Assembly: GCF_036241575.1 (NCBI RefSeq)
Contig: NZ_CP108455.1
Coordinates: forward strand, 2,432,501 to 2,496,500
DNA length: 64,000 nucleotides
Direction: 5' to 3'
From: Streptomyces sp. NBC_01267
GTDB lineage: Bacteria > Actinomycetota > Actinomycetes > Streptomycetales > Streptomycetaceae
The position numbers and the translations under genes are program-made. Positions 1 through 64,000 of this stretch are shown here, piece after piece; positions within the stretch are counted from its first letter, which is position 1, and each line of letters starts with the position of its first letter. The notes beneath the pieces are model-generated. The model was not told the DNA's origin and ran no database searches. It saw only the letters and a program-made list of their open reading frames with translations.

Positions 1-1353
1 GCGGATGTCGTTCTGTCCGGAGACCCGGCGGCCCTCGGCGATGACGTTGACCGCCATGTCGCCGATCTGCAGGACGTCCTCGTCGGTCTCGGTGGGCAGG
101 CCGCACATGAAGTACAGCTTCACCTGGCGCCAGCCGTTGCCGTAGGCCGTGGAGACCGTACGGATGAGGTCCTCCTCCGAGACCATCTTGTTGATGACCT
201 TGCGGATGCGCTCCGAGCCGCCCTCGGGCGCGAAGGTCAGGCCGGACCTGCGGCCGTTCCTGGTCAGCTCGTTGGCGAGGTCGATGTTGAAGGCGTCGAC
301 CCGGGTGGACGGCAGCGAGAGGCCGACCTTGTCCTCGGTGTAGCGGTCGGCGAGGCCCTTGGCGATCTCGCCGATCTCGGTGTGGTCGGCGGAGGAGAGC
401 GAGAGCAGCCCGACCTCCTCGAAACCGGTCGCCTTGAGACCCTTCTCCACCATGTCGCCGATGCCGGTGATGCTTCGCTCCCGCACGGGGCGCGTGATCA
501 TGCCGGCCTGGCAGAAACGGCAGCCGCGGGTGCAGCCGCGGAAGATCTCGACGGACATCCGCTCGTGGACGGTCTCGGCGAGGGGCACGAGGGGCTGCTT
601 GGGGTACGGCCACTCGTCGAGGTCCATCACGGTGTGCTTGGAGACACGCCACGGGACACCCGGCCGGTTCGGCACGGTGCGTCCGATGCGGCCGTCGGGC
701 AGGTACTCGACGTCGTAGAAGCGCGGGACGTACACCCCGCCGGTCCTCGACAGCCGGAAGAGCACCTCGTCACGGCCGCCGGGGCGGCCCTCCGCCTTCC
801 AGGCGCGGACGATCTCGGTGATCTCCAGGACGGCCTGCTCGCCGTCGCCGATGACCGCGCAGTCGATGAACTCCGCGATCGGCTCGGGGTTGAAGGCCGC
901 GTGGCCGCCCGCGAGGACGATCGGGTCCTCGACGGTCCGGTCCTTGGCGTCCAGCGGGATGCCCGCCAGGTCCAGGGCGGTGAGCATGTTGGTGTAGCCG
1001 AGCTCGGTGGAGAAGCTCAGCCCGAAGACGTCGAAGGCCTTCACGGGCCGGTGCGCGTCCACGGTGAACTGCGGGACCTGGTGCTCGCGCATCAGCTCTT
1101 CGAGGTCCGGCCAGACGCTGTAGGTGCGCTCGGCGAGGACGCCCTCACGCTCGTTCAGTACCTCGTAGAGGATCATGACGCCCTGGTTGGGCAGGCCCAC
1201 CTCGTACGCGTCCGGGTACATGAGGGCCCAGCGGACGTCGCATGCGTCCCAGTCTTTGACAGTGGAGTTCAGTTCACCGCCGACGTACTGGATGGGCTTC
1301 TGGACGTGCGGGAGAAGCGCTTCCAGCCGCGGGAAGACCGACTCGACAGGCAT
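1..1353 (-). CDS. B12-binding radical SAM protein, TIGR03960 type (5' part; runs off the left edge)
   Basis: The first 451 codons are present; the 3' end lies outside the window. An N-terminal cobalamin-binding-like region (MPVESVFPRLEALLPHVQKP onward) is followed by a radical SAM core with the cluster motif C-T-R-G-C-R-F-C (CxxxCxxC). This arrangement fits the TIGR03960 family. In Streptomyces that family usually sits upstream of a DUF2344 gene and ribonuclease E, which would be to the left of this window (recall, not seen). An ATG at 1353 has GAGAG about 9 nt upstream. An in-frame ATG at 1368 lacks a ribosome site. It is the last visible gene of the leftward mre-rodA-CHAD series. The reaction it catalyses is unknown to me. 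Confidence 0.9.
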   Translation of the reverse strand, partial: MPVESVFPRLEALLPHVQKPIQYVGGELNSTVKDWDACDVRWALMYPDAYEVGLPNQGVMILYEVLNEREGVLAERTYSVWPDLEELMREHQVPQFTVDAHRPVKAFDVFGLSFSTELGYTNMLTALDLAGIPLDAKDRTVEDPIVLAGGHAAFNPEPIAEFIDCAVIGDGEQAVLEITEIVRAWKAEGRPGGRDEVLFRLSRTGGVYVPRFYDVEYLPDGRIGRTVPNRPGVPWRVSKHTVMDLDEWPYPKQPLVPLAETVHERMSVEIFRGCTRGCRFCQAGMITRPVRERSITGIGDMVEKGLKATGFEEVGLLSLSSADHTEIGEIAKGLADRYTEDKVGLSLPSTRVDAFNIDLANELTRNGRRSGLTFAPEGGSERIRKVINKMVSEEDLIRTVSTAYGNGWRQVKLYFMCGLPTETDEDVLQIGDMAVNVIAEGRRVSGQNDIR

Positions 1354-1405
1354 GGTGGTGTCTCTCATGAGCGGGCAGGGGTGACCATCCAGCGTACCCC
1401 GGCGG

Positions 1406-2332
1406 TCAGCTGTCCGGCGCCGTCCGGAGATCCACCGCCGATGCCTTCGCCCACACCTTCGGCAGTTCCCGCTCCCGCTCGGCGGCCTGCGCCGCCTCCT
1501 GCCCGTACAGCAGTCCCCAGGTGAACGACGGCTCGCCCGCCGCCTGGGCCTGGATCGCGAGCGTCCGCAGGGCCCGGCGGGCGGTCACGCTGTCCTGGTG
1601 GTCGCCGAGCACGGTCTGGACCGCCTTCGTCCGCTGCGCGCACAGCGTGGCGGGCGGGCCCAGCGCGGGCGCCGCCGCCTCGGCCGCGTACCGGACCCGC
1701 TTGGCCGCCTTGCGCGCGTCGTGCATCGCCAGGTCCCGGGGCTCCCCCGGGGGCAGCGCCAGCGCGTGCCCGATCCGGGCCGCCAGTCTGCGGTGCGCCC
1801 GGAGTACCGCCGCGGGCAGTACCTGCGCGGCGGGGCGGTCCGCGGCGGGCAGCAGCGGCGGTGCGGTGAGCAGCGCGTCGAGGGCGTCGAGCAGCGCGGG
1901 GTAGCGCGCGCCGTCGAGTACGTCCTCCGTCCTGCGCCGGGATCCGGTCCGCCCGGCGACGGTCCAGATCCGCAGCCGGCCGCGGACCGGGCCCAGCAGG
2001 AGCGCGTCGGGGAGCGCGTCGATCCGGGCGGTCAGCCGCTCGGCGAGGACCTCCTGGTCACGGTCCACGCCCAGTTCGGCGGCGAGCCATTTGAGCTCGT
2101 CGGCGACGGGGTCCGTGACGGTCGGGTCCAGGACCTCCCGGTAGGCGCGGAAGGCGCTGCGCAGTCTGCGGGTGGCCACGCGCAGCTGGTGCACGGCGTC
2201 GGGGCGGTCACGCCGTACGGCGGGGTCGCTCGCGGCGAGCGCGGCGGCCTGGGCCTGCACGTAGGCCAGCACCCGGCCGCCCGCGGTGTCGGGCCCGGGG
2301 GCCGTCCCGCTCCCCCGCCCGCCTTCCGCCAT
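1406..2332 (-). CDS. CHAD domain protein
   Basis: A protein of about 308 residues, rich in Arg and Ala, with the conserved CHAD helices: V-H-Q-L-R-V-A-T-R-R-L-R near the N-terminus and M-H-D-A-R-K-A-A-K-R-V-R-Y in the C-terminal half. CHAD domains are alpha-helical, carry conserved basic residues and histidines, and are associated with polyphosphate binding; that role here is inference. The ATG at 2332 has GAGG 8 nt upstream. In-frame GTG codons at 2341 and 2350 are possible earlier starts. The gene begins within about 35 bp of the rodA stop, so it is probably co-transcribed with the mre-rodA operon. Confidence 0.85.
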   Translation of the reverse strand: MAEGGRGSGTAPGPDTAGGRVLAYVQAQAAALAASDPAVRRDRPDAVHQLRVATRRLRSAFRAYREVLDPTVTDPVADELKWLAAELGVDRDQEVLAERLTARIDALPDALLLGPVRGRLRIWTVAGRTGSRRRTEDVLDGARYPALLDALDALLTAPPLLPAADRPAAQVLPAAVLRAHRRLAARIGHALALPPGEPRDLAMHDARKAAKRVRYAAEAAAPALGPPATLCAQRTKAVQTVLGDHQDSVTARRALRTLAIQAQAAGEPSFTWGLLYGQEAAQAAERERELPKVWAKASAVDLRTAPDS

Positions 2333-2365
2333 GTCACGCACCTCACGCACCTCACGCCGGAACGG

Positions 2366-3556
2366 TCAGGCGGACATGGGCCGTTGCACCCGGATCGACT
2401 GGAGCAGCCCGATCGCGATCCACACCGCGAACATCGACGAACCGCCGTACGACACGAACGGCAGCGGCAGTCCCGCCACCGGCATGATGCCGAGCGTCAT
2501 CCCGATGTTCTCGAACGCCTGGAAGGCGAACCAGGCGATGATCCCGGCCGCCACGATCGTGCCGTACAGCTCCGTCGCCCCGCGGGCGATCCGGCAGGCG
2601 CGCCACAGGACGACTCCGAGCAGGACCAGGATCAGTCCGGCGCCGAGAAAGCCGAGTTCCTCGCCCGCGACGGTGAAGACGAAGTCGGTCTGCTGCTCGG
2701 GGACGAACTGCCCGGTGGTCTGCGAGCCGTGGAAGAGCCCCGTGCCGTGCAGTCCGCCCGAACCGATCGCGATCCGGGCCTGGTTGGTGTTGTAGCCGAC
2801 GCCCGCCGGGTCCAGCGCGGGGTTGGCGAACGCGGCGAAGCGGGCGATCTGGTACTCGTCGAGCAGACCGGCCTTCCAGACCCCGATGGCGCCGACCACC
2901 CCGGTACCGAGGAGTCCGAGCACCCAGCGGTTGGAGGCGCCCGAGGCCAGCAGGACGCCGAGGATGATCATCACCAGCACCATGACCGAGCCGAGGTCCG
3001 GCATCAGCATGATGATCACGATCGGGATGGCGGCCACCCCGAGGGCCTTGACGACCGTGCGGTTGTCGGGGGTCTCCTGGTCGCCCGCGTCCACCCGGGA
3101 GGCGAGGATCATCGCCATCCCCAGAATGATCGTGATCTTGGTGAACTCGGAGGGCTGGAGGGAGAATCCGCCGCCGATGACGATCCAGGCGTGCGCGCCG
3201 TTGACGGTCTGGCCGAGCGGCGAGAGCACCGCGAGGATCAGCAGGACGGAGAGCCCGAACAGTACGGGCACCGCCCCGCGCAGGGTCCGGTGGCCCAGCC
3301 AGATCGTGCCGATCATCAGGCCGATCCCGATGCCGGTGTTCATGGCATGGCGCAGCAGGAAGTAGTACTGGTCGCCGTGGGTGAGCGAGTCACGGCCACG
3401 CGTCGCCGAGTACACCAGCAGCGAGCCGATGAACGACAGCGCGAGCGACGACATGAGCAGGGGCCAGTCCAGCCTGCGCACCACGGAGTCGCGGGCGACC
3501 AGTTTGGACCAGGAGCCCTGTTCGGGCGCGTACCGCGCTACGGAGAAACCGCCCAT
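2366..3556 (-). CDS. rodA: Rod shape-determining glycosyltransferase RodA (SEDS family)
   Basis: 396 residues with about ten hydrophobic segments. It carries the SEDS signatures: a long membrane core, the segment around HAWIVIGGGFSLQPSEFTK, and the C-terminal stretch GLPLPFVSYGGSSM. SEDS proteins polymerise lipid II and pair with a class B penicillin-binding protein. That partner, the PBP2 gene, lies just upstream with only a 4-bp gap (stop at 3561, ATG at 3556), so the two are coupled. Because it follows mreBCD-mrdA it is the elongation or spore-wall member (called sfr in S. coelicolor) rather than FtsW. Confidence 0.95.
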   Translation of the reverse strand: MGGFSVARYAPEQGSWSKLVARDSVVRRLDWPLLMSSLALSFIGSLLVYSATRGRDSLTHGDQYYFLLRHAMNTGIGIGLMIGTIWLGHRTLRGAVPVLFGLSVLLILAVLSPLGQTVNGAHAWIVIGGGFSLQPSEFTKITIILGMAMILASRVDAGDQETPDNRTVVKALGVAAIPIVIIMLMPDLGSVMVLVMIILGVLLASGASNRWVLGLLGTGVVGAIGVWKAGLLDEYQIARFAAFANPALDPAGVGYNTNQARIAIGSGGLHGTGLFHGSQTTGQFVPEQQTDFVFTVAGEELGFLGAGLILVLLGVVLWRACRIARGATELYGTIVAAGIIAWFAFQAFENIGMTLGIMPVAGLPLPFVSYGGSSMFAVWIAIGLLQSIRVQRPMSA

Positions 3557-3560
3557 GGTC

Positions 3561-5735
3561 CTAGTCCTTCCTTCCCAGCCCCGCAGCGATCTGCTGCTGG
3601 CCCGTCGGCGGCAACTTCTTCGGCGGGTTGGGGTCGTACGGCTTGACCTTCGGCGAGACGATCGAGCCGTCCTGGCTGATCTTCGGCAGGGACTTCTCGG
3701 GGTGCGGCAGCAGGGCCCTCTTCGGATCCTGGTGCCCGGAGTCGTCGAGACCGTAGAGCGCGTTGTAGATCTTGCGCACGGCGGGCCCGGATCCTCCGGA
3801 GCCCGTACCGCCCTGGGAGATCGTCATGACGATCGTGTAGTCCTTGGTGTACGTGGCGAACCACGAGGTCGTCTGCTTGCCGTAGACCTCGGCCGTACCG
3901 GTCTTGGCGTGCATCGGGATCTTGGACTGGGGCCAGCCCTGGAACCGCCAGGCGGCGGTTCCGTTGGTCGCGACGCCCGCGAGTGCGCCGTCGATGTCCT
4001 TGCGGGTCGCCTGGTCCATCGGCAGCTTGCCGTGCGACGTGGGCGCGATCTCCTGGACGGTCTTGCCGTCCGCGCTGACGATCGCCTTGCCGATGGTCGG
4101 CGTGTAGAGCGTGCCGCCGTTGGAGATCGCCGAGTAGATGTCCGCCATCTGGATCGGGGTGACGAGCGTGTCGCCCTGTCCGATCGAGTAGTTGACGGAG
4201 TCACCGGGACGCATCTGGTAGCCGTCGCGGCAGTTCTCGTACGCGATCCGCTCGACGAAGCTGCCGTCCTTCTTGCCCTGCTTGCACCACGCGGCCTTGT
4301 TCGCCGCGTAGAAGTTCTTCTTCCACTGGCGGTCCGGGACCCGGCCGTTGACCTCGTTGGGCAGGTCCACGCCGGTGGTCTTGCCGAGGCCGAACTGGTG
4401 GGCGGTCTTGTAGAACCAGTCGTTCGGCTTCTTCTTCGGGTTGATGCCCCCGTCCTTCTTCCACTCGTCGTGGGCGATCCCGTAGAAGACGGTGTCGCAG
4501 GAGACCTCCAGCGCGCGGCCGAGGGTGATGGGGCCGAAGTTCTCCGACTCGAAGTTCTGGAAGGTCTGGTTGCCGATCGAGTAGGAACTGGTGCACGGGT
4601 AGTGCCCGTTGAAGGGGTAGCCCGCGTTGACCGCGGCCGTGGTGGAGACGACCTTGAAGATGGACCCGGGGGCCGCCTGGCTCTGGATCGCCCTGTTCAG
4701 CAGGGGGAAGTCGGAGTCCTTACCGGTGAGCGAGGCGTAGTTCTTGGCGGAGATGCCACCGACCCAGTCGTTGGGGTCGTACGTCGGGTTGGACGCCATC
4801 GCGACGACGCGGCCGGTCTTGGCCTCCATGACGACGACGGATCCCGAGTCGGCCTTGTAGTTCTCGTGGGTGACCGAGTCGTACTCCTTGCGGGCCGTCT
4901 TCATGGCCTCGTCGAGCTCGCGCTCGGCGACGCCCTGGACGCGCGCGTCGATGGAGGTGACGATGTTCGACCCCGGCTGGGCCTTGTCGCTGGCGGCCTG
5001 GCCGATGACCCGGCCGAGGTTGTCCACCTCGTAGCGGGTGACTCCGGCCTTGCCGCGCAGCTCCTTGTCGTACGTACGCTCCACGCCGGAGCGACCGACC
5101 TGGTCGGACGTCAGATACGGCGACGAGGTCTTCTTGGCCTTGTTGACCTCTTCGTCGGTGACCGGCGAGAGGTAGCCGAGCACCTGCGCGGTGTTGGCGT
5201 TGGCGGGCGCGGCGTAGCGGCGTACGGCGGTGGGCTCGGCGGTGATGCCCGGGAAGTCCTCGGAGCGCTCACGGATCTGGAGCGCCTGCTGGGTGGTGGC
5301 CTCGTCGGTCACCGGGATCGGCTGGTACGGAGAGCCGTTCCAGCAGGGCTGCTTGGTCTTCGCGTCGCAGAGCCTGACCTTGTCCAGGACGTCCTGGGGC
5401 TTCATGTCCAGGACGTCGGCGAGGCGGATGAGGACGGCCTTGCCGTCGTCCTTCATCTTGGTGAGCTTGGAGCGGCTCGCGGAGACGACGAGACGGGTCT
5501 CGTTGTCGGCGAGCGGCACCCCGCGCGCATCGAGGATGGAGCCGCGCACGGCGGGCTGGACGACCTGCTGGACGTGGTTGTTCTTGGCCTCGGCCGTGTA
5601 CTCCTGGCCGTTGCGGATCTGGAGGTACCAGAGCCGGCCGCCGAGGGTGAGGAGGAGGGAGAAGACCAGGATCTGGATGACGACGAGCCGGATCTGGAGC
5701 CGCGTGGTCCGCCCGGTCTCGGGAATATTGCTCAC
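3561..5735 (-). CDS. mrdA: Penicillin-binding protein 2 (peptidoglycan D,D-transpeptidase)
   Basis: 724 residues from a GTG at 5735. An N-terminal membrane anchor (residues about 14-36) is followed by a PBP dimerisation domain and a transpeptidase domain. The catalytic S-x-x-K motif is SIFK (Ser358, Lys361), SCD appears in the expected second-motif region, and KTG starts at Lys611. It cross-links peptidoglycan outside the membrane together with RodA. The proline/lysine-rich tail is disordered. The chosen GTG overlaps the stop of the last of three mini-ORFs in the 65-bp repeats upstream. A longer frame reaching 5813 reads through that repeat and is unlikely to be the true N-terminus. Confidence 0.93.
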   Translation of the reverse strand: MSNIPETGRTTRLQIRLVVIQILVFSLLLTLGGRLWYLQIRNGQEYTAEAKNNHVQQVVQPAVRGSILDARGVPLADNETRLVVSASRSKLTKMKDDGKAVLIRLADVLDMKPQDVLDKVRLCDAKTKQPCWNGSPYQPIPVTDEATTQQALQIRERSEDFPGITAEPTAVRRYAAPANANTAQVLGYLSPVTDEEVNKAKKTSSPYLTSDQVGRSGVERTYDKELRGKAGVTRYEVDNLGRVIGQAASDKAQPGSNIVTSIDARVQGVAERELDEAMKTARKEYDSVTHENYKADSGSVVVMEAKTGRVVAMASNPTYDPNDWVGGISAKNYASLTGKDSDFPLLNRAIQSQAAPGSIFKVVSTTAAVNAGYPFNGHYPCTSSYSIGNQTFQNFESENFGPITLGRALEVSCDTVFYGIAHDEWKKDGGINPKKKPNDWFYKTAHQFGLGKTTGVDLPNEVNGRVPDRQWKKNFYAANKAAWCKQGKKDGSFVERIAYENCRDGYQMRPGDSVNYSIGQGDTLVTPIQMADIYSAISNGGTLYTPTIGKAIVSADGKTVQEIAPTSHGKLPMDQATRKDIDGALAGVATNGTAAWRFQGWPQSKIPMHAKTGTAEVYGKQTTSWFATYTKDYTIVMTISQGGTGSGGSGPAVRKIYNALYGLDDSGHQDPKRALLPHPEKSLPKISQDGSIVSPKVKPYDPNPPKKLPPTGQQQIAAGLGRKD

Positions 5736-5800
5736 AGCGATGCCCCACTGGTTGTCCTGCTGGGGGTTCGGGGGTCGTCCCCCGGAAGAAACAGCCTCAC
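5732..5800 (-). CDS. Mini-ORF 3 of the mreD-mrdA chain (22 codons)
   Basis: GTG to TGA, 22 codons (VRLFLPGDDPRTPSRTTSGASL). Its TGA overlaps the mrdA GTG start as GTGA. It lies within a 65-bp repeat unit and is identical in protein sequence to the mini-ORF before it. No family is recognised. The peptide may have no function, and the overlap may serve only for translational coupling to mrdA. Confidence 0.35.
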   Translation of the reverse strand: MRLFLPGDDPRTPSRTTSGASL

Positions 5801-5865
5801 AGCGATGCCCCACTGGTTGTCCTGCTGGGGGTTCGGGGGTCGTCCCCCGGAAGAAACAGCCTCAC
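5797..5865 (-). CDS. Mini-ORF 2 of the mreD-mrdA chain (22 codons)
   Basis: An exact copy of mini-ORF 3, lying 65 bp upstream. Its GTG overlaps the stop of mini-ORF 1 and its TGA overlaps the start of mini-ORF 3, both as GTGA. The rare pyrimidine-ending codons TTT and CTT are unlike the neighbouring genes, so selection on the peptide is doubtful. Confidence 0.35.
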   Translation of the reverse strand: MRLFLPGDDPRTPSRTTSGASL

Positions 5866-5930
5866 AGCGATGCCCCCCTCGTTGTCCTGCTGGGGGTTCG
5901 GGGGTCGTCCCCCGGGACAGACAACGTCAC
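5862..5930 (-). CDS. Mini-ORF 1 of the mreD-mrdA chain (22 codons)
   Basis: GTG at 5930 overlaps the mreD stop (CTGTGA). It encodes VTLSVPGDDPRTPSRTTRGASL and ends in a TGA that overlaps mini-ORF 2. It is the diverged copy: the first five codons and codon 18 differ from the other two. GAGGGG lies before the next GTG and could act as a ribosome site. Confidence 0.35.
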   Translation of the reverse strand: MTLSVPGDDPRTPSRTTRGASL

Positions 5931-6598
5931 AGCCGCTTGACCCCCTTGATGCGTCCGGCCTTCGCCGCGCGGGACCTGGCCGCCCGCATCCGCAGTCCGC
6001 CGCGCTGGCTGCCGATCTTCAGTCCGGTGCCGGCCGCCAGCCAGCCGGTCGCGACATCGCTGCCCACGCCGCTGCTCTTGCTGTCGGCGAGCGGGTCGTT
6101 CTCGGCTCGTCTCGCCAGGGCCATGATGAACGGGACGGTGAACGGCGCGAGCAGCAGGTCGTACACCGCGGCGCTGAACAGCAGGCCGATGAGGCCCACA
6201 TGACGGGCGGCGGTGTCGCCGACGAGGGAGCCGACGCCCGCGTACAGCAGGGTGGAGCCGACCGCCGCGGCGACCACCACGAGCATCGGGCCCATGACGG
6301 ACCTGATGCGGCCGGTCTCGGGCTTGGCGAGCCCTGCCGCGTAGCCGACGACGCACAGGACGAGCGCGTACCGCCCGGCCGCGTGGTCGGCGGGCGGGGC
6401 GAGGTCGGCGAGCAGACCCGCGCCGAAGCCGACGAGGGCGCCGCCCACGTGGCCGTAGACCAGCGCGAGAGCCACCACGGTGAGCAGCAGCAGGTCCGGT
6501 ACGGCACCAGGGAGTTGAAGTCGGGCGAGCACGCTCACCTGGATCACCAGGGCGACCACCACCAGAGTGGCCGAGAGCAGCATCCGGTTGAGACGCAT
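5927..6598 (-). CDS. mreD: Rod shape-determining protein MreD
   Basis: 223 residues, with five to six hydrophobic segments in the first 170 residues (starting MRLNRMLLSATLVVVALVIQ) and a basic tail ending in VKRL. MreD is the small integral membrane member of the MreBCD elongation complex. The ATG at 6598 lies 11 bp after the mreC stop at 6610, in the expected operon order. The charged extension of about 50 residues after the last membrane segment is longer than in the E. coli protein. The stop overlaps the first mini-ORF of the repeat region downstream. Confidence 0.92.
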   Translation of the reverse strand: MRLNRMLLSATLVVVALVIQVSVLARLQLPGAVPDLLLLTVVALALVYGHVGGALVGFGAGLLADLAPPADHAAGRYALVLCVVGYAAGLAKPETGRIRSVMGPMLVVVAAAVGSTLLYAGVGSLVGDTAARHVGLIGLLFSAAVYDLLLAPFTVPFIMALARRAENDPLADSKSSGVGSDVATGWLAAGTGLKIGSQRGGLRMRAARSRAAKAGRIKGVKRL

Positions 6599-6609
6599 AC
6601 GGTCAGCTC

Positions 6610-7566
6610 CTACTGCTGGGGGGTGTTGTTGTCCTGCTGCTGGTTGTCGGCGTTCCCCGGAGGAGTGGCCGTGACCGTGACGGTGGGGATCGGCTTCGGC
6701 TTCGCGGGCTTGGCGGGGAGCACCGTGTCGCGCGGGTTGTCACGCGGCGGCTCCACGACGACGCCGACCAGATCGAGCTTGGTGAACCCGACGAACGGAC
6801 GGACGTAGACGGTCCGCGTCAGGTCACCGCCGGTCGGGTCGACACGGACGACCTGGCCGACCGGGACTCCCGGCACGAAGGGTTTGTCGTTGCTCGAACC
6901 GAAGGTCACCAACCGGTCACCCTTCTTGACCTGTGCCTTGCCGTTGAGGAACTGCACGGCGAGCGGGCGGTCGCCGCGGCCGGTGGCGAAGCCGACCTCG
7001 TCGGTCCGCTCCATCCGGGTGCCGACGGTGAAGTCGGGGTCGTTGGCGAGCAGTACGGTCGCGGTGTTCGGGCCGACCGTGGTGACCCGGCCGACGAGCC
7101 CGTCGCCGTTGAGCACGGTCATGTCGCGCTTGATGCCGTCGGAGGACCCGGCGTCGATGGTGATGGTCCAGGAGAAGCCCTGTGCGGCTCCTATGGCGAT
7201 GACCTGGGCGCCCTTGATTCCGTACTGGCCCGCACCCGCGGTCTTGAGCATGCTGTCGAGCTGGCGGACGCGGCTGCGGTTGCGGTCGCTGCTGCCGAGT
7301 TGCTGCTTCAGAGCGGCGTTCTCACGCTCCAGTGCGCTGATGCGGTTGTGGCGCTCGCCGGAGTCCCGTACTGCGCCGATCGCGTTGCCGACCGGGTTCA
7401 CGGCGCCCGCGACCCCGTTCTCGACCGGTCCGAAGACGGTGGCGGCGGCATGCCGGGCACCGTCGACCGGAGACGCCTCACCGCCGCGGATGTCCACAGT
7501 GATCAGCGCGAACGCGATGGCGATCAGCAGCACCAGGAGCAGCCGGCTCTCTCGTGTGTCCCTCAC
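6610..7566 (-). CDS. mreC: Rod shape-determining protein MreC
   Basis: About 318 residues from GTG 7566 (VRDTRESRLLLVLLIAIAFA). There is one N-terminal membrane anchor, then a coiled coil (around ISALERENAALKQQL), then the two beta domains typical of MreC, and a Pro/Gln-rich tail ending in NTPQQ. MreC is the extracytoplasmic scaffold that links MreB/MreD to PBP2. A longer frame reaches 7764, but its extra 66 residues are basic and low in complexity, so I prefer GTG 7566 just before the membrane anchor. The ribosome site there is weak. Confidence 0.92.
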   Translation of the reverse strand: MRDTRESRLLLVLLIAIAFALITVDIRGGEASPVDGARHAAATVFGPVENGVAGAVNPVGNAIGAVRDSGERHNRISALERENAALKQQLGSSDRNRSRVRQLDSMLKTAGAGQYGIKGAQVIAIGAAQGFSWTITIDAGSSDGIKRDMTVLNGDGLVGRVTTVGPNTATVLLANDPDFTVGTRMERTDEVGFATGRGDRPLAVQFLNGKAQVKKGDRLVTFGSSNDKPFVPGVPVGQVVRVDPTGGDLTRTVYVRPFVGFTKLDLVGVVVEPPRDNPRDTVLPAKPAKPKPIPTVTVTATPPGNADNQQQDNNTPQQ

Positions 7567-7706
7567 GTGCGGAGGCCGTGCCTTCCTCGTCGGAATGTCT
7601 ATGCGTTTGTCTGTCGGTGTAACTCTGCGCCTGTCCCGGCGCTGTCTCCGCCGACGATCGGCCGTACGGGGCGGACGTGCCCCGTACGGCCGTAAGCGGT
7701 GTGCGG

Positions 7707-8726
7707 CTACCGGCGGGGCTGGGCGTCCAGCACCTGCTGGAGCGCCTCGAACTCCTCGACGCACTTGCCGGATCCGAGCGCGACGGAGTCGAGCGGGTCC
7801 TCGGCGATGTGGATCGGCATTCCGGTCTCGTGGCGCAGCCGCTCGTCCAGGCCGCGGAGCAGCGCGCCGCCACCGGTGAGGACGATGCCGCGGTCCATGA
7901 CGTCACCGGAGAGCTCGGGCGGGCACTTGTCGAGCGTGGTCTTGACCGCGTCGACGATCGCGTTGACCGGCTCCTCGATGGCCTTGCGGACCTCGGCGGC
8001 GGAGATGACCACGGTCTTGGGCAGACCGGACACGAGGTCGCGGCCACGGATCTCGGTGTGCTCGTCCTTCTCCAGATCGAACGCCGAGCCGATCGTGATC
8101 TTGATCTGTTCGGCGGTGCGCTCACCGAGGAGGAGCGAGTACTCCTTCTTGATGTGCTGGATGATCGCGTTGTCCAGCTCGTCCCCGGCGGTCCTGATCG
8201 ACTGCGCCGTGACGATCCCGCCGAGCGAGATGACGGCGACCTCGGTGGTGCCGCCGCCGATGTCGACGACCATGTTGCCGGTGGCCTCGTGGACCGGAAG
8301 TCCCGAGCCGATGGCTGCGGCCATGGGCTCTTCGATGATGTGCACCTGACGGGCACCGGCCTGCGTGGACGCCTCGATGACGGCGCGGCGCTCGACCCCC
8401 GTGATGCCCGAGGGCACACAGACGACGACGCGCGGGCGGGCCAGGTAGCGGCGCTTGTGGATCTTCAGGATGAAGTAACGGAGCATCCGCTCGGTGATCT
8501 CGAAGTCGGCGATCACGCCGTCCTTCAGCGGCCGTACGGCAACGATGTTGCCCGGCGTACGGCCGATCATCTTCTTCGCCTCGGCGCCTACGGCGAGAAT
8601 CCCGCCGGTGTTGGTGTTGATGGCGACGACGGAGGGTTCGTTGAGGACGATTCCTCGACCCCTGACGTACACCAGCGTGTTGGCAGTCCCGAGGTCGATA
8701 GCCATGTCACGGCCGATGAACGACAT
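7707..8726 (-). CDS. mreB: Rod shape-determining actin homologue MreB
   Basis: 339 residues of the MreB/actin fold. The phosphate-1 loop is [13 protein letters not shown], phosphate-2 is [18 protein letters not shown], and the adenosine region is [15 protein letters not shown]. It polymerises under the membrane; in Streptomyces it is needed mainly for spore-wall integrity rather than vegetative growth. The ATG at 8726 ([13 protein letters not shown]) has AAGGGG 7 nt upstream. In-frame starts at 8747 and 8828 are less likely. It heads the operon mreBCD-mrdA-rodA. A second, mbl-like paralogue lies at 11509. Confidence 0.96.
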
Positions 8727-8905
8727 TGAGTTCCCCTTGTTCCCCATGAGGATGCGTCGGGCCTTCCCAAGTGGAGCGATTGGCTTTTTGGTAGGCGAAG
8801 TGAGCGCTGTGGGTGTGAAGACTTCCATCGTAGTGCCGCCTGCACGGACACCGCGCGAGGGTCCTCCGCCATGTGGGCGGAACTTGTAGCCGCCTCAGTC
8901 ATGGT

Positions 8906-8931
8906 GACGTCATGTCGGAGCGATGCGTTCC
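8906..8931 (-). promoter_or_regulatory. Candidate sigma-E-type promoter of mreB
   Basis: Read on the minus strand, GGAAC at 8931-8927 is followed after 17 nt by CGTC at 8909-8906. This resembles the ECF sigma-E type (AAC about 17 nt before GTC); the spacer is at the upper limit. It lies about 180 bp upstream of the chosen mreB start. Cell-envelope stress control of the mre operon by sigma-E is reported for S. coelicolor. The match here is by eye. Confidence 0.35.
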
Positions 8932-8955
8932 CGAAATCGCCCGGCATATACCGAA

Positions 8956-8981
8956 GGGCGACCGAATTAATTCGGTCGCCC
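8956..8981 (-). terminator. Perfect 26-bp palindrome after ndk, probable terminator
   Basis: A 13+13 bp perfect palindrome, GGGCGACCGAATT followed by its reverse complement, starts 34 bp past the ndk stop. As RNA it would form a stable hairpin, so termination of ndk is the simplest reading. It also lies about 50 bp before the candidate mreB promoter, so an operator role is possible. Confidence 0.6.
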
Positions 8982-9014
8982 CAGCCTGTGAGCGGCTATT
9001 CGGCTGACGCCACG

Positions 9015-9428
9015 TCAGGATACGCCCGGAAAAAAGATCTTCAATTCTCGCTCTGCGGACTCCTCCGAGTCCGATGCGTGGATGAGGTTCTCCCGGACGA
9101 TGCTGCCGAAATCGCCACGAATGGAGCCGGGCGCTGCGGCAATCGGGTCAGTGGGACCCGCCAGGGCGCGCACGCCCTCGATGACCCGCTCGCCCTCGAC
9201 GACCAGGGCGACGACCGGGCCCGAGGCCATGAACTCGACCAGCGGCTCGTAGAAGGGCCGGCCCACGTGCTCGGCGTAGTGCTGCTCCAGGAGCGAACGG
9301 TCCAGGCTGCGCATCTCCAGCGCGGTGATCCTCCAGCCGGCCTTGCGCTCGATGCGGCCGACGATCTCGCCTACCAAGCTGCGCCTGACAGCGTCCGGCT
9401 TGAGAAGGACGAGGGTGCGCTGAGTCAT
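9015..9428 (-). CDS. ndk: Nucleoside diphosphate kinase
   Basis: 137 residues, the standard length, starting MTQRTLVLLKPDAVRR. It transfers phosphate between nucleoside tri- and diphosphates through a phospho-histidine; the catalytic His is in the motif NLIHASDS, present here. The ATG at 9428 has AAGGAG 9 nt upstream. It follows DUF4233 and folC on the same strand, the usual actinobacterial order, and ends in a palindromic terminator before mreB. Confidence 0.97.
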   Translation of the reverse strand: MTQRTLVLLKPDAVRRSLVGEIVGRIERKAGWRITALEMRSLDRSLLEQHYAEHVGRPFYEPLVEFMASGPVVALVVEGERVIEGVRALAGPTDPIAAAPGSIRGDFGSIVRENLIHASDSEESAERELKIFFPGVS

Positions 9429-9540
9429 CGCGTGCGGCTCCTTGTGGGCAAATATGTACGGGGGCACGAGGCTACAGGGAGTCACTGAGCGCGAAACACC
9501 CGGACCGGGCACTCACGTGCCGGTGACCGCCCGGCGCGTG

Positions 9541-9888
9541 CTACTGGGCTTCCGCCGCCTCCGCCTGGGCGGCCCAGCGGGCCTTGGCCGCGTCGATGAT
9601 CCGTCCGTAGTGGACCGAGGCCCACCACAGGCCACCGAACGCGACCCCCAGGATGAACATCATCGGCACGACGAAGCCGCTCGCGATCAGCGCGATCTGG
9701 AGGGCCCAGCCGATCTGCACCGCGCCCGGACGGCTGAGCATTCCGCAGAGCAGCACCGAGAGCAGCATGCCGATGCCGCACACCGTCCAGACGGTCGCCC
9801 CCGACAGATCACCCTTCATGGCGACCAGACCGGCGAATCCGATGACGAAGAATTCACCGATCAGGGTGGACGCGCAGAGCGTACGCAT
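9541..9888 (-). CDS. DUF4233 membrane protein
   Basis: 115 residues with three to four hydrophobic segments (starting MRTLCASTLIGEFFVIGFAG) and a short charged Ala/Glu tail. It matches the actinobacterial DUF4233 family, found almost always between folC and ndk. Its ATG (9886-9888) lies 3 bp past the folC stop (9892-9894), so it is translated from the same message. No biochemical role is known to me; the fixed position suggests a link to folate or nucleotide metabolism only by context. Confidence 0.88.
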   Translation of the reverse strand: MRTLCASTLIGEFFVIGFAGLVAMKGDLSGATVWTVCGIGMLLSVLLCGMLSRPGAVQIGWALQIALIASGFVVPMMFILGVAFGGLWWASVHYGRIIDAAKARWAAQAEAAEAQ

Positions 9889-9891
9889 GGG

Positions 9892-11388
9892 TCAGCGCCT
9901 CCCCAGGAGCAGCCGGGCCTCGCCGACAGTGATCACGGAACCGGTGACCAGGACGCCCGCTCCGGCGTACTCGTCCTCCTCCTCGGCGAGGGTGATCGCC
10001 GCCTCCAGGGCGTCGTCGAGGCGCGGCTCGACGACCACCCGCTCGTCGCCGAACACCTCGACGGCGATGGCGGCGAGGTCGTCCGCGCTCATCGCGCGGT
10101 GCGTGGAGTTCTGCGTGACGACGACCTCCGCGAAGATCGGCTCGAACGCTTCGAGCAGCCCCCGGACGTCCTTGTCGCCGCTCGCGCCGACCACCCCGAT
10201 CAGCCGCGAGAAGCTGAACGCCTCGGTGACGGCCGCGGCCGTCACCTGCGCGCCCGCCGGGTTGTGCGCGGCGTCCAGGACGACGGTCGGCGAGCTGCGC
10301 ACGACCTCCATCCGGCCGGGCGAGGTCACCGAGGCGAACGCCTTGCGGACCGTGTCGATGTCGAGCAGGCCGGCCTGCTGCGCGCCGACGCCGAAGAACG
10401 CCTCGACAGCGGCGAGCGCCACCGCCGCGTTCTGCGCCTGGTGGGCGCCGTACAGCGGCAGGAAGATCTCGGTGTACTCGTTGGCCTCACCGGCGAGTCC
10501 GCGCAGCGTCAGCAACTGACCGCCGACGGCGACCTCCCGGCTGACGACGCCGAACTCCATGCCCGCGCGGGCCACGGTGGCGTCCGCCTCGACGGCCTTC
10601 TTCAGCATCACCTGCGCGGCGTCGACCGGCTGCTGCGCCAGGACGACCGTCGCACCCTGCTTGATGATCCCGGACTTCTCCACGGCGATCTCGCCGGGCG
10701 TGTTCCCGAGCCGGTCCGTGTGGTCGAGCGAGATGGGGGTGACCACGGCGACGGGGGCCTCGATGACATTCGTGGCGTCCCAGCTGCCCCCCATCCCTAC
10801 CTCGACCACCGCGACGTCCACGGGCGCGTCGGCGAAGGCGGCGTACGCCATACCGGTGAGCACCTCGAAGAACGAGAGCCGGTGCTCCTGCTGCTCGTCG
10901 GTCATCCCGACGTACGGCTTGATGTCCTCGTACGTCTCGATGAAGCGCTCGGCCTCGATCGGCGCGCCGTTGAGGCTGATGCGCTCGGTGATCGACTGGA
11001 CGTGCGGCGAGGTGTACCGCCCGGTGCGCAGCTCGAACGCGCCGAGCAGCGCCTCGATCATGCGCGCCGTCGATGTCTTGCCGTTGGTGCCGGTGATGTG
11101 GATCGAGGGGTACGCGCGCTGCGGGTCGCCCAGGAGGTCGAGCAGCGCCTCCATCCGTACGAGGGAGGGGTCGAGCTTGGTCTCGGGCCAGCGGCCCAGG
11201 AGATCCTGCTCCACCGTGCGCAGCGCCTTGTCCACCTCCGGGTCGGTGGGTCGGGTGGGGACCTCGTCGCCCTGCGGTGATCCGGCCTGGGTGCGCAGGG
11301 TACGGCTGCCGGCCTCGATCACCGCCAGGTCGGGGTCACGGGTCGTTGCTGCGTCGACGATCTCGTCGAAAGGGTCGGGCTCGCTCAC
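9892..11388 (-). CDS. folC: Bifunctional folylpolyglutamate synthase / dihydrofolate synthase
   Basis: 498 residues from a GTG at 11388. The Mur-ligase-like ATP loop is ITGTNGKTSTARM, followed by SPHVQSITERISLNG (substrate loop) and the C-terminal segment DAAHNPAGAQ. It adds glutamate to dihydropteroate and extends the folate polyglutamate tail. The first 50 or so residues are a charged leader before the conserved core, so a later start is possible. It leads the folC-DUF4233-ndk operon. In many actinobacteria valS lies directly upstream; here an mbl gene on the other strand separates the two. Confidence 0.95.
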   Translation of the reverse strand: MSEPDPFDEIVDAATTRDPDLAVIEAGSRTLRTQAGSPQGDEVPTRPTDPEVDKALRTVEQDLLGRWPETKLDPSLVRMEALLDLLGDPQRAYPSIHITGTNGKTSTARMIEALLGAFELRTGRYTSPHVQSITERISLNGAPIEAERFIETYEDIKPYVGMTDEQQEHRLSFFEVLTGMAYAAFADAPVDVAVVEVGMGGSWDATNVIEAPVAVVTPISLDHTDRLGNTPGEIAVEKSGIIKQGATVVLAQQPVDAAQVMLKKAVEADATVARAGMEFGVVSREVAVGGQLLTLRGLAGEANEYTEIFLPLYGAHQAQNAAVALAAVEAFFGVGAQQAGLLDIDTVRKAFASVTSPGRMEVVRSSPTVVLDAAHNPAGAQVTAAAVTEAFSFSRLIGVVGASGDKDVRGLLEAFEPIFAEVVVTQNSTHRAMSADDLAAIAVEVFGDERVVVEPRLDDALEAAITLAEEEDEYAGAGVLVTGSVITVGEARLLLGRR

Positions 11389-11508
11389 GGGTCCAGTCTA
11401 CGGAGGTCCACCGACAGTCGGGGCGCCCCGGTCCGGTCCGGGCGCCGGGGCCCGGTTCGGCGTACTCCGGCGCGCGGACCGGACCCGCCGGGGGCACACT
11501 CAAGAATC

Positions 11509-12522
11509 ATGGACATAGGCATCGATCTCGGCACGGTCAACACGCTTCTCTACGTCCGCGGCCAGGGCATTGTGCTCAACGAGCCGTCCGTGGTCGCCGT
11601 CCGCGACGACGGGCGCGGGGCTCCGGCGATCGGCGACGAGGCGAAGGAGAGCCTGGGGCGCACTCCTGAGTCGGTCACCGCGATCCGTCCGCTGCGGGAC
11701 GGCGTGATCAGCGAATACGACGCCGCCGAGGAAATGATCAGGTACTTCGTGCGCAAGGCCGTCAAGGGCAGACGGCCGCGCACCCGCATGATCGTGTGCG
11801 TGCCGAGCGGCGTCACTCCGGTGGAGCGGCGGGCCATCGTGCACGCGGCGCGGCGGGCGGGGGCCCGGACCGTCCATCTGCTGGACGAGCCGATGGCGGC
11901 GGCTATGGGCGCGGGGCTGCCGGTCGACGAACCGCGCGGTTCGATGGTGGTCGACATCGGCGGCGGTACGACCGAGGTCGGGGTGATCTCCATGGGAGGG
12001 ACCGTCGCCGCCCGCTCGCTGCGCACGGCGGGCGACCGGATGAACGCCGCGATCAGCAACCACATCCGCAAGGAACACGGCCTGCTGGTCGGTGAGCGGA
12101 CCTCCGAGGAGGTCAAGCTGGCGCTCGGTTCGGCCCGGCCGGTCCCCGGCGACCAGGGGCTGGAGACCCGGACCTGCACCGTGCGGGGCCGCCAGAAGAT
12201 CAGCGGGTTCCCGACCGCCGTGACGCTGAGCGCGACCGAGGTGCGGGCGGCGCTGAACAGCCCCGTCGAGGCGATCGTCAGCACGGTGCGGGCGATGCTG
12301 GAGGAGTGCCCGCCCGAACTGGCCGCGGACGTGATGAAGCACGGGATCGTCCTGACCGGCGGCGGATCGCTGCTGCCCGCCCTGGATCTGCGGCTCGCCT
12401 CGGCGACGGGCATCGCGGTGACGGTGGCGGACGCACCGCTGGACTGTGTGGCGCTGGGCACCGGCCAGTGCGTCGAGGAGTTCGACACGGTGACGGCGAA
12501 GGTGCTGACGCCCGCCGCCTGA
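11509..12522 (+). CDS. MreB-like protein (Mbl-type paralogue)
   Basis: 337 residues starting MDIGIDLGTVNTLLYVRGQG. It keeps the actin-fold motifs: [31 protein letters not shown] and [15 protein letters not shown]. It differs from the window's MreB by lacking the N-terminal MSFIGRDM amphipathic segment, so it may bind the membrane less well. In S. coelicolor a second homologue, Mbl, supports MreB in spore-wall synthesis; equivalence is inference. No clear ribosome site precedes the ATG, so the message may be leaderless. It is transcribed against folC and valS and ends in a bidirectional terminator. Confidence 0.9.
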   Translation: MDIGIDLGTVNTLLYVRGQGIVLNEPSVVAVRDDGRGAPAIGDEAKESLGRTPESVTAIRPLRDGVISEYDAAEEMIRYFVRKAVKGRRPRTRMIVCVPSGVTPVERRAIVHAARRAGARTVHLLDEPMAAAMGAGLPVDEPRGSMVVDIGGGTTEVGVISMGGTVAARSLRTAGDRMNAAISNHIRKEHGLLVGERTSEEVKLALGSARPVPGDQGLETRTCTVRGRQKISGFPTAVTLSATEVRAALNSPVEAIVSTVRAMLEECPPELAADVMKHGIVLTGGGSLLPALDLRLASATGIAVTVADAPLDCVALGTGQCVEEFDTVTAKVLTPAA

Positions 12523-12545
12523 CCGCCCGTGCCGGGCGCACACGG

Positions 12546-12575
12546 CGAAGGCCCCCGGCGGACCGGGGGCCTTCG
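12546..12575. terminator. Bidirectional terminator between mbl-like gene and valS
   Basis: Inverted repeat with 13-bp arms (CGAAGGCCCCCGG and its complement) and a 4-nt loop CGGA. It sits 24 bp past the mbl-like stop and 23 bp past the valS stop, so it serves both convergent genes. Confidence 0.85.
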
Positions 12576-12597
12576 TCACGCGCGTGCGGTCACCCTG

Positions 12598-15219
12598 CTA
12601 CGCCTGCGGCAGCCCGTCCAGCTGGGCGCTGATCCGCTCGATGTCCGCCTCGGCCTTGGCCAGCCGTGTACGGATCTTGTCGACCACCTGGTCCGGGGCC
12701 TTCGCCAGGAACGCCTCGTTGCCGAGCTTCCCGAGCGCCTGCGCCTTCTCCTTCTCGGCCGCGCCGAGGTCCTTGGTCAGCCGCTTGCGCTCGGCCGCGA
12801 CATCGATCGTCCCCGACAGGTCGAGTGCGACCTTCGCACCCGCGACCGGCAGCGACGCGGTGGCGTGGAAGCCCTCCCCCGCGGGCTGGAGCCGCAGCAC
12901 CTGGCGGATGGCCCCCTCGTGCGGTGCCAGCGCCGTGCCGGTCAGGTCGAGTTCGGCCGGGACCTTCTGGCCCGGCTGGAGTCCCTGGTCGGAGCGGAAC
13001 CTGCGGACCTCGGTGATCACCTGCTGGACCAGCGCGATCTCCTGCTCGGCCGCGCTGTCCCGGAAGCCGGAGTCCTTCGGCCAGTCGGCGACGACCACCG
13101 ACTCCTTGCCGGTGAGCGTGGTCCAGAGCGTCTCGGTGACGAACGGGACGACCGGGTGCAGCAGCCGCAGCATCACGTCGAGGACCTCGCCGAGGACCCG
13201 CCCCGAGGTCTGCGCCGCCTCGCCGCCCGCGAAGAACGTCGTCTTGGACAGCTCGACGTACCAGTCGAAGACCTCGTCCCAGGCGAAGTGGTAGAGGGCG
13301 TCGGCGAGCTTCGCGAACTGGAAGTCGTCGTAGTACGCGTCCACTTCGGCGACGACCGCGTTCAGCCGCGACAGGATCCACCGGTCGTTGGCCGACTGCT
13401 TCTCGACGGGCGGCAGTTCACCCTCGACGTTGGCGCCGTTCATCAGCGCGAAGCGGGTGGCGTTCCAGATCTTGTTGGCGAAGTTGCGGGACGCCTTGAC
13501 CCAGTCCTCGCCGATCGGCACGTCCGCGCCGGGGTTGGCGCCGTTGGCGAGGGTGAAGCGGACGGCGTCGGAGCCGTACTCGTCCATCCAGTCCAGCGGA
13601 TCGATCACGTTCCCGAAGGACTTGGACATCTTCTTTCCGTTCTCGTCACGGACGAGACCGGTCAGCGCGACCGTCTTGAACGGCGCGACGCCGTCCATCG
13701 CGTACAGGCCGAACATCATCATCCGGGCGACCCAGAAGAAGATGATGTCGTGGCCGGTGACGAGCACATCGGTCGAGTAGAACTTCTCCAGGTCCGGGGT
13801 CTGCTCCGGCCAGCCGAGCGTGGAGAACGGCCACAGGCCGGAGGAGAACCAGGTGTCGAGGACGTCCTCGTCCTGGTGCCAGCCCTCGCCGGTGGGCGCC
13901 TCGTCGCCGGGGCCGACGCAGACGACCTGGCCCTCGGGGCCGTACCAGACGGGGATCCGGTGGCCCCACCACAACTGCCGTGAGATGCACCAGTCGTTGA
14001 GGTTGTCGACCCAGTCGAAGTAGCGCTTCTCCAGCTCCTTCGGGTGGATCGTGACCCGCCCGTCGCGGACCGCGTCGCCCGCGTCCTTGGCGAGCGTCTC
14101 GACCTTGACCCACCACTGGAGGGAGAGGCGCGGCTCGACGGTGGTCTTGCAGCGCGAGCAGTGTCCGACGGAGTGCGTGTACGGGCGCTTCTCGGCGACG
14201 ATCCGGCCCTGCTCGCGCATGGCCTCGACGATCGTGGAGCGCGCCTCGAACCGGTCCAGACCGTGGAACGGGCCCGGCACGGTGATGACACCGCGCTCGT
14301 CCATGATCGTCATGGACTCCAGGCCGTGCCGCTGGCCGATGGCGAAGTCGTTCGGGTCATGGGCGGGCGTCACCTTGACGGCGCCGGTGCCGAACTCCGG
14401 GTCGACGTGGGCGTCCGCGACGACCGGGATGGTCCGGTCGGTGAGCGGCAGCTTGATCCGCTTGCCGATGAGGTGCGCGTACCGCTCGTCGTCCGGGTGG
14501 ACGGCGATCGCGGTGTCACCGAGCATCGTCTCGACCCGGGTGGTGGCGACGACCAGGGTCTCGTCACCCTCGCCGTACTTGAGCGAGACCAGCTCGCCGT
14601 CGTCGTCCTGGTAGTCGACCTCGATGTCGGAGATCGCGGTGAGACAGCGCGGGCACCAGTTGATGATGCGCTCGGCGCGGTAGATCAGCTCGTCGTCGTA
14701 CAGCCGCTTGAAGATCGTCTGGACGGCCCGGGACAGCCCCTCGTCCATGGTGAACCGCTCACGCGACCAGTCGACCCCGTCGCCGAGGCGGCGCATCTGC
14801 CCGAGGATCTTGCCGCCGTACTCCTCCTTCCACTGCCAGACCCGCTCGGTGAACTCCTCACGCCCCAGGTCCTGCCGGGACTTGCCCTCCTCGGCGAGCT
14901 GCTGCTCGACCTTGTTCTGGGTGGCGATACCGGCGTGGTCCGTACCGGGCAGCCACAGGGCTTCGTAGCCCTGCATGCGCTTACGGCGGGTGAGGGAGTC
15001 CATCAGCGTGTGCTGGAAGGCGTGGCCCAGGTGGAGGGAGCCCGTGACGTTCGGCGGCGGGATGACGATGGTGAACGGAGGCTTGTCGCTCTTCGCGTCG
15101 GCCTCGAAATAGCCGCGCTCCACCCAGCGCTCGTACAGCTTCCCCTCTACCTCGGCCGGAACGTACTGGGTCGGCAGTTCGGTGGTGGGCGCTGGAGTCT
15201 GCGATGAGTTCTCGGTCAC
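12598..15219 (-). CDS. valS: Valyl-tRNA synthetase
   Basis: 873 residues from GTG 15219. It is a class I synthetase: the HIGH-type motif is HLGH within [15 protein letters not shown], and the KMSKS loop is K-K-M-S-K-S-F-G-N. An editing domain lies between them, including the [11 protein letters not shown] region. The C-terminal arm is a coiled coil ([20 protein letters not shown] onward). It charges tRNA-Val. The ribosome site is weak (AGG). There is no T-box-like leader in the short upstream gap. It converges on the mbl-like gene. Confidence 0.97.
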
Positions 15220-15357
15220 GGACCTAGTTTAAGGGCGTCACGGTCACGTACTGAAACGGGAATCTTTGGTGAGACTGTGGCCCCCGTCTCCCCGGTGGGC
15301 GAATACGTCGGTCAGGATGTTCGCGTCACGTGAGTATCCAGAGGGGGAACCCAGTCC

Positions 15358-16377
15358 ATGAGCTACAACCAGCCGGGACCGTACGGCCAACAGCCGCAGC
15401 AGCCGGGGCCGTACGGGCAGCAGCAGCCGCAGCAGCCCGGTCCGTACGGACAGCCGGCGCAGCCCCAGCAGCAGCCTGCCAACCCGTACGGCCAGCCCGC
15501 CGGCCAGCCGCAGCCCGGCTACGGCTACCCGCAGCAGCCCCCGCAGGGCGTCCCGCCGCAGCCGGGGTACGGCTACCCGCAGCAGCAGCCGGGCCAGCCG
15601 AACCCGTACGGCCAGCCGCCGCAGCAGCCGCCGTACGGGCAGCAGCCCGGATACGGCCAGATGCCGCCCCCGCCGCAGGGACCGAAGAAGAAGACGGGTC
15701 TGATCGTGGGCGCGGTTGTCGTGGCCGTCGCGGTGATCGGCGGCGGTGTCTTCCTGCTGACCTCGAAGGGCGGCGGCAGCAGTGACGTCGCCGACAGCAC
15801 CAAGGGGTACAAGCTCGTCGCCCCGGCGTCGATCGGCGAGTACCAGAAGAAGTCGGGCTCCGACGACTCGTCATGGGGCGCGGACGGCAAGCAGAAGGCC
15901 GAGGGCATCGGCATCAAGGACCCCTCGAAGGTCGGCGCCTCGTACACGACCGGCACGGGACTGACCGAGAAGGACCTCAACTTCTCCGGTCTCTGGGGCA
16001 CGATCGACGACCCGGAGAAGGCCATCGACGGTGCGTTCGCGATGTCCCAGGCGGGTATTTCCAAGAGCTCGTCGGACGGTGTGAAGGTGGAGCTGGAGGA
16101 CAGCCCCCAGAAGGTCACGCCTCCCGGCTTCTCCGGCGCCCTCATGAAGTGCCAGAACGCCAAGGTCACGAACACCTCCACCGACGACACCAGTGGCGCC
16201 GCGGCCCAGGTGCCGAAGACCTTCGTGCTGCCCATCTGCGTCTGGGCCGACTACAGCACGCTCGGGATCGTGCAGAACACCGATGTGTCGCTGATCCTGA
16301 CCAAGAAGACACTCCCGATGGACGACGCCGCGGCCATCGCGGCCAAGGTCTACAACGCCGCCCGCGTCAAGCAGTAA
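15358..16377 (+). CDS. Pro/Gln/Gly/Tyr-rich membrane-anchored protein of unknown function
   Basis: 339 residues. Residues 1-110 are a low-complexity tract of PGPYGQQ and PGYGYPQQ repeats, followed by the basic stop KKK, one membrane helix (TGLIVGAVVVAVAVIGGGVFLL), a Gly/Ser linker and an outside domain of about 200 residues with two Cys (in MKCQNAK and LPICVWA) that could form a disulfide. The topology is therefore type II: the repeat tail inside, the folded domain outside. Similar tails are common in actinobacterial membrane proteins, but I do not recognise the outside domain. The ribosome site is AGAGGGGG, 10 nt before the ATG. It ends in a strong terminator. Confidence 0.85.
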   Translation: MSYNQPGPYGQQPQQPGPYGQQQPQQPGPYGQPAQPQQQPANPYGQPAGQPQPGYGYPQQPPQGVPPQPGYGYPQQQPGQPNPYGQPPQQPPYGQQPGYGQMPPPPQGPKKKTGLIVGAVVVAVAVIGGGVFLLTSKGGGSSDVADSTKGYKLVAPASIGEYQKKSGSDDSSWGADGKQKAEGIGIKDPSKVGASYTTGTGLTEKDLNFSGLWGTIDDPEKAIDGAFAMSQAGISKSSSDGVKVELEDSPQKVTPPGFSGALMKCQNAKVTNTSTDDTSGAAAQVPKTFVLPICVWADYSTLGIVQNTDVSLILTKKTLPMDDAAAIAAKVYNAARVKQ

Positions 16378-16389
16378 CAGCCCAACAGA

Positions 16390-16427
16390 AAGGGGCGCCC
16401 GGTCAGTTGACTGACCGAGCGCCCCTT
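16390..16427. terminator. Terminator between the 15358 gene and clpX
   Basis: Inverted repeat AAGGGGCGC...GCGCCCCTT with an inner arm CGGTCAGT/ACTGACCG. It lies 12 bp past the stop of the rightward gene and 18 bp past the clpX stop, so it can end both. Confidence 0.8.
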
Positions 16428-16444
16428 CGCGTGTCTGCCGGGCG

Positions 16445-17737
16445 TCAGGCGGACTTCTCGTGGCGGCCGTCGTTGCCCACGATCCGCGGCTCGCGCGGGA
16501 CCAGCGTCGGGTTCACGTTGTCCCGGACGACGTCCGCCGTGATGACGACCCGGGCGACGTCCTTGCGGGACGGCACCTCGTACATCACCGACTGGAGGAC
16601 CTCTTCCATGATGGCGCGCAGCCCACGCGCCCCGGTGCCGCGCAGGATCGCCTGGTCGGCGATGGCCTCCAGGGACGGGCGGTCGAAGTCCAGCTCCACG
16701 CCGTCGAGTTCGAAGAGGCGCTGGTACTGCTTCACCAGCGCGTTGCGCGGCTCGACCAGGATCTGGAGAAGCGCCTCGCGGTCCAGGTTGTGGACCGAGG
16801 TCAGCACGGGGAGACGGCCGATGAACTCGGGGATCATCCCGAACTTCACCAGGTCCTCCGGCATGACCTCCTGGAACTGGTCGCTCGCCTCGATCTCCCG
16901 CTTGGAACGGATGGTCGCGCCGAAGCCGATGCCCTTCGCGCCCGCCCGGGACTCGATGATCCGCTCCAGACCGGAGAAGGCGCCGCCCACGATGAACAGC
17001 ACGTTCGTCGTGTCGATCTGGATGAACTCCTGGTGCGGGTGCTTACGGCCGCCCTGCGGCGGTACCGAGGCGGTCGTGCCCTCCAGGATCTTCAACAGGG
17101 CCTGCTGGACGCCCTCGCCGGAGACATCGCGGGTGATCGACGGGTTCTCGCTCTTGCGGGCGACCTTGTCGATCTCGTCGATGTAGATGATGCCGGTCTC
17201 GGCCTTCTTGACGTCGTAGTCAGCGGCCTGGATCAGCTTCAGCAGGATGTTCTCGACGTCCTCGCCGACGTACCCGGCCTCCGTCAGCGCCGTCGCGTCC
17301 GCAATGGCGAACGGGACGTTGAGCATCCGGGCCAGGGTCTGGGCGAGCAGTGTCTTGCCGGAGCCCGTGGGGCCCAGCAGCAGGATGTTGGACTTGGCGA
17401 GCTCGATCGCGTCCTCGCGGTTGGTCCCGCCGCCGTTCTCACCGGCCTGGACGCGCTTGTAGTGGTTGTAGACCGCTACCGAGAGAGCCTTCTTCGCGGG
17501 CTCCTGCCCGACGACGTACCCCTCGAGGAACTCGTAGATCTCGCGCGGCTTGGGCAGTTCCTCCCACCGCACTTCGGAGGTCTCCGCGAGTTCCTCTTCG
17601 ATGATCTCGTTGCAGAGATCGATGCACTCGTCGCAGATGTACACCCCGGGGCCTGCGATGAGCTTCTTCACCTGCTTCTGGCTCTTCCCGCAGAACGAGC
17701 ACTTGAGCAGGTCGCCGCCATCACCGATGCGTGCCAC
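16445..17737 (-). CDS. clpX: ATP-dependent protease ATPase subunit ClpX
   Basis: 430 residues from GTG 17737 ([20 protein letters not shown]). An N-terminal zinc-binding domain has the paired motifs CSFC and CDEC. The AAA+ core has Walker A GPTGSGKT, Walker [10 protein letters not shown], and the ClpP-docking IGF loop (GAKGIGFGA). It unfolds substrates and feeds them to ClpP. The longer frame to 17860 adds a non-conserved leader. AAGGGGAAG lies before the GTG. It is downstream of clpP2 but separated by a terminator-like hairpin, so it probably has its own promoter. Confidence 0.96.
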
Positions 17738-17829
17738 GAGGTGCTTCCCCTTCGCCTGGGAGGCGCCACGTTCAGCGTCTCCTGGTGCCTCATATTCGAC
17801 GGTACCTTGCCGGGCCCCTCGTACGGGCC

Positions 17830-17872
17830 CCCCTTGGCACGGTTCACTGTGAACGTGCACCGTGCCAGGGGG
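17830..17872 (-). terminator. Hairpin after clpP2
   Basis: GGCACGGT pairs with ACCGTGCC, extended by CCCC/GGGG with a small bulge, around a loop that contains the palindrome TTCACTGTGAA. It lies 23 bp past the clpP2 stop and before clpX, so it probably ends the clpP1-clpP2 message. The nested palindrome could also be an operator for clpX. Confidence 0.6.
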
Positions 17873-17894
17873 AGGCAGTTAAATCAAACGCCCG

Positions 17895-18578
17895 TCAGTT
17901 GGCCAGCATCCCTGCGGTGCTCTTACGGGTCGAAACGATCTGGTCGACCAGCCCGTACGCGAGGGCGTCCTCGGCCGTGAGGATCTTGTCGCGCTCGATG
18001 TCGTCGCGGATCTTCTCCAGCGGCGTGGTGGAGTGCTTGGCCAGCATCTCCTCCAACTGGCTGCGCATGCGCAGGATTTCGCGGGCCGCGATCTCCAGGT
18101 CGGAGAGCTGCTCACGGCCGGTCTGCGAGGACGGCTGGTGGATCAGCACACGGGCGTTGGGCAGTGCCATGCGCTTGCCGGGGGTGCCCGCAGCGAGCAG
18201 GACCGCGGCGGCGGAGGCCGCCTGGCCCATGCAGACCGTCTGGATGTCCGGCTTCACGAACTGCATCGTGTCGTAGATCGCCGTCAGCGCGGTGAACGAG
18301 CCACCGGGGCTGTTGATGTAGATCGAGATGTCCCGGTCCGGGTCCATCGACTCCAGGCACAGCAGCTGTGCCATGACGTCGTTGGCGGACGCGTCGTCGA
18401 TCTGCACGCCGAGGAAGATCACGCGCTCCTCGAAGAGCTTCGCGTACGGGTCGTACTCACGCACGCCCTGCGAGGTGCGCTCGACGAAGCGCGGAACGAT
18501 GTAGCGGTTGTCGACCTGCGGGCCGGTGTAGAGGCCGCTGGCGGAAGCAGAGAGGTCGTTCATGTCGGTGTTCACCAT
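17895..18578 (-). CDS. clpP2: ATP-dependent Clp protease proteolytic subunit 2
   Basis: 227 residues. Catalytic Ser is in [10 protein letters not shown], His in VLIHQPSS, and Asp in the DIERD region after the head-domain helix. It forms the tetradecameric chamber together with ClpP1. Its N-terminal extension ([20 protein letters not shown]) is typical of actinobacterial ClpP2. ATG 18578 is used here; an in-frame ATG at 18563 is possible. It lies 50 bp downstream of clpP1 in one operon. Confidence 0.95.
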
Positions 18579-18628
18579 CCTGGTGGCGTTCAGTGGTCGG
18601 CCGGGTTCGGAGGCAGGGACGCGGAGCT

Positions 18629-19246
18629 TCAGGCGCCGGTGCCGCCGCCGCCCGGAACGCCCGAGGCAGAGGAGATGATCTCGTCGATGAGGCCGTAGTC
18701 CTTGGCCTCCTCCGCCGTGTACCAGCGGTCGCGGTCACCGTCGCGGATGATCGCATCGACGGTCTGGCCGGAGTGCAGGGCGGTGATCTCCGCCATGCGC
18801 TTCTTCGTGCGCAGCAGCTGCTCGGCCTGGATCTTGATGTCCGAGGCGGTGCCGCCGAGGCCGGCCGACCCCTGGTGCATCAGGATGTCGGTGTTCGGGA
18901 GCGCGAAGCGCTTGCCCGCGGTGCCGCCGGTCAGCAGGAACTGGCCCATCGAGGCAGCGAGGCCCATACCGATGGTGACCACGTCGTTCGGGATGTACTG
19001 CATGGTGTCGTAGACCGCCATGCCCGCCGTCACCGAGCCGCCGGGGCTGTTGATGTAGAGGAAGATGTCCTTCTCCGGGTCAGCGGCAAGGAGCAGCAGC
19101 TGCGCGGTGATCTTGTTCGCGATCTCGTCGTCGACCTGCTGGCCGAGGAAGATGATCCGCTCTCCGAGCAGTCGGTTGTAGACCTGGTCGCCGAGGCCGC
19201 CACCGATGTTGGGCTCGCCGGCGGCGTAGGGCATCAGATTCGTCAC
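18629..19246 (-). CDS. clpP1: ATP-dependent Clp protease proteolytic subunit 1
   Basis: 205 residues from GTG 19246. Catalytic Ser is in [10 protein letters not shown], His in ILMHQGSAG, and the third residue Asp in the DGDRDRWYT region. The short N-terminus ([12 protein letters not shown]) leads directly into the protease core, and a Gly-rich tail ends it. With ClpP2 it forms the peptidase of ClpXP and ClpCP. A ClgR-type box about 145 bp upstream suggests activation by ClgR. Confidence 0.95.
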
Positions 19247-19388
19247 GTATCCACCTGCTCGTCTCTGACGGCTCCGGCCGTCTCAGCGTCTTGTACCAGC
19301 AGGAGTCCGGGGGGTTGGCTACTCCCGTGCTCTCCTCTTCATGGACCCTAACGCGCAGGTAGGACAACGCCATCCCGCTTCCCGAACT

Positions 19389-19402
19389 GTTCGCTCGGAG
19401 CG
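19389..19402. promoter_or_regulatory. ClgR-type operator upstream of clpP1
   Basis: GTTCGC-TCGGA-GCG matches the GTTCGC-N5-GCG recognition sequence reported for ClgR, the activator of clpP1, clpC and lon in Streptomyces. It lies 143-156 bp before the clpP1 GTG, in the tig-clpP1 gap. The motif reads on the plus strand, opposite to clpP1, but is partly symmetric. Confidence 0.6.
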
Positions 19403-19431
19403 CAAGGTACGGGCCATGTGCGTGCGTACGA

Positions 19432-19468
19432 CGAAGGGTCCGGACGTGCAGTACGCCCGGACCCTTCG
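19432..19468 (-). terminator. Terminator after tig
   Basis: Inverted repeat with 12-bp arms (CGAAGGGTCCGG and complement) and a 13-nt loop, 57 bp past the tig stop and upstream of clpP1. It separates the tig message from clpP1P2. Confidence 0.75.
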
Positions 19469-19525
19469 ATCGAGATGGGATTCGGCCGGGGTCAGATCAA
19501 CCCCCGGCCGGCATCGAACAGCGGC

Positions 19526-20929
19526 TCAGGACTCCCTCTTGGCCTCGTCGGCAGCCTCGTCCGACGCGCCGTCGGTGACGGCCTCGACGGTCTCGGCGGC
19601 GGCCTCGGCCTCTTCGTCGTCGTCGCTCAGGTCGACGATCTCACCGTTGGTGTCCTTGACCTTGGCGGCCTCGACGACCACCGCGAGCGCCTTGCCGCGG
19701 GCGACCTCGCCGACCAGCATCGGGACCTGGCCACCCTCGACGACCGCCTGGGCGAACTGGTCGGGGCTCATGCCGGAGGAAGCGGCACGCCGCATGAGGT
19801 GCTCGGTGAGCTCCTCCTGGTTGACGTTCAGCTTCTCCTTGTTGACCAGCTCGTCGAGGATGAACTGGGTCTTGATGCCCTTCTCCGCCTGCTCCTTGGT
19901 CTCAGCGGTGAACTCTTCCTCGGTCTTGCCCTGGATCTCCAGGTACTTGGCGAGGTCGAGGCCCATCTGGCCGAGCTGGTGGTGCTCCAGGTTGTGCTTG
20001 CGGGTGTTGATCTCGTCCTCGAGGAGCTTCTCGGGGATCGGGACCTCCGCCAGCTTCAGCAGCTCGTCGAGGACGCGCTCCTGGGCCTGGGTGGCCTGGT
20101 CGTACTGCTTGGTGTTCTCGAGGCGCTTGCGGCTGTCGGCCTTGAGCTCGTCCAGCGTGTCGAACTCGCTCGCCAGCTGCGCGAAGTCGTCGTCCAGGCC
20201 GGGAAGTTCACGAGCGGCGACCGCGGTGACCTTGACGGTGACCTCGGCCGGCTTGCCCTCGGCGGAGCCGCCCTTGAGCTCGGAGGTGAAGGTGGCCTCG
20301 CCACCCGCCTCCAGACCGATCACGGCCTCGTCGATACCGTCGAGCAGCTCACCGGAACCGATGGTGTACGAAACACCCTCGGCCACGCCGTCCTCCAGGA
20401 CCTCACCGTCGACCTTGGCCTCCAGGTCGATCGTGACGACGTCACCGTCGGCGGCGGCGCGCTCGACGGGGTTGGTGGACGCGAAGCGGCCACGCAGCTC
20501 CTCGACGGCCTTGTCGACGTCCTCGTCGCTGACCTCGACCGCGTCGACCTCGACCTCGATGCCGGAGTAGTCCGGGATCTCGATCTCGGGCCGGACGTCG
20601 ACCTCGGCAGTGAAGGCGAGCAGCTCGCCGTCCTTGAGCTCGGTGATGTCGACCTCGGGCTGGCCGAGGACATTCAGCTCACCCTCGTTGACGGCCTCGG
20701 TGTAGTACTTCGGGAGGGCGTCGTTGACGGCCTCCTCCAGGACGGCGCCGCGGCCGAAGCGCTGGTCGATGACACGGTTCGGGATCTTGCCCTTACGGAA
20801 GCCCTTCACCGTGACCTGCTCGTTGATCTTCTTGTACGCCGCGTCGAGGCTGTCCTTGAGCTCCTCGAAGGGCACCTCGATGCTGAGCCGAACCCGAGTC
20901 GGATTCAGGGTCTCCACGGCGCTCTTCAC
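19526..20929 (-). CDS. tig: Trigger factor (ribosome-associated chaperone)
   Basis: 467 residues from GTG 20929. The N-terminal ribosome-binding domain holds [17 protein letters not shown] (the signature GFRxGKxP), the middle holds the FKBP-like prolyl isomerase domain (around [14 protein letters not shown]), and the C-terminal chaperone arms follow. The tail is very acidic ([18 protein letters not shown]). It binds nascent chains at the tunnel exit. Its placement next to clpP1P2-clpX is conserved in actinobacteria and many other bacteria. Confidence 0.96.
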
Positions 20930-21043
20930 GGTTCGGTCTCCTTGGGGGCTGACTTCAGAATCTCTGCCCGGTTAGAGACACGCGGGCACACAGCTTGCAT
21001 AGTAACGGCAAGCAGGAGGAGACCCACAATGCGATCTTGCTGA

Positions 21044-21120
21044 TGGTCGGGGTGGCCGGATTCGAACCGACGACCTTCCGCTCCCAAAGCGGACGCGCTA
21101 CCAAGCTGCGCCACACCCCG
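21044..21120 (-). tRNA. tRNA-Pro (anticodon TGG)
   Basis: 77 nt including an encoded CCA. The acceptor stem is CGGGGTG pairing with CACCCCG, the anticodon stem-loop is CCGCT-TTTGGGA-GCGG type with anticodon TGG, and the T-loop reads GGTTCGAATCC. It is transcribed in the same direction as tig and lies upstream of it. Confidence 0.95.
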
Positions 21121-21238
21121 TCGGTGCGAGACGTAGGGTACATGGCCGCACGTGACGCCGTGGCCGCATTTCACGCGCCACGGGAGCGGTGGCGAGCGGC
21201 GGCGCGGTACCGGTGTGCACCGACCGGGTCCGACCCGC

Positions 21239-21244
21239 TACGAT
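21239..21244 (+). promoter_or_regulatory. Possible -10 element for tRNA-Gly
   Basis: TACGAT lies 38 bp before the tRNA-Gly 5' end. A weak -35 candidate TGCACC (21216-21221) is 17 nt upstream. The -10 is a good match to TAnnnT; the -35 is poor. Confidence 0.35.
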
Positions 21245-21282
21245 GCTTCTCGTCGCCGCGGTCGTTCCGGCCTGCGGCGCCT

Positions 21283-21356
21283 GCGGGCGTAGCTCAATGG
21301 TAGAGCCCTAGTCTTCCAAACTAGCTACGCGGGTTCGATTCCCGTCGCCCGCTCCA
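21283..21356 (+). tRNA. tRNA-Gly (anticodon TCC)
   Basis: 74 nt including CCA. The acceptor GCGGGCG pairs with CGCCCGC, the D arm has TAGCTCAATGGTAGAGC, the anticodon arm is CTAGT-CTTCCAA-ACTAG giving TCC, and the T arm has GGGTTCGATTCCC. It is divergent from tRNA-Pro. Confidence 0.97.
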
Positions 21357-21360
21357 CAGA

Positions 21361-21404
21361 ACAACGGCCCGGCCGGTGAGTCCGTTCACCGGCCGGGCCG
21401 TTGT
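21361..21404. terminator. Strong hairpin terminator after tRNA-Gly
   Basis: A perfect 19-bp inverted repeat (ACAACGGCCCGGCCGGTGA and its complement) with a 6-nt loop, 4 bp past the tRNA-Gly CCA. It is also 20 bp past the stop of the leftward small gene at 21425, so it works in both directions. Confidence 0.9.
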
Positions 21405-21424
21405 CGTGTCCCGGAACGTCCTGC

Positions 21425-21619
21425 CTAGAACTTGATCTGGTTGATCGTGTCGGCTATCGAGTTGAGGAACCTGTTGATCGACGGGGCCATGCCCGTCGAT
21501 GCCACGAAGAAGCCGAAGAGCGCGGCGACGACCGCTGGTCCCGGTTTGATGGATCCACTGCGGATCAACACCACAAGGACGATCGCCAACAGCAGCACCA
21601 CTGACAGTGAAATGGCCAC
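21425..21619 (-). CDS. Small membrane protein of unknown function
   Basis: 64 residues from GTG 21619, with AAAGG about 10 nt upstream. It has two hydrophobic segments: SLSVVLLLAIVLVVLI near the N-terminus and PAVVAALFGFFVAS in the middle, joined by a short basic turn, then a tail SINRFLNSIADTINQIKF that looks like an amphipathic helix. I recall similar short proteins in other Streptomyces, but no named family. It is monocistronic, between a terminator and a long non-coding gap. Confidence 0.7.
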   Translation of the reverse strand: MAISLSVVLLLAIVLVVLIRSGSIKPGPAVVAALFGFFVASTGMAPSINRFLNSIADTINQIKF

Positions 21620-22104
21620 AACTGATCACACCTTTGGTCGGTCCGCCTTGCCGGCCGGGAACGGTGCCGCTCCAGCACTCTTCCGCGAGCTCCATCGTGC
21701 CACCAACCAGCCTGTGCTTGTTGCCTGCTGACGAAACGCCGCCGATCAGATCGCGCCATCCCGCGCACCCCGCGCGGACGGCGCCCGCGCCCGGCTCACA
21801 GGCACCGCCCGCGCCCCCGGGGGCAATTTCCGGACTGTGCGCCCCGTCACTCTCACGAACAAATTCGAAAAGATCGTTCCACTGTCCACACATTTCATTC
21901 ACAGGTGATTCTGATAACGCGGAATCCGGCCGCAATCATGCACAGAAAGCTGGCACTATGTACCAGTTTGAGGCGATCAGAACACCCATATGGGCACATA
22001 AGATCGGCGCGTAAAGATTATTTACCGGGGTACCTGTACTGCGAATATCACACCCATCGGAGAGGGTTTTACGGAATCCCTCATGCGACGCTAGGGTTCC
22101 TCGA
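21620..22104. other. Long non-coding gap, AT-rich in its right half
   Basis: 485 bp without a supportable gene. The left half carries the promoter and ribosome site of the small leftward gene. From about 21,900 to 22,090 the base composition is clearly richer in A/T than the rest of the window. The right end holds the acyltransferase promoter. I see no transposon end or tRNA-derived direct repeat in it. Confidence 0.6.
22069..22097 (+). promoter_or_regulatory. Promoter of the acyltransferase gene, probably leaderless
   Basis: TTACGG (22069-22074) and TAGGGT (22092-22097) are separated by exactly 17 nt, a good fit to the vegetative Streptomyces type. The expected start of transcription, 6-7 nt past the -10, coincides with the ATG at 22105, and no ribosome site precedes that ATG. 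A leaderless message is therefore likely. Confidence 0.5.
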
Positions 22105-23280
22105 ATGGTTCACGCTCCACACGGATATCAGCGGGCCCCACTCCCCCTGGCGCGGGAGACGGAACTCGAACCCCCCACCTCTTCACAGTCGCCACAGAGA
22201 CCCGGCACAGCCCCCGCACAGACGGCCGCCCCGGGCGCCAAGAAGCAGCGTGACGCGCTCTTCGACAACGCGAAGTTCCTGGCCATCGTGCTCGTGGCCA
22301 CGGCACACGCATGGGAACCCCTGATGGACGGCAGCCGTACCACCAGGGCCCTCTACATGTTCGTCTACACCTTCCACATGCCCGCATTCATCGTCATCTC
22401 GGGATATTTCTCCCGCAGTTTCGACATGCGGCCGGACCGGCTGCGCCGGCTGGTGACGGGCGTCGTCGTGCCGTACGTGGTCTTCGAGACCACGTACTCG
22501 CTCTACGAGAAGTGGGGCAACAACGACCCCTCGCACGAGATCAGCCTGCTCGACCCGTACTACCTGACCTGGTTCCTGATCGCCCTCTTCATCTGGCGGC
22601 TGACCACACCGATCTGGCGCAATCTGCGCTATCCGATGACCATTTCACTCGTGATCGCGGTGCTCGCGGCGATCACGCCGAACATCGGCGACGACCTGGA
22701 TCTCCAGCGGGTCCTGCAGTTCCTGCCGTTCTTCGTCCTGGGCCTGAAGCTGAAGCCCGAACACTTCCAGCTGGTGCAGCGCCGCGGTGCGCGGCTGGTG
22801 GCCGTGCCGGTCATGCTCGCCACGCTGGTGTTCGCGTACTGGGCGGCGCCCCGGATGACGCTCAACTGGTTCTACCGGGGCACCAGCGCCCAGGAGCTGG
22901 GCGTCTCGTGGTGGGAAGGGGTCGTCATGGCTCTCGGTCTCACCGCCTGCTCGCTGGTGCTGACCGCCTGCTTCCTGGCCTTGGTGCCGCGGGGCAGGAC
23001 CTGGTTCACCGCGTTGGGCGCGGGCACGCTCTGCGGCTATCTGCTGCACGGACTGCTGATCAAGACCATCGAGTACGCCGGCTGGATCGACGACTTCAGC
23101 TGGCTGAAGAGCCCGCTCGGCGAGGTGTTCTCGACCCTGTTCATGGCAGCGGCCGTGACGCTCTTCTGCACTCCGCCGGTACGGCGGGTGATGCGCTTCG
23201 TGACCGAGCCCGAGATGAAGTGGGCCTTCCGGCCCGACCCGGTGGCGACCGCCCGTGAGCGCGAGAAGGTCCCCGCCTGA
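22105..23280 (+). CDS. Membrane acyltransferase, acyltransferase-3 / COG3594 (fucose 4-O-acetylase-like) type
   Basis: 391 residues. A disordered Pro/Ala-rich N-terminus (about 50 residues) precedes about ten membrane helices. The first helix begins after RDALFDNAKFLAIVLVATAH and contains the conserved His of this family (ATAHAWEPL); FHMPAFIVISGYFSR is the second family hallmark. Such enzymes move an acetyl group across the membrane onto a sugar or lipid; the substrate cannot be read from the sequence. It is a single gene, ending in a hairpin shared with the convergent ABC transporter operon. Confidence 0.85.
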   Translation: MVHAPHGYQRAPLPLARETELEPPTSSQSPQRPGTAPAQTAAPGAKKQRDALFDNAKFLAIVLVATAHAWEPLMDGSRTTRALYMFVYTFHMPAFIVISGYFSRSFDMRPDRLRRLVTGVVVPYVVFETTYSLYEKWGNNDPSHEISLLDPYYLTWFLIALFIWRLTTPIWRNLRYPMTISLVIAVLAAITPNIGDDLDLQRVLQFLPFFVLGLKLKPEHFQLVQRRGARLVAVPVMLATLVFAYWAAPRMTLNWFYRGTSAQELGVSWWEGVVMALGLTACSLVLTACFLALVPRGRTWFTALGAGTLCGYLLHGLLIKTIEYAGWIDDFSWLKSPLGEVFSTLFMAAAVTLFCTPPVRRVMRFVTEPEMKWAFRPDPVATAREREKVPA

Positions 23281-23304
23281 TCCGCGAGCCGAACCAGCAT
23301 GCGC

Positions 23305-23354
23305 ACGGCACACGCCCCGTCCGACGGAAACCCGTCGGGCGGGGCGTGTGCCGT
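23305..23354. terminator. Bidirectional terminator between the acyltransferase and the ABC permease
   Basis: Arms ACGGCACACGCCCCG and CGGGGCGTGTGCCGT enclose a second inner stem (CCGACGG/CCGTCGG). It lies 25 bp past the acyltransferase stop and 24 bp past the permease stop. Confidence 0.85.
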
Positions 23355-23377
23355 TGGCAGACCTCCTGGACCACGCT

Positions 23378-25822
23378 TCAGCGGCGGACGACCGCCCTGG
23401 CCGGGAGCAGTGTCGACGTCAGGCCCAGGGCCACCACGCCCGCGGCGAACGATCCGTACACCAGCGGTGGGATGTACGGGCCCTCTCCGGTGAGGCCCTT
23501 CATCATCGGGATCAGCGTCGCGAGCGCGATCGCGGTGCCGAGCGCGATCCCGGCCAGCGCGACCAGCAGGGCCTCCCAGCGGATCATGCCCATGACCTGG
23601 CGGCGGGTGGAGCCGATCAGCCGGAGCACGGAGAGTTCACGGCGGCGGTCGAGAACCGTCATCACCAGGGTGTTGGCCGCGGCGACCGCGGCGAACCCGC
23701 CGAGTACCACCGCCATGGTGGTGTTGGCCCAGGCGTTCAGCTGCCGGTCGAGACCCTGCGCCGTGGCGTAGCCGTCCTTGGTGGTGACCTGGCCCAGCCC
23801 CGCGAGCCCGGCCGCTGCCCGCGTGGACGACCGTACGAGGAGTTCCGTCGCGAACGGCGAGGTGACGTGCGCGGTCAACTCCGCCTGCGGGAGCGTCAGC
23901 TGGGGCAGGCCGATGCCCCGGCCGTACACCGCGACGACCCGGGGGGCCGCCGGGGTGCCGTCCGGCAGGCGCAGGTGCAGGCGGTCGCCGGTCCGTACGT
24001 GGGCCGCGGCGGCGAGGGAGGCGTCGACCGCCACCGTGCCGTGGCCCAGCGCGTCCAGCGATCCGGCGCGCACACCGAGGTCCTGGACCCTGGCCAGGTC
24101 GTGGCCCCGGCCGGAGACGCCCTGCGCCGACGCGCTCTCCAGGTAGGCGCCGTCGCCCGAGCCGATCGGTACCAGTACGGAGGTGTGCAGCACGGAGACG
24201 GCCGTGGACACGCCTGCGGTCGACTTCGCCCGGTCCACCGCGCCGGACGGCAGGCCCGCGGGCGCCGAGACGACGTGATCGGCGGTGATGCCGTCCCGCA
24301 GCTGGTGGGCCGCCACCCGGTCCTCGCTGGTGTGCATGAAGACCAGCACCGACGAGAAGGCCATCGCGAGGACGATCGGGGTGATGGCGGAGGAGAGCCT
24401 GCGGGCATGGGTACGGGAATTGGCCGCGGCCAGCGAGGCCGCGGCGCCGCCCGCGCGGAGCGGGAAGCCGATGAGCCCCGCGCAGAGCCGGGCGATCAGC
24501 GGGCCGAGCAGGGCCACCGCCAGCATGAAGAGCATGACCACACCGAGTGCGGTGTTGGCCGCGTTCTCCCCCGACTCCGATGCGGCCAGCCCGGCGAGGA
24601 CGAAGCCTCCGACGAGCGCCGCGACGCCCAGCGGCGTCCGGATCAGTCCCGGGCGCAGCCGCTCCACGGCGGACTCGGCCAGCGCCAGCCCCGGCTTGAT
24701 CTTCGAGGGACGGCGCGCCGCGCAGTAGCCCGCCAGCAGCGCGGTGACGCAGGCGGCGCCGGTGGCGACGGTGAGCGGGAGCCAGGACACGGTCAGTTCG
24801 ACGGCCTGCGGAATTGCGCCCTTCTCCTTCAGCTGCCCGAACCACCAGGACGCCAGGGCGATGCCGGGCAGGCAGCCCAGCGCACCCGCGACCGGCGCGA
24901 CCAGCAGGGCCTCGGTGGCGACGGTGCGCCGGAGCTGGCGCGGGGTCGCGCCGATCGCCCGCAGCAGGGCGAACTCCCGACGGCGCTGGCCTACGGAGAG
25001 AGCGACCGTACCGGCCGCGGTGAAGATCGCCACCAGGGTGGCGATGCCGCCGAAGGAGCCGCCGATGCCGGTGAGGGCCTCCTTGGCGTACGCCAGGGTG
25101 GGGTCCTCGACGGCGCCCCGGTCGGTGCCGGTACGGACCTGGGCCTGCGTGCCCAGGGCGTGTCCGACCTGGTCGGCGAGGGCGTCGGTGGTGGTCCCGG
25201 GCCGGGGCAGGACGACGATGGCGTCGACCCGGCCGGGGTGGCCGGAGAGCGACTGCGCCTGCGCGTCACCGAACCAGACGGTGCCGGCTGCGTCGGTGAG
25301 GCCGGAAACGGTGAACTCCCGCTCCCCCGCTGCCGTGTCGAGCGTGATCCGGTCACCGACCGCGGCGTCCGCCCCCATCACCACTTCGCCGGTACGGGGT
25401 GCGGCGCCCGCCGACAGCCGGGTGCCGGTGAAGGCGGTGGAGCCCCAGCCGTGGGCGGTCAGCGGGCCGGCCGTGCGGTCCGCTGCGGCTGCGGTCCGGT
25501 GGACCGGAAAGGTGAGGTCGGGGATCGCCTTCGCGGCGCCGGGGACCGAAGCGGCCTTCCGTACCAGGGCGTTGTCGAGTCGTGCCCTGTCCGGGACCGG
25601 CGACTGCGTGGCCTTGACGTGCGACTGCTGGTCGGCGGCGGCGACCACGGGGGCGCCCGCGTACCGTGCGGGCGGGACGGTGGCCAGTACTCCGGTCTGC
25701 AGCAGGATTCCGCAGGCGGAGACGATCAGCGCGGCTGCCATCAGCGCGATGAAGGTGCCGGCGAAACCGGAGGGGCGGAAGCGGATGGCCGCGCGGGCGA
25801 GACCGTTGGGGGTGCGGGACAT
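23378..25822 (-). CDS. ABC transporter permease, FtsX/MacB type with two FtsX domains
   Basis: 814 residues from ATG 25822. One N-terminal helix (FAGTFIALMAAALIVSACG) is followed by a large outside domain, then three-helix FtsX modules: the first at about residues 260-400 with the signature RRREFALLRAIGATPRQLRR, the second at the C-terminus with RRRELSVLRLIGSTRRQVM. The overall layout is two such modules separated by a second outside domain. This is the family of lipoprotein or antimicrobial exporters and mechanotransmitters. Its ATG overlaps the stop of the ATPase gene (TGATG), so both are translationally coupled. The substrate is unknown. Confidence 0.92.
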   Translation of the reverse strand: MSRTPNGLARAAIRFRPSGFAGTFIALMAAALIVSACGILLQTGVLATVPPARYAGAPVVAAADQQSHVKATQSPVPDRARLDNALVRKAASVPGAAKAIPDLTFPVHRTAAAADRTAGPLTAHGWGSTAFTGTRLSAGAAPRTGEVVMGADAAVGDRITLDTAAGEREFTVSGLTDAAGTVWFGDAQAQSLSGHPGRVDAIVVLPRPGTTTDALADQVGHALGTQAQVRTGTDRGAVEDPTLAYAKEALTGIGGSFGGIATLVAIFTAAGTVALSVGQRRREFALLRAIGATPRQLRRTVATEALLVAPVAGALGCLPGIALASWWFGQLKEKGAIPQAVELTVSWLPLTVATGAACVTALLAGYCAARRPSKIKPGLALAESAVERLRPGLIRTPLGVAALVGGFVLAGLAASESGENAANTALGVVMLFMLAVALLGPLIARLCAGLIGFPLRAGGAAASLAAANSRTHARRLSSAITPIVLAMAFSSVLVFMHTSEDRVAAHQLRDGITADHVVSAPAGLPSGAVDRAKSTAGVSTAVSVLHTSVLVPIGSGDGAYLESASAQGVSGRGHDLARVQDLGVRAGSLDALGHGTVAVDASLAAAAHVRTGDRLHLRLPDGTPAAPRVVAVYGRGIGLPQLTLPQAELTAHVTSPFATELLVRSSTRAAAGLAGLGQVTTKDGYATAQGLDRQLNAWANTTMAVVLGGFAAVAAANTLVMTVLDRRRELSVLRLIGSTRRQVMGMIRWEALLVALAGIALGTAIALATLIPMMKGLTGEGPYIPPLVYGSFAAGVVALGLTSTLLPARAVVRR

Positions 25823-26637
25823 CACGCTGCGGCCCCCGCGTACACCGGCGCGGTCAGGGCCTTCATGCGCGCCGCGATCTGCGTGGCGGACGCGCGCGGC
25901 AGGCTGTCGGCGATCTCGCCGTCCGCCAGGAAGAGGACGCTGTCCGCGTAGGCGGCGGCTGCCGGGTCGTGGGTCACCATCACGACCGTCGCGCCGAGGG
26001 TGTCGACCGCGCCGCGCAGCAGGTTCAGCACCTCGGCCGCCGTGGTGGTGTCCAGGGCGCCGGTCGGCTCGTCGGCGAAGACGACGTCCGGCTCGGTGAC
26101 GAGCGCGCGGGCGATGGCGACGCGCTGCTGCTGACCGCCGGAGAGTTCGCCGGGGCGGCGCTTGCCCTTGCCTTCGAGGCCGACCTTCGCGAGGAGTCCG
26201 GCGGCCCGGTCCCGGTCCTGGTGGACACCCGCGAGGCGCATCGGGAGCAGGACGTTCTGCTCGACGGTGAGCGAGGGCAGCAGGTTGAACGCCTGGAAGA
26301 CGAAGCCGATGCGGGAGCGGCGCAGGGCGGTGAGCTTGTTCTCGCTCATGCCGGTGATCTCGGTGCCGCCGAGCCGTACGGAGCCCTCGGTGGGACGGTC
26401 GAGGCCCGCCGCGCACTGGAGGAACGTCGACTTGCCCGATCCTGACGGGCCCATCACCGCGGTGAAACCGGCACGCGGGAGGGCGAGGTCGATCCCGCGC
26501 AGGGCGTGGACGACGGAGCTGCCGCGCCCGTACCTGCGGCGGACGCCGCGCAGCTCCACGGCCCAGTCGGTGCCCGGGACGACCGCTGTACGAGGGTCGT
26601 CCGGCCCGGCCTGCCGATTGCTGCGTCGCAGCCCCAT
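25822..26637 (-). CDS. ABC transporter ATP-binding protein, MacB/LolD type
   Basis: 271 residues. Walker A is GPSGSGKST, the signature is LSGGQQQR, Walker B is VVFADEPTG, and the switch His is in MVTHDP. The LolD/MacB class is indicated by the short, single-domain form and the partner permease. The ATG at 26637 has GGAAGG about 9 nt upstream; a GTG at 26658 in frame is less likely. There is no adjacent two-component system of the kind that often controls such exporters. Confidence 0.93.
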   Translation of the reverse strand: MGLRRSNRQAGPDDPRTAVVPGTDWAVELRGVRRRYGRGSSVVHALRGIDLALPRAGFTAVMGPSGSGKSTFLQCAAGLDRPTEGSVRLGGTEITGMSENKLTALRRSRIGFVFQAFNLLPSLTVEQNVLLPMRLAGVHQDRDRAAGLLAKVGLEGKGKRRPGELSGGQQQRVAIARALVTEPDVVFADEPTGALDTTTAAEVLNLLRGAVDTLGATVVMVTHDPAAAAYADSVLFLADGEIADSLPRASATQIAARMKALTAPVYAGAAA

Positions 26638-26821
26638 GTTGTCCGCCTTCCGTTTCACCCGATGTCTACGGCTTCGACGCTACGGAGAGCGGGGTGGGTG
26701 GAACCATGGCGGCTGCTGGCGGATACGGGGTGGGGTTCTCCCCACCAGGCCCTCAGGAGATCCGGCCGTCAGCAGACCCGGTCGTCGGAGCAGCGGGCCA
26801 GGCCTTCAGAAGACCCGACCG

Positions 26822-27985
26822 TCAGAGCATCGGCCCCGAATCCGCGTCCCGGCAGATCAGCAGCAGCGCCCGGTCGTCGTTCACGTCCTTCGCCACCGCC
26901 TCGATCAGATGCCACGCGGCGCCCTCGAAGCCGGTCGGCACATACCGGTCGGCCTCCCCCGACAACCGGTCGATGCCCTCGCTGATGTCCCGGTCCGGGG
27001 CCTCGACCAGGCCGTCCGTGAAGAGCATCAGTACGTCACCGGGGCCCAGCGAGCCCTTGGCCGGGTCGAACTCGGCGCCGTCGTAGACACCCAGCAGCGG
27101 GCCCTCGCCGGACTTCTCCTCCCAGCGGCCACTGCCCGCGTGGAGCTGGAGCGCGGGGAGGTGGCCCGCGGAGAGGAGTTCGTAGTCGCCGGAGTCCAGG
27201 TCGAGGACCAGGTGGATCGAGGTGGCGAATCCTTCGTCCCAGTCCTGGCGGAGGAGGTAGCCGTTGGCGGCCGGCAGGAAGTCGTGCGGCGGCAGTGAGC
27301 CGAGCAGGCCGCCGAACGCGCCCGACAGCAGCAGGGCGCGGGAGCCCGCGTCCATCCCCTTGCCCGAGACGTCCGTGAGGACGACCTCCAGGGTGCGTCC
27401 GCCGCTGGTGCGTGCGGCCACCACGAAGTCGCCCGAGAAGGACTGGCCGCCTGCGGGGCGCAGCGCCATCTCGCGGTGCCAGCCCTGTGGCAGCCGGGGC
27501 AGTTTGCTCTGCACCCGGATGCGTTCGCGCAGGTCGAAGAGCATGGTCCCGCCGCGCCGCCACGGCACCCCGACCCGGCTGCGGAACTGCGCGATGAGCA
27601 GGCCGAAGAGACCGCAGGCGGCCACCGTGAGGACCGTGCCGGGGGTGACCTGGGCGGTGCCGTCGGTGTACGGGCCGAGCGCGACCGATTCGACGATGAG
27701 GGCGGCAGCCGCCGCCGCGTACAGCGCGAGCAGGCTCGCGGGGCGCAGCAGCAGTCCCCCGGCCACGATGGGCAGGACCAGGATCGAGGGGGAGCACCAC
27801 ACGGGCGTGAGGACGGTCCCGCAGGCGAGCGCCGGGACGGTCAGCATCAGCCCGGCCAGGGCGATCCAGTCCGAGCCGTCGCCCCTGAAGTAGTCGACGC
27901 CTGATCTGCGCAGCCCGATGCGGGCCCGGTGCAGGGACTTCCGCATCCGGGCCGTGACTGATTCTTCTCCGACGCCACCGGCCAT
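26822..27985 (-). CDS. Membrane-bound PP2C-type serine/threonine phosphatase (SpoIIE domain)
   Basis: 387 residues. Three to four membrane helices lie in residues 40-140 and a SpoIIE/PP2C domain follows. Metal-binding acids sit in QSFSGDF, LTDVSGKGMDAG, MLFTDGLVEA and the terminal NDDRALLL. Such enzymes often dephosphorylate anti-anti-sigma factors. There is no PAS, GAF or kinase domain. The ATG at 27985 has AAGG 8 nt upstream; the longer frame to 28084 would run into the promoter region of the divergent acetyltransferase. Its partner is not adjacent. Confidence 0.9.
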   Translation of the reverse strand: MAGGVGEESVTARMRKSLHRARIGLRRSGVDYFRGDGSDWIALAGLMLTVPALACGTVLTPVWCSPSILVLPIVAGGLLLRPASLLALYAAAAAALIVESVALGPYTDGTAQVTPGTVLTVAACGLFGLLIAQFRSRVGVPWRRGGTMLFDLRERIRVQSKLPRLPQGWHREMALRPAGGQSFSGDFVVAARTSGGRTLEVVLTDVSGKGMDAGSRALLLSGAFGGLLGSLPPHDFLPAANGYLLRQDWDEGFATSIHLVLDLDSGDYELLSAGHLPALQLHAGSGRWEEKSGEGPLLGVYDGAEFDPAKGSLGPGDVLMLFTDGLVEAPDRDISEGIDRLSGEADRYVPTGFEGAAWHLIEAVAKDVNDDRALLLICRDADSGPML

Positions 27986-28089
27986 TGCCCGGACCTTATC
28001 CACCCACGCGGGTCCTGTGCAGGGGGACCCTATGACATTGCGTTCGAAATCGACTCGCCCGACGTGGGCCGCGCTGGTAGGCATGGCCC

Positions 28090-29319
28090 ATGAGTACAGA
28101 GCTGAAGGTACTGCGCCGGGAAGACTGGGGCACCTGGTATGCAGGGTTGGAACTCGCCTTCGGCGGGGTCGACGAATCTCCCGAGGAGCGCAGGCTCTTC
28201 GAGGAACTCACCGAGTACGACCGGTCCGTCGGCGCCTGGGACGGCGACCGGTGCGTGGGGACGTCGGGGGCGTTCAGCTTCCGGCTCTCGGTTCCCGGGG
28301 GCGCGTTCGTACCCGCGGCGGGCGTGACCATGGTCAGTGTCGCGGCGACGCACCGGCGGCGCGGCATTCTGACCTCCATGATGCGGCGGCAGTTGGACGA
28401 CGTACGGGCGCTGGGTGAGCCGCTGGCCGTGCTGACCGCCTCGGAGCCCGAGATCTACGGCCGGTTCGGATACGGCGCCGCCACCTGGCAGTTGACGGCC
28501 GAGATCGACACCTCGCGGGTGAAGCTGACGGTTCCGCGGGGCACCGACGCGGTGCGGCTGCGGTTCGCGCCGCCCGAGGACGCCGCCGAGGAGTGCGAGG
28601 CGGTGTATCTGCGGTCGGTCGGCTCGCGGCCCGGAATGCCCGCGCGGCTGCCGGGCTGGGAGCGGTTGCCGCTCCTCGACCCGCCCGCCGGGCGCGAGGG
28701 TGCTTCGCGGTTGCAGTGTGTCGTGGCCGAGCGGGACGGCGAGGTGGTGGGTTATGTCCGCTTCCACAACAAGCCCGAGTGGGACGCGGCCGGTCCCGAG
28801 GGCGTGATCGTGCTGAAGGACATGGCGGCGCTGGATCCTGCGGCGTACGCGGCGCTGTGGCGCTTCCTCTTCGACGTCGATCTGACGTCGACCGTGCGGG
28901 TGCAGAACCGGCCGGTGGACGACCCCTGGCTGTCGCTGGTCTCCGACGTCAGGCGTTGCGGGCTGTCCCGGCGCGACTCGCTGCACGTCCGGCTGGTGGA
29001 CGTCGGGGCCGCGCTCGAAGCCCGTACGTATCAGCGGCCGGTGGACGTGGTGCTGGATGTGGAGGACGTCTTCTGCCCCTGGAACAGCGGGCATTGGCGG
29101 CTGACCGGGGACGCGAAGGGCGCGTCCTGCGTACGGACCGACGACGCGGCCGATCTCGCGCTGTCCGTCAAGGAGTTGGGCGCCGCGTACCTCGGCGGGA
29201 CGGCGCTGTCCGCGCTCGCGGGTGCCGGGCTGGTACAGGAGCTGCGGCCCGGTGCGCTGGCCGAGGCGTCGCTCGCCTTCGGGTCCGACGTCGCGCCGTG
29301 GCTGCCGCACGGCTTCTGA
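28090..29319 (+). CDS. Eis-like GNAT N-acetyltransferase
   Basis: 409 residues. The N-terminal GNAT domain shows VTMVSVAATHRRRGILTSMM (acetyl-CoA loop with RRRGI) and EPEIYGRFGYG, a hallmark of the Eis (enhanced intracellular survival) family. A second GNAT-like domain and a C-terminal sterol-carrier-like domain follow, ending in APWLPHGF, so the C-terminal carboxylate is in place as expected for this family. Relatives acetylate amines, including aminoglycosides and lysine side chains; the substrate here is unknown. It stands alone, divergent from the phosphatase gene. Confidence 0.9.
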   Translation: MSTELKVLRREDWGTWYAGLELAFGGVDESPEERRLFEELTEYDRSVGAWDGDRCVGTSGAFSFRLSVPGGAFVPAAGVTMVSVAATHRRRGILTSMMRRQLDDVRALGEPLAVLTASEPEIYGRFGYGAATWQLTAEIDTSRVKLTVPRGTDAVRLRFAPPEDAAEECEAVYLRSVGSRPGMPARLPGWERLPLLDPPAGREGASRLQCVVAERDGEVVGYVRFHNKPEWDAAGPEGVIVLKDMAALDPAAYAALWRFLFDVDLTSTVRVQNRPVDDPWLSLVSDVRRCGLSRRDSLHVRLVDVGAALEARTYQRPVDVVLDVEDVFCPWNSGHWRLTGDAKGASCVRTDDAADLALSVKELGAAYLGGTALSALAGAGLVQELRPGALAEASLAFGSDVAPWLPHGF

Positions 29320-29332
29320 CGCGAGGGCCCGG

Positions 29333-30142
29333 CTACCGCTGCTGGCAGTCCGGGCACCAGAAGAGGTTGCGGGCGGCGAGCGGGGCGGTGCGGATCTCGG
29401 TGCCGCACCGGTGGCAGGGCAGGCCGGCCCGGCGGTAGACGTACACCTCGCCGCCGTGGTCGTCGACCCGCGGCGCGCGGCCCATCTCCTCGGGGGTGTG
29501 CTCGGGGCGCACGGTGTCGATGCGGTTGTTCCGTACGCCCTCGCGCATCAGGGCGACGAGGTCGGCCCAGACCGCGTCCCATTCGGCGCGGGTCAGGTCC
29601 TTGCCCGCCCGGTACGGGTCGATGCCGTGCCGGAAGAGGACCTCGGCGCGGTAGACGTTGCCGACGCCCGCGATCACCTTCTGGTCCATGAGCAGGGCGG
29701 CCACGCTCGTACGGGAGCGGGAGATCCGGGGCCAGGCCTGGTCGGCGGAGTCCTCGGGGCGGAGCGGGTCGGGGCCCAGGCGGTCGTGAATCGCCTGCTT
29801 CTCGCCGTCGGTGATCAGGGCGCAGGTGGCCGGGCCGCGCAGGTCCGCGTACGCGTCGTCGTTGACGAGGCGGAGGCGGACCGTTTCGGTGGGCGGCGGC
29901 GCCGGGGTGTCGCCGAACCGCAGCTTGCCGATCAGGCCCAGGTGGATATGGATCCAGCCGCTCGCGCCGAAGCCAAGGAACAGGTGCTTGCCGTGTGCCT
30001 CGGTGGCCTCCATGACCCGCCCGTCGACGAGCGCCGCGCTGCCGGAGAACTTCCCCTGCGGGCTGGACGCACGCACAGGCCGGCCGCCGAACCTCTCGGA
30101 GTGGTCGGCGGCCAGTCGGTGGATCGTGTGGCCCTCGGGCAC
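29333..30142 (-). CDS. Fpg/Nei-family DNA glycosylase (Nei2-like)
   Basis: 269 residues starting MPEGHTIHRLA, so Pro2 and Glu3, the catalytic pair after Met removal, are present. The helix-two-turn-helix is IAGVGNVYRAEVLF and the C-terminal zinc finger is CHRCG...CPDC. It removes oxidised bases and cuts the strand. The MPEGHT start is typical of the Nei2 branch rather than Fpg (MPELPE). It is followed by a 6-bp gap to rpiB upstream on the same strand; the nei-rpiB pair is also found in M. tuberculosis (Rv2464c-Rv2465c, recall). Confidence 0.93.
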   Translation of the reverse strand: MPEGHTIHRLAADHSERFGGRPVRASSPQGKFSGSAALVDGRVMEATEAHGKHLFLGFGASGWIHIHLGLIGKLRFGDTPAPPPTETVRLRLVNDDAYADLRGPATCALITDGEKQAIHDRLGPDPLRPEDSADQAWPRISRSRTSVAALLMDQKVIAGVGNVYRAEVLFRHGIDPYRAGKDLTRAEWDAVWADLVALMREGVRNNRIDTVRPEHTPEEMGRAPRVDDHGGEVYVYRRAGLPCHRCGTEIRTAPLAARNLFWCPDCQQR

Positions 30143-30148
30143 GGAGGG

Positions 30149-30640
30149 TCAGTCCTGCGGCTTCGGGTGGTGGGCCGGAACGGGCGGGAGTTCGCCGGTC
30201 GCCTCGTACGCGGTGAGCATGTCGATGCGGCGCTGGTGGCGCTCCTCGCCGGAGTACGGGGTGTTGAGGAAGATCTCGATGAACTTCACCGCCTCCTCCT
30301 GCGTGTGCATCCGGCCGCCGACGGAGATCACGTTGGCGTCGTTGTGCTCACGGCCGAGCGCGGCGGTCTGCTCGCTCCAGGCCAGCACCGCCCGTACGCC
30401 CTTGACCTTGTTGGCCGCGATCTGCTCCCCGTTGCCGGAGCCGCCGATCACGATGCCGAGGCTGTCGGGGTCCGCGGCCGTCTGCTCGGCGGCCCGGAGG
30501 CAGAACGGGGGGTAGTCGTCCACGGCGTCGTAGATGTGGGGACCGCAGTCCACGGCCTCATGGCCTTGGGCGGTGAGCCACTCGACGAGGTGGTTCTTGA
30601 GTTCGTAACCGGCATGATCGGAACCGAGGTGCACGCGCAT
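30149..30640 (-). CDS. rpiB: Ribose-5-phosphate isomerase B
   Basis: 163 residues from ATG 30640 (MRVHLGSDHAGYELKNHLVE). It interconverts ribose-5-phosphate and ribulose-5-phosphate. The active-site loop reads IGGSGNGEQIAANK: the Cys of the E. coli enzyme (CGTG) is replaced and a Glu follows, as in the mycobacterial enzyme which uses that Glu as base. The family is also called RpiB/LacA/LacB. A longer frame to 30712 is unlikely because it extends into the divergent promoter region. Confidence 0.94.
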   Translation of the reverse strand: MRVHLGSDHAGYELKNHLVEWLTAQGHEAVDCGPHIYDAVDDYPPFCLRAAEQTAADPDSLGIVIGGSGNGEQIAANKVKGVRAVLAWSEQTAALGREHNDANVISVGGRMHTQEEAVKFIEIFLNTPYSGEERHQRRIDMLTAYEATGELPPVPAHHPKPQD

Positions 30641-30727
30641 GCATCGAGTGTGGCACGTGGGGTAGGTGGGACGCCTGGTCGGGGCACGTATCGCGTGACC
30701 CGTTCGCGACAATTAAGGACAGAGAGC

Positions 30728-32158
30728 ATGAGTGCTGCACCTCCTTCGCGGGTCGCTGAGAGATCGCCCGACGGCGGCTCCCCGGACGGACTCCAGGCCG
30801 GCCTGAAGAACCGCCATCTCTCGATGATCGCCATCGGCGGCGTGATCGGTGCGGGGCTCTTCGTCGGTTCGGGGGCCGGGATCAATGCCGCGGGCCCCGG
30901 CATTCTGCTCTCGTACGCGCTGACCGGGCTGCTCGTCGTCCTGGTGATGCGGATGCTGGGCGAGATGGCCGCGGCGGATCCGGTCTCCGGGTCGTTCTCC
31001 ACGTACGCGGACCGGGCGCTCGGCCGGTGGGCGGGGTTCACCATCGGCTGGCTCTACTGGTTCTTCTGGGCGGTGGTCCTCGCGGTCGAGGCGACAGCCG
31101 CCGCGACCATCCTGACCGGGTGGGTCCCCGCGATACCTCAGTGGGCGTGGGCGCTCCTGGTGATGCTGGTGCTGACCGGCACCAACCTGGTCTCGGTCGG
31201 GTCCTTCGGTGAATTCGAATTCTGGTTCGCCGGGATCAAGGTCGTCTCGATCATTGCCTTCATCGTGATCGGCCTGCTCGCCGTCTTCGGTCTGCCGCCG
31301 GGCGGTGACGCGGTCGGGATGAGCAATCTGACCGGGCACGGCGGATTCCTGCCGAACGGGCCCGGCGCGATCCTCTCCGGGATGCTGCTGGTCGTCTTCT
31401 CCTTCATGGGCTCGGAGATCGTGACCCTGGCCGCCGCCGAGTCGCCCAACCCGGTGCAGGCCGTCCGCAAGGCGGTCAACAGCGTGATCTGGCGGATCGC
31501 GCTCTTCTACATCGGCTCGATCTTCGTCATCGTCACGCTGCTGCCGTGGGACTCCAAGGCCGTCTCGACCAGCCCGTACGTCGCGGTGCTCGACTCGCTG
31601 GACATCCCCGGGGCGGGCACGATCATGGACGTCGTGGTGCTGACCGCGGTGCTCTCCTGCCTCAACTCCGGTCTGTACACGGCCTCCCGGATGGCCTTCT
31701 CGCTGGGCCAGCGCGGTGACGCGCCGAAGGCGTTCGCCTCGGTCAACAAGGGCCGGGTGCCCGCCGTGGCCATCTGGGCGTCCGTCGCGTTCGGCTTCGT
31801 CGCGGTGTTCTTCAACTACATCGCCAAGGCCACCGTCTTCCAGTTCCTGCTGAACTCCTCGGGCGCGGTGGCCCTCTTCGTGTGGCTGGTCATCTGCTTC
31901 TCGCAGTTGAAAATGCGCCGCAGGATCGAGCGGGAGAGCCCGGAGCTGCTGACCGTACGGATGTGGCTGTACCCGTATCTGACCTGGGCGACGATCGGCC
32001 TGATCCTGTTCGTGGTCGGCTACATGCTGTACGACACCGAGGGGCGCAAGCAGATGCTGCTCTCGGTGCTGGTCGGCGCGCTGGTCATGGTGGTCGCGCT
32101 GGTGCGGGACCGGCGGCGGAAGACCGAGGCGCCGAGCGCGGCGGACGTCAGCCCCTGA
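30728..32158 (+). CDS. Amino acid permease, APC superfamily (AAT type)
   Basis: 476 residues with twelve predicted helices. The family signature is at the first helix: [19 protein letters not shown]. Other conserved blocks are [12 protein letters not shown] and FNYIAKATVFQFLLNSSGAVALFVW. It moves an amino acid with protons; GABA/aromatic-type carriers are close, but substrate cannot be assigned. AAGGA lies 8 nt before the ATG. A clear paralogue lies at 33088, with bioY between them on the other strand. Confidence 0.93.
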   Translation: MSAAPPSRVAERSPDGGSPDGLQAGLKNRHLSMIAIGGVIGAGLFVGSGAGINAAGPGILLSYALTGLLVVLVMRMLGEMAAADPVSGSFSTYADRALGRWAGFTIGWLYWFFWAVVLAVEATAAATILTGWVPAIPQWAWALLVMLVLTGTNLVSVGSFGEFEFWFAGIKVVSIIAFIVIGLLAVFGLPPGGDAVGMSNLTGHGGFLPNGPGAILSGMLLVVFSFMGSEIVTLAAAESPNPVQAVRKAVNSVIWRIALFYIGSIFVIVTLLPWDSKAVSTSPYVAVLDSLDIPGAGTIMDVVVLTAVLSCLNSGLYTASRMAFSLGQRGDAPKAFASVNKGRVPAVAIWASVAFGFVAVFFNYIAKATVFQFLLNSSGAVALFVWLVICFSQLKMRRRIERESPELLTVRMWLYPYLTWATIGLILFVVGYMLYDTEGRKQMLLSVLVGALVMVVALVRDRRRKTEAPSAADVSP

Positions 32159-32179
32159 GTCCGGCCGCCCGGCGCACAC

Positions 32180-32224
32180 GGGAAGGGCCCGCATCCGGTG
32201 GATCACCGGATGCGGGCCCTTCCC
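32180..32224. terminator. Bidirectional terminator between the permease and bioY
   Basis: Near-continuous 21-bp arms starting GGGAAGGGCCCGCATCCGG, with a 3-nt loop. It begins 22 bp past the permease stop and ends 19 bp past the bioY stop. Confidence 0.9.
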
Positions 32225-32242
32225 CGTACCTACGGAGGCGGT

Positions 32243-32827
32243 TCAGCCGCGGCGGCCCGCGAGCTTCCAGGCGCTCGGCAGCGCGCCCATCGCGAGGGCC
32301 GCCTTCAGCGCGTCACCGATGAGGAACGGGACCAGCCCGGCGGCGACGGCCGCGGAGGCCGACAGGCCGGTGGTCAGCGCCAGGTAGGGGACGCCGACCG
32401 CGTAGATGATCGCCGAGCCGAGCACCATGGTGCCCGCGGTGCGCAGGACGGACCGGTCGCCGCCGCGGCGGGCCAGCGCGCCGACCACGGACGAGGCGAG
32501 CAGCATGCCCAGGACGTATCCGAACGAGGCACCGCCGGGGCCCGAGGTGCCGTTCGCGAACCACGGCATTCCGGCCATGCCCACCAGGGCGTACAGCGCG
32601 AGGGAGAGGAAACCGCGGCGCGCGCCGAGCGAGGCGCCCACGAGCAGCGCGGCGAAGGTCTGGCCGGTGACCGGGACCGGGGAGCCGGGGATCGGCACGG
32701 CGATCTGCGCGGCGATACCGGTGAGCGCGGCGCCGCCGAGCACGAGCGCGATGTCGCGGGTACGGGTGGCCGGAAGCAGATCGGCGAGGACCGCTCCGGG
32801 GCGGGTGGTGACGGCAGCAGTACTCAT
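32243..32827 (-). CDS. bioY: Biotin transporter BioY
   Basis: 194 residues with six hydrophobic segments. Family motifs are PIPGSPVPVTGQTFAALLVG and GPGGASFGYVLGML. BioY is the substrate-binding S-component of an ECF importer. No ATPase or T-component gene lies next to it, so it either works alone or shares a general ECF module. The gene is single, with its own promoter region to the right (32828-33087). Confidence 0.93.
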   Translation of the reverse strand: MSTAAVTTRPGAVLADLLPATRTRDIALVLGGAALTGIAAQIAVPIPGSPVPVTGQTFAALLVGASLGARRGFLSLALYALVGMAGMPWFANGTSGPGGASFGYVLGMLLASSVVGALARRGGDRSVLRTAGTMVLGSAIIYAVGVPYLALTTGLSASAAVAAGLVPFLIGDALKAALAMGALPSAWKLAGRRG

Positions 32828-33087
32828 CGGGACTCCGCGGGTGAGGGCAGGTGGGGACAGGGTGACGTTAGCCCAGGGGCCTTCGGCCGATCACCATCAG
32901 CGGCCGACAAAGCGGAGGTTGAGGGTTTGGTGGGTTTCATACAAGGAGGGCGCTTCAACCGCCTTGCCGCGTGATGCTTGTCACTGGAGGCCCACCAGGA
33001 GAGTCCTCCGTTGCGCATCGGGCAGCCGGATGGGGAGACTGTTGGGTCCCACCAAATCGTCCAGAGCATCGCGAGCGTTGAACCCCC

Positions 33088-34452
33088 ATGTCTGACCCCC
33101 TCCCCGCGGAACCCCTCTCCCCCGGGCTGAAGCAGCGCCACCTGACCATGCTGGGCCTGGGCGGGGTGATCGGCGCCGGGCTCTTCGTGGGTTCCGGCGC
33201 CGGGATCGCGGTCGCGGGCCCCGGCATCGTCCTCTCCTATCTGATCGCGGGCGTCCTGGCGTTGCTGGTGATGCGGATGCTCGGCGAGATGTCGTCCGCG
33301 CTGCCCGCGTCCGGATCGTTCTCGGTGCACGCGGAACGGGCGCTGGGCCGCTGGGCCGGATTCACCACGGGGTGGCTGTACTGGTTCCTGCTGGTGGTCG
33401 TCCTCGCGGTGGAGGCCACGGCGGCGGCGCAGATCGCCAACGGCTGGGTGCCCGGGGTGCCGCAGTGGGCCTGGGTGCTGGTCTTCATGGTGGTCTTCAC
33501 CGTCGCCAACCTCGCGGCGGTACGGAACTTCGGCGAGTTCGAGTTCTGGTTCGCGGCACTGAAGGTCGGCGCGATCGTGCTCTTCCTCGCGCTCGGGCTG
33601 CTGGCGATCTTCGGTGTGCTCCCGGACACCGACCCGGTAGGGCTCACCCGGCTGACCGGGCAGGGCGGCTTCCTCCCCAACGGCTGGCACGGCGTCGTCT
33701 CCGGTGTGCTGACCGTCGTCTTCGCGTTCGGCGGTCTGGAGGTCGTGACGATCGCGGCGGCCGAGACCTCCGACCCGGCGCGCGCGGTCGGACGTGCGGT
33801 GCGCAGTGCGGTGTTCCGGATCCTCTTCTTCTACGTCGGGTCGATGCTGGTCATCGTGACGGTGCTGCCCTGGACCGCGCAGCAGGCGGGGCTCTCGCCG
33901 TACGTCACCGTGCTCGACTCGATCGGCGTGCCGTCGGCGGGAACCCTGATGAACATCGTGGTGTTCGTGGCGCTGCTGTCCGCGCTCAACGCCAATCTGT
34001 ACGGCTCGTCCCGGATGATCTTCTCGTTGGCCGAACGGGGCGAGGCGCCGCGCGGGCTGCTCAAGGTCAGCGGCGGGGTGCCGCGCCGGGCGGTGCTCGC
34101 CTCGGTCGCCTTCGGGTTCGTGTCGGTCCTGCTCAATCTGGAGTGGCCCGACTCGGTCTTCCTCTACATGCTCAACGCGGTCGGTGCGGTGCTGCTGTTC
34201 GTCTGGGCGCTGATCGCGGCGTCACAGCTGCGGCTGCGCCGCACGATCGAGCGGGAGACCCCGGAGCTGCTGCAGCTGCGGATGTGGGGGTTCCCCTGGC
34301 TGACCCGGGCCACGCTGGGGGTTCTCGGGCTCGTGTTCGTCCTGATGCTGTTCGACGACACGGCCCGCCCGCAGCTGTTGTGGTCGCTGGGTGCGACGGC
34401 GGTGGTGCTGGCGGTCGCGGGCGTACGGGAGTTGAGGGCGCGGCACGGGTAG
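33088..34452 (+). CDS. Amino acid permease, APC superfamily (paralogue of the 30728 gene)
   Basis: 454 residues with twelve helices. The first-helix signature is [19 protein letters not shown], nearly the same as in the upstream paralogue, and [14 protein letters not shown] and [18 protein letters not shown] repeat its blocks. It lacks about 15 residues at the N-terminus relative to that gene. The ATG at 33088 has no good ribosome site. Substrate unknown. The two permeases look like an old duplication. Confidence 0.92.
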
Positions 34453-34474
34453 CCGTCCGGGACGACCGGGACGA

Positions 34475-34509
34475 CCGAAGGGGGCATGTCGACGACATGC
34501 CCCCTTCGG
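34475..34509 (+). terminator. Terminator after the second permease
   Basis: Arms CCGAAGGGGGCATGTCG and complement, 17 bp each, separated by a single base. It starts 23 bp past the stop and lies just before the superoxide dismutase promoter. Confidence 0.85.
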
Positions 34510-34552
34510 CATGCCCGCCCGGACTTCCGACACTCCTGCTGCTAGCCTGCAC

Positions 34553-34569
34553 TTGCATAGAGGTTGCAA
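34553..34569 (+). promoter_or_regulatory. Nur box (nickel-responsive operator) before the superoxide dismutase
   Basis: TTGCAT-AGAGG-TTGCAA matches the Nur consensus tTGCaa-N5-ttGCAA with 11 of 12 defined bases. It lies 26-42 bp before the ATG; a possible -10 (TAGCCT, 34542-34547) is just upstream. Nur with nickel represses the iron superoxide dismutase gene in S. coelicolor, so repression when nickel is plentiful is expected. Confidence 0.8.
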
Positions 34570-34594
34570 TAAGCAGTCGGAGGGCTTGGACGGC

Positions 34595-35236
34595 ATGGCC
34601 ATGTACACACTTCCTGAACTTCCGTACGACTACGCGGCGCTCGAACCGGTCATCAACCCGCAGATCATCGAGTTGCACCACGACAAGCACCACGCGGCGT
34701 ACGTGAAGGGCGCGAACGACACCCTCGACCAGCTCGCCGAAGCGCGGGACAAGGATCAGTGGGGAGCGGTGAACGGGCTGGAGAAGAACCTCGCGTTCCA
34801 TCTCTCCGGGCACATCCTGCACTCGATCTACTGGCACAACATGACCGGCGACGGTGGCGGCGAGCCCCTCGCGGCGGACGGGGTCGGTGACCTCGCCGAC
34901 GCGATCACCGAGTCCTTCAGTTCCTTCGCCAAGTTCAAGGCCCAGCTCACCAAGGCGGCGGCGACCACTCAGGGGTCGGGCTGGGGCGTGCTCGCCTACG
35001 AGCCGCTCAGCGGCCGCCTCGTCGTCGAGCAGGTCTACGACCACCAGGGCAATGTCGGCCAGGGCTCGGTGCCGGTCCTGGTCTTCGACGCCTGGGAGCA
35101 CGCCTTCTATCTCCAGTACAAGAACCAGAAGGTGGACTTCATCGAGGCGATGTGGAAGGTCGTCAACTGGCAGGACGTGGCGAAGCGTTACGCCGCGGCC
35201 AAGGCCCGGGGCGACGTGCTGCTGCTGGCGCCGTGA
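34595..35236 (+). CDS. sodF: Superoxide dismutase, Fe(Zn)/Mn family
   Basis: 213 residues starting [20 protein letters not shown]. Metal ligands are seen as His in [13 protein letters not shown], His in [15 protein letters not shown], and Asp and His in [10 protein letters not shown]. It removes superoxide in the cytoplasm. In Streptomyces the Fe enzyme complements a nickel enzyme (SodN), and the Nur box upstream supports that it is the Fe form; from sequence alone Mn use is not excluded. GGAGGG lies 10 nt before the ATG. Confidence 0.94.
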
Positions 35237-35311
35237 CGCCGTAGCCACCACGGAGATACGTCCTGCTCGTGATCGTCTTCTCACCTTCACCCGCAGGCGG
35301 TAACAACGGCA

Positions 35312-35342
35312 GGCCCCCGCGAGGACGTGACTCGCGGGGGCC
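35312..35342. terminator. Bidirectional terminator between sodF and the Rv2466c-like gene
   Basis: GGCCCCCGCGAG pairs with CTCGCGGGGGCC, 12 bp, loop 7 nt. It is 75 bp past the sod stop and 35 bp past the convergent gene's stop. Confidence 0.85.
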
Positions 35343-35377
35343 CGCTGTTCGCGTGAGGGGTGCGGCGCGGAACCGGG

Positions 35378-36016
35378 TCAGTCGAAGACCGGGCCCTGGG
35401 TGCGGGTCCGCTTGATCTCGTAGAAGCCGGGGATCGAGGCGACCATCAGCGTGCCGTCCCAGAGCTTGGCCGCCTCCTCGCCCTTGGGCGCCGGGGTGAC
35501 GACCGGTCCGAAGAAGGCGATCTGCTCGCCGTCGGCGCCGGGGACCGCGATGACCGGGGTGCCGACGTCCTGGCCGACCTTGTCGATGCCCTCCTTGTGG
35601 GAGGCGCGCAGCTCGGCCTCGTAGGCGAACGGGCTCTGGTCGGCGTAGTCGAGCAGGTCCGCGGGCAGCCCCACCTCGGCCAGTGCCTCCGCGATGGCCT
35701 CGCGGGTCGGCCCCTGGCCCTCGTTGTGGAAGCGGGTGCCGAGCGCGGTGTAGAGCTTGCCGACCACCTCGTCACCGTGCAGCTGCTGAGCGGCGATCAC
35801 CACACGCACCGGGGCCCAGGCCTTGACGGCGAGCAGTTCGCGGTATTCGTCCGGCAGGTCGTCGAGCCGGTCCTCGTTGAGGACCGCGAGACTCATCACG
35901 TGCCAGCGGACCTCGATGTCCCGGAGCTTCTCGACCTCGAGGACCCAGCGGGAGGTCATCCATGCCCAGGGGCACAGCGGATCGAACCAGAAGTCGACGG
36001 GGGTCTTCTCGGACAT
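35378..36016 (-). CDS. DsbA-fold protein, Rv2466c (mycothiol-dependent nitroreductase) family, one-cysteine form
   Basis: 212 residues. The thioredoxin-fold start VDFWFDPLCPWAWMTSRWVLEVEK and the end KRTRTQGPVFD match Rv2466c of M. tuberculosis closely. That enzyme has the active site C-P-W-C; here Cys15 is kept but the second Cys is Ala18 (C-P-W-A). A one-thiol mechanism through mixed disulfide with mycothiol is possible; loss of activity is another reading. It lies next to, and divergent from, pepN, as Rv2466c does to Rv2467. SD near the ATG at 36016 is GAGGAGA. Confidence 0.88.
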   Translation of the reverse strand: MSEKTPVDFWFDPLCPWAWMTSRWVLEVEKLRDIEVRWHVMSLAVLNEDRLDDLPDEYRELLAVKAWAPVRVVIAAQQLHGDEVVGKLYTALGTRFHNEGQGPTREAIAEALAEVGLPADLLDYADQSPFAYEAELRASHKEGIDKVGQDVGTPVIAVPGADGEQIAFFGPVVTPAPKGEEAAKLWDGTLMVASIPGFYEIKRTRTQGPVFD

Positions 36017-36144
36017 GTCTCTCCTCGAAAGGCGCGGATCTCTGGTCCCGGAACGTCCCGAGTCGCGCGGCCATTCCCGGATGCCACCGCCGAGCGCCCC
36101 GTGGGAGGATTCGAATCACGGAACGTATACACGAAGGAGTGCCC

Positions 36145-38733
36145 GTGCCCGGTGAGAACCTGTCCCGCGACGAAGCCCGCCAGCGGGCCGAACTGATCTC
36201 CGTCGACGGGTACGCGGTCGCCCTCGACCTGCGCTCGGCGATCGGGGACAGCCCGGACGGCGAGCCCCGTACGTTCCGCTCGGTGACCACGATCCGGTTC
36301 CGGTCCTCGCAGGTCGGCGCGGACACGTTCGCCGATCTGATCGCACCGTCGGTGACCGCGGTGACGCTGAACGGGAAGCCGCTGGACCCGGCCGTCGTCT
36401 TCGACGGGGTCCGGATCGCGCTGGACGGGCTCGCCGCGGAGAACGTGCTGGTCGTCGACGCGCAGTGTGCGTACAGCCGGACCGGCGAGGGCATGCACCG
36501 CTTCGTCGACCCGGAGGACGGCGAGGTCTATCTGTACACGCAGTACGAGCCCGCCGACGCCCGCCGGGTCTTCGCCAACTTCGAACAGCCGGACCTGAAG
36601 GCGCCCTACGAGTTCGAGGTGTCCGCGCCCGAGGGCTGGACGGTGTGGAGCAACGGGGCCGGCGAGCTCACCGACGGGGTGTGGAGCTTCGCGCAGACCC
36701 AGCCGATCTCGACGTACATCACCGCGGTCGTCGCCGGCCCGTACCACTACGTCACGGACACCTACCGCCGGACCTTCGCGGACGGCACCGAGCTGGAGAT
36801 CCCGCTCGGCGCCATGTGCCGCAAGGGCCTGGCCAGGCACTTCGACGCCGACGACATCTTCCTGATCACCAAGCAGGGGCTCGACTTCTTCCACGACCAC
36901 TTCGACTACCCGTACCCCTTCGGGAAGTACGACCAGGCCTTCGTCCCCGAGTACAACCTCGGCGCGATGGAGAACCCGGGTCTGGTGACCTTCCGTGAGG
37001 AGTACATCTTCCGCGGCAAGGTGACCCGCGCTGCGTACGAGGGCCGGGCCAACGTCATCCTGCACGAGATGGCACACATGTGGTTCGGCGACCTGGTCAC
37101 CATGGCCTGGTGGGACGACCTGTGGCTGAAGGAGTCCTTCGCCGACTTCATGGGCGCGTTCTCGATGGTGAACGCCACCCGGTTCACCGACGGCTGGATC
37201 ACCTTCGCCAACAACCGCAAGTCGTGGGCGTACCGCGCCGACCAGCTGCCCTCCACCCACCCGATCACGGCCGACATCCGTGACCTGGAGGACGCCAAGC
37301 TCAACTTCGACGGGATCACCTACGCCAAGGGCGCCTCGGTGCTCAAGCAGCTGGTCGCCCATGTCGGGCAGGGCGCCTTCCTGGAGGGTGCCCGCCGGTA
37401 CTTCAAGCGGAACGCGTACGGGAACACCCGGCTCGGCGACCTGCTGTCCGTGCTGGAGGAGACCAGCGGCCGGGACATGGCGTCCTGGTCGCGGTCCTGG
37501 CTCCAGACGGCCGGGGTCAACTCCCTGACGCCCGCGGTGACGTACGACGCGGGTGACCGCATCACGGAGCTGGCCGTCGTCCAGGACGCGGCCGAGTCGC
37601 ACCCCGAACTGCGCCCGCACCGGGTCGCGGTGGGCCTGTACCGGCTCGACGGCGGCGAGCTGGTGCGCTACGCCCGCGCCGAGGCCGACGTCGACGGTCC
37701 GCGCACGGTCGTGACCGAGCTGACCGGCGCGGAGCGGCCCGATCTGGTGCTGGTCAACGACGACGACCTCACGTACTGCAAGATCCGGTTCGACGAGGGG
37801 TCGCTGGACACGCTCCGCGTCCACCTCGGTGACATCACCGACCCGCTCGCCCGCGCCCTCTGCTGGTCGGCGCTGTGGAACCTGACCCGCGACGCGCTGA
37901 TGCCGGCCCGGGACTTCATCGGTCTGGTGCTGCGTTTCGCGGGGCGCGAGACGGACATCGGGGTCCTGCAGATGCTGCACTCCTGGACGCAGAGCGCGCT
38001 GCAGAACTACGTGGCGCCCGAGTGGCGTGCGCAGGGCGGGCCGCTGCTCGCCGAGGGCGCGCTGCGGGAGCTGCGGCTGGCCGAGCCGGGCAGCCAGCAC
38101 CAGCTGGCCTGGGCGCGGTTCTTCGCGGCCGTGGCGGCCACGGACTCCGACTTCCAGCTGCTCCAGGGTCTGCTCGACGGCACGGCGAGGGTCGACGGAC
38201 TCGACGTCGACCAGGAGCTGCGCTGGGAACTCCTGGCGCCGCTCGCCTCGCACGGCATCGCCGACGAGCGGGTCGTCGCGGCGGAACTGGCCCGCGACGA
38301 CACGGCGTCCGGCAAGCGGCACGAGGTGCGCGCGCTGGCCTCGCGTCCCTCCGCGGAGGTGAAGGCGGCGGCCTGGGCGGCGCTCGTCGAGTCCGACACG
38401 CTGTCCAACGCGCTGGTCGAGGCGACGATTTCGGGGTTCCGGCAGGCCTCGCAGCGTGAACTGATCGCGCCGTACGCGTCGAAGTACTTCGAGGCGATCG
38501 AACGTGTGTGGGCGACGCGTTCGATCCAGATCGGGATGCTGGTGGTCAGGGGCCTCTTCCCGGCGCTGCGGGACGACCCGTCGACGCTGGACGCGACGGA
38601 CGCCTGGCTGGACGGGCACCGGGACGCGGCGCCCGCGCTGCGGCGCCTGGTGCTGGAGGCGCGGGACGACCTGGCGCGTTCGCTGCGCGGCCAGGCGTGC
38701 GACGCGGCATCGGCTGCGGTTCCGACTGTCTGA
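36145..38733 (+). CDS. pepN: Aminopeptidase N (M1 family), copy 1
   Basis: 862 residues from GTG 36145, which has AAGGAG 5 nt upstream (an in-frame GTG at 36139 is inside that site). The exopeptidase motif GAMEN is present and the zinc site is H307-E-M-A-H followed by the distal Glu in LWLKESFA. It removes N-terminal amino acids from peptides in the cytosol, downstream of Clp proteolysis. A second M1 gene of almost equal length lies at 47431. It has no signal peptide. Confidence 0.94.
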   Translation: MPGENLSRDEARQRAELISVDGYAVALDLRSAIGDSPDGEPRTFRSVTTIRFRSSQVGADTFADLIAPSVTAVTLNGKPLDPAVVFDGVRIALDGLAAENVLVVDAQCAYSRTGEGMHRFVDPEDGEVYLYTQYEPADARRVFANFEQPDLKAPYEFEVSAPEGWTVWSNGAGELTDGVWSFAQTQPISTYITAVVAGPYHYVTDTYRRTFADGTELEIPLGAMCRKGLARHFDADDIFLITKQGLDFFHDHFDYPYPFGKYDQAFVPEYNLGAMENPGLVTFREEYIFRGKVTRAAYEGRANVILHEMAHMWFGDLVTMAWWDDLWLKESFADFMGAFSMVNATRFTDGWITFANNRKSWAYRADQLPSTHPITADIRDLEDAKLNFDGITYAKGASVLKQLVAHVGQGAFLEGARRYFKRNAYGNTRLGDLLSVLEETSGRDMASWSRSWLQTAGVNSLTPAVTYDAGDRITELAVVQDAAESHPELRPHRVAVGLYRLDGGELVRYARAEADVDGPRTVVTELTGAERPDLVLVNDDDLTYCKIRFDEGSLDTLRVHLGDITDPLARALCWSALWNLTRDALMPARDFIGLVLRFAGRETDIGVLQMLHSWTQSALQNYVAPEWRAQGGPLLAEGALRELRLAEPGSQHQLAWARFFAAVAATDSDFQLLQGLLDGTARVDGLDVDQELRWELLAPLASHGIADERVVAAELARDDTASGKRHEVRALASRPSAEVKAAAWAALVESDTLSNALVEATISGFRQASQRELIAPYASKYFEAIERVWATRSIQIGMLVVRGLFPALRDDPSTLDATDAWLDGHRDAAPALRRLVLEARDDLARSLRGQACDAASAAVPTV

Positions 38734-38757
38734 AGAACTGCCGTCTGCTCCATCCGT

Positions 38758-38790
38758 GAGCCGTCGCCTGGACCATTCGGGCGACGGCTC
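38758..38790 (+). terminator. Terminator after pepN copy 1
   Basis: GAGCCGTCGCC pairs with GGCGACGGCTC, 11 bp, with an 11-nt loop. It begins 24 bp past the stop. Confidence 0.8.
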
Positions 38791-38893
38791 GCTCGGCACT
38801 CGAACGCCCGTACTTTAGGCCGGTGTTGTCCGGTTTTGCCGACGATTGTGTAACAGCGGTTGAGGGCGGGGGGAACGCGGGAATCCCCGGATC

Positions 38894-39991
38894 ATGACTC
38901 ACCATTCCCCTCTCTGCGGAGAGACGACGCCGCCGCTCTCCCCCGCCTCCCTCGGTCACCTCTCCGGCGTTCGCCGCCGGGTGCTCTCGATGGCGCAGCT
39001 GCGCGACCACGGGGTGAGCCCGGCCCGTACGAGTGCGCAGTGCCGGCCCGGAGGCCCCTGGCAGCAGTTGCTGCCCGGGGTCTTCGTGCTGCACCCGGGG
39101 CCCCCGACGAGTGAGGAGCGGCTGCACGCGGCGCTGCTGTACGCCGGACGGCCGCCCGTGGAGCGGGCCGGGAAGATCCCCTGCCAGCCGCGCAAGGACA
39201 CGGCGCAGGACGGTTCGGCGGACCGGTCCGAGTACGGCAGCACCATGGTCACCGGCCTCGCGGCGCTCGCCCTGTACCGGTTCTCGGCCGCTCCCGCGCT
39301 CATCGCCGTCGACCCGATCGACGTGCTGGTGCCCCGCACCCGCAGGCTGCGCTCGACGGGCTGCGCCCGCATCGTCCGCGCGCAGGCGCTGCCCGTGGCG
39401 CAGCAGATCGAGGGCGTGCCGGTGGCCCCGGTGGAGCGGGCGCTGGCCGACGCGGTCGCCGTGCTCGCGGACCCGGAAGTGGTGCGCGCGCTGCTGACCG
39501 AGGCGGTACGCGGCGGGCACTGCGAACCTGCGGTCGTGGTCGGCGAGTTGATCCGGGCCCGGCTGCTCGCCCGGCCTCAGGTGGCGCAGGCGGTGGACAT
39601 GCTGCTGGCGGAGGGGCGGGCGATCGCCGAGGGCCGACTGTACGCGATGGTGCGCCACCACGGGCTGCCCGACCCGCTGTGGAACGTGGAGCTGCGGCTG
39701 CCCGGCGGGCCGAGGCTCGGCGGGGTGGATGTGTACTGGCCGGAGGAGGCGGTGGCGCTGGAACTGGACACCCGGCCGCCGGGCGGCGAGCCGCAGAGCG
39801 AGGAGGAGGTGCTGCGGTCCGCGTACGCCCGTAAGCGGGAGCATCTGGAGCGGCTGGGCATCACCGTCGTGCACCTCACGCCGAAGAAGCTGCGGGAGGC
39901 GCCCGCGCAGCAGGCCACGGTGGTGCGTACCGCGCTGATGGCCGCGGCGGACCGGGCGCCCGCGGCGTATGTGACGGTACTGCCGCGCTGA
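38894..39991 (+). CDS. AbiEi-like N-terminal region fused to a DUF559-type nuclease-like domain
   Basis: 365 residues. The first half resembles the AbiEi/antitoxin-type winged-helix start (MAQLRDHGVSPARTSAQCRPGGPWQQLLPGVFVLHPGPP). The C-terminal 120 residues have the DUF559/Vsr-like layout: GGVDVYWPEEAVALELDT, then KREHLERLGITVVHLTPKKLRE. The acids of GVDVYW and ALELD occupy the expected active-site places of the PD-(D/E)xK fold, but the usual catalytic Lys is not clear. No toxin gene is adjacent. Its role is unknown; many actinobacteria carry several such single genes. Confidence 0.75.
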   Translation: MTHHSPLCGETTPPLSPASLGHLSGVRRRVLSMAQLRDHGVSPARTSAQCRPGGPWQQLLPGVFVLHPGPPTSEERLHAALLYAGRPPVERAGKIPCQPRKDTAQDGSADRSEYGSTMVTGLAALALYRFSAAPALIAVDPIDVLVPRTRRLRSTGCARIVRAQALPVAQQIEGVPVAPVERALADAVAVLADPEVVRALLTEAVRGGHCEPAVVVGELIRARLLARPQVAQAVDMLLAEGRAIAEGRLYAMVRHHGLPDPLWNVELRLPGGPRLGGVDVYWPEEAVALELDTRPPGGEPQSEEEVLRSAYARKREHLERLGITVVHLTPKKLREAPAQQATVVRTALMAAADRAPAAYVTVLPR

Positions 39992-39992
39992 G

Positions 39993-40044
39993 CCGGTCCG
40001 TCCGGCCGGTCCGCCGGGCCGGTCCGTCGGGCCGGTCCGCGGGG
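39993..40044. repeat. Four tandem 13-bp units
   Basis: CCGGTCCGnCnGG repeated four times back to back with one to three differences each, immediately after the stop of the DUF559-type gene and before the convergent metallophosphoesterase. It may have arisen by slippage. Confidence 0.8.
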
Positions 40045-40062
40045 GCGCGTCGGCGGGGGCGG

Positions 40063-41808
40063 TCAGCGCTTCTTCAGGACCAGTTCGGTGTTGCGGTCGC
40101 CCGCGCCGCCCGAGAGGTCCGTGCGGGCGCCCGGCGCGTTGGACGACAGTTCGCGGTAGAGCGCGGCCAGCCCGGTCTGCGAGAGATCGGTGAAGTCGGT
40201 GCGGTGCGGCGCCGCGGACTCGACGAGGGTGGTGAAGAGGGAGAGCGTGCCGTCCTTGTTGTCCACCAGCTCGAAGACCCGGGCGAGCTGGGGGAAGTCG
40301 ATGTGCGACGCGGTGGTGATCTCCCAGAAGGAGCCGTGCGGCTGGATCTTGTTGCGGTGGCTGTGGCCGTTGATCCAGGCGAGCGCGTTGCGGTGGCGCT
40401 TCAGCAGCGCCACGACCTCCTCGCCGGAGTGGTGGCCGTCGCCGGGGTGGGCGGGGTCGGGGTGGGTGTTGGTGATGGTCCAGCTGTTGTGGTGGCTGAA
40501 GACGATGACGTGGTCGTCGGCGTGGTCCTTCAGCGTCCGCTCCAGCCAGCGCAGTTGGGTGGTGCCCAGGGTGCCGGTGAAGTGGCCGCCGCGCCCGGTG
40601 GTGTCCAGGCTGACGCCCAGGACGCCGTCGGCGATGCGGAACGTGTAGTAGAGGGTGCCGCTGTCGAGGTCGGCCCGCGTGTAGCCGTGCCCCACCGGGC
40701 CCGCCCCCGCGTGCGCCGGGTCGAGGTGCGCGGTCAGGTACTCGCGCGGTGTGAAGGGAGCGCGGGTCTCGTCCGGGGTGACGGGGCGCAGGTTCTTGGC
40801 GTGGCGGCGCATCAGGGCGGCGAAGTGGCTGCCGTCGTAGTCGCCGTTCCTCTGGTCGGCCGCGAGCTGCGCCCGCGCCTCCGCCTGCGGGATCTCGTAC
40901 AGCTTCCGCCCGCCGACCGCGAAGTCGGCGAGGAAGCGGCCACGGGGTGCCATGGAGCCGCTGGTGAGCGAGTCGTGGTTGCCGACGGTCGAGTACCAGG
41001 GCATGCGCAGGCCGGGGCTGTTGACGGACCGGACGGCCGCCGCGAGGAAGCCCTCGATGTGCGGGAAGCCGCGCTGCTTGTCCATGTCGCGCAGCGCGGC
41101 GTCCGGGTGCCAGAACTGCCGGAGGCCCGAGGCCTGTACGCCTTCGTAGCGGTGCGGGTCGCCGGTGTCGGGGGTGATGCGCCCGCCGCTCATCACATTG
41201 AGGAACCAGTCGAGTTCGGCCCGCGAGTTGTTGTCCGTGTTGTCCCCGGTGGTCATCACGAAGGCCAGCGGCTCGCCGGTGGCGGGGCCGCCGCGCAGGG
41301 CGTTGACGCGTTCGATCAGAGAGACCGCGCCGGGCACGGTGAGGGCTTCCTGGGGGCGCCAGGCGGCGGGGTCGGCGGGGCGCAGGAACTCGCCGCGTAC
41401 CGGGTGCTGGACGTCGGTGAGATGCAGATCGGTCAGCTGCACGAAGGCGCTGAGTACGGTACGCCGGGTGGCGCGGCCCGCCCGGGGAGCGGCGAGCTGC
41501 GGGCGTACGACGCGGGCCCAGCCGGGGCCGTCTCCCAGCCGCCGGTAACCGCTGCCCGGGTGGCCGGTGCGGGGCGTCGCCGCGGTGAGCAGGGTGGTGC
41601 CGGCCCCCGAGGGCGCGGCCGGGGCGGGGGCCCGGCGGGCGGCGGCGGGTACGGCGGGCGCCGGCGCCTCGGCCGGAGCGGGGGCGGCCGAGGCGCCGCT
41701 GCCGGTGCCCAGGGCCGCGGCGGCACCGGCCGAGACGCCGACCGCTCCGGTGGCGACGAGGAAGGTACGGCGGTCGAGTGCGGCGGCTGCGGAGCGTATG
41801 CGTGACAT
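40063..41808 (-). CDS. Tat-exported metallophosphoesterase, TIGR03767 type
   Basis: 581 residues from ATG 41808. A twin-arginine signal (DRRTFLVATGAVGVSAG) is followed by an Ala/Pro-rich linker and the metallophosphatase core: QLTDLHLTD, TTGDNTDNNS, VGNHDS, FSHHNS and NGHSHRN supply the two-metal ligands. It would be exported folded, with its metals loaded in the cytoplasm. Substrate unknown. The longer frame to 41913 has no ribosome site; GGGAGA is near the chosen ATG. Confidence 0.9.
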   Translation of the reverse strand: MSRIRSAAAALDRRTFLVATGAVGVSAGAAAALGTGSGASAAPAPAEAPAPAVPAAARRAPAPAAPSGAGTTLLTAATPRTGHPGSGYRRLGDGPGWARVVRPQLAAPRAGRATRRTVLSAFVQLTDLHLTDVQHPVRGEFLRPADPAAWRPQEALTVPGAVSLIERVNALRGGPATGEPLAFVMTTGDNTDNNSRAELDWFLNVMSGGRITPDTGDPHRYEGVQASGLRQFWHPDAALRDMDKQRGFPHIEGFLAAAVRSVNSPGLRMPWYSTVGNHDSLTSGSMAPRGRFLADFAVGGRKLYEIPQAEARAQLAADQRNGDYDGSHFAALMRRHAKNLRPVTPDETRAPFTPREYLTAHLDPAHAGAGPVGHGYTRADLDSGTLYYTFRIADGVLGVSLDTTGRGGHFTGTLGTTQLRWLERTLKDHADDHVIVFSHHNSWTITNTHPDPAHPGDGHHSGEEVVALLKRHRNALAWINGHSHRNKIQPHGSFWEITTASHIDFPQLARVFELVDNKDGTLSLFTTLVESAAPHRTDFTDLSQTGLAALYRELSSNAPGARTDLSGGAGDRNTELVLKKR

Positions 41809-41966
41809 GGCGCGGTCTCCCCGGGTGCGAACGCATCGGACGGCGGGGCTGGATTCCCCGCTCCTCCTTGATGGTTGGCACCGGGCGTGACCTGCGCGTG
41901 AACGAGGCCGCAACAGGCAGCGCCCATCACCGCACAGGGATCACTCACGGCCGCGCGGTCCTGTCC

Positions 41967-42425
41967 TCACCCCGCGGTGCGGCCGATCCGTCCGACCGGC
42001 GGCTGCTCGCGCCACAACGCCAGCCCCACGTCGACCAGTTCGACCCGGTCCAGGTCGTCGATCGCGTCCAGCGGGTGCCAGGCGGCGAGATCCGTGGAGC
42101 CGTCGGTCTCGGGCCGCAGCTCGCCGCCGGTGATCCGGCCCTCGTAGACGATGCGCAGCCCGTGGAAGTCCGCGAAGGTGCCGAGTCTGCGCGGGTAGTG
42201 CCGGGTGATCGAGTCGATGCCGAGGAGCCGGACCGGCTCGCAGGCGTAGCCGGTCTCCTCGTCGACCTCGCGGACGACCGTGTCGAGGGGGTCCTCGGCG
42301 TGGTCCATACCGCCGCCGGGCAGCGTCCAGTGCTTCTCGCCGTCCCGTGCCACCCAGCGGGCCAGCAGGATCTGTTCGTCGCGCACGCAGACGGCGTAGG
42401 CCGCCACCCTCAGCTCCTTGTTCAT
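41967..42425 (-). CDS. NUDIX hydrolase
   Basis: 152 residues. The Nudix box starts at GGGMDHAEDPLDTVVREV and continues into DEETGY, giving all of Gx5Ex7REUxEExGU. Such enzymes cleave nucleoside diphosphates linked to another group; the substrate is not assignable. The MNKELRVAAYAVCVRDEQI start is usual. It is followed 158 bp later by the metallophosphoesterase on the same strand. Confidence 0.92.
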   Translation of the reverse strand: MNKELRVAAYAVCVRDEQILLARWVARDGEKHWTLPGGGMDHAEDPLDTVVREVDEETGYACEPVRLLGIDSITRHYPRRLGTFADFHGLRIVYEGRITGGELRPETDGSTDLAAWHPLDAIDDLDRVELVDVGLALWREQPPVGRIGRTAG

Positions 42426-42619
42426 TCCGTGAGGTTAGACCGGCCGGTGAACAGGGGGTGATCTTGCCAGGTTTCGCCACCGTATGTCCGCAGTGGCGTA
42501 TGGCGGAAGTCCGCCAAGCGGCGATCACGCCACGGTCAACTCTCCCCAAGAAGCTGTCACTTAGGTAAAGCTCCGGTCATCATGTTCCGAATAACGGACC
42601 ATTTCTTCCACAAATAGGG

Positions 42620-45600
42620 ATGCAGATGACCCTCGAATTCCCCGGCTCCATAACCCGGGCAAGACGCACGGCCCGTGTCGCCGCTGCTGCGGGCGTGGTG
42701 CTCGCCCTGGCCGCCTCAGCCGCCGGGCCCGCGTTCGCCGCAGGTCAGGACGGTCCCGCACCGTCCCCCGTGAAGTCCGTCAAGTCCGCAGGGGCCACTT
42801 CCGGCAAGCTCGGCGCGGCCGACGCGCAACTGCTCGGCCAGGCCGAGGCGGAGGGCACCAAGTCCGTCACGGTGATGGTCGCCACCGCGCCGGGAGCCAC
42901 CGCGCAGGTGCGCAAGCAGTTCGACGGCGTCCCCGGCGCGGTCGTCGGCAGGACCGACGACAAGCTGGGCTACGTACGGGCGACACTGCCCACCCCCCGG
43001 GCGGGCTCCGCCATCAAGGCGGCCGAGAAGCTCTCCTCCGTCCACGGGATCGACCTCAAGCAGGAGATCCAGCTGGACGACCCGACACCGGCCGGGGACA
43101 CCGCGAAGGGCGCCAAGTCCAAGGCGACGACCGGGACCTACGCGGCGCCGGGCAGGAACACGCCCGCCAGGAACCCGTACAACCCGTCCTTCGAGACGGG
43201 CGCGGTGGACTTCGTGAAGCAGCACCCGAAGTCCGACGGCCGCGGCGTGACCATCGGCATCCTCGACTCGGGCGTCGACCTGGGCCACCCGGCCCTGCAG
43301 AAGACCAGCACCGGCGAGCGCAAGGTCGTCGACTGGGTGACGTCCACCGACCCGGTGGGTGACGGCGACGGCACCTGGCTGCGGATGAACAGCCCGGTGA
43401 AGGGTTCGGTCTTCACCGCGGAGGGCCGCACCTGGAAGGCCCCGGCCGGTTCGTACCAGTTCAAGCTCTTCGCCGAGAAGGTCACCGTCGGCGGTGACGA
43501 GGCGGGCGACCTGAACCGGGACGGCGACACCACCGACACCTGGGGCGTGCTGTACGACCCGGTGGCCGGGACCGTGCGCGTGGACCTGAACGACAACGGC
43601 GACTTCACCGACGACGTCGCGATGAAGCCGTACAAGGACACGTTCCAGGTCGGCTACTTCGGCAAGGACGACCCGGCGACGCAGGTAGCCGAGCGCGTCC
43701 CGTTCGTCGTCGAGATCCGCAAGAACGTCGTCCACGACGCGGCCGGGGACACCTCCGACTACGTCAACATCGGCGTCATCCAGTCCGAGCACGGCACCCA
43801 CGTCGCGGGCATCACCGCGGCCAACGGCCTGTTCGGCGGGAAGATGAACGGTGCCGCGCCCGGCGCGAAGATCGTCTCCTCGCGCGCCTGCACCTGGAGC
43901 GGCGGCTGCACCAACGTCGCGCTCACCGAGGGCATGATGGACCTCGTCGTCAACCGCGGCGTGGACATCGTGAACATGTCGATCGGCGGTCTGCCCGCGC
44001 TCAACGACGGCAGCAGCGCCCGCGACGAGCTGTACAAGCGCCTCATCGACACCTACGGCGTCCAGCTGGTCATCTCGGCGGGCAACGAGGGGCCCGGCCT
44101 CAACACCATCGGTGACCCGGGCCTGGCCGACCACGTGATCTCCGTCGGCGCGACCATCTCCAAGGAGACCTGGGCCGCGAACTACGGGTCCGGCGTGACG
44201 AAGAAGAACGACATGATGCCGTTCTCCTCGCGCGGCCCGCGGGAGGACGGCGGCTTCACACCGACGCTCTCCGCGCCCGGCGCCGCCATCAACTCCACCC
44301 AGACCTGGCTGCCCGGCTCCCCGGTGAAGGAGGCGGGCTACGCACTGCCCGCCGGTTACTCGATGCTCCAGGGCACCTCGATGGCCTCCCCGCAGGCCAC
44401 CGGCGCGAGCGCGCTGCTGCTGTCGGCGGCGAAGCAGAAGCACATCGAGCTGCCCCCGGCCGATCTGCGGACCGCGCTGACCAGCACCGCCACCCACATC
44501 AAGGGCGTCCCGGCGCACGCCGAGGGTGCGGGCCTGATCAACATCGTCGGCGCCTGGGACCAGATCACGAAGGGCGCGAAGGGCCACCGGGCCGCCGCGC
44601 ACGAGTACACCGTCAAGGCGCCGGTCGACACCGCGCTCAGCTACGCGCTGAAGACGCCCGGCTTCGGCACCGGCATCTACGACCGTGAGGGCGGGCTGAA
44701 GGCCGGGCAGACGAAGACGTACCCGGTCACCGTCGTCCGGACCACCGGGCCGGACAAGGCCGTCACGCACAAGGTCTCGCTCAAGAACAACGACGGCACC
44801 TTCAAGCTGACCGGCTCAGGCCAGGTGGCCCTGCCGCTGGGGAAGCCGGTGACCGTCAAGGTCCAGGCGAAGCCCGCGTCGGCCGGGGTGCACAGCGCCA
44901 TCCTGCAGCTCGACGACAAGAACACCCTGGGCGTGGACCAGCAGATCCTGGCGACCGTGATCGTCGCCAAGCCGCTGGCGAAGCCCTCGTACACCTTCAC
45001 GGCCTCCGGCTCGGTGCAGCGCAACAGCACCACGTCGTACTTCGTGACGGTGCCGGAGGGCGCGAAGGCCCTCGAGGTCGGCATGGGCGCCCTGCGCTCG
45101 GGCAGCCAGACCCGGTTCATCTCGATCCACCCCTACGGTGTGGCCGTCGACGACACCGGGACGCCCAGCTGCTACCCGAACTACGACAACCCGGCGAACA
45201 CCTGCCGTCCGGACCTGCGCTCGTACGCGGACCCGGCGCCGGGCGTCTGGGAGATCGAGGTCGAGGCCCGTCGTACCTCGCCCTACCTCGACAATCCGTA
45301 CAAGCTGGACGTGGCGCTGCTCGGTGCCGCCTTCGACCCGGCCGTCCAGACCCTCCCCGAGGTGAAGGTCGGCACCCCGGCCCCGGTCGAGTGGAAGGTC
45401 GGCAACGGCTTCGCCGCCATCGACGGCACGCTGAAGGGCGGCCCGCTGGGGTCGTCGAAGAGCGACACCCCGACGATCGAGCAGGGCGCGACCCGCACCA
45501 CCACGGTCACCATCGGTGCGGGCGTCGACCGTCTCGACGTGGCCATCGGCCACACCTCGGACACCGGCGCGGACCTGGACCTCTACGTCTACAAGGGCGC

Positions 45601-45949
45601 CACGCAGGTCGGCTCGTCCGCGACCGGCGGCTCCGAGGAGTCGGTCAGCCTGCTGAAGCCGGCCGCCGGTACGTACACCATCGAGGTGGACGCGTACGCG
45701 GTGCCCGCCGGGTCCACGTCGTACGACTACCGCGATGTGTACTTCGCGCCGTCGCTCGGCACGGTCGAGGTCGACGAGACCAAGGCCGTGAAGCTGCCCG
45801 CCGGGGCCTCGACCGGGGTCGGCGCCCGGATCATCGCCGCGGGCGCGGCTCCCGAGGGGCGCGAGTTCTTCGGCCAGGTGCAGTTGCTGAACGCCCGCGG
45901 CACGGTCGCGGGGACCGGCAGCGTCCAGATCGCGAAGGTCACACCGTAA
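42620..45949 (+). CDS. Large secreted subtilisin-like serine protease (S8 family)
   Basis: 1109 residues. An Ala-rich signal peptide ends near AGPAFAAGQ and a propeptide follows. The S8 catalytic triad is Asp216 (GILDSGVD), His394 (EHGTHVAG) and Ser587 (GTSMASPQ). A 170-residue insertion with Asp/Asn-rich loops (DLNRDGDTTDTWG, DLNDNGDFTDD) between Asp and His may bind calcium. A long C-terminal part with two beta domains resembles tripeptidyl-peptidase-like and pre-peptidase domains. It is exported through Sec. AGGGA lies 5 nt before ATG 42626, two codons in, which may be the true start. Confidence 0.92.
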   Translation: MQMTLEFPGSITRARRTARVAAAAGVVLALAASAAGPAFAAGQDGPAPSPVKSVKSAGATSGKLGAADAQLLGQAEAEGTKSVTVMVATAPGATAQVRKQFDGVPGAVVGRTDDKLGYVRATLPTPRAGSAIKAAEKLSSVHGIDLKQEIQLDDPTPAGDTAKGAKSKATTGTYAAPGRNTPARNPYNPSFETGAVDFVKQHPKSDGRGVTIGILDSGVDLGHPALQKTSTGERKVVDWVTSTDPVGDGDGTWLRMNSPVKGSVFTAEGRTWKAPAGSYQFKLFAEKVTVGGDEAGDLNRDGDTTDTWGVLYDPVAGTVRVDLNDNGDFTDDVAMKPYKDTFQVGYFGKDDPATQVAERVPFVVEIRKNVVHDAAGDTSDYVNIGVIQSEHGTHVAGITAANGLFGGKMNGAAPGAKIVSSRACTWSGGCTNVALTEGMMDLVVNRGVDIVNMSIGGLPALNDGSSARDELYKRLIDTYGVQLVISAGNEGPGLNTIGDPGLADHVISVGATISKETWAANYGSGVTKKNDMMPFSSRGPREDGGFTPTLSAPGAAINSTQTWLPGSPVKEAGYALPAGYSMLQGTSMASPQATGASALLLSAAKQKHIELPPADLRTALTSTATHIKGVPAHAEGAGLINIVGAWDQITKGAKGHRAAAHEYTVKAPVDTALSYALKTPGFGTGIYDREGGLKAGQTKTYPVTVVRTTGPDKAVTHKVSLKNNDGTFKLTGSGQVALPLGKPVTVKVQAKPASAGVHSAILQLDDKNTLGVDQQILATVIVAKPLAKPSYTFTASGSVQRNSTTSYFVTVPEGAKALEVGMGALRSGSQTRFISIHPYGVAVDDTGTPSCYPNYDNPANTCRPDLRSYADPAPGVWEIEVEARRTSPYLDNPYKLDVALLGAAFDPAVQTLPEVKVGTPAPVEWKVGNGFAAIDGTLKGGPLGSSKSDTPTIEQGATRTTTVTIGAGVDRLDVAIGHTSDTGADLDLYVYKGATQVGSSATGGSEESVSLLKPAAGTYTIEVDAYAVPAGSTSYDYRDVYFAPSLGTVEVDETKAVKLPAGASTGVGARIIAAGAAPEGREFFGQVQLLNARGTVAGTGSVQIAKVTP

Positions 45950-47260
<1,311 letters not shown>

Positions 47261-47293
47261 GCCCCACCTGAGTCCCGCCGCCGCACAGGCCCA

Positions 47294-47343
47294 GGTGCCG
47301 CCGCAGTGCCGTGTCCCGCTCGGGCAGGCGCTGCGGCGGCACC
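47294..47343 (+). terminator. Probable terminator after asd
   Basis: GGTGCCGCCGCAG pairs with CTGCGGCGGCACC, 13 bp, with a 24-nt loop, 33 bp past the asd stop and before pepN copy 2. Confidence 0.65.
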
Positions 47344-47430
47344 GTGCTGAGGGAAGGTCCCCACCGGCCGCGGCTCCCCGCGTGGAAGGATGACGGGAAA
47401 CGTTCCATACCGAGGCCGAGGAGATCCCAG

Positions 47431-50007
47431 GTGCCTGGCACGAATCTGACCCGCGAAGAGGCGCAGGAGCGGGCGCGCCTGCTCACCGTGGACGCGTACA
47501 CGATCGACCTCGATCTGAGCGGGGCGCAGGAGGGTGGCACCTACCGGTCCGCGACCACCGTGCGCTTCGAGTCCGCCGAGGCCGGGGCCGCCACCTTCAT
47601 CGACCTGGTCGCGCCCGCGGTGCACGAAGTGGTACTGAACGGCGAGGCGCTGGACGCCTCCGCGGTCTTCCAGGACTCGCGGATCGCGCTGTCCGGGCTG
47701 CTCGCCGGGGAGAACGAGCTGCGGGTCGTCGCCGACTGCGCGTACACCAACACCGGTGAGGGGCTGCACCGCTTCGTCGACCCGGTCGACGACCAGGCGT
47801 ACCTCTACACGCAGTTCGAGGTCCCGGACGCGCGGCGGGTCTTCGCCAGCTTCGAGCAGCCCGACCTGAAGGCGACCTTCCAGTTCACCGTGAAGGCCCC
47901 GCAGGGCTGGACCGTGATCTCCAACTCGCCGACGCCGGAACCCGAGGACCACGTCTGGCGGTTCGAGCCGACGCCGCGCATCTCGACGTACATCACCGCG
48001 CTGATCGTCGGTCCGTACCACTCGGTGCACAGCAGCTACGAGAAGGACGGGAAGTCCGTCCCCCTCGGCATCTACTGCCGCCCCTCGCTGGCCGAGTTCC
48101 TGGACTCCGACGCGATCTTCGACGTCACGCGGCAGGGCTTCGACTGGTTCCAGGAGAAGTTCGACTACGACTACCCGTTCGCCAAGTACGACCAGCTCTT
48201 CGTGCCGGAGTTCAACGCCGGGGCCATGGAGAACGCGGGCGCGGTGACCATCCGCGACCAGTACGTGTTCCGTTCCAAGGTCACCGACGCGGCCTACGAG
48301 ACGCGCGCCGAGACGATCCTGCACGAGCTCGCGCACATGTGGTTCGGCGACCTCGTCACCATGGAGTGGTGGAACGACCTGTGGCTGAACGAGTCGTTCG
48401 CCACGTACACCTCGATCGCCTGCCTGGCGTACGCGCCGGGTTCGAAGTGGCCGCAGTCGTGGACGACGTTCGCCAACTCGATGAAGACCTGGGCCTACCG
48501 CCAGGACCAGCTGCCCTCCACGCACCCGATCATGGCCGACATCACCGACCTGGACGACGTCCTGGTCAACTTCGACGGCATCACGTACGCCAAGGGCGCC
48601 TCGGTGCTCAAGCAGCTCGTCGCCTACGTCGGGATGGACGCGTTCTTCCAGGGCGTGCAGGCGTACTTCAAGCAGCATGCCTTCGGCAACACCCGGCTCT
48701 CCGACCTGCTGGGCGCACTGGAGAAGACCTCCGGGCGTGACCTGAAGGCCTGGTCGAAGGCGTGGCTGGAGACCGCGGGGATCAACATCCTGCGCCCGGA
48801 GATCGAGGTCGACGGCGCCGGTCATGTCACCTCGTTCGCCGTGCGGCAGGAGGCGCCCGCGCTGCCCGCCGGCGCCAAGGGCGAGCCGACGCTGCGCCCG
48901 CACCGCATCGCGATCGGCTGCTACGACCTGGACGGGAGCGGCAAGCTCGTCCGTACGAACCGCATCGAGCTGGACGTGGACGGCGAGCGCACCGAGGTGC
49001 CGTTCCCGCCGAACACGCCGCGCCCCGCGGTGATCCTGCTCAACGACGACGACCTGTCGTACGCCAAGGTGCGCCTGGACGAGGAGTCGCTGCGGGTCGT
49101 CACCGCGCACCTCGGGGACTTCACCGAGTCGCTGCCGCGCGCGCTGTCCTGGGCCTCCGCCTGGGACATGACCCGCGACGGCGAGCTCGCCACCCGTGAC
49201 TACCTGGCGCTCGTCCTCTCCGGCATCTCCAAGGAGACGGACATCGGCGTCGTCCAGTCGCTGCACCGTCAGGTGAAGATGGCGCTGGACCTGTACGCGG
49301 ACCCGGCCGGGCGCGAGGCGGGGCTGACCCGGTGGACCGACGCGACGCTGGCGCACCTGCGGTCCTCCGACGCGGGCAGCGACCACCAGCTGGCGTGGGC
49401 GCGTGCCTTCGCCGATACGGCGCGTACGCCGCTCCAGCTCGATCTGCTGGTCGGGCTGCTCGAAGGCACCGAGTCGGTCGAGGGGCTGGCCGTCGACACC
49501 GAGCTGCGCTGGGCGTTCGTCCACCGGCTGGCCGCTGTCGGGCGGTTCGACGAGGAGGAGATCGCCGGCGAGCTGGTGCGTGACCGGACCTCGGCGGGTG
49601 AGCGGCACGCGGCGAGCGCCCGTGCCGCGCGTCCGACGGAGGCCGCGAAGGCGGAGGCCTGGGCCTCCGTCGTCGAGTCGGACCAGCTGCCCAACGCCGT
49701 GCAGGAAGCGGTCATCGGGGGCTTCGTGCAGACCGACCAGCGCGAGCTGCTCGCCCCGTACACGGAGAAGTACTTCTCGGCGGTCAAGAAGGTCTGGGAC
49801 TCCCGCAGCCACGAGATGGCCCAGCAGGTCGCGGTGGGTCTCTACCCGTCGCTCCAGGTGTCGCAGGAGACGCTGGACGCCACCGACACGTGGCTGGCCT
49901 CGGCCGAACCGAGCGCCGCGCTGCGGCGGTTGATCTCCGAGTCGCGGTCCGGCGTGGAGCGGGCGCTCCGGGCGCAGGCCGCCGACGCGGGTGCGGCGAC
50001 GGCGTAA
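47431..50007 (+). CDS. pepN: Aminopeptidase N (M1 family), copy 2
   Basis: 858 residues from GTG 47431 (VPGTNLTREEAQERARLLTV), mirroring the start of copy 1. GAMEN is present and the zinc site is H298-E-L-A-H with the distal Glu in LWLNESFA. It shares the whole domain order with the gene at 36145, including the C-terminal ERAP1-like helical region. GAGGAG lies about 10 nt upstream. One copy may have a different peptide preference; which one is the main enzyme cannot be told. Confidence 0.94.
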   Translation: MPGTNLTREEAQERARLLTVDAYTIDLDLSGAQEGGTYRSATTVRFESAEAGAATFIDLVAPAVHEVVLNGEALDASAVFQDSRIALSGLLAGENELRVVADCAYTNTGEGLHRFVDPVDDQAYLYTQFEVPDARRVFASFEQPDLKATFQFTVKAPQGWTVISNSPTPEPEDHVWRFEPTPRISTYITALIVGPYHSVHSSYEKDGKSVPLGIYCRPSLAEFLDSDAIFDVTRQGFDWFQEKFDYDYPFAKYDQLFVPEFNAGAMENAGAVTIRDQYVFRSKVTDAAYETRAETILHELAHMWFGDLVTMEWWNDLWLNESFATYTSIACLAYAPGSKWPQSWTTFANSMKTWAYRQDQLPSTHPIMADITDLDDVLVNFDGITYAKGASVLKQLVAYVGMDAFFQGVQAYFKQHAFGNTRLSDLLGALEKTSGRDLKAWSKAWLETAGINILRPEIEVDGAGHVTSFAVRQEAPALPAGAKGEPTLRPHRIAIGCYDLDGSGKLVRTNRIELDVDGERTEVPFPPNTPRPAVILLNDDDLSYAKVRLDEESLRVVTAHLGDFTESLPRALSWASAWDMTRDGELATRDYLALVLSGISKETDIGVVQSLHRQVKMALDLYADPAGREAGLTRWTDATLAHLRSSDAGSDHQLAWARAFADTARTPLQLDLLVGLLEGTESVEGLAVDTELRWAFVHRLAAVGRFDEEEIAGELVRDRTSAGERHAASARAARPTEAAKAEAWASVVESDQLPNAVQEAVIGGFVQTDQRELLAPYTEKYFSAVKKVWDSRSHEMAQQVAVGLYPSLQVSQETLDATDTWLASAEPSAALRRLISESRSGVERALRAQAADAGAATA

Positions 50008-50015
50008 CGACGCCG

Positions 50016-50060
50016 GGGCGGGTGCGGAACGGTTCCCCCGGGACCGTTCCGCACCCGCCC
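50016..50060. terminator. Bidirectional terminator between pepN copy 2 and alc
   Basis: Perfect 18-bp arms (GGGCGGGTGCGGAACGGT and complement), loop of 9 nt. It starts 8 bp past the pepN stop. Confidence 0.9.
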
Positions 50061-50074
50061 CTGTCCGTCCTGTT

Positions 50075-50124
50075 CAGCTGTCCTGAAGCTGTCCTGGTCA
50101 GCTGTCCTGGTCAGCTGTCCTGGT
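50075..50124. repeat. Four tandem units of 12-13 bp after pepN copy 2
   Basis: CAGCTGTCCTGGT occurs twice exactly (50099-50111, 50112-50124) after two shorter, slightly changed copies starting at 50075 and 50087. It sits between the terminator and the alc stop codon. Confidence 0.85.
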
Positions 50125-50139
50125 CAGCAGCAGTGCAGC

Positions 50140-51258
50140 TCAGTAGCGGCTGCGCAGCTCCGCGATACCCGCCGCGGTGAACGTCCCGTGCAGCCGCATC
50201 CTCGCCACACCGCCGTCCGGGAAGGCGTCCAGGCGTACGTGCGTGACGACCGCCTCGGTGTCCAGCGGGAAGCGGTGCGAGGTGTCGGGCTGGAGCCGGG
50301 TGCGCGGCAGGATCTCGAACCACTCGCCCGTCTCGCCGTCGCGCCCGCTGAGCGCGATCCAGCCCGCCGCGTTGCCCTTCAGATAGGCCGTGTCGATCTC
50401 GACGGCGCGCACGGCGCCCTGGGCGGCCAGCCGGAACCGCACCCAGTCGTTGGTGTGGCGGACCCGGCGGCGGCGGTTCTCCCAGCCGTCGTCCATCTTG
50501 CGGGAGGTGCCGGGCAGGATGATCTGGGTCGGCGAGGAGTAGAAGCGGTCCGACGCGTCCTCGTAGGTACCGCCGTTGAGCACCGAGATCAGGTCGACGG
50601 TGGAGAGCAGCTCCAGCCACGCCGGGTCGGGGACGACCTCGCCGTGCACCCGGAGCCGGGCGACACCGCCGTCGGGGTGCTGGCAGAGCCGGACGTGGGT
50701 CCAGCGGCGGTCGTCGGTGATCTCGAAGCCGTTGGCGGCGTGGCCGCGTACGGGGGTCTCCGGGACGATCTCCTCCCACTTCACGTCGTCGGCGAGCAGT
50801 TCCTCCGGGCTCGGGGAGCCCTCGACGGCCGCGGCCTGGACCGAGACGCGCTGCGGGTAGTTGCCGCGGAAGTGGGCGGTGTCGACGATGATCCCGCGGA
50901 TGACGCCGGGGGCGCCGAGCCGTACCAGCGCCCAGTCGTGCTCCCCGGGCGCGGGGAACGGGGCCTCGGCGGTGCCACGCCGGCGGCGGGTCTCCCAGCC
51001 GTCCATGATCTTGCCCTTGTGGCCGAAGCGCTCGGGGTCGAAGACGGCGCGCTCGCGGACGAGCAGGTTCTCGCGCTCGGCGAAGAACTCGTCGTTGGCG
51101 GCGACGACACCCGCACCGAGGCGGCGGTCCGCCAGGTCCACGAGTTCGGTGAAGGGGAAGTCCCCGACCCGGTAGTCGGCGTACGGGTCGCCGCCGCCGT
51201 ACGGGGCGGCGTCGTTCGCGTGCGGGTCCTGGGCGTTCGCTGCGTCGGTGGAAGTCAT
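50140..51258 (-). CDS. alc: Allantoicase
   Basis: 372 residues from ATG 51258. It contains two related jelly-roll repeats, each with a DTAHFRGNYP / DTAYLKGNA block, DDRRW.HVRL or a like segment and a GGVAR(L/M)R(L/V)HG end, as in known allantoicases. It turns allantoate into ureidoglycolate and urea in purine breakdown. No other allantoin gene is visible near it. A LysR-type regulator lies 59 bp upstream on the same strand. A longer frame to 51282 is not needed. Confidence 0.93.
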   Translation of the reverse strand: MTSTDAANAQDPHANDAAPYGGGDPYADYRVGDFPFTELVDLADRRLGAGVVAANDEFFAERENLLVRERAVFDPERFGHKGKIMDGWETRRRRGTAEAPFPAPGEHDWALVRLGAPGVIRGIIVDTAHFRGNYPQRVSVQAAAVEGSPSPEELLADDVKWEEIVPETPVRGHAANGFEITDDRRWTHVRLCQHPDGGVARLRVHGEVVPDPAWLELLSTVDLISVLNGGTYEDASDRFYSSPTQIILPGTSRKMDDGWENRRRRVRHTNDWVRFRLAAQGAVRAVEIDTAYLKGNAAGWIALSGRDGETGEWFEILPRTRLQPDTSHRFPLDTEAVVTHVRLDAFPDGGVARMRLHGTFTAAGIAELRSRY

Positions 51259-51317
51259 GAGTCGACTGTCACCCCTGCACACCGATCGCGTCCATCGAAA
51301 GTTTCCGCAGGATTCTT

Positions 51318-52238
51318 TCAGGAATTCTGAACGTTCCTACGAACGGCCGCCACCTCGCGCAGCGCGTCGAGCACCCGGCCCACCGCGGCGCCCTCCTCGG
51401 CCCCGCGCCGGACCGCCGCGATCACATGGCGCTGCGGCTGGTCGGCGCTCAGCACCCGGGTGACCACCCCCGTACGGCGCTCCGCCGCGGCCATCCTCGG
51501 CACCAGCGCGACCCCCATGCCCGCTTCCACCATGGCCAGGATCGCCGTCCAGCCCGCGGCGCTGTGGGCCTGTTCGGGAACGAACCCGGCGGCCTCGCAG
51601 GCAGCCGTGGTGATCTCCGACCAGGGACCGCTGCCCCCGAAGATCCATGGCTCACCGGAGAGATCCGCCAGCCGCAGCCCCTCGGCGGCGGCGAGCGGGT
51701 GGCCGGCGGGCAGCGCGACATCGAGCGGATCCGCCAGCAGCGGTATCCGGGTGAAGCGCGGGTCCCGGGCCGTCGGGGCGTGCGCGGCCAGCGAGAGGGC
51801 CAGATCGACCTCACCGCCCGACAGCAGGGTGTACGCCTCGGCCGCCTCCGCCTCCCGTACCCGGACGTCCAGCTCCGGGCTGCTGAGCCGCAGCGCGGCG
51901 ACGGCGGGCACGACCAGGGCGGGGACCGCCGTGGAGAAGGCGCCCACCCGGACCTCGCCCGCCTCGCCCTGGAGGTATCCGGCCAGCTCCGCGTCCGCGC
52001 GCTCCAGCTGGGCGAAGACCGCCTCGGCGTGCCGGAGGACGAGCTGGGCCGCGTCGGTCAGCCTGACCCGCCTGCCGTGTGCCACGAGCAGCGGTACGCC
52101 GAGCTGCCTGGCCAGGTTGGAGAGCTGCTGGGAGACGGCCGACGGGGTCATCCGGAGCGCCTCGGCCGTGGCGGTCACGGTCCCGCGCTCGTTCAGGGTG
52201 CGGAGGATCTGCAGCTTCCTGATGTCCCACTCGGTCAT
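51318..52238 (-). CDS. LysR-family transcriptional regulator
   Basis: 306 residues. The N-terminal winged helix-turn-helix reads LRTLNERGTVTATAEALRMTP followed by SAVSQQLSNLARQLG; the effector domain follows. LysR regulators commonly act on neighbours, so alc, 59 bp downstream on the same strand, could be in its operon or under its control. This is less usual than the divergent layout. Effector unknown. Confidence 0.9.
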   Translation of the reverse strand: MTEWDIRKLQILRTLNERGTVTATAEALRMTPSAVSQQLSNLARQLGVPLLVAHGRRVRLTDAAQLVLRHAEAVFAQLERADAELAGYLQGEAGEVRVGAFSTAVPALVVPAVAALRLSSPELDVRVREAEAAEAYTLLSGGEVDLALSLAAHAPTARDPRFTRIPLLADPLDVALPAGHPLAAAEGLRLADLSGEPWIFGGSGPWSEITTAACEAAGFVPEQAHSAAGWTAILAMVEAGMGVALVPRMAAAERRTGVVTRVLSADQPQRHVIAAVRRGAEEGAAVGRVLDALREVAAVRRNVQNS

Positions 52239-52282
52239 GCCCGCAACCTACCCGCACCGCTCGCGGGGGCCCCGGACACAGA

Positions 52283-52319
52283 GATGCTGCGGAGTCGCCC
52301 CGGGCGGCTCCGCAGCATC
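52283..52319. terminator. Terminator after the small membrane gene (52336)
   Basis: GATGCTGCGGAG pairs with CTCCGCAGCATC around a loop containing CCCCGGGCGG. It lies 17 bp past the small gene's stop, upstream of the LysR gene. Confidence 0.8.
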
Positions 52320-52335
52320 AGTGACGTGCGAGGTG

Positions 52336-52566
52336 TCAGGCCTTCTTGCGGGACTTGTCGAGCACCATCACCAGTCCGGCGATGATCCCGAACAGAAGGA
52401 GCGGCGTGATCACAAAGAGGCCGACCGTGTCGATCACACTGAGGCCGGGACCGGGGTCGTCGCCGTCGTCGCGCGTGAGCGCGAGCGCGGGGGACGACAT
52501 GAGCAGCATCATCAGCGTCGTACCGGCTGCTACGGCTCCGGCGCGCAGGGCGTTCTTCTTGTCCAC
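52336..52566 (-). CDS. Small membrane protein of unknown function
   Basis: 76 residues from GTG 52566. The N-terminal part (ALRAGAVAAGTTLMMLLMSSPALAL) looks like a signal peptide or helix, followed by a short acidic turn DDGDDPGPG and a second helix (TVGLFVITPLLLFGIIAGLVMVL) with basic end DKSRKKA. The first 37 bp overlap the 3' end of malQ in another frame. No clear ribosome site precedes it, so it may be read by coupling. Confidence 0.65.
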   Translation of the reverse strand: MDKKNALRAGAVAAGTTLMMLLMSSPALALTRDDGDDPGPGLSVIDTVGLFVITPLLLFGIIAGLVMVLDKSRKKA

Positions 52567-54632
52567 GGAGCAAACGTAGCGAACGGCCTTGTGGCCCGCG
52601 CGCCCGGGGGTCCCGTACGCGCCGCGAACTCAGCCATCAGGCGGTGCAGCCGGGGGGAGGCCGCCACGTCCTCCAGGGTGACGGGCCGTCCGTGCGCGTC
52701 GGCAACCGGCAGGCGCCAGTTGGGGTATTCGTCCCAGGTGCCGGGCAGATTCTGCGGGCGCCGGTCGCCCACCGCGTCCGGCAGCCAGATACCGGTCATC
52801 CGGGCCGGGGTGCGCAGCAGGAAGCGGTAGACCGCGCGGACCTCGCCCTCCTCGTCGCCGGAGCCCTCGGGCAGCAGGCCCAGTCGGGAGAGGTATCCGA
52901 GCCACTCGGCGGTCTCCGCCTTGTCCTCGGCCTGCTCCTGGCCGAGCGGGTGGGTCAGCAACCCCAGCCGGTGGCGCAGTTCGACGTGCTCGCCGGTCAA
53001 CCGGGCCGCGGTGGACGGCAGATCGTGGGTGGTGGCCGTGGCCACGCACTCCTCCCGCCATTCCGCCGGGGCCAGCGGGCGCCCCGTACCGCTCCAGTCG
53101 CGCTCGAACCAGAGCACGGAGGTGCCCAGCACGCCCCGCCGTGACAGGGCCTCACGCACTCCGGGCTCGACCGTTCCGAGGTCCTCGCCGATCACCACGG
53201 CGCCCGCGCGGTGGGCCTCCAGGGCGAGGACGGCGAGCATCGCGTCGGCGTCGTAACGGACATATGTTCCGGTGGTGGGATCGCCGCCCTCCGGTACCCA
53301 CCAGAGCCGGAAGAGCCCCATCACATGGTCGATGCGCAGGGCGCCCGCGTTGCGCAGGATGCCGCGGAGCAGCCCGCGGAAGGGTGCGTACCCGGACGCG
53401 GCCAGGGCGTCGGGGCGCCAGGGTGGCAGGCCCCAGTCCTGCCCCCGGGCGTTGAAGGCGTCCGGCGGGGCGCCGACCGACATGCCGGAGGCGAAGGCGT
53501 CCTGCTGCGCCCAGGCATCGGAGCCGCCCGGGTGCACGCCGACGGCCAGGTCGTGGACCAGACCGATGTCCATGCCCGCCTCGTGCGCGGTGTGCTGGGC
53601 GGCGGCGAGCTGGGTGTCGGTCAGCCAGGCCAGCCACATGTGGAAGTCGACGCGGTCCTGGAGCGCGGCGCGGGCGCGGGCCGTCTCGCGCGAGCGGGGG
53701 TCGCGGAGGCCCGCGGGCCAGGCGTGCCGGTCCGGGCCGTGCGCCTCCGCCAGCGCGCACCAGGTGGCGTGGTCCTCCAGGGGTCTGCCCTGGGCGGCGA
53801 GGAAGTCCGCGTACGCGGCGCGGCGGCCGGGTCCGAGCGGCACCCGGGCGATCAGTTCCAGGGCTTCCTTCTTCAGCGCCCACACGGCGTCGCGGTCGAT
53901 CAGCGCGCCGTTCCGGAGGACCTCGTCCCGCAGGGCGGCGCCCCGCTCCAGGTGGCTGCGGTCCGCCACGTACGCGTACTCGGGGACGGCCTCGATGCGC
54001 AGATGGACGGGATCGGGGAAGCGGCGCGACGAGGGCCGGTAGGGCGAGGGGTCGGTGGGCGTGCCGGGCACCGCCGCGTGCAGCGGGTTGACCTGGACGA
54101 ATCCGGCGCCGTGCACCCGCCCCGACCAGGCCGCGAGCTCGGCCAGGTCGCCGAGGTCACCCATGCCCCAGGAGCGGTCGGACAGCAGGGAGTAGAGCTG
54201 CACGAGGAAGCCGTGACGGTGGCCGGGTGGCTGCGGCACCCGCTCGGGCGCGACGACGAGGGTGGCCCGCGCGGTGCGGCCGTCCTCCGCCTCGGCGTGC
54301 AACTCATGTACGCCGAGGGGCAGTTCCTGCCATTTGTCGAGCGTGCGGCCCTGCTCGGTCTCGATCCGCAGTGTGCTGCCCGGCGGCAGGTCGCTCACCA
54401 CGGCGGGCCGCTCCCCGGGCCTGGCCACCACGGTCGGCGGCAGCAGCCGGCTCGCCAGGTCCGCCTCGTGGCGGCCGAGAGCCTCGCCGATCGCCTCCGG
54501 CGTCGACGCGTCGACGTCCAGCGCGGCGAGCACCGCGACGACGGTGGTGTCGGAGACCGGGACGGTGACGTCCGCGGAAGGTGAGCAGGAGGTGGCGACT
54601 CCGTGCAACGCGGCGAGCCTGGCAAGGCTCAT
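52530..54632 (-). CDS. malQ: 4-alpha-glucanotransferase (amylomaltase)
   Basis: 700 residues. A family-77 core follows an N-terminal beta domain: GFLVQLYSLLSDRSWGMGDLGDL, RIDHVMGLFRLWW (catalytic nucleophile region, Asp), VVIGEDLGTV (acid/base Glu) and ATTHDLPST. It transfers maltooligosaccharides in glycogen/maltose metabolism. The start MSLARLAALHGVATS is usual. Its end overlaps the start of the next small membrane gene. Confidence 0.93.
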   Translation of the reverse strand: MSLARLAALHGVATSCSPSADVTVPVSDTTVVAVLAALDVDASTPEAIGEALGRHEADLASRLLPPTVVARPGERPAVVSDLPPGSTLRIETEQGRTLDKWQELPLGVHELHAEAEDGRTARATLVVAPERVPQPPGHRHGFLVQLYSLLSDRSWGMGDLGDLAELAAWSGRVHGAGFVQVNPLHAAVPGTPTDPSPYRPSSRRFPDPVHLRIEAVPEYAYVADRSHLERGAALRDEVLRNGALIDRDAVWALKKEALELIARVPLGPGRRAAYADFLAAQGRPLEDHATWCALAEAHGPDRHAWPAGLRDPRSRETARARAALQDRVDFHMWLAWLTDTQLAAAQHTAHEAGMDIGLVHDLAVGVHPGGSDAWAQQDAFASGMSVGAPPDAFNARGQDWGLPPWRPDALAASGYAPFRGLLRGILRNAGALRIDHVMGLFRLWWVPEGGDPTTGTYVRYDADAMLAVLALEAHRAGAVVIGEDLGTVEPGVREALSRRGVLGTSVLWFERDWSGTGRPLAPAEWREECVATATTHDLPSTAARLTGEHVELRHRLGLLTHPLGQEQAEDKAETAEWLGYLSRLGLLPEGSGDEEGEVRAVYRFLLRTPARMTGIWLPDAVGDRRPQNLPGTWDEYPNWRLPVADAHGRPVTLEDVAASPRLHRLMAEFAARTGPPGARATRPFATFAPWTRRTPCAPEP

Positions 54633-54658
54633 GCGGACTCCCCGTTCAGGCTCCGGCT

Positions 54659-54898
54659 TCAGATTCCGGCAGCCGTTCCGTATGCGGTGGGCTCACTGGT
54701 CAGCGGGGTGGCGTCGGCGAGCGGCGGCTCGCTGGTGAGGGGGGCGACGTCGGAGAGGGGTGGTTCGCTCGTCAGGGGCAGTTCCATGGAGCTGGTGCTC
54801 GCGTCGGGGTCGGACATCTGGACCGGCAGGAGCTCCGGAACAGTCTCCGTGACGGGTTTGCACAGGGCCGAGAGCAGAAGCTGCGCTGAAGCGACCAC
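54659..54898 (-). CDS. Small Pro/Ser/Thr/Glu-rich repeat protein, unknown
   Basis: 79 residues from GTG 54898, with GGAG 6 nt upstream. A short hydrophobic start (MVASAQLLLSALCKPV) is followed by three imperfect repeats of PLTSEPPL(S/A)D(V/A). It is very acidic and without basic residues after residue 14. It may be secreted or just disordered. It lies 26 bp before malQ on the same strand. I do not recognise it; a fortuitous frame is possible, though the ribosome site speaks for translation. Confidence 0.5.
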   Translation of the reverse strand: MVASAQLLLSALCKPVTETVPELLPVQMSDPDASTSSMELPLTSEPPLSDVAPLTSEPPLADATPLTSEPTAYGTAAGI

Positions 54899-55217
54899 AA
54901 GAATCTCCGTAAGGTCGGCTGATGGGTCGGAATCAGGCCCCTACCCAGCAGGCGCGACCCCATCCGTACACGTCTCACCAACGTGTGCTGGGTCACATTC
55001 CATTCCCCGGCACCGGAATTGTCCACACCGCCAGAGGTCAGGGCAATTCCGGCACACCGGCCACACGCGTGGACACTTCTTCGGCCGTGCGGGGTGTTCG
55101 GACATGCAGATATGCGGATATGCGCGAGCGCCGGGTGACGGAGGCGCTGTCACCCGGCCGCGGCGAAGGCCCGGCCCGGCAGCCCCGCCGACCCCCCACC
55201 GGCCCCCCGTCGGCCTC
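54899..55217. other. Non-coding gap with an inverted repeat
   Basis: 319 bp without a supported gene between the small repeat protein and the HNH gene. CCGGAATTG (55013-55021) and CAATTCCGG (55044-55052) form a 9-bp inverted repeat 22 bp apart, about 115-155 bp before the GTG of the 54659 gene. I see no clear -35/-10 pair. Confidence 0.6.
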
Positions 55218-55754
55218 TCAGGCCGAGACGCCGTCGATCCGGGCCAGCGCGTCGTCCGCGCCGAAGGGCTGCAGGTACGGCAGCCAGCGCGGGTCCCGGT
55301 GCCCGGTCCCGATGATGCGCCAGGCGAGCCCGCTCGGCGGGGCGGGCTGGTGACGCAGCCGCCAGCCCAGTTCCAGCAGGTGACGGTCGGCCTTGACGTG
55401 GTTGCACCGGCGGCACGCGGCCACCACATTGTCCCAGCGGTGCTGCCCGCCGCGACTGCGCGGAATGACATGGTCGACGCTGGTTGCGACGCCACCGCAG
55501 TACATGCAGCGCCCGCCGTCACGGGCGAAGAGCGCACGGCGGGTGAGCGGGACGGGACCCCGGTACGGGACCCGGACGAACCGCTTCAGCCGTACGACGC
55601 TGGGCGCGGGAACGATGCAGGTGGCACTGTGCATGAAGGCGCCGGATTCCTCCAGGGAGACTGCCTTGTTCTCCAGGACGAGGACGAGCGCGCGACGGAG
55701 CGGTACGACGCCGAGGGGCTCGTACGACGCGTTGAGGACCAGGACATGCGGCAC
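55218..55754 (-). CDS. HNH endonuclease
   Basis: 178 residues from GTG 55754 (VPHVLVLNASYEPLGVV), with AAGGAGG 8 nt upstream. The zinc-binding HNH core is CMYCGG...DHVIPRSRGG...NVVAACRRCNHVKADR: two Cys pairs, the catalytic His, and Asn. This actinobacterial HNH type is common and chromosomal; its cellular role is unclear. A longer frame to 55880 is unlikely because the ribosome site supports GTG 55754. Confidence 0.9.
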   Translation of the reverse strand: MPHVLVLNASYEPLGVVPLRRALVLVLENKAVSLEESGAFMHSATCIVPAPSVVRLKRFVRVPYRGPVPLTRRALFARDGGRCMYCGGVATSVDHVIPRSRGGQHRWDNVVAACRRCNHVKADRHLLELGWRLRHQPAPPSGLAWRIIGTGHRDPRWLPYLQPFGADDALARIDGVSA

Positions 55755-55995
55755 GGTGGATGCCTCCTTGTACGCCGGCGGCGCGTGGCTCGCGCCGGGA
55801 CGATCTGCTCTCAGTCTCTCCTCCTGCCTGGTCGAAGCGCCACCAACGCCAGGTAACGGGCTCGGAGTGTTTTCGCCCACGGACCGGGGCTCCGCCGGGT
55901 GGGATACCTCTCTCCGTCGCGCAGGGCGGCGGCCTCACCGCGATGCGCCGTTAGTGTGGAGGTTCTGCCCGCTTCCCTGGAGGTTCCTGCCCGTG

Positions 55996-57063
55996 ATGCC
56001 CGTGACCTGGTCACTAGCTGCGGGGGACAGCTCTCGGCCCGATACGGCCGACACCCTCGGCGACGCCCAGAAGACCGCCACCAATGCCGCCGACTGGGTG
56101 CAGCAGAACTGGGCCACCTGGCTCTCGGTGGGTCTGCGCATCGTGCTGATCCTCGTCATCGCCGTGGTGCTGCGCGTCGTCATACGGCGAATGCTCACCC
56201 GGCTGATAGAGCACATGAACCGCAGCGCGACGGCCGTCGAGGGCACCGCGCTCGGCGGTCTCCTGGTGAACGCGGAGCGCCGCCGCCAGCGGTCCGAGGC
56301 CATCGGTTCGGTGCTGCGCTCGGTGGCCTCGTTCGTCATCCTGGGCACCGCCGCCCTGATGGTGCTCTCCACGCTGAAGATCGACCTGGCGCCACTGCTG
56401 GCGTCGGCCGGGGTGGCGGGTGTCGCGATCGGCTTCGGCGCGCGCAATCTCGTCACCGACTTCCTCTCCGGCGTCTTCATGATCATGGAGGACCAGTACG
56501 GCGTCGGGGACACCATCGACGCGGGAGTGGCCTCCGGCGAGGTCATCGAGGTCGGCCTGCGGGTGACCAAGCTGCGCGGCGAGAACGGCGCGATCTGGTA
56601 CGTGCGCAACGGTGAGATCAAGCGGATCGGCAACCTCAGCCAGGGCTGGGCCACCGCCGCCGTGGACGTCCACGTCAAGCCGACCGAGGATCTGGAGCGG
56701 CTGCGCGAGGTGCTCGGCGAGGTCGGGCAGGAACTCGCCAAGTCCGAGCCGTGGAACGAACAGCTCTGGGGCCCGGTCGAGATCCTGGGCCTGGACTCCG
56801 TGCTCCTCGACTCGATGGTCATCCGGGTCTCGGCCCGGACGATGCCGGGCAAGGCCGTGGGTGTCGAGCGCGAACTGCGCTGGCGGCTGAAGGTCGCCCT
56901 GGACGCTGCGGGCATCCACGTGGTGGGCAGCCCGGTCGCGGCCGACCCGGAGGAAGCGGCCGACCCGTCCGCCGCCATGTCGGCGCCTTCGGCACTGGCC
57001 AGTCCGACCTCCCCGCAGTCGCTCGCCGCGTCGCCCATTCCGCCGCAACAACTGTCGAAGTAG
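55996..57063 (+). CDS. Small-conductance mechanosensitive channel (MscS family)
   Basis: 355 residues. An N-terminal extracellular stretch precedes three membrane helices; the pore helix and beta domain show LLASAGVAGVAIGFGARNLVTDFLSG and VRNGEIKRIGNLSQG. It opens with membrane tension to release solutes. The tail is Ala/Pro/Ser rich and disordered. GGAGG lies 12 nt before ATG 55996 and 9 nt before an adjacent GTG at 55993; either may be used. It is divergent from the HNH gene. Confidence 0.92.
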   Translation: MPVTWSLAAGDSSRPDTADTLGDAQKTATNAADWVQQNWATWLSVGLRIVLILVIAVVLRVVIRRMLTRLIEHMNRSATAVEGTALGGLLVNAERRRQRSEAIGSVLRSVASFVILGTAALMVLSTLKIDLAPLLASAGVAGVAIGFGARNLVTDFLSGVFMIMEDQYGVGDTIDAGVASGEVIEVGLRVTKLRGENGAIWYVRNGEIKRIGNLSQGWATAAVDVHVKPTEDLERLREVLGEVGQELAKSEPWNEQLWGPVEILGLDSVLLDSMVIRVSARTMPGKAVGVERELRWRLKVALDAAGIHVVGSPVAADPEEAADPSAAMSAPSALASPTSPQSLAASPIPPQQLSK

Positions 57064-57111
57064 CCCGGTCGGACGCCCTGTCGGCGTCCACCGTTCACTC
57101 TCCGTACACAG

Positions 57112-57140
57112 GAGCGCCCCACGGGACACGTGGGGCGCTC
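57112..57140 (+). terminator. Terminator after the MscS gene
   Basis: GAGCGCCCCACG pairs with CGTGGGGCGCTC, 12 bp, loop 5 nt, followed by ATTTCGGTT. It is 48 bp past the stop. Confidence 0.85.
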
Positions 57141-57188
57141 ATTTCGGTTGCCCAGGTAACGCTTTGGTTGCCGGACCGGGACAGACCA

Positions 57189-57218
57189 TTGACGACCGGC
57201 TGACCTGCGGCCTACGTT
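57189..57218 (+). promoter_or_regulatory. Promoter of the ROK regulator operon
   Basis: TTGACG (57189-57194) and TACGTT (57213-57218) are 18 nt apart, a good vegetative-type promoter. The expected start of transcription is near 57225, just before the palindrome at 57231. Confidence 0.6.
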
Positions 57219-57230
57219 CCTCACACCGAA

Positions 57231-57246
57231 TTGGAAAGTTTCCTAA
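57231..57246. promoter_or_regulatory. Palindromic operator, likely for the ROK repressor
   Basis: TTGGAAA-G-TTTCCTAA is a near-perfect palindrome placed at about +6 to +21 of the predicted promoter. The position suits a repressor block. In S. coelicolor CsnR is reported to bind palindromes at its own operon and at the chitosanase gene; identity of site is inference. Confidence 0.55.
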
Positions 57247-57275
57247 CAGTGGCGTGAGGGGCAGGTGCGTACGGC

Positions 57276-58484
57276 ATGGCCGGTGGAACGACTCCGGGGA
57301 CTCCGCGGGTTCTTCGGGCGATGAACGACCGCGCGGCCCTCGACCTGCTGCTGGAGCACGGGCCGCTGTCCCGCACCAGGATCGGCAAACTGACCGGGCT
57401 CTCCAAGCCGACGGCCTCCCAGCTGCTCGCGCGCCTCGAAGCCGCCGGGCTCGTCGTGGCCACCGGGACCAGCGAGGGCCGTCCGGGTCCCAGCGCCCAG
57501 CTCTACGCGGTCAACGCCCGGTCCGCCCACGCGGCCGGGATCGACGTCAATCCGCAGCGCATCCGGGCCGCCGTCGCCGACATCTCCGGCCGGACCGTGG
57601 GCGAGTTCCGGCTGGTGACCCCGGGCCGGCGCGGCGCCGGAGTCGTCCGGCAGGTGACCGACGCGCTGGACGGCGCCGCGAAGGCGGCCGGTCTGGTGCG
57701 GGCCGACGTACGGCGGGTGGTGGTGGGCACCCCGGGCGCCTTCGACCCCAACACCGGGCAGCTGCGGTACGCCTCCCATCTGCCCGGCTGGCACTCCCCC
57801 ACCCTGCTCGACGAGCTGGCAGCCGCGTTGCCGATGCCCGTGGAGTACGAGAACGACGTCAATCTGGCGGCCATCGCCGAGCAGCGCCTCGGCGCCGCAC
57901 GGGGGCACGACGACTTCGTCCTGCTGTGGAACGAGGAGGGTGTCGGCGCGGCCGTCGTCCTCGGCGGCCGGCTGCACCGGGGATTCACCGGCGGCGCGGG
58001 CGAGGTCGGTTTCATGCCGGTGCCCGGCGCTCCGCTGGTGCGCCAGGTGACCAAGGTCAACGCCGGTGGGTTCCAGGAGCTCGCGGGGTCCCAGGCGCTG
58101 GCCCGGCTGGCCGGTGAACTCGGCATCGAGAACATCGGGCCCGGCTCGCACACCGAGGTGGCGGGCCGGTTGATCACCGAGGCCGCAGCGGCCGAGGAGG
58201 GGCCGTACCGGCGGCTCCTCGAAGTCTTCGCCACGGCGGTCGCCACCGGACTCGCCTCGCTGGTGGCCGTGCTCGACCCCGAACTGCTGGTTCTCTCCGG
58301 CGACCTGATGGTGGCCGGCGGGGAGCCGCTGCGCGCACTCGTCCAGAGCGAACTCGCCGAACTCGCCGCCTCACGGCCCCGGCTCGTCCTCGGTTCCGTA
58401 CGGGAGAAGCCCGTCCTGCGCGGCGCGCTGGAGAGTGCGCTCGCCACCACCCGCGACGACGTCTTCGACACCTCGTCCCACTGA
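57276..58484 (+). CDS. csnR: ROK-family transcriptional repressor (CsnR-like)
   Basis: 402 residues. Winged helix-turn-helix at residues 18-55 (ALDLLLEHGPLSRTRIGKLT, then GLSKPTASQLLARLEAAG), followed by a ROK sugar-kinase-like domain with ENDVNLAAIAEQRLG and FTGGAGEVGFMPV. The usual zinc motif with three Cys is missing; the corresponding stretch reads VNAGGFQELAGSQ. It heads the transporter-glycosidase-kinase operon that matches csnR-K in order, so control of chitosan-oligosaccharide uptake is the best guess. N-acetylglucosamine or cellobiose sugars are alternatives. Confidence 0.75.
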   Translation: MAGGTTPGTPRVLRAMNDRAALDLLLEHGPLSRTRIGKLTGLSKPTASQLLARLEAAGLVVATGTSEGRPGPSAQLYAVNARSAHAAGIDVNPQRIRAAVADISGRTVGEFRLVTPGRRGAGVVRQVTDALDGAAKAAGLVRADVRRVVVGTPGAFDPNTGQLRYASHLPGWHSPTLLDELAAALPMPVEYENDVNLAAIAEQRLGAARGHDDFVLLWNEEGVGAAVVLGGRLHRGFTGGAGEVGFMPVPGAPLVRQVTKVNAGGFQELAGSQALARLAGELGIENIGPGSHTEVAGRLITEAAAAEEGPYRRLLEVFATAVATGLASLVAVLDPELLVLSGDLMVAGGEPLRALVQSELAELAASRPRLVLGSVREKPVLRGALESALATTRDDVFDTSSH

Positions 58485-58487
58485 CCT

Positions 58488-58600
58488 CCGCACCGCACCA
58501 CCCGCATCACACACCCGCGCCGCACCACCCGCACACCGCACCACCGCGCACCACCCGCCCGCACCACTCAGCCCGTCCCGCACCCCCGCTCAGCCCCAGA
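58488..58600 (+). other. C/A-rich, G/T-poor leader between csnR and csnE
   Basis: The gap of 138 bp consists mostly of CACC, GCACCACCCGC and similar short repeats, with very few T and G on the coding strand. It resembles an unstructured, C-rich RNA of the kind Rho uses, but it may only be low-complexity sequence. Confidence 0.5.
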
Positions 58601-58622
58601 TCCGCCAGAGGGAGATTCCGTC

Positions 58623-59957
58623 ATGCCCAGAAACCGCCGACTGGCCGCGGCTGCCGTCGCTGCCGCGTCCATGTCCCTGCTCGCCTCGGCCTGTACGGGC
58701 CAGAGTTCGGGAGGCGCCACCGACGACGCGAACGCCAAGACCACCATCACCTTCTGGCACGGCTGGAACGCCGCCAGCGAAGTGAAGGCGATGCAGGCGG
58801 ACGTCGACCGCTTCGAGAAGGTGCACCCGAACATCAAGGTCAAGGTCGTCGGCAACATGACCGACGACAAGATCAACCAGGCGCTGCGCGGCGGCGGTTC
58901 GAACGCGCCGGACGTCGTCTCCTCCTTCACCACCGACAACGTCGGGAAGTTCTGCTCGTCGGGCGCCTTCGCGGATCTGAAGCCGTTCCTCGACAAGTCG
59001 AAGATCGACGTCGGCGCCACCTTCTCCAAGCCGCTCCTGGACTACACGCAGTTCGACGGCACGCGCTGCACGCTGCCGCTGCTGAGCGACGCGTACGCGC
59101 TGTACTACAACAAGGACGCGTTCGAGAAGGCCGGCATCACCGAACCGCCCACGACGTGGGACGAGTTCGACAAGGACGCCGTCACGCTGACGAAGTCCAA
59201 GGGCGACTCGTACCAGCAGCTCGGCTTCATGCCGACCTTCCACGGATACGAGTCGACCCCCAGCCACCTGGTCGCGCAGTGGAGCCCCACCTACTTCGAC
59301 AAGGCGGGCAAGTCCAACGTCGCCGCGGACCCCGCGTTCGCGAAGATGTTCGCCTGGCAGCAGGACCTGGTGAAGAAGCTCGGCGGGTTCGACAAGCTGG
59401 AGAAGTTCCGGGCCACGTTCGGTAACGAGTGGGGCGCCAAGCATCCCTTCCAGACCGGTCAGGTCGCCATGCAGGTCGACGGGGAGTGGCGGCTGGGCAT
59501 GGCCCAGGACGCCAAGTCGAAGGTGAACATCGGCGTCGCGCCGCTGCCCGTCCCCGCGGACCAGAAGGACAGCTACGGCAAGGGCTACATCACCGGCACG
59601 GTCGTCGGGATCGCCTCGACCAGCAAGAAGCAGAACGCCTCCTGGGAGTTCGTGAAGTACATCACCACGGACACCGACGCGGTCGTGGACTTCGCCAACG
59701 ACATCCACAACGTCCCGTCCACACTGGCCGCCCTCAAGTCGCCGAAGCTGAAGTTCGACCCACGCCTGAAGACCTTCCTGGACATCGCGCAGGACCCGCA
59801 CTCGAACACCACGCCCGCCTCGATCAACGGCGGTACCTACCAGGTGACGCTCCAGGGCTTCGGATACGCCTTCGAGTCCGGCAAGTCGAAGGATCTGAAG
59901 GGCGGTCTGGAGAAGACCGCGTCGCAGATCGACAAGGACATCGAGAAGGCGAAGTAA
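58623..59957 (+). CDS. csnE: Sugar ABC transporter substrate-binding lipoprotein (CsnE-like)
   Basis: 444 residues. A lipoprotein signal ends in L-A-S-A-C with Cys24 as lipid anchor. The mature part is a family-1 extracellular solute-binding protein (TITFWHGWNAASEVKAMQAD near the start). GGAG lies 8 nt before the ATG. It delivers an oligosaccharide to the two permeases downstream. Chitosan or chito-oligosaccharide is inferred from the operon layout only. Confidence 0.88.
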   Translation: MPRNRRLAAAAVAAASMSLLASACTGQSSGGATDDANAKTTITFWHGWNAASEVKAMQADVDRFEKVHPNIKVKVVGNMTDDKINQALRGGGSNAPDVVSSFTTDNVGKFCSSGAFADLKPFLDKSKIDVGATFSKPLLDYTQFDGTRCTLPLLSDAYALYYNKDAFEKAGITEPPTTWDEFDKDAVTLTKSKGDSYQQLGFMPTFHGYESTPSHLVAQWSPTYFDKAGKSNVAADPAFAKMFAWQQDLVKKLGGFDKLEKFRATFGNEWGAKHPFQTGQVAMQVDGEWRLGMAQDAKSKVNIGVAPLPVPADQKDSYGKGYITGTVVGIASTSKKQNASWEFVKYITTDTDAVVDFANDIHNVPSTLAALKSPKLKFDPRLKTFLDIAQDPHSNTTPASINGGTYQVTLQGFGYAFESGKSKDLKGGLEKTASQIDKDIEKAK

Positions 59958-59964
59958 CCTCGCC

Positions 59965-60906
59965 ATGACCACGTACACCCCGCGATCGAAGCGCCGCCGC
60001 GCGGCGCTCCGGACGGCGGCCTTCATGTCGCCCTGGCTCATCGGGTTCTGCGTCTTCTTCGTGTACCCGCTGGTCTCGACCGTCTACTTCTCGTTCACGG
60101 ACTACGACGGCTTCAAACCGCCCACCTTCAACGGTCTGCAGAACTGGACCTACGTCTTCACGAACTATCCGGACTTCTGGCCCGCGATGCGCAACACCCT
60201 CTGGCTGGTGATCGTGATGGTCGCCTGCCGGGTGGTCTTCGGTCTCGGCATCGGGATGCTGATCACGAAGATCAAGACGGGAGCGGGGGTCTTCCGGACG
60301 CTCTTCTACCTGCCGTACCTGGCGCCACCGGTCGCCGCCACCCTCGCCTTCGTCTTCCTGCTCAACCCGGGTACCGGGCCGGTCAATTCGATCCTCGGCG
60401 ACATCGGGCTGCCGACGCCCGGCTGGTTCACCGACTCCACCTGGTCGAAGCCCGCGCTCACCATGCTCGCGGTGTGGGGCATCGGCGACCTGATGGTGAT
60501 CTTCATGGCCGCGCTCCTCGACGTACCGAAGGAGCAGTACGAGGCGGCGGAGCTGGACGGCGCCTCGGCGACCCAGCGCTTCCGGTTCGTGACGCTGCCG
60601 AACATCTCGCCGATCATCATGTTCGCGGTGGTCACCGGGATCATCCAGGCGATGCAGTACTACACCCAGCCACTGGTGGCGGGGAAGGTCGCCTCCGGAA
60701 TCATCGGCGGCAGCGGGCAGCAGTTCCAGCCGGGCTTCCCCGACAACTCCACGCTGACCCTGCCGCAGCTCGTGTACACGCTCGGCTTCCAGCGCTTCGA
60801 CTACGGCTCCGCGTGCGTGGTCGCGCTCGTCCTCTTCGCCCTGGCCATGGCTTTCACCGCACTGCTGATGCGGCGCCGCAGCGGACTCGTACAGGCAGGT
60901 GACTGA
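59965..60906 (+). CDS. csnF: Sugar ABC transporter permease (CsnF-like, MalF type)
   Basis: 313 residues with six helices. The EAA loop that contacts the ATPase reads EAAELDGASATQRFRFVTLP. It starts 7 bp past the csnE stop. Only permeases and a binding protein are encoded here; the ATPase must come from elsewhere, in Streptomyces probably the shared MsiK (established for several sugar importers). Confidence 0.9.
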   Translation: MTTYTPRSKRRRAALRTAAFMSPWLIGFCVFFVYPLVSTVYFSFTDYDGFKPPTFNGLQNWTYVFTNYPDFWPAMRNTLWLVIVMVACRVVFGLGIGMLITKIKTGAGVFRTLFYLPYLAPPVAATLAFVFLLNPGTGPVNSILGDIGLPTPGWFTDSTWSKPALTMLAVWGIGDLMVIFMAALLDVPKEQYEAAELDGASATQRFRFVTLPNISPIIMFAVVTGIIQAMQYYTQPLVAGKVASGIIGGSGQQFQPGFPDNSTLTLPQLVYTLGFQRFDYGSACVVALVLFALAMAFTALLMRRRSGLVQAGD

Positions 60907-60911
60907 CCGTC

Positions 60912-61814
60912 ATGACACAGCTCACCACCCACGTCACCGACAACCCGTCGATCCGTGTCCAGGCCGACGAGGCCGAGCGGACCGCACGCCGCAAGACGCT
61001 GCTGCACTGGATCGCCGTGCACGCCCTGGGCGTGGCCGCAGCGCTCTTCTTCGTGCTGCCGTTCGTCTTCGTGATCCTGACCTCGCTGATGAGCGACCAG
61101 CAGACACTCACCCGCGACCTGTGGCCGCACACCTTCGAGTGGTCCAACTACCGCAAGGTCTTCGACACCCCGGGCTTCTTGACCTGGTGGCGGAACACCC
61201 TGCTGTACGCGGGACTCGGCACCGTACTGACCGTGGTGTCGTCGTTGCCCGTGGCGTACGCGCTCGCCAAGTTCCGCTTCCGCGGGCGGCATCTGTCGCT
61301 GATGCTCGTCATCTCGATGATGATGCTGCCGCCGCAGGTCGTCATCATCCCGATGTATCTGTTCTGGGCGAAGCAGCTGGACCTGTCCGGCACGCTCTGG
61401 CCGCTGATCATCCCGATGGCGTTCGGCGACGCGTTCTCCATCTTCCTGCTGCGGCAGTTCCTGCTGACGATCCCGAACGAGTACATCGACGCGGCCAAGG
61501 TCGACGGCTGCGGTGAGTTCCGCACGCTGCTCAAGGTCATCGTCCCGATGGCCAAGCCGGGGATCGCCGCCGTCGCGCTGTTCCAGTTCTTCTACGCCTG
61601 GAACGACTACTTCGGCCCGCAGATCTACACCTCGGAGAACTCGGCCGCCTGGACGCTGTCCTACGGCCTGGATTCCTTCAAGGGCGCACACCAGACCGAC
61701 TGGAATCTGACCATGGCCGCGACCGTACTGGTCATGGCCCCCGTGATCCTCGTCTTCTTCTTCGCACAGAAGGCCTTTGTCGAGGGCGTCACACTGACCG
61801 GAGTGAAGGGTTAG
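60912..61814 (+). CDS. csnG: Sugar ABC transporter permease (CsnG-like, MalG type)
   Basis: 300 residues with six helices. The EAA loop reads DAAKVDGCGEFRTLLKVIVP. The ATG follows the csnF stop by 5 bp. Together with csnF it forms the membrane channel of the importer. The C-terminus FVEGVTLTGVKG is typical of MalG-type permeases. Confidence 0.9.
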   Translation: MTQLTTHVTDNPSIRVQADEAERTARRKTLLHWIAVHALGVAAALFFVLPFVFVILTSLMSDQQTLTRDLWPHTFEWSNYRKVFDTPGFLTWWRNTLLYAGLGTVLTVVSSLPVAYALAKFRFRGRHLSLMLVISMMMLPPQVVIIPMYLFWAKQLDLSGTLWPLIIPMAFGDAFSIFLLRQFLLTIPNEYIDAAKVDGCGEFRTLLKVIVPMAKPGIAAVALFQFFYAWNDYFGPQIYTSENSAAWTLSYGLDSFKGAHQTDWNLTMAATVLVMAPVILVFFFAQKAFVEGVTLTGVKG

Positions 61815-61819
61815 CTGAA

Positions 61820-63085
61820 ATGAAGCTCGCAGTAGTGGGGGGCGGTTCCACCTACACCCCCGAACTCATCGATGGCTTCGCGCGGTTGAGGGACACGCTG
61901 CCGATCAGCGAGCTGGTGCTCGTGGACCCCGCGGCCGACCGTCTGGAACTGGTGGGCGGTCTCGCCCGGCGGATCTTCGCCAAGCAGGGTCACCCGGGCG
62001 TCATCACGACGACCTCGGACCTGGACGCGGGCGTCGCGGACGCCGACGCGGTCCTGCTCCAGCTGCGCGTCGGCGGCCAGGCGGCCCGCCAGCGGGACGA
62101 GACCTGGCCGCTGGAGTGCGGCTGCATCGGGCAGGAGACGACCGGGGCCGGCGGCCTCGCCAAGGCGCTGCGCACGGTGCCGGTCGTGCTCGACATCGCC
62201 GAGCGCGTACGGCGCACCAACCCGAACGCCTGGATCATCGACTTCACCAACCCGGTGGGCATCGTCACCCGGGCGCTGCTCCAGGCCGGGCACAAGGCCG
62301 TCGGGCTCTGCAACGTCGCCATCGGATTCCAGCGGAAGTTCGCCGCCCAGCTCGACGTCGCGCCGTCCGACGTGTTCCTCAACCATGTCGGGCTCAACCA
62401 CCTGACCTGGGAACTCGGCGTCCGGCTCGGCGGTCCCGAGGGCGCGGACGTGCTGCCGAAGCTGCTCGCCGAGCACGGCGACGCGATCGCCGACGACCTG
62501 CATCTGCCGCGCTCGGTCGTGGACCGGCTCGGCGTGGTGCCCTCGTACTACCTGCGCTACTTCTACGCGCACGACGAGGTCGTACGGGAGCTGCGCACCA
62601 AGCCGTCGCGGGCCGCCGAGGTGGCCGCGATGGAGAAGGAACTGCTCACCATGTACGGCGACCCGGCGCTGGACGAGAAGCCCGCGCTGCTCGCCAAGCG
62701 GGGCGGCGCGTTCTACTCCGAGGCGGCCGTGGACCTGGCGTCCTCGCTGCTCGGCGCGGGGGGCTCCCGGTACCAGGTGGTCAACACGTACAACAACGGC
62801 ACGCTGCCGTTCCTCCCCGACGACGCCGTGATCGAGGTCCAGGCGACGGTGGACGGGAACGGCGCCACGCCGCTGGCCGTGCCGGCGCTCGACCCGCTGT
62901 ACGCCGGTCTGATCGCCAACGTCACGGCGTACGAGGACCTCGCCCTGGAAGCCGCGCTGCGCGGCGGCCGGGACCGGGTCTTCCGGGCCCTGCTCGCGCA
63001 CCCGCTGATCGGGCAGTACGCGTACGCCGACGAGCTGACGGACCAGCTCGTCGCGCACAACCGGGAGCACCTCGCGTGGGCGTGA
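61820..63085 (+). CDS. csnH: Family 4 glycoside hydrolase (6-phospho-beta-glucosidase type; CsnH-like)
   Basis: 421 residues. The NAD-binding start is MKLAVVGGGSTYTPELIDGF; the metal/NAD segments are DFTNPVGIVT, LCNVAIGFQ and FLNHVGLNHLTW, with the catalytic region SYYLRYFY. GH4 enzymes cleave by an oxidation-elimination route using NAD and a divalent metal. The natural substrate may be an intracellular chito- or gluco-disaccharide, possibly phosphorylated. It starts 5 bp past the csnG stop and overlaps the kinase gene. Confidence 0.9.
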   Translation: MKLAVVGGGSTYTPELIDGFARLRDTLPISELVLVDPAADRLELVGGLARRIFAKQGHPGVITTTSDLDAGVADADAVLLQLRVGGQAARQRDETWPLECGCIGQETTGAGGLAKALRTVPVVLDIAERVRRTNPNAWIIDFTNPVGIVTRALLQAGHKAVGLCNVAIGFQRKFAAQLDVAPSDVFLNHVGLNHLTWELGVRLGGPEGADVLPKLLAEHGDAIADDLHLPRSVVDRLGVVPSYYLRYFYAHDEVVRELRTKPSRAAEVAAMEKELLTMYGDPALDEKPALLAKRGGAFYSEAAVDLASSLLGAGGSRYQVVNTYNNGTLPFLPDDAVIEVQATVDGNGATPLAVPALDPLYAGLIANVTAYEDLALEAALRGGRDRVFRALLAHPLIGQYAYADELTDQLVAHNREHLAWA

Positions 63086-64000
63086 CAGCAAGTGTGCTGG
63101 CGATCGATGCCGGCAACAGCAAGACGGACGTGGCCGTCATCGCGGCGGACGGCACCGTCCTGGGCAGGGGGCGGGCCGGTGGCTTCCAGCCGCCGGTGGT
63201 CGGGATCGACGCGGCGATCGACGTCCTGGCGACCGCGGTCGACGCGGCGGTCAGGGAAGCCGGGGCCGGGGCGGCGCCCGGCGGGGTCGGAGGCGCAGCG
63301 GGCTCCGCTGCGGCGCCGGTCGCGTCGTTCGTCTCCGCCTGTCTGGCCAATGCGGATCTCCCGGTCGAGGAGCGGGAGTTGGCCGAGGCCATCGAGGCGC
63401 GGGGCTGGGGTCCCGTGGTGGATGTGCGCAACGACACCTTCGCCATACTGCGGGCGGGCGTGGACGAGCCGCTCGGGGTGGCCGTGGTGTGCGGCGCGGG
63501 CATCAACTGCGTCGGCATGACGCCCGACGGACGGACCGCGCGTTTCCCCGCGATCGGCCGGATATCCGGCGACTGGGGCGGCGGCGGGGGCCTGGCCGAG
63601 GAGGCGCTGTGGCATGCGGCGCGGGCCGAGGACGGGCGCGGCGTGCCGACCGAGCTGGAGAGGGCCGTACCCGCGCATTTCGGGCTGCCGACGATGTACG
63701 CGGTGATCGAGGCGCTGCATCTGGGCCGCATCCCGGGCGAGCGCAAGCACGAGCTGACCCCGGTGCTCTTCGCGACCGCGGCGGCCGGTGACGCGGTCGC
63801 GCGCTCGGTGGTCGAGCGGCAGGCGGAGGAGGTCGTCGCGCTCGCCGTGGTGGCGCTCGACCGGCTCGGCCTGCTCGACGCGGAGGTACCCGTGCTGCTC
63901 GGCGGGAGCGTACTGGCGGCGCGGCACCCGCAGTTGGACGACGTCGTCCGGCGCCTGCTGGCCGAGCGGGCGCCGAAGGCGGTCCCGCGGGTGGTGACGG
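63076..64000 (+). CDS. csnK: BadF/BadG-type sugar kinase (CsnK-like; runs off the right edge)
   Basis: 308 codons visible; the 3' end is outside. The ATP-binding start is LAIDAGNSKTDVAVIAADG; the acetate/sugar kinase core follows with RNDTFAILRAGVDEPLGVAVV, CGAGINCVG and GRISGDWGGGGGLAEEAL. It is of the N-acetylglucosamine/glucosamine kinase type. GTG 63076 has GGGAG 8 nt upstream; an in-frame GTG at 63082 overlaps the csnH stop as GTGA. Either choice overlaps csnH and indicates coupling. Confidence 0.88.
   Translation, partial: MGVTASVLAIDAGNSKTDVAVIAADGTVLGRGRAGGFQPPVVGIDAAIDVLATAVDAAVREAGAGAAPGGVGGAAGSAAAPVASFVSACLANADLPVEERELAEAIEARGWGPVVDVRNDTFAILRAGVDEPLGVAVVCGAGINCVGMTPDGRTARFPAIGRISGDWGGGGGLAEEALWHAARAEDGRGVPTELERAVPAHFGLPTMYAVIEALHLGRIPGERKHELTPVLFATAAAGDAVARSVVERQAEEVVALAVVALDRLGLLDAEVPVLLGGSVLAARHPQLDDVVRRLLAERAPKAVPRVVT

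What the first reader, a model, noticed from the sequence alone, without database searches (positions are those of the whole stretch)
5732..5930. Chain of three mini-ORFs in tandem 65-bp repeats coupling mreD to mrdA
Seen directly: three 65-bp units, two identical, fill the mreD-mrdA gap. Each unit contains a 22-codon frame whose GTG overlaps the previous stop and whose TGA overlaps the next start, so the series mreD, mini-ORF 1, 2, 3, mrdA has four CTGTGA junctions in a row. Each unit also has a GC hairpin. Inference: a GC-rich repeat entered an ancestral mreD-mrdA overlap and duplicated while preserving the junction, so ribosomes could pass by re-initiation. Because 65 equals 22 codons plus a stop minus 4, any number of units keeps the chain, which could tune PBP2 output by copy number.
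Basis: partly seen in the sequence, partly recalled or inferred. Interest (0 to 1): 0.75.

Follow-up and report, generated by a model that had tools for sequence, protein, structure and literature searches.

The report
Ribosome relay between mreD and mrdA
In Streptomyces and several relatives the gap between two cell-wall genes keeps a reading frame with no conserved peptide, which looks like a stepping stone handing ribosomes from one gene to the next; this strain has three such steps in a row.

Summary
In detail: three 65-bp units (two identical) form three 22-codon ORFs joined by four CTGTGA junctions from mreD to mrdA. It is part of something wider. Among 189 distinct Streptomyces mreD-mrdA junctions 10 overlap directly. 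Of 179 with a gap (16-314 nt), 171 (176 if five upstream start copies count) hold an ORF from mreD's stop to mrdA's start or its Shine-Dalgarno zone; random 1-2 nt indels leave this in 0.5% (shortest gaps) to 36% (longest). The mreB-mreC and ndk-mreB gaps show no frame bias. The frame is kept, the peptide is not: substitutions fall evenly over codon positions (94/88/87), with 0 stops in 2,749 relay-frame codons against 15 and 32 in the other frames. Synonymous choices at the joints favour the relay. Tandem units found in these gaps are 3n, or 3n+2 with a new junction; none 3n+1 in the scan. A same-species genome has two units. Best reading: non-peptide relay ORFs keep mrdA coupled to mreD by termination-reinitiation; MIRU repeats are the nearest precedent. 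No ribosome data were examined; long-gap evidence is weaker; tuning by copy number is untested.

The parts
5927..6598 (-). mreD (223 aa), upstream partner; ends CGG CTG TGA
   Evidence: ORF list; homologues
5941..5947 (-). Shine-Dalgarno-like AAGGGGG inside the mreD 3' end, 10 nt before the first relay GTG
   Evidence: Sequence; the Gly codon here is GGG/GGA in 167 of 173 relatives with Gly, against 425 of 2,347 Gly codons elsewhere in the mreD 3' part; duplex energy -11.5 kcal/mol in the window
5862..5930 (-). relay mini-ORF 1, 22 codons + TGA; GTG overlaps the mreD TGA, TGA overlaps the next GTG
5797..5865 (-). relay mini-ORF 2, 22 codons + TGA
5732..5800 (-). relay mini-ORF 3, 22 codons + TGA; TGA overlaps the mrdA GTG
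5731..5933 (-). tandem array, period 65, 3.1 copies (units from each GTGA: 5930-5866, 5865-5801, 5800-5736)
   Evidence: TRF; unit identities
5899..5914 (-). hairpin core CGGGGG-ACGA-CCCCCG of unit 1 (same at 5834-5849 and 5769-5784)
   Evidence: Sequence; stem of unit 1 folded alone
3561..5735 (-). mrdA (PBP2, 724 aa), downstream partner, GTG start within GTGAGC
2366..3556 (-). rodA/mrdB, next gene of the operon, short gap after mrdA

Best explanation
The gap is a ribosome relay. Ribosomes finishing mreD re-initiate at the GTG that overlaps the mreD TGA, helped by the AAGGGGG Shine-Dalgarno inside mreD. They translate a short ORF whose peptide does not matter, and end on, or at the Shine-Dalgarno of, the mrdA start, where they re-initiate. 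Selection keeps the gap translatable end to end, so that mrdA stays coupled to mreD although insertions and tandem duplications have lengthened the gap. A duplicated unit is tolerated if it is 3n long (it lengthens one relay) or 3n+2 long and carries its own NTGA junction (it adds a relay). The window is the second case, with three serial relays. Shown: the anatomy, the frame conservation, the lack of amino-acid constraint, the codon choices and the within-species copy number difference. Inferred: that ribosomes really use the relay, and that loss of the relay lowers mrdA output.
For: (a) Of 179 distinct gapped Streptomyces junctions 171 are relay-compatible as called and 176 if five rows may use an upstream start copy; by gap length 52/52 (up to 25 nt), 41/42 (26-75) and 83/85 (over 75; 78/85 without the five), against 0.5%, 5.4% and 36% after random 1-2 nt indels, where no start copy was allowed. 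(b) On one FastTree tree, 34 of 56 independent pairs differing in gap length differ by 0 mod 3 (P 2.5e-5 against 1/3), and 53 of 56 are relay-compatible on both sides (expected 29, P about 9e-13 under the random-phase null; start copies allowed); at least 103 length changes. (c) Controls in the 80 named loci: 0 mod 3 in 11 of 34 pairs (ndk-mreB) and 12 of 31 (mreB-mreC) against 15 of 22 for mreD-mrdA; 96 own-genome joints with gaps of 5-150 nt show phases 36/33/27. (d) Stops in gap interiors (gaps of 40 nt or more, last 28 nt left out): relay frame 0 of 2,749 codons, other frames 15 of 2,797 and 32 of 2,758, with several-relay and second-start rows left out; with them in, all 14 relay-frame stops are TGA, 9 as [AG]TGA and 5 as CTGA before a second mrdA-like start. 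(e) Relay-frame substitutions 94/88/87 by codon position against 34/22/132 in the mreD 3' part. (f) Synonymous choice: SD codon GGG/GGA 167/173 (18% elsewhere); last Leu codon CTG 186/188 (63% elsewhere); second mrdA Ser codon AGC 84/85 (12% elsewhere). (g) Tandem units in gaps: 12, 15, 27, 30, 48 and 54 bp (0 mod 3), 38 and 65 bp (2 mod 3); none 1 mod 3 in that scan. (h) Other genera, gapped joints, ends up to 5 nt inside mrdA allowed: with ATG or GTG on the mreD stop 16 of 16 are relay-compatible (one with an ambiguous mrdA start), with only CTG 2 of 7; 5 more have no start there and so cannot be. (i) Reporters in E. coli and Haloferax show that re-initiation needs overlaps or very short gaps (PMC10666635, abstract and passages).
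Against: No ribosome profiling or reporter data were examined. L176 breaks the frame by one base in a C run (real change or sequencing error); L059 and L123 end 5 nt inside mrdA (an 8-nt overlap). In gaps over 75 nt the test is weak: the indel null is 36%, and the two other frames also end in NTGA on the mrdA start in 43 and 24 of 85. There mrdA often has its own strong Shine-Dalgarno, and 42 of 85 gaps hold a promoter-like motif, so coupling cannot be its only source. In gaps up to 25 nt the mreD SD codon is missing in 21 of 52. The mrdA Shine-Dalgarno is not sequestered more than in shuffles. In the window, starts 3 and 4 have weaker SDs (-5.6 kcal/mol). The introduction of PMC10666635 cites other reports of re-initiation across 73 nt and up to 850 nt, which would make a relay less necessary. 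The sequence sample is ranked by similarity, not random.
Confidence: 0.8

Rival explanations
1. The gap ORF encodes a functional microprotein made together with MreD and PBP2.
For: Conserved open frame and initiation signal.
Against: No third-position excess of substitutions (94/88/87); lengths run from 6 to 98 codons in Streptomyces with serial, fused and absent versions.
Confidence: 0.04
2. Translation of the gap serves to keep Rho or RNases off the operon mRNA, not to deliver ribosomes to the mrdA start.
For: An open translated gap would do this; some gaps are long (up to 314 nt).
Against: The end point is exact in most: 120 of 179 end in NTGA on the mrdA start. The 63-337 nt mreB-mreC gap shows no phase conservation.
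Confidence: 0.1
3. The relay frame is read as a C-terminal extension of MreD by a -1 frameshift at its end.
For: The relay is in the -1 frame of mreD and an SD-like site lies upstream.
Against: No slippery heptamer is evident at AAG CGG CTG TGA (by eye); no amino-acid constraint; species with direct overlap keep the same GGG SD codon (10 of 10), where it can serve the mrdA start.
Confidence: 0.03
4. Chance: GC-rich sequence has few stops and a duplicated unit copies its own junction.
For: For one array alone this would be enough (65 is 2 mod 3; about one unit in three would be). In gaps over 75 nt other frames are often open too.
Against: Frame conservation over many length changes and none in the control gaps.
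Confidence: 0.03

Closest known systems
Mycobacterial interspersed repetitive units (MIRUs), Supply et al. 1997 (not read; as told in review PMC12548453, section 11 read, and PMC2734929, passages seen)
   Same: Units of 40-100 bp, tandem and variable in copy number between isolates; [quoted passage not shown]
   Different: MIRUs are scattered over 41 chromosomal locations in M. tuberculosis H37Rv and appear mobile; the array query finds one place here. Here most relays are not repeats, and the relay principle is kept at one junction through a genus and beyond.
Translational coupling by termination-reinitiation at 4-nt overlaps (PMC10666635, abstract and passages; PMC6728339, search listing only)
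   Same: NTGA overlaps at each joint of the window; that survey finds -4, -1 and -8 overlaps commonest, and all three kinds occur among the relays.
   Different: The coupled partners here are up to 314 nt apart and are bridged by short ORFs; counted by gene distance alone the pair would look uncoupled.
Intergenic sORF mgtQ between mgtC and mgtB of Salmonella (PMC8092293, abstract and section headings)
   Same: A short ORF in an operon gap that promotes translation of the downstream gene.
   Different: By its headings mgtQ works through stem-loops and ribosome-destabilising acidic residues; here the codons are free to change.
Leader genes that raise translation by re-initiation (Korolev et al. 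2016, PMC4833913, abstract and passages)
   Same: Non-peptide short ORFs proposed to raise initiation at the next gene by re-initiation.
   Different: That work reports a leader-to-gene distance peak of 10-11 bp for leaders that do not overlap structural genes; the passages seen do not treat relays between two operon genes or frame conservation.

Membership tests
Termination-reinitiation coupled gene chain | stop and start codons overlap (-4, -1, -8) or lie within a few nt | tested here: met
   Four GTGA joints in the window; of 179 gapped relatives 120 end in NTGA on the mrdA start, 56 end 13-22 nt upstream, 2 end in an 8-nt overlap, 1 fails
Termination-reinitiation coupled gene chain | downstream translation depends on upstream translation | not testable with these tools
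   Needs reporters or ribosome profiling
MIRU | 40-100 bp unit with an ORF joined by a -4 overlap | tested here: met
   65 bp, GTGA at both ends
MIRU | copy number varies between strains | tested here: met
   3 units in the window; 2 in L009/L089 of the same species
MIRU | dispersed at many loci, apparently mobile | tested here: not met
   One place for the array query; the 24-bp core has 4 further near-matches (1-3 mismatches) outside the array
MIRU | sequence relationship to mycobacterial MIRUs | not tested
   No mycobacterial sequence was fetched by name or compared
Functional microprotein | amino-acid sequence under purifying selection | tested here: not met
   Substitutions even over codon positions, 23 independent pairs
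REP-like palindromic element | palindrome present in many extragenic places | tested here: inconclusive
   219 of 392 Streptomyces genomes hold a match to the array query, some of them at mreD-mrdA itself; 4 near-copies of the core in this genome outside the array
SD-sequestering coupling hairpin | downstream SD paired more than expected | tested here: not met
   46 sequences (45 drawn from gaps of 35-130 nt, plus the window), median z 0.03, 23 of 46 negative

The most novel reading that the evidence does not exclude
An operon joint can be under selection for translatability alone: in Streptomyces and several related genera the mreD-mrdA gap evolves freely in sequence and length but keeps an unbroken ribosome path, and the tandem duplications found there obey an arithmetic rule (unit 3n, or 3n+2 with a new start/stop overlap). 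Surveys by gene distance would miss such relays, so coupling may reach much further than adjacent overlapping genes. In this strain three serial re-initiations may act as a copy-number-set attenuator of PBP2.
Probability: 0.7. Interest if true: 0.82.

Novelty: new variant of a known kind. Interest (0 to 1): 0.72.

Why it matters
Whether terminating ribosomes can cross untranslated gaps or need overlaps is an open argument. Here evolution repeatedly lengthened a gap and kept an ORF bridging it, which argues that at this joint overlaps matter. It gives a natural series (0, 1, 2 and 3 relays; 6-98 codons) for testing re-initiation. It also suggests that the MreD:PBP2 ratio is what the operon protects, and offers a simple scan (frame kept, peptide not kept) for unseen coupling in other operons.

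Tried and rejected
RNA lock on the mrdA Shine-Dalgarno: not supported. Relays as a general property of operon joints: the 464-kb own-genome scan found no phase bias and 1 relay among 26 joints with an overlapping start, null expectation 3.5; that simple gene caller did not list mreD-mrdA itself among its relays, so it is a coarse control. Microprotein and frameshift readings: see rivals. Dispersed mobile element: one place for the array query, few core near-matches. A first parser with loose patterns missed 107 loci, many of them long-gap, and a second used a wrong mrdA frame; both were replaced. In one search, 21 of 229 loci did not parse: 20 are hairpin hits without an mreD-mrdA pair (19 without any hit, L105 with mreD only), and L217 lacked an mreD hit. 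Rows with several relays in one gap, and rows with a second GTGACCAAC start, were left out of the 0/2,749 stop count; one search gives the count with them in. Five rows (L047, L049, L060, L135, L147) count as relay-compatible only through that upstream start. The tandem-repeat scan looked at offsets of 12-129 nt, took one best repeat per gap and left out ambiguous rows. The sample is not random: the 229 loci are 80 named ones by mreD similarity (the best of 410 confirmed), 29, 30, 30 returned and 60 more fetched from the rows that one search listed (its row list was cut; 381 of 392 genomes matched). Of the 51 non-Streptomyces genomes, 39 were read.
Full report
WHAT IS THERE. The window lies in a Streptomyces chromosome (G000, 8.07 Mb; a locus with 100% mreD identity is from Streptomyces sp. 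A 4/2). On the minus strand mreB, mreC, mreD, mrdA and rodA follow each other. Between the mreD TGA (5929-5927) and the mrdA GTG (5735-5733) lie three 65-bp units. Each holds 22 codons from a GTG that overlaps the previous TGA to a TGA that overlaps the next GTG. Units 2 and 3 are identical; unit 1 matches them at 58 of 65 bases. The array query finds one place in the genome.

COPY NUMBER. Two loci of the same species, L009 and L089 (identical in the stretch compared, possibly one genome), hold two units with all junctions intact. Their first unit equals the window's first unit (65/65), and their second differs at 2 positions from the window's twins. The step from two to three is therefore recent, or the units have been homogenised. 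L089 comes from a 140-contig assembly, so a collapsed repeat cannot be fully excluded.

BEYOND THE REPEAT. The nearest loci outside the species on the tree, L119 and L193, have a single 65-bp gap ORF with GTGA at both ends and without the hairpin core; the next ones (L226, L224, L216) overlap directly. Across 189 distinct Streptomyces junctions (208 of 229 loci parsed) 10 overlap directly. Among the 179 with a gap, 176 hold an ORF, or a chain of ORFs joined by [AG]TGA, that begins on the mreD stop and ends in NTGA on the mrdA start (120) or with its stop 13-22 nt before it (56; 35 of them at 21 nt, in the long-gap clade at the TGA of a TGAGAGGGGGAGG-like box). Five of the 176 count only if an upstream copy of the mrdA start is taken as the end point. 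The other three are L059 and L123, which end 5 nt inside mrdA, and L176, which differs from its tree neighbour L172 in length by one base in a C run.

IS IT CHANCE? On a tree of the flanking coding sequences, 34 of 56 independent pairs with different gap length differ by a multiple of three (P 2.5e-5), and 53 of 56 are relay-compatible on both sides (expected 29; P about 9e-13, start copies allowed); the three failing pairs hold L176, L059 and L123. At least 103 length changes are needed. In the 80 named loci the ndk-mreB and mreB-mreC gaps show no such thing: 0 mod 3 in 11/34 and 12/31 pairs, against 15/22 at mreD-mrdA (lengths). In 464 kb of the own genome, 96 same-strand joints with gaps of 5-150 nt have phases 36/33/27. 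The rule thus looks special to this joint. Against this: in gaps over 75 nt the two other frames are often open too and end in NTGA on the mrdA start in 43 and 24 of 85; the strong signal comes from the 94 shorter gaps, where the two other frames end so in 0 and 3.

FRAME KEPT, PEPTIDE NOT. In gap interiors (gaps of 40 nt or more, last 28 nt left out) the relay frame has 0 stops in 2,749 codons, the other frames 15 in 2,797 and 32 in 2,758; several-relay rows and second-start rows were left out. With these in, 14 relay-frame stops appear, all TGA: 9 as [AG]TGA and 5 as CTGA before a second mrdA-like start. Yet relay-frame substitutions between 23 independent pairs fall 94/88/87 on the three codon positions, while the mreD 3' part of such pairs shows 34/22/132. 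The sequence seems to be under selection to be readable but not to encode anything in particular.

THE JOINTS. Synonymous choices fit a start on the mreD stop. The fifth-last mreD codon, where glycine, is GGG or GGA in 167 of 173, giving AAGGGGG or AAGGGAG 10 nt before the relay GTG, while elsewhere in the mreD 3' part GGC makes up 1,795 of 2,347. All 10 direct-overlap rows have GGG there, where the same site can serve mrdA itself. The last codon is CTG in 186 of 188 Leu cases (63% elsewhere), and the second mrdA codon is AGC in 84 of 85 Ser cases (12% elsewhere). These are counts over related sequences, not independent events. In gaps up to 25 nt, 21 of 52 lack the SD codon (AGC 16, GGC 5), the AGC form being that of the 16-nt clade.

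TANDEM REPEATS IN THE GAP. A scan found arrays with units of 12, 15, 27, 30, 48 and 54 bp (0 mod 3; the 54-bp one in three loci of one genus, L270, L282 and L285, in L282 only partly) and of 38 and 65 bp (2 mod 3, each carrying a fresh NTGA junction); none was 1 mod 3.

OTHER GENERA. Forty regions from 39 of the 51 non-Streptomyces genomes of the family were read; 39 parsed. Eight join directly and three are unclear. Of 28 gapped joints, 16 have an ATG or GTG on the mreD stop and 16 of these are relay-compatible: nine end in NTGA on the mrdA start, three in TAA 5 nt inside mrdA, four 2-3 nt before it (one of the four, L297, with an ambiguous mrdA start). With the limit used for Streptomyces (no stop beyond the overlap) this is 13 of 16. 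Seven have only a CTG there, and 2 of them are compatible. Five have none because mreD ends in TAG, and cannot be compatible by definition.

LONG-GAP CLADE. Of 85 gaps over 75 nt, 42 contain GSAAC-N15-19-CGTY (shuffles: mean 0.9, maximum 4), with 35 matches at 18 nt spacing and 7 at 15 (the pattern was chosen after looking at the gaps). This looks like an ECF sigma-factor promoter for mrdA-rodA inside the relay. In S. coelicolor sigma-E acts on mreBCD from a promoter upstream of mreB (PMC6767563, passages); the passages seen say nothing on this gap. It could explain why the gap grew.

HOW IT MOST LIKELY WORKS. Ribosomes ending mreD restart at the overlapping GTG, traverse the short ORF and restart at mrdA. 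Published reporters in E. coli and Haloferax lose most or all re-initiation over gaps of about 20-38 nt (PMC10666635, abstract and passages), so without the relay many of these gaps should uncouple mrdA; the same paper's introduction cites reports of re-initiation over longer gaps. In the window, starts 3 and 4 have weaker Shine-Dalgarno energies (-5.6 kcal/mol) than starts 1 and 2 (-11.5, -11.3), so each further unit may lower PBP2; that is inference.

KNOWN OR NEW. The parts are known: overlap coupling, and repeats with coupled ORFs (MIRUs; review PMC12548453, section 11). The membership test for MIRU fails on dispersal. Searches for mreD with translational coupling (2 papers), for Streptomyces with mreD, pbp2 and operon (10 papers; passages of one read) and for Streptomyces with reinitiation terms (12 of 45 papers listed) showed no description of this relay in their listings; papers of most subscription journals are not held.

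Noticed in passing
relatives L018, L021, L023, L025, L039, L040 and others (mreD-mrdA gaps over 75 nt): Promoter-like GGAACG-N-CGTTCATCA (ECF sigma type, mostly 18 nt spacing) inside the gap, 42 of 85 against at most 4 in shuffles; candidate internal promoter for mrdA-rodA.
   Followed up: partly
L047, L049, L060, L135, L147: A second mrdA-like start (GTGACCAAC) lies upstream of the called ATG start; read by hand in L047, L049 and L135 it opens a 19-codon ORF that ends in ATGA on the ATG, as if the mrdA start had been duplicated and turned into a relay (sequences).
   Followed up: partly
G197, G128, G058, G283, G304, G089, L096, L099 (other loci): The same GC hairpin core occurs elsewhere in Streptomyces genomes, often in tandem with periods of about 66-114 bp; some copies lie 14-21 nt after an ORF end (L099, L103, L105, L106).
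   Followed up: partly
L186: A 38-bp tandem duplication that includes the mreD 3' end itself makes a 13-codon plus 8-codon relay chain.
   Followed up: partly
L182: What look like two units whose inner GTGA is out of the relay frame, so one 49-codon relay crosses both.
   Followed up: no
window 11509-12522, + strand: A second MreB-like gene on the opposite strand near the mre operon (ORF translation, by eye).
   Followed up: no
G420 C2:6101514-6103598 and C2:1829035-1831119: Two strong mrdA homologues in one genome, one with an internal TGA.
   Followed up: no
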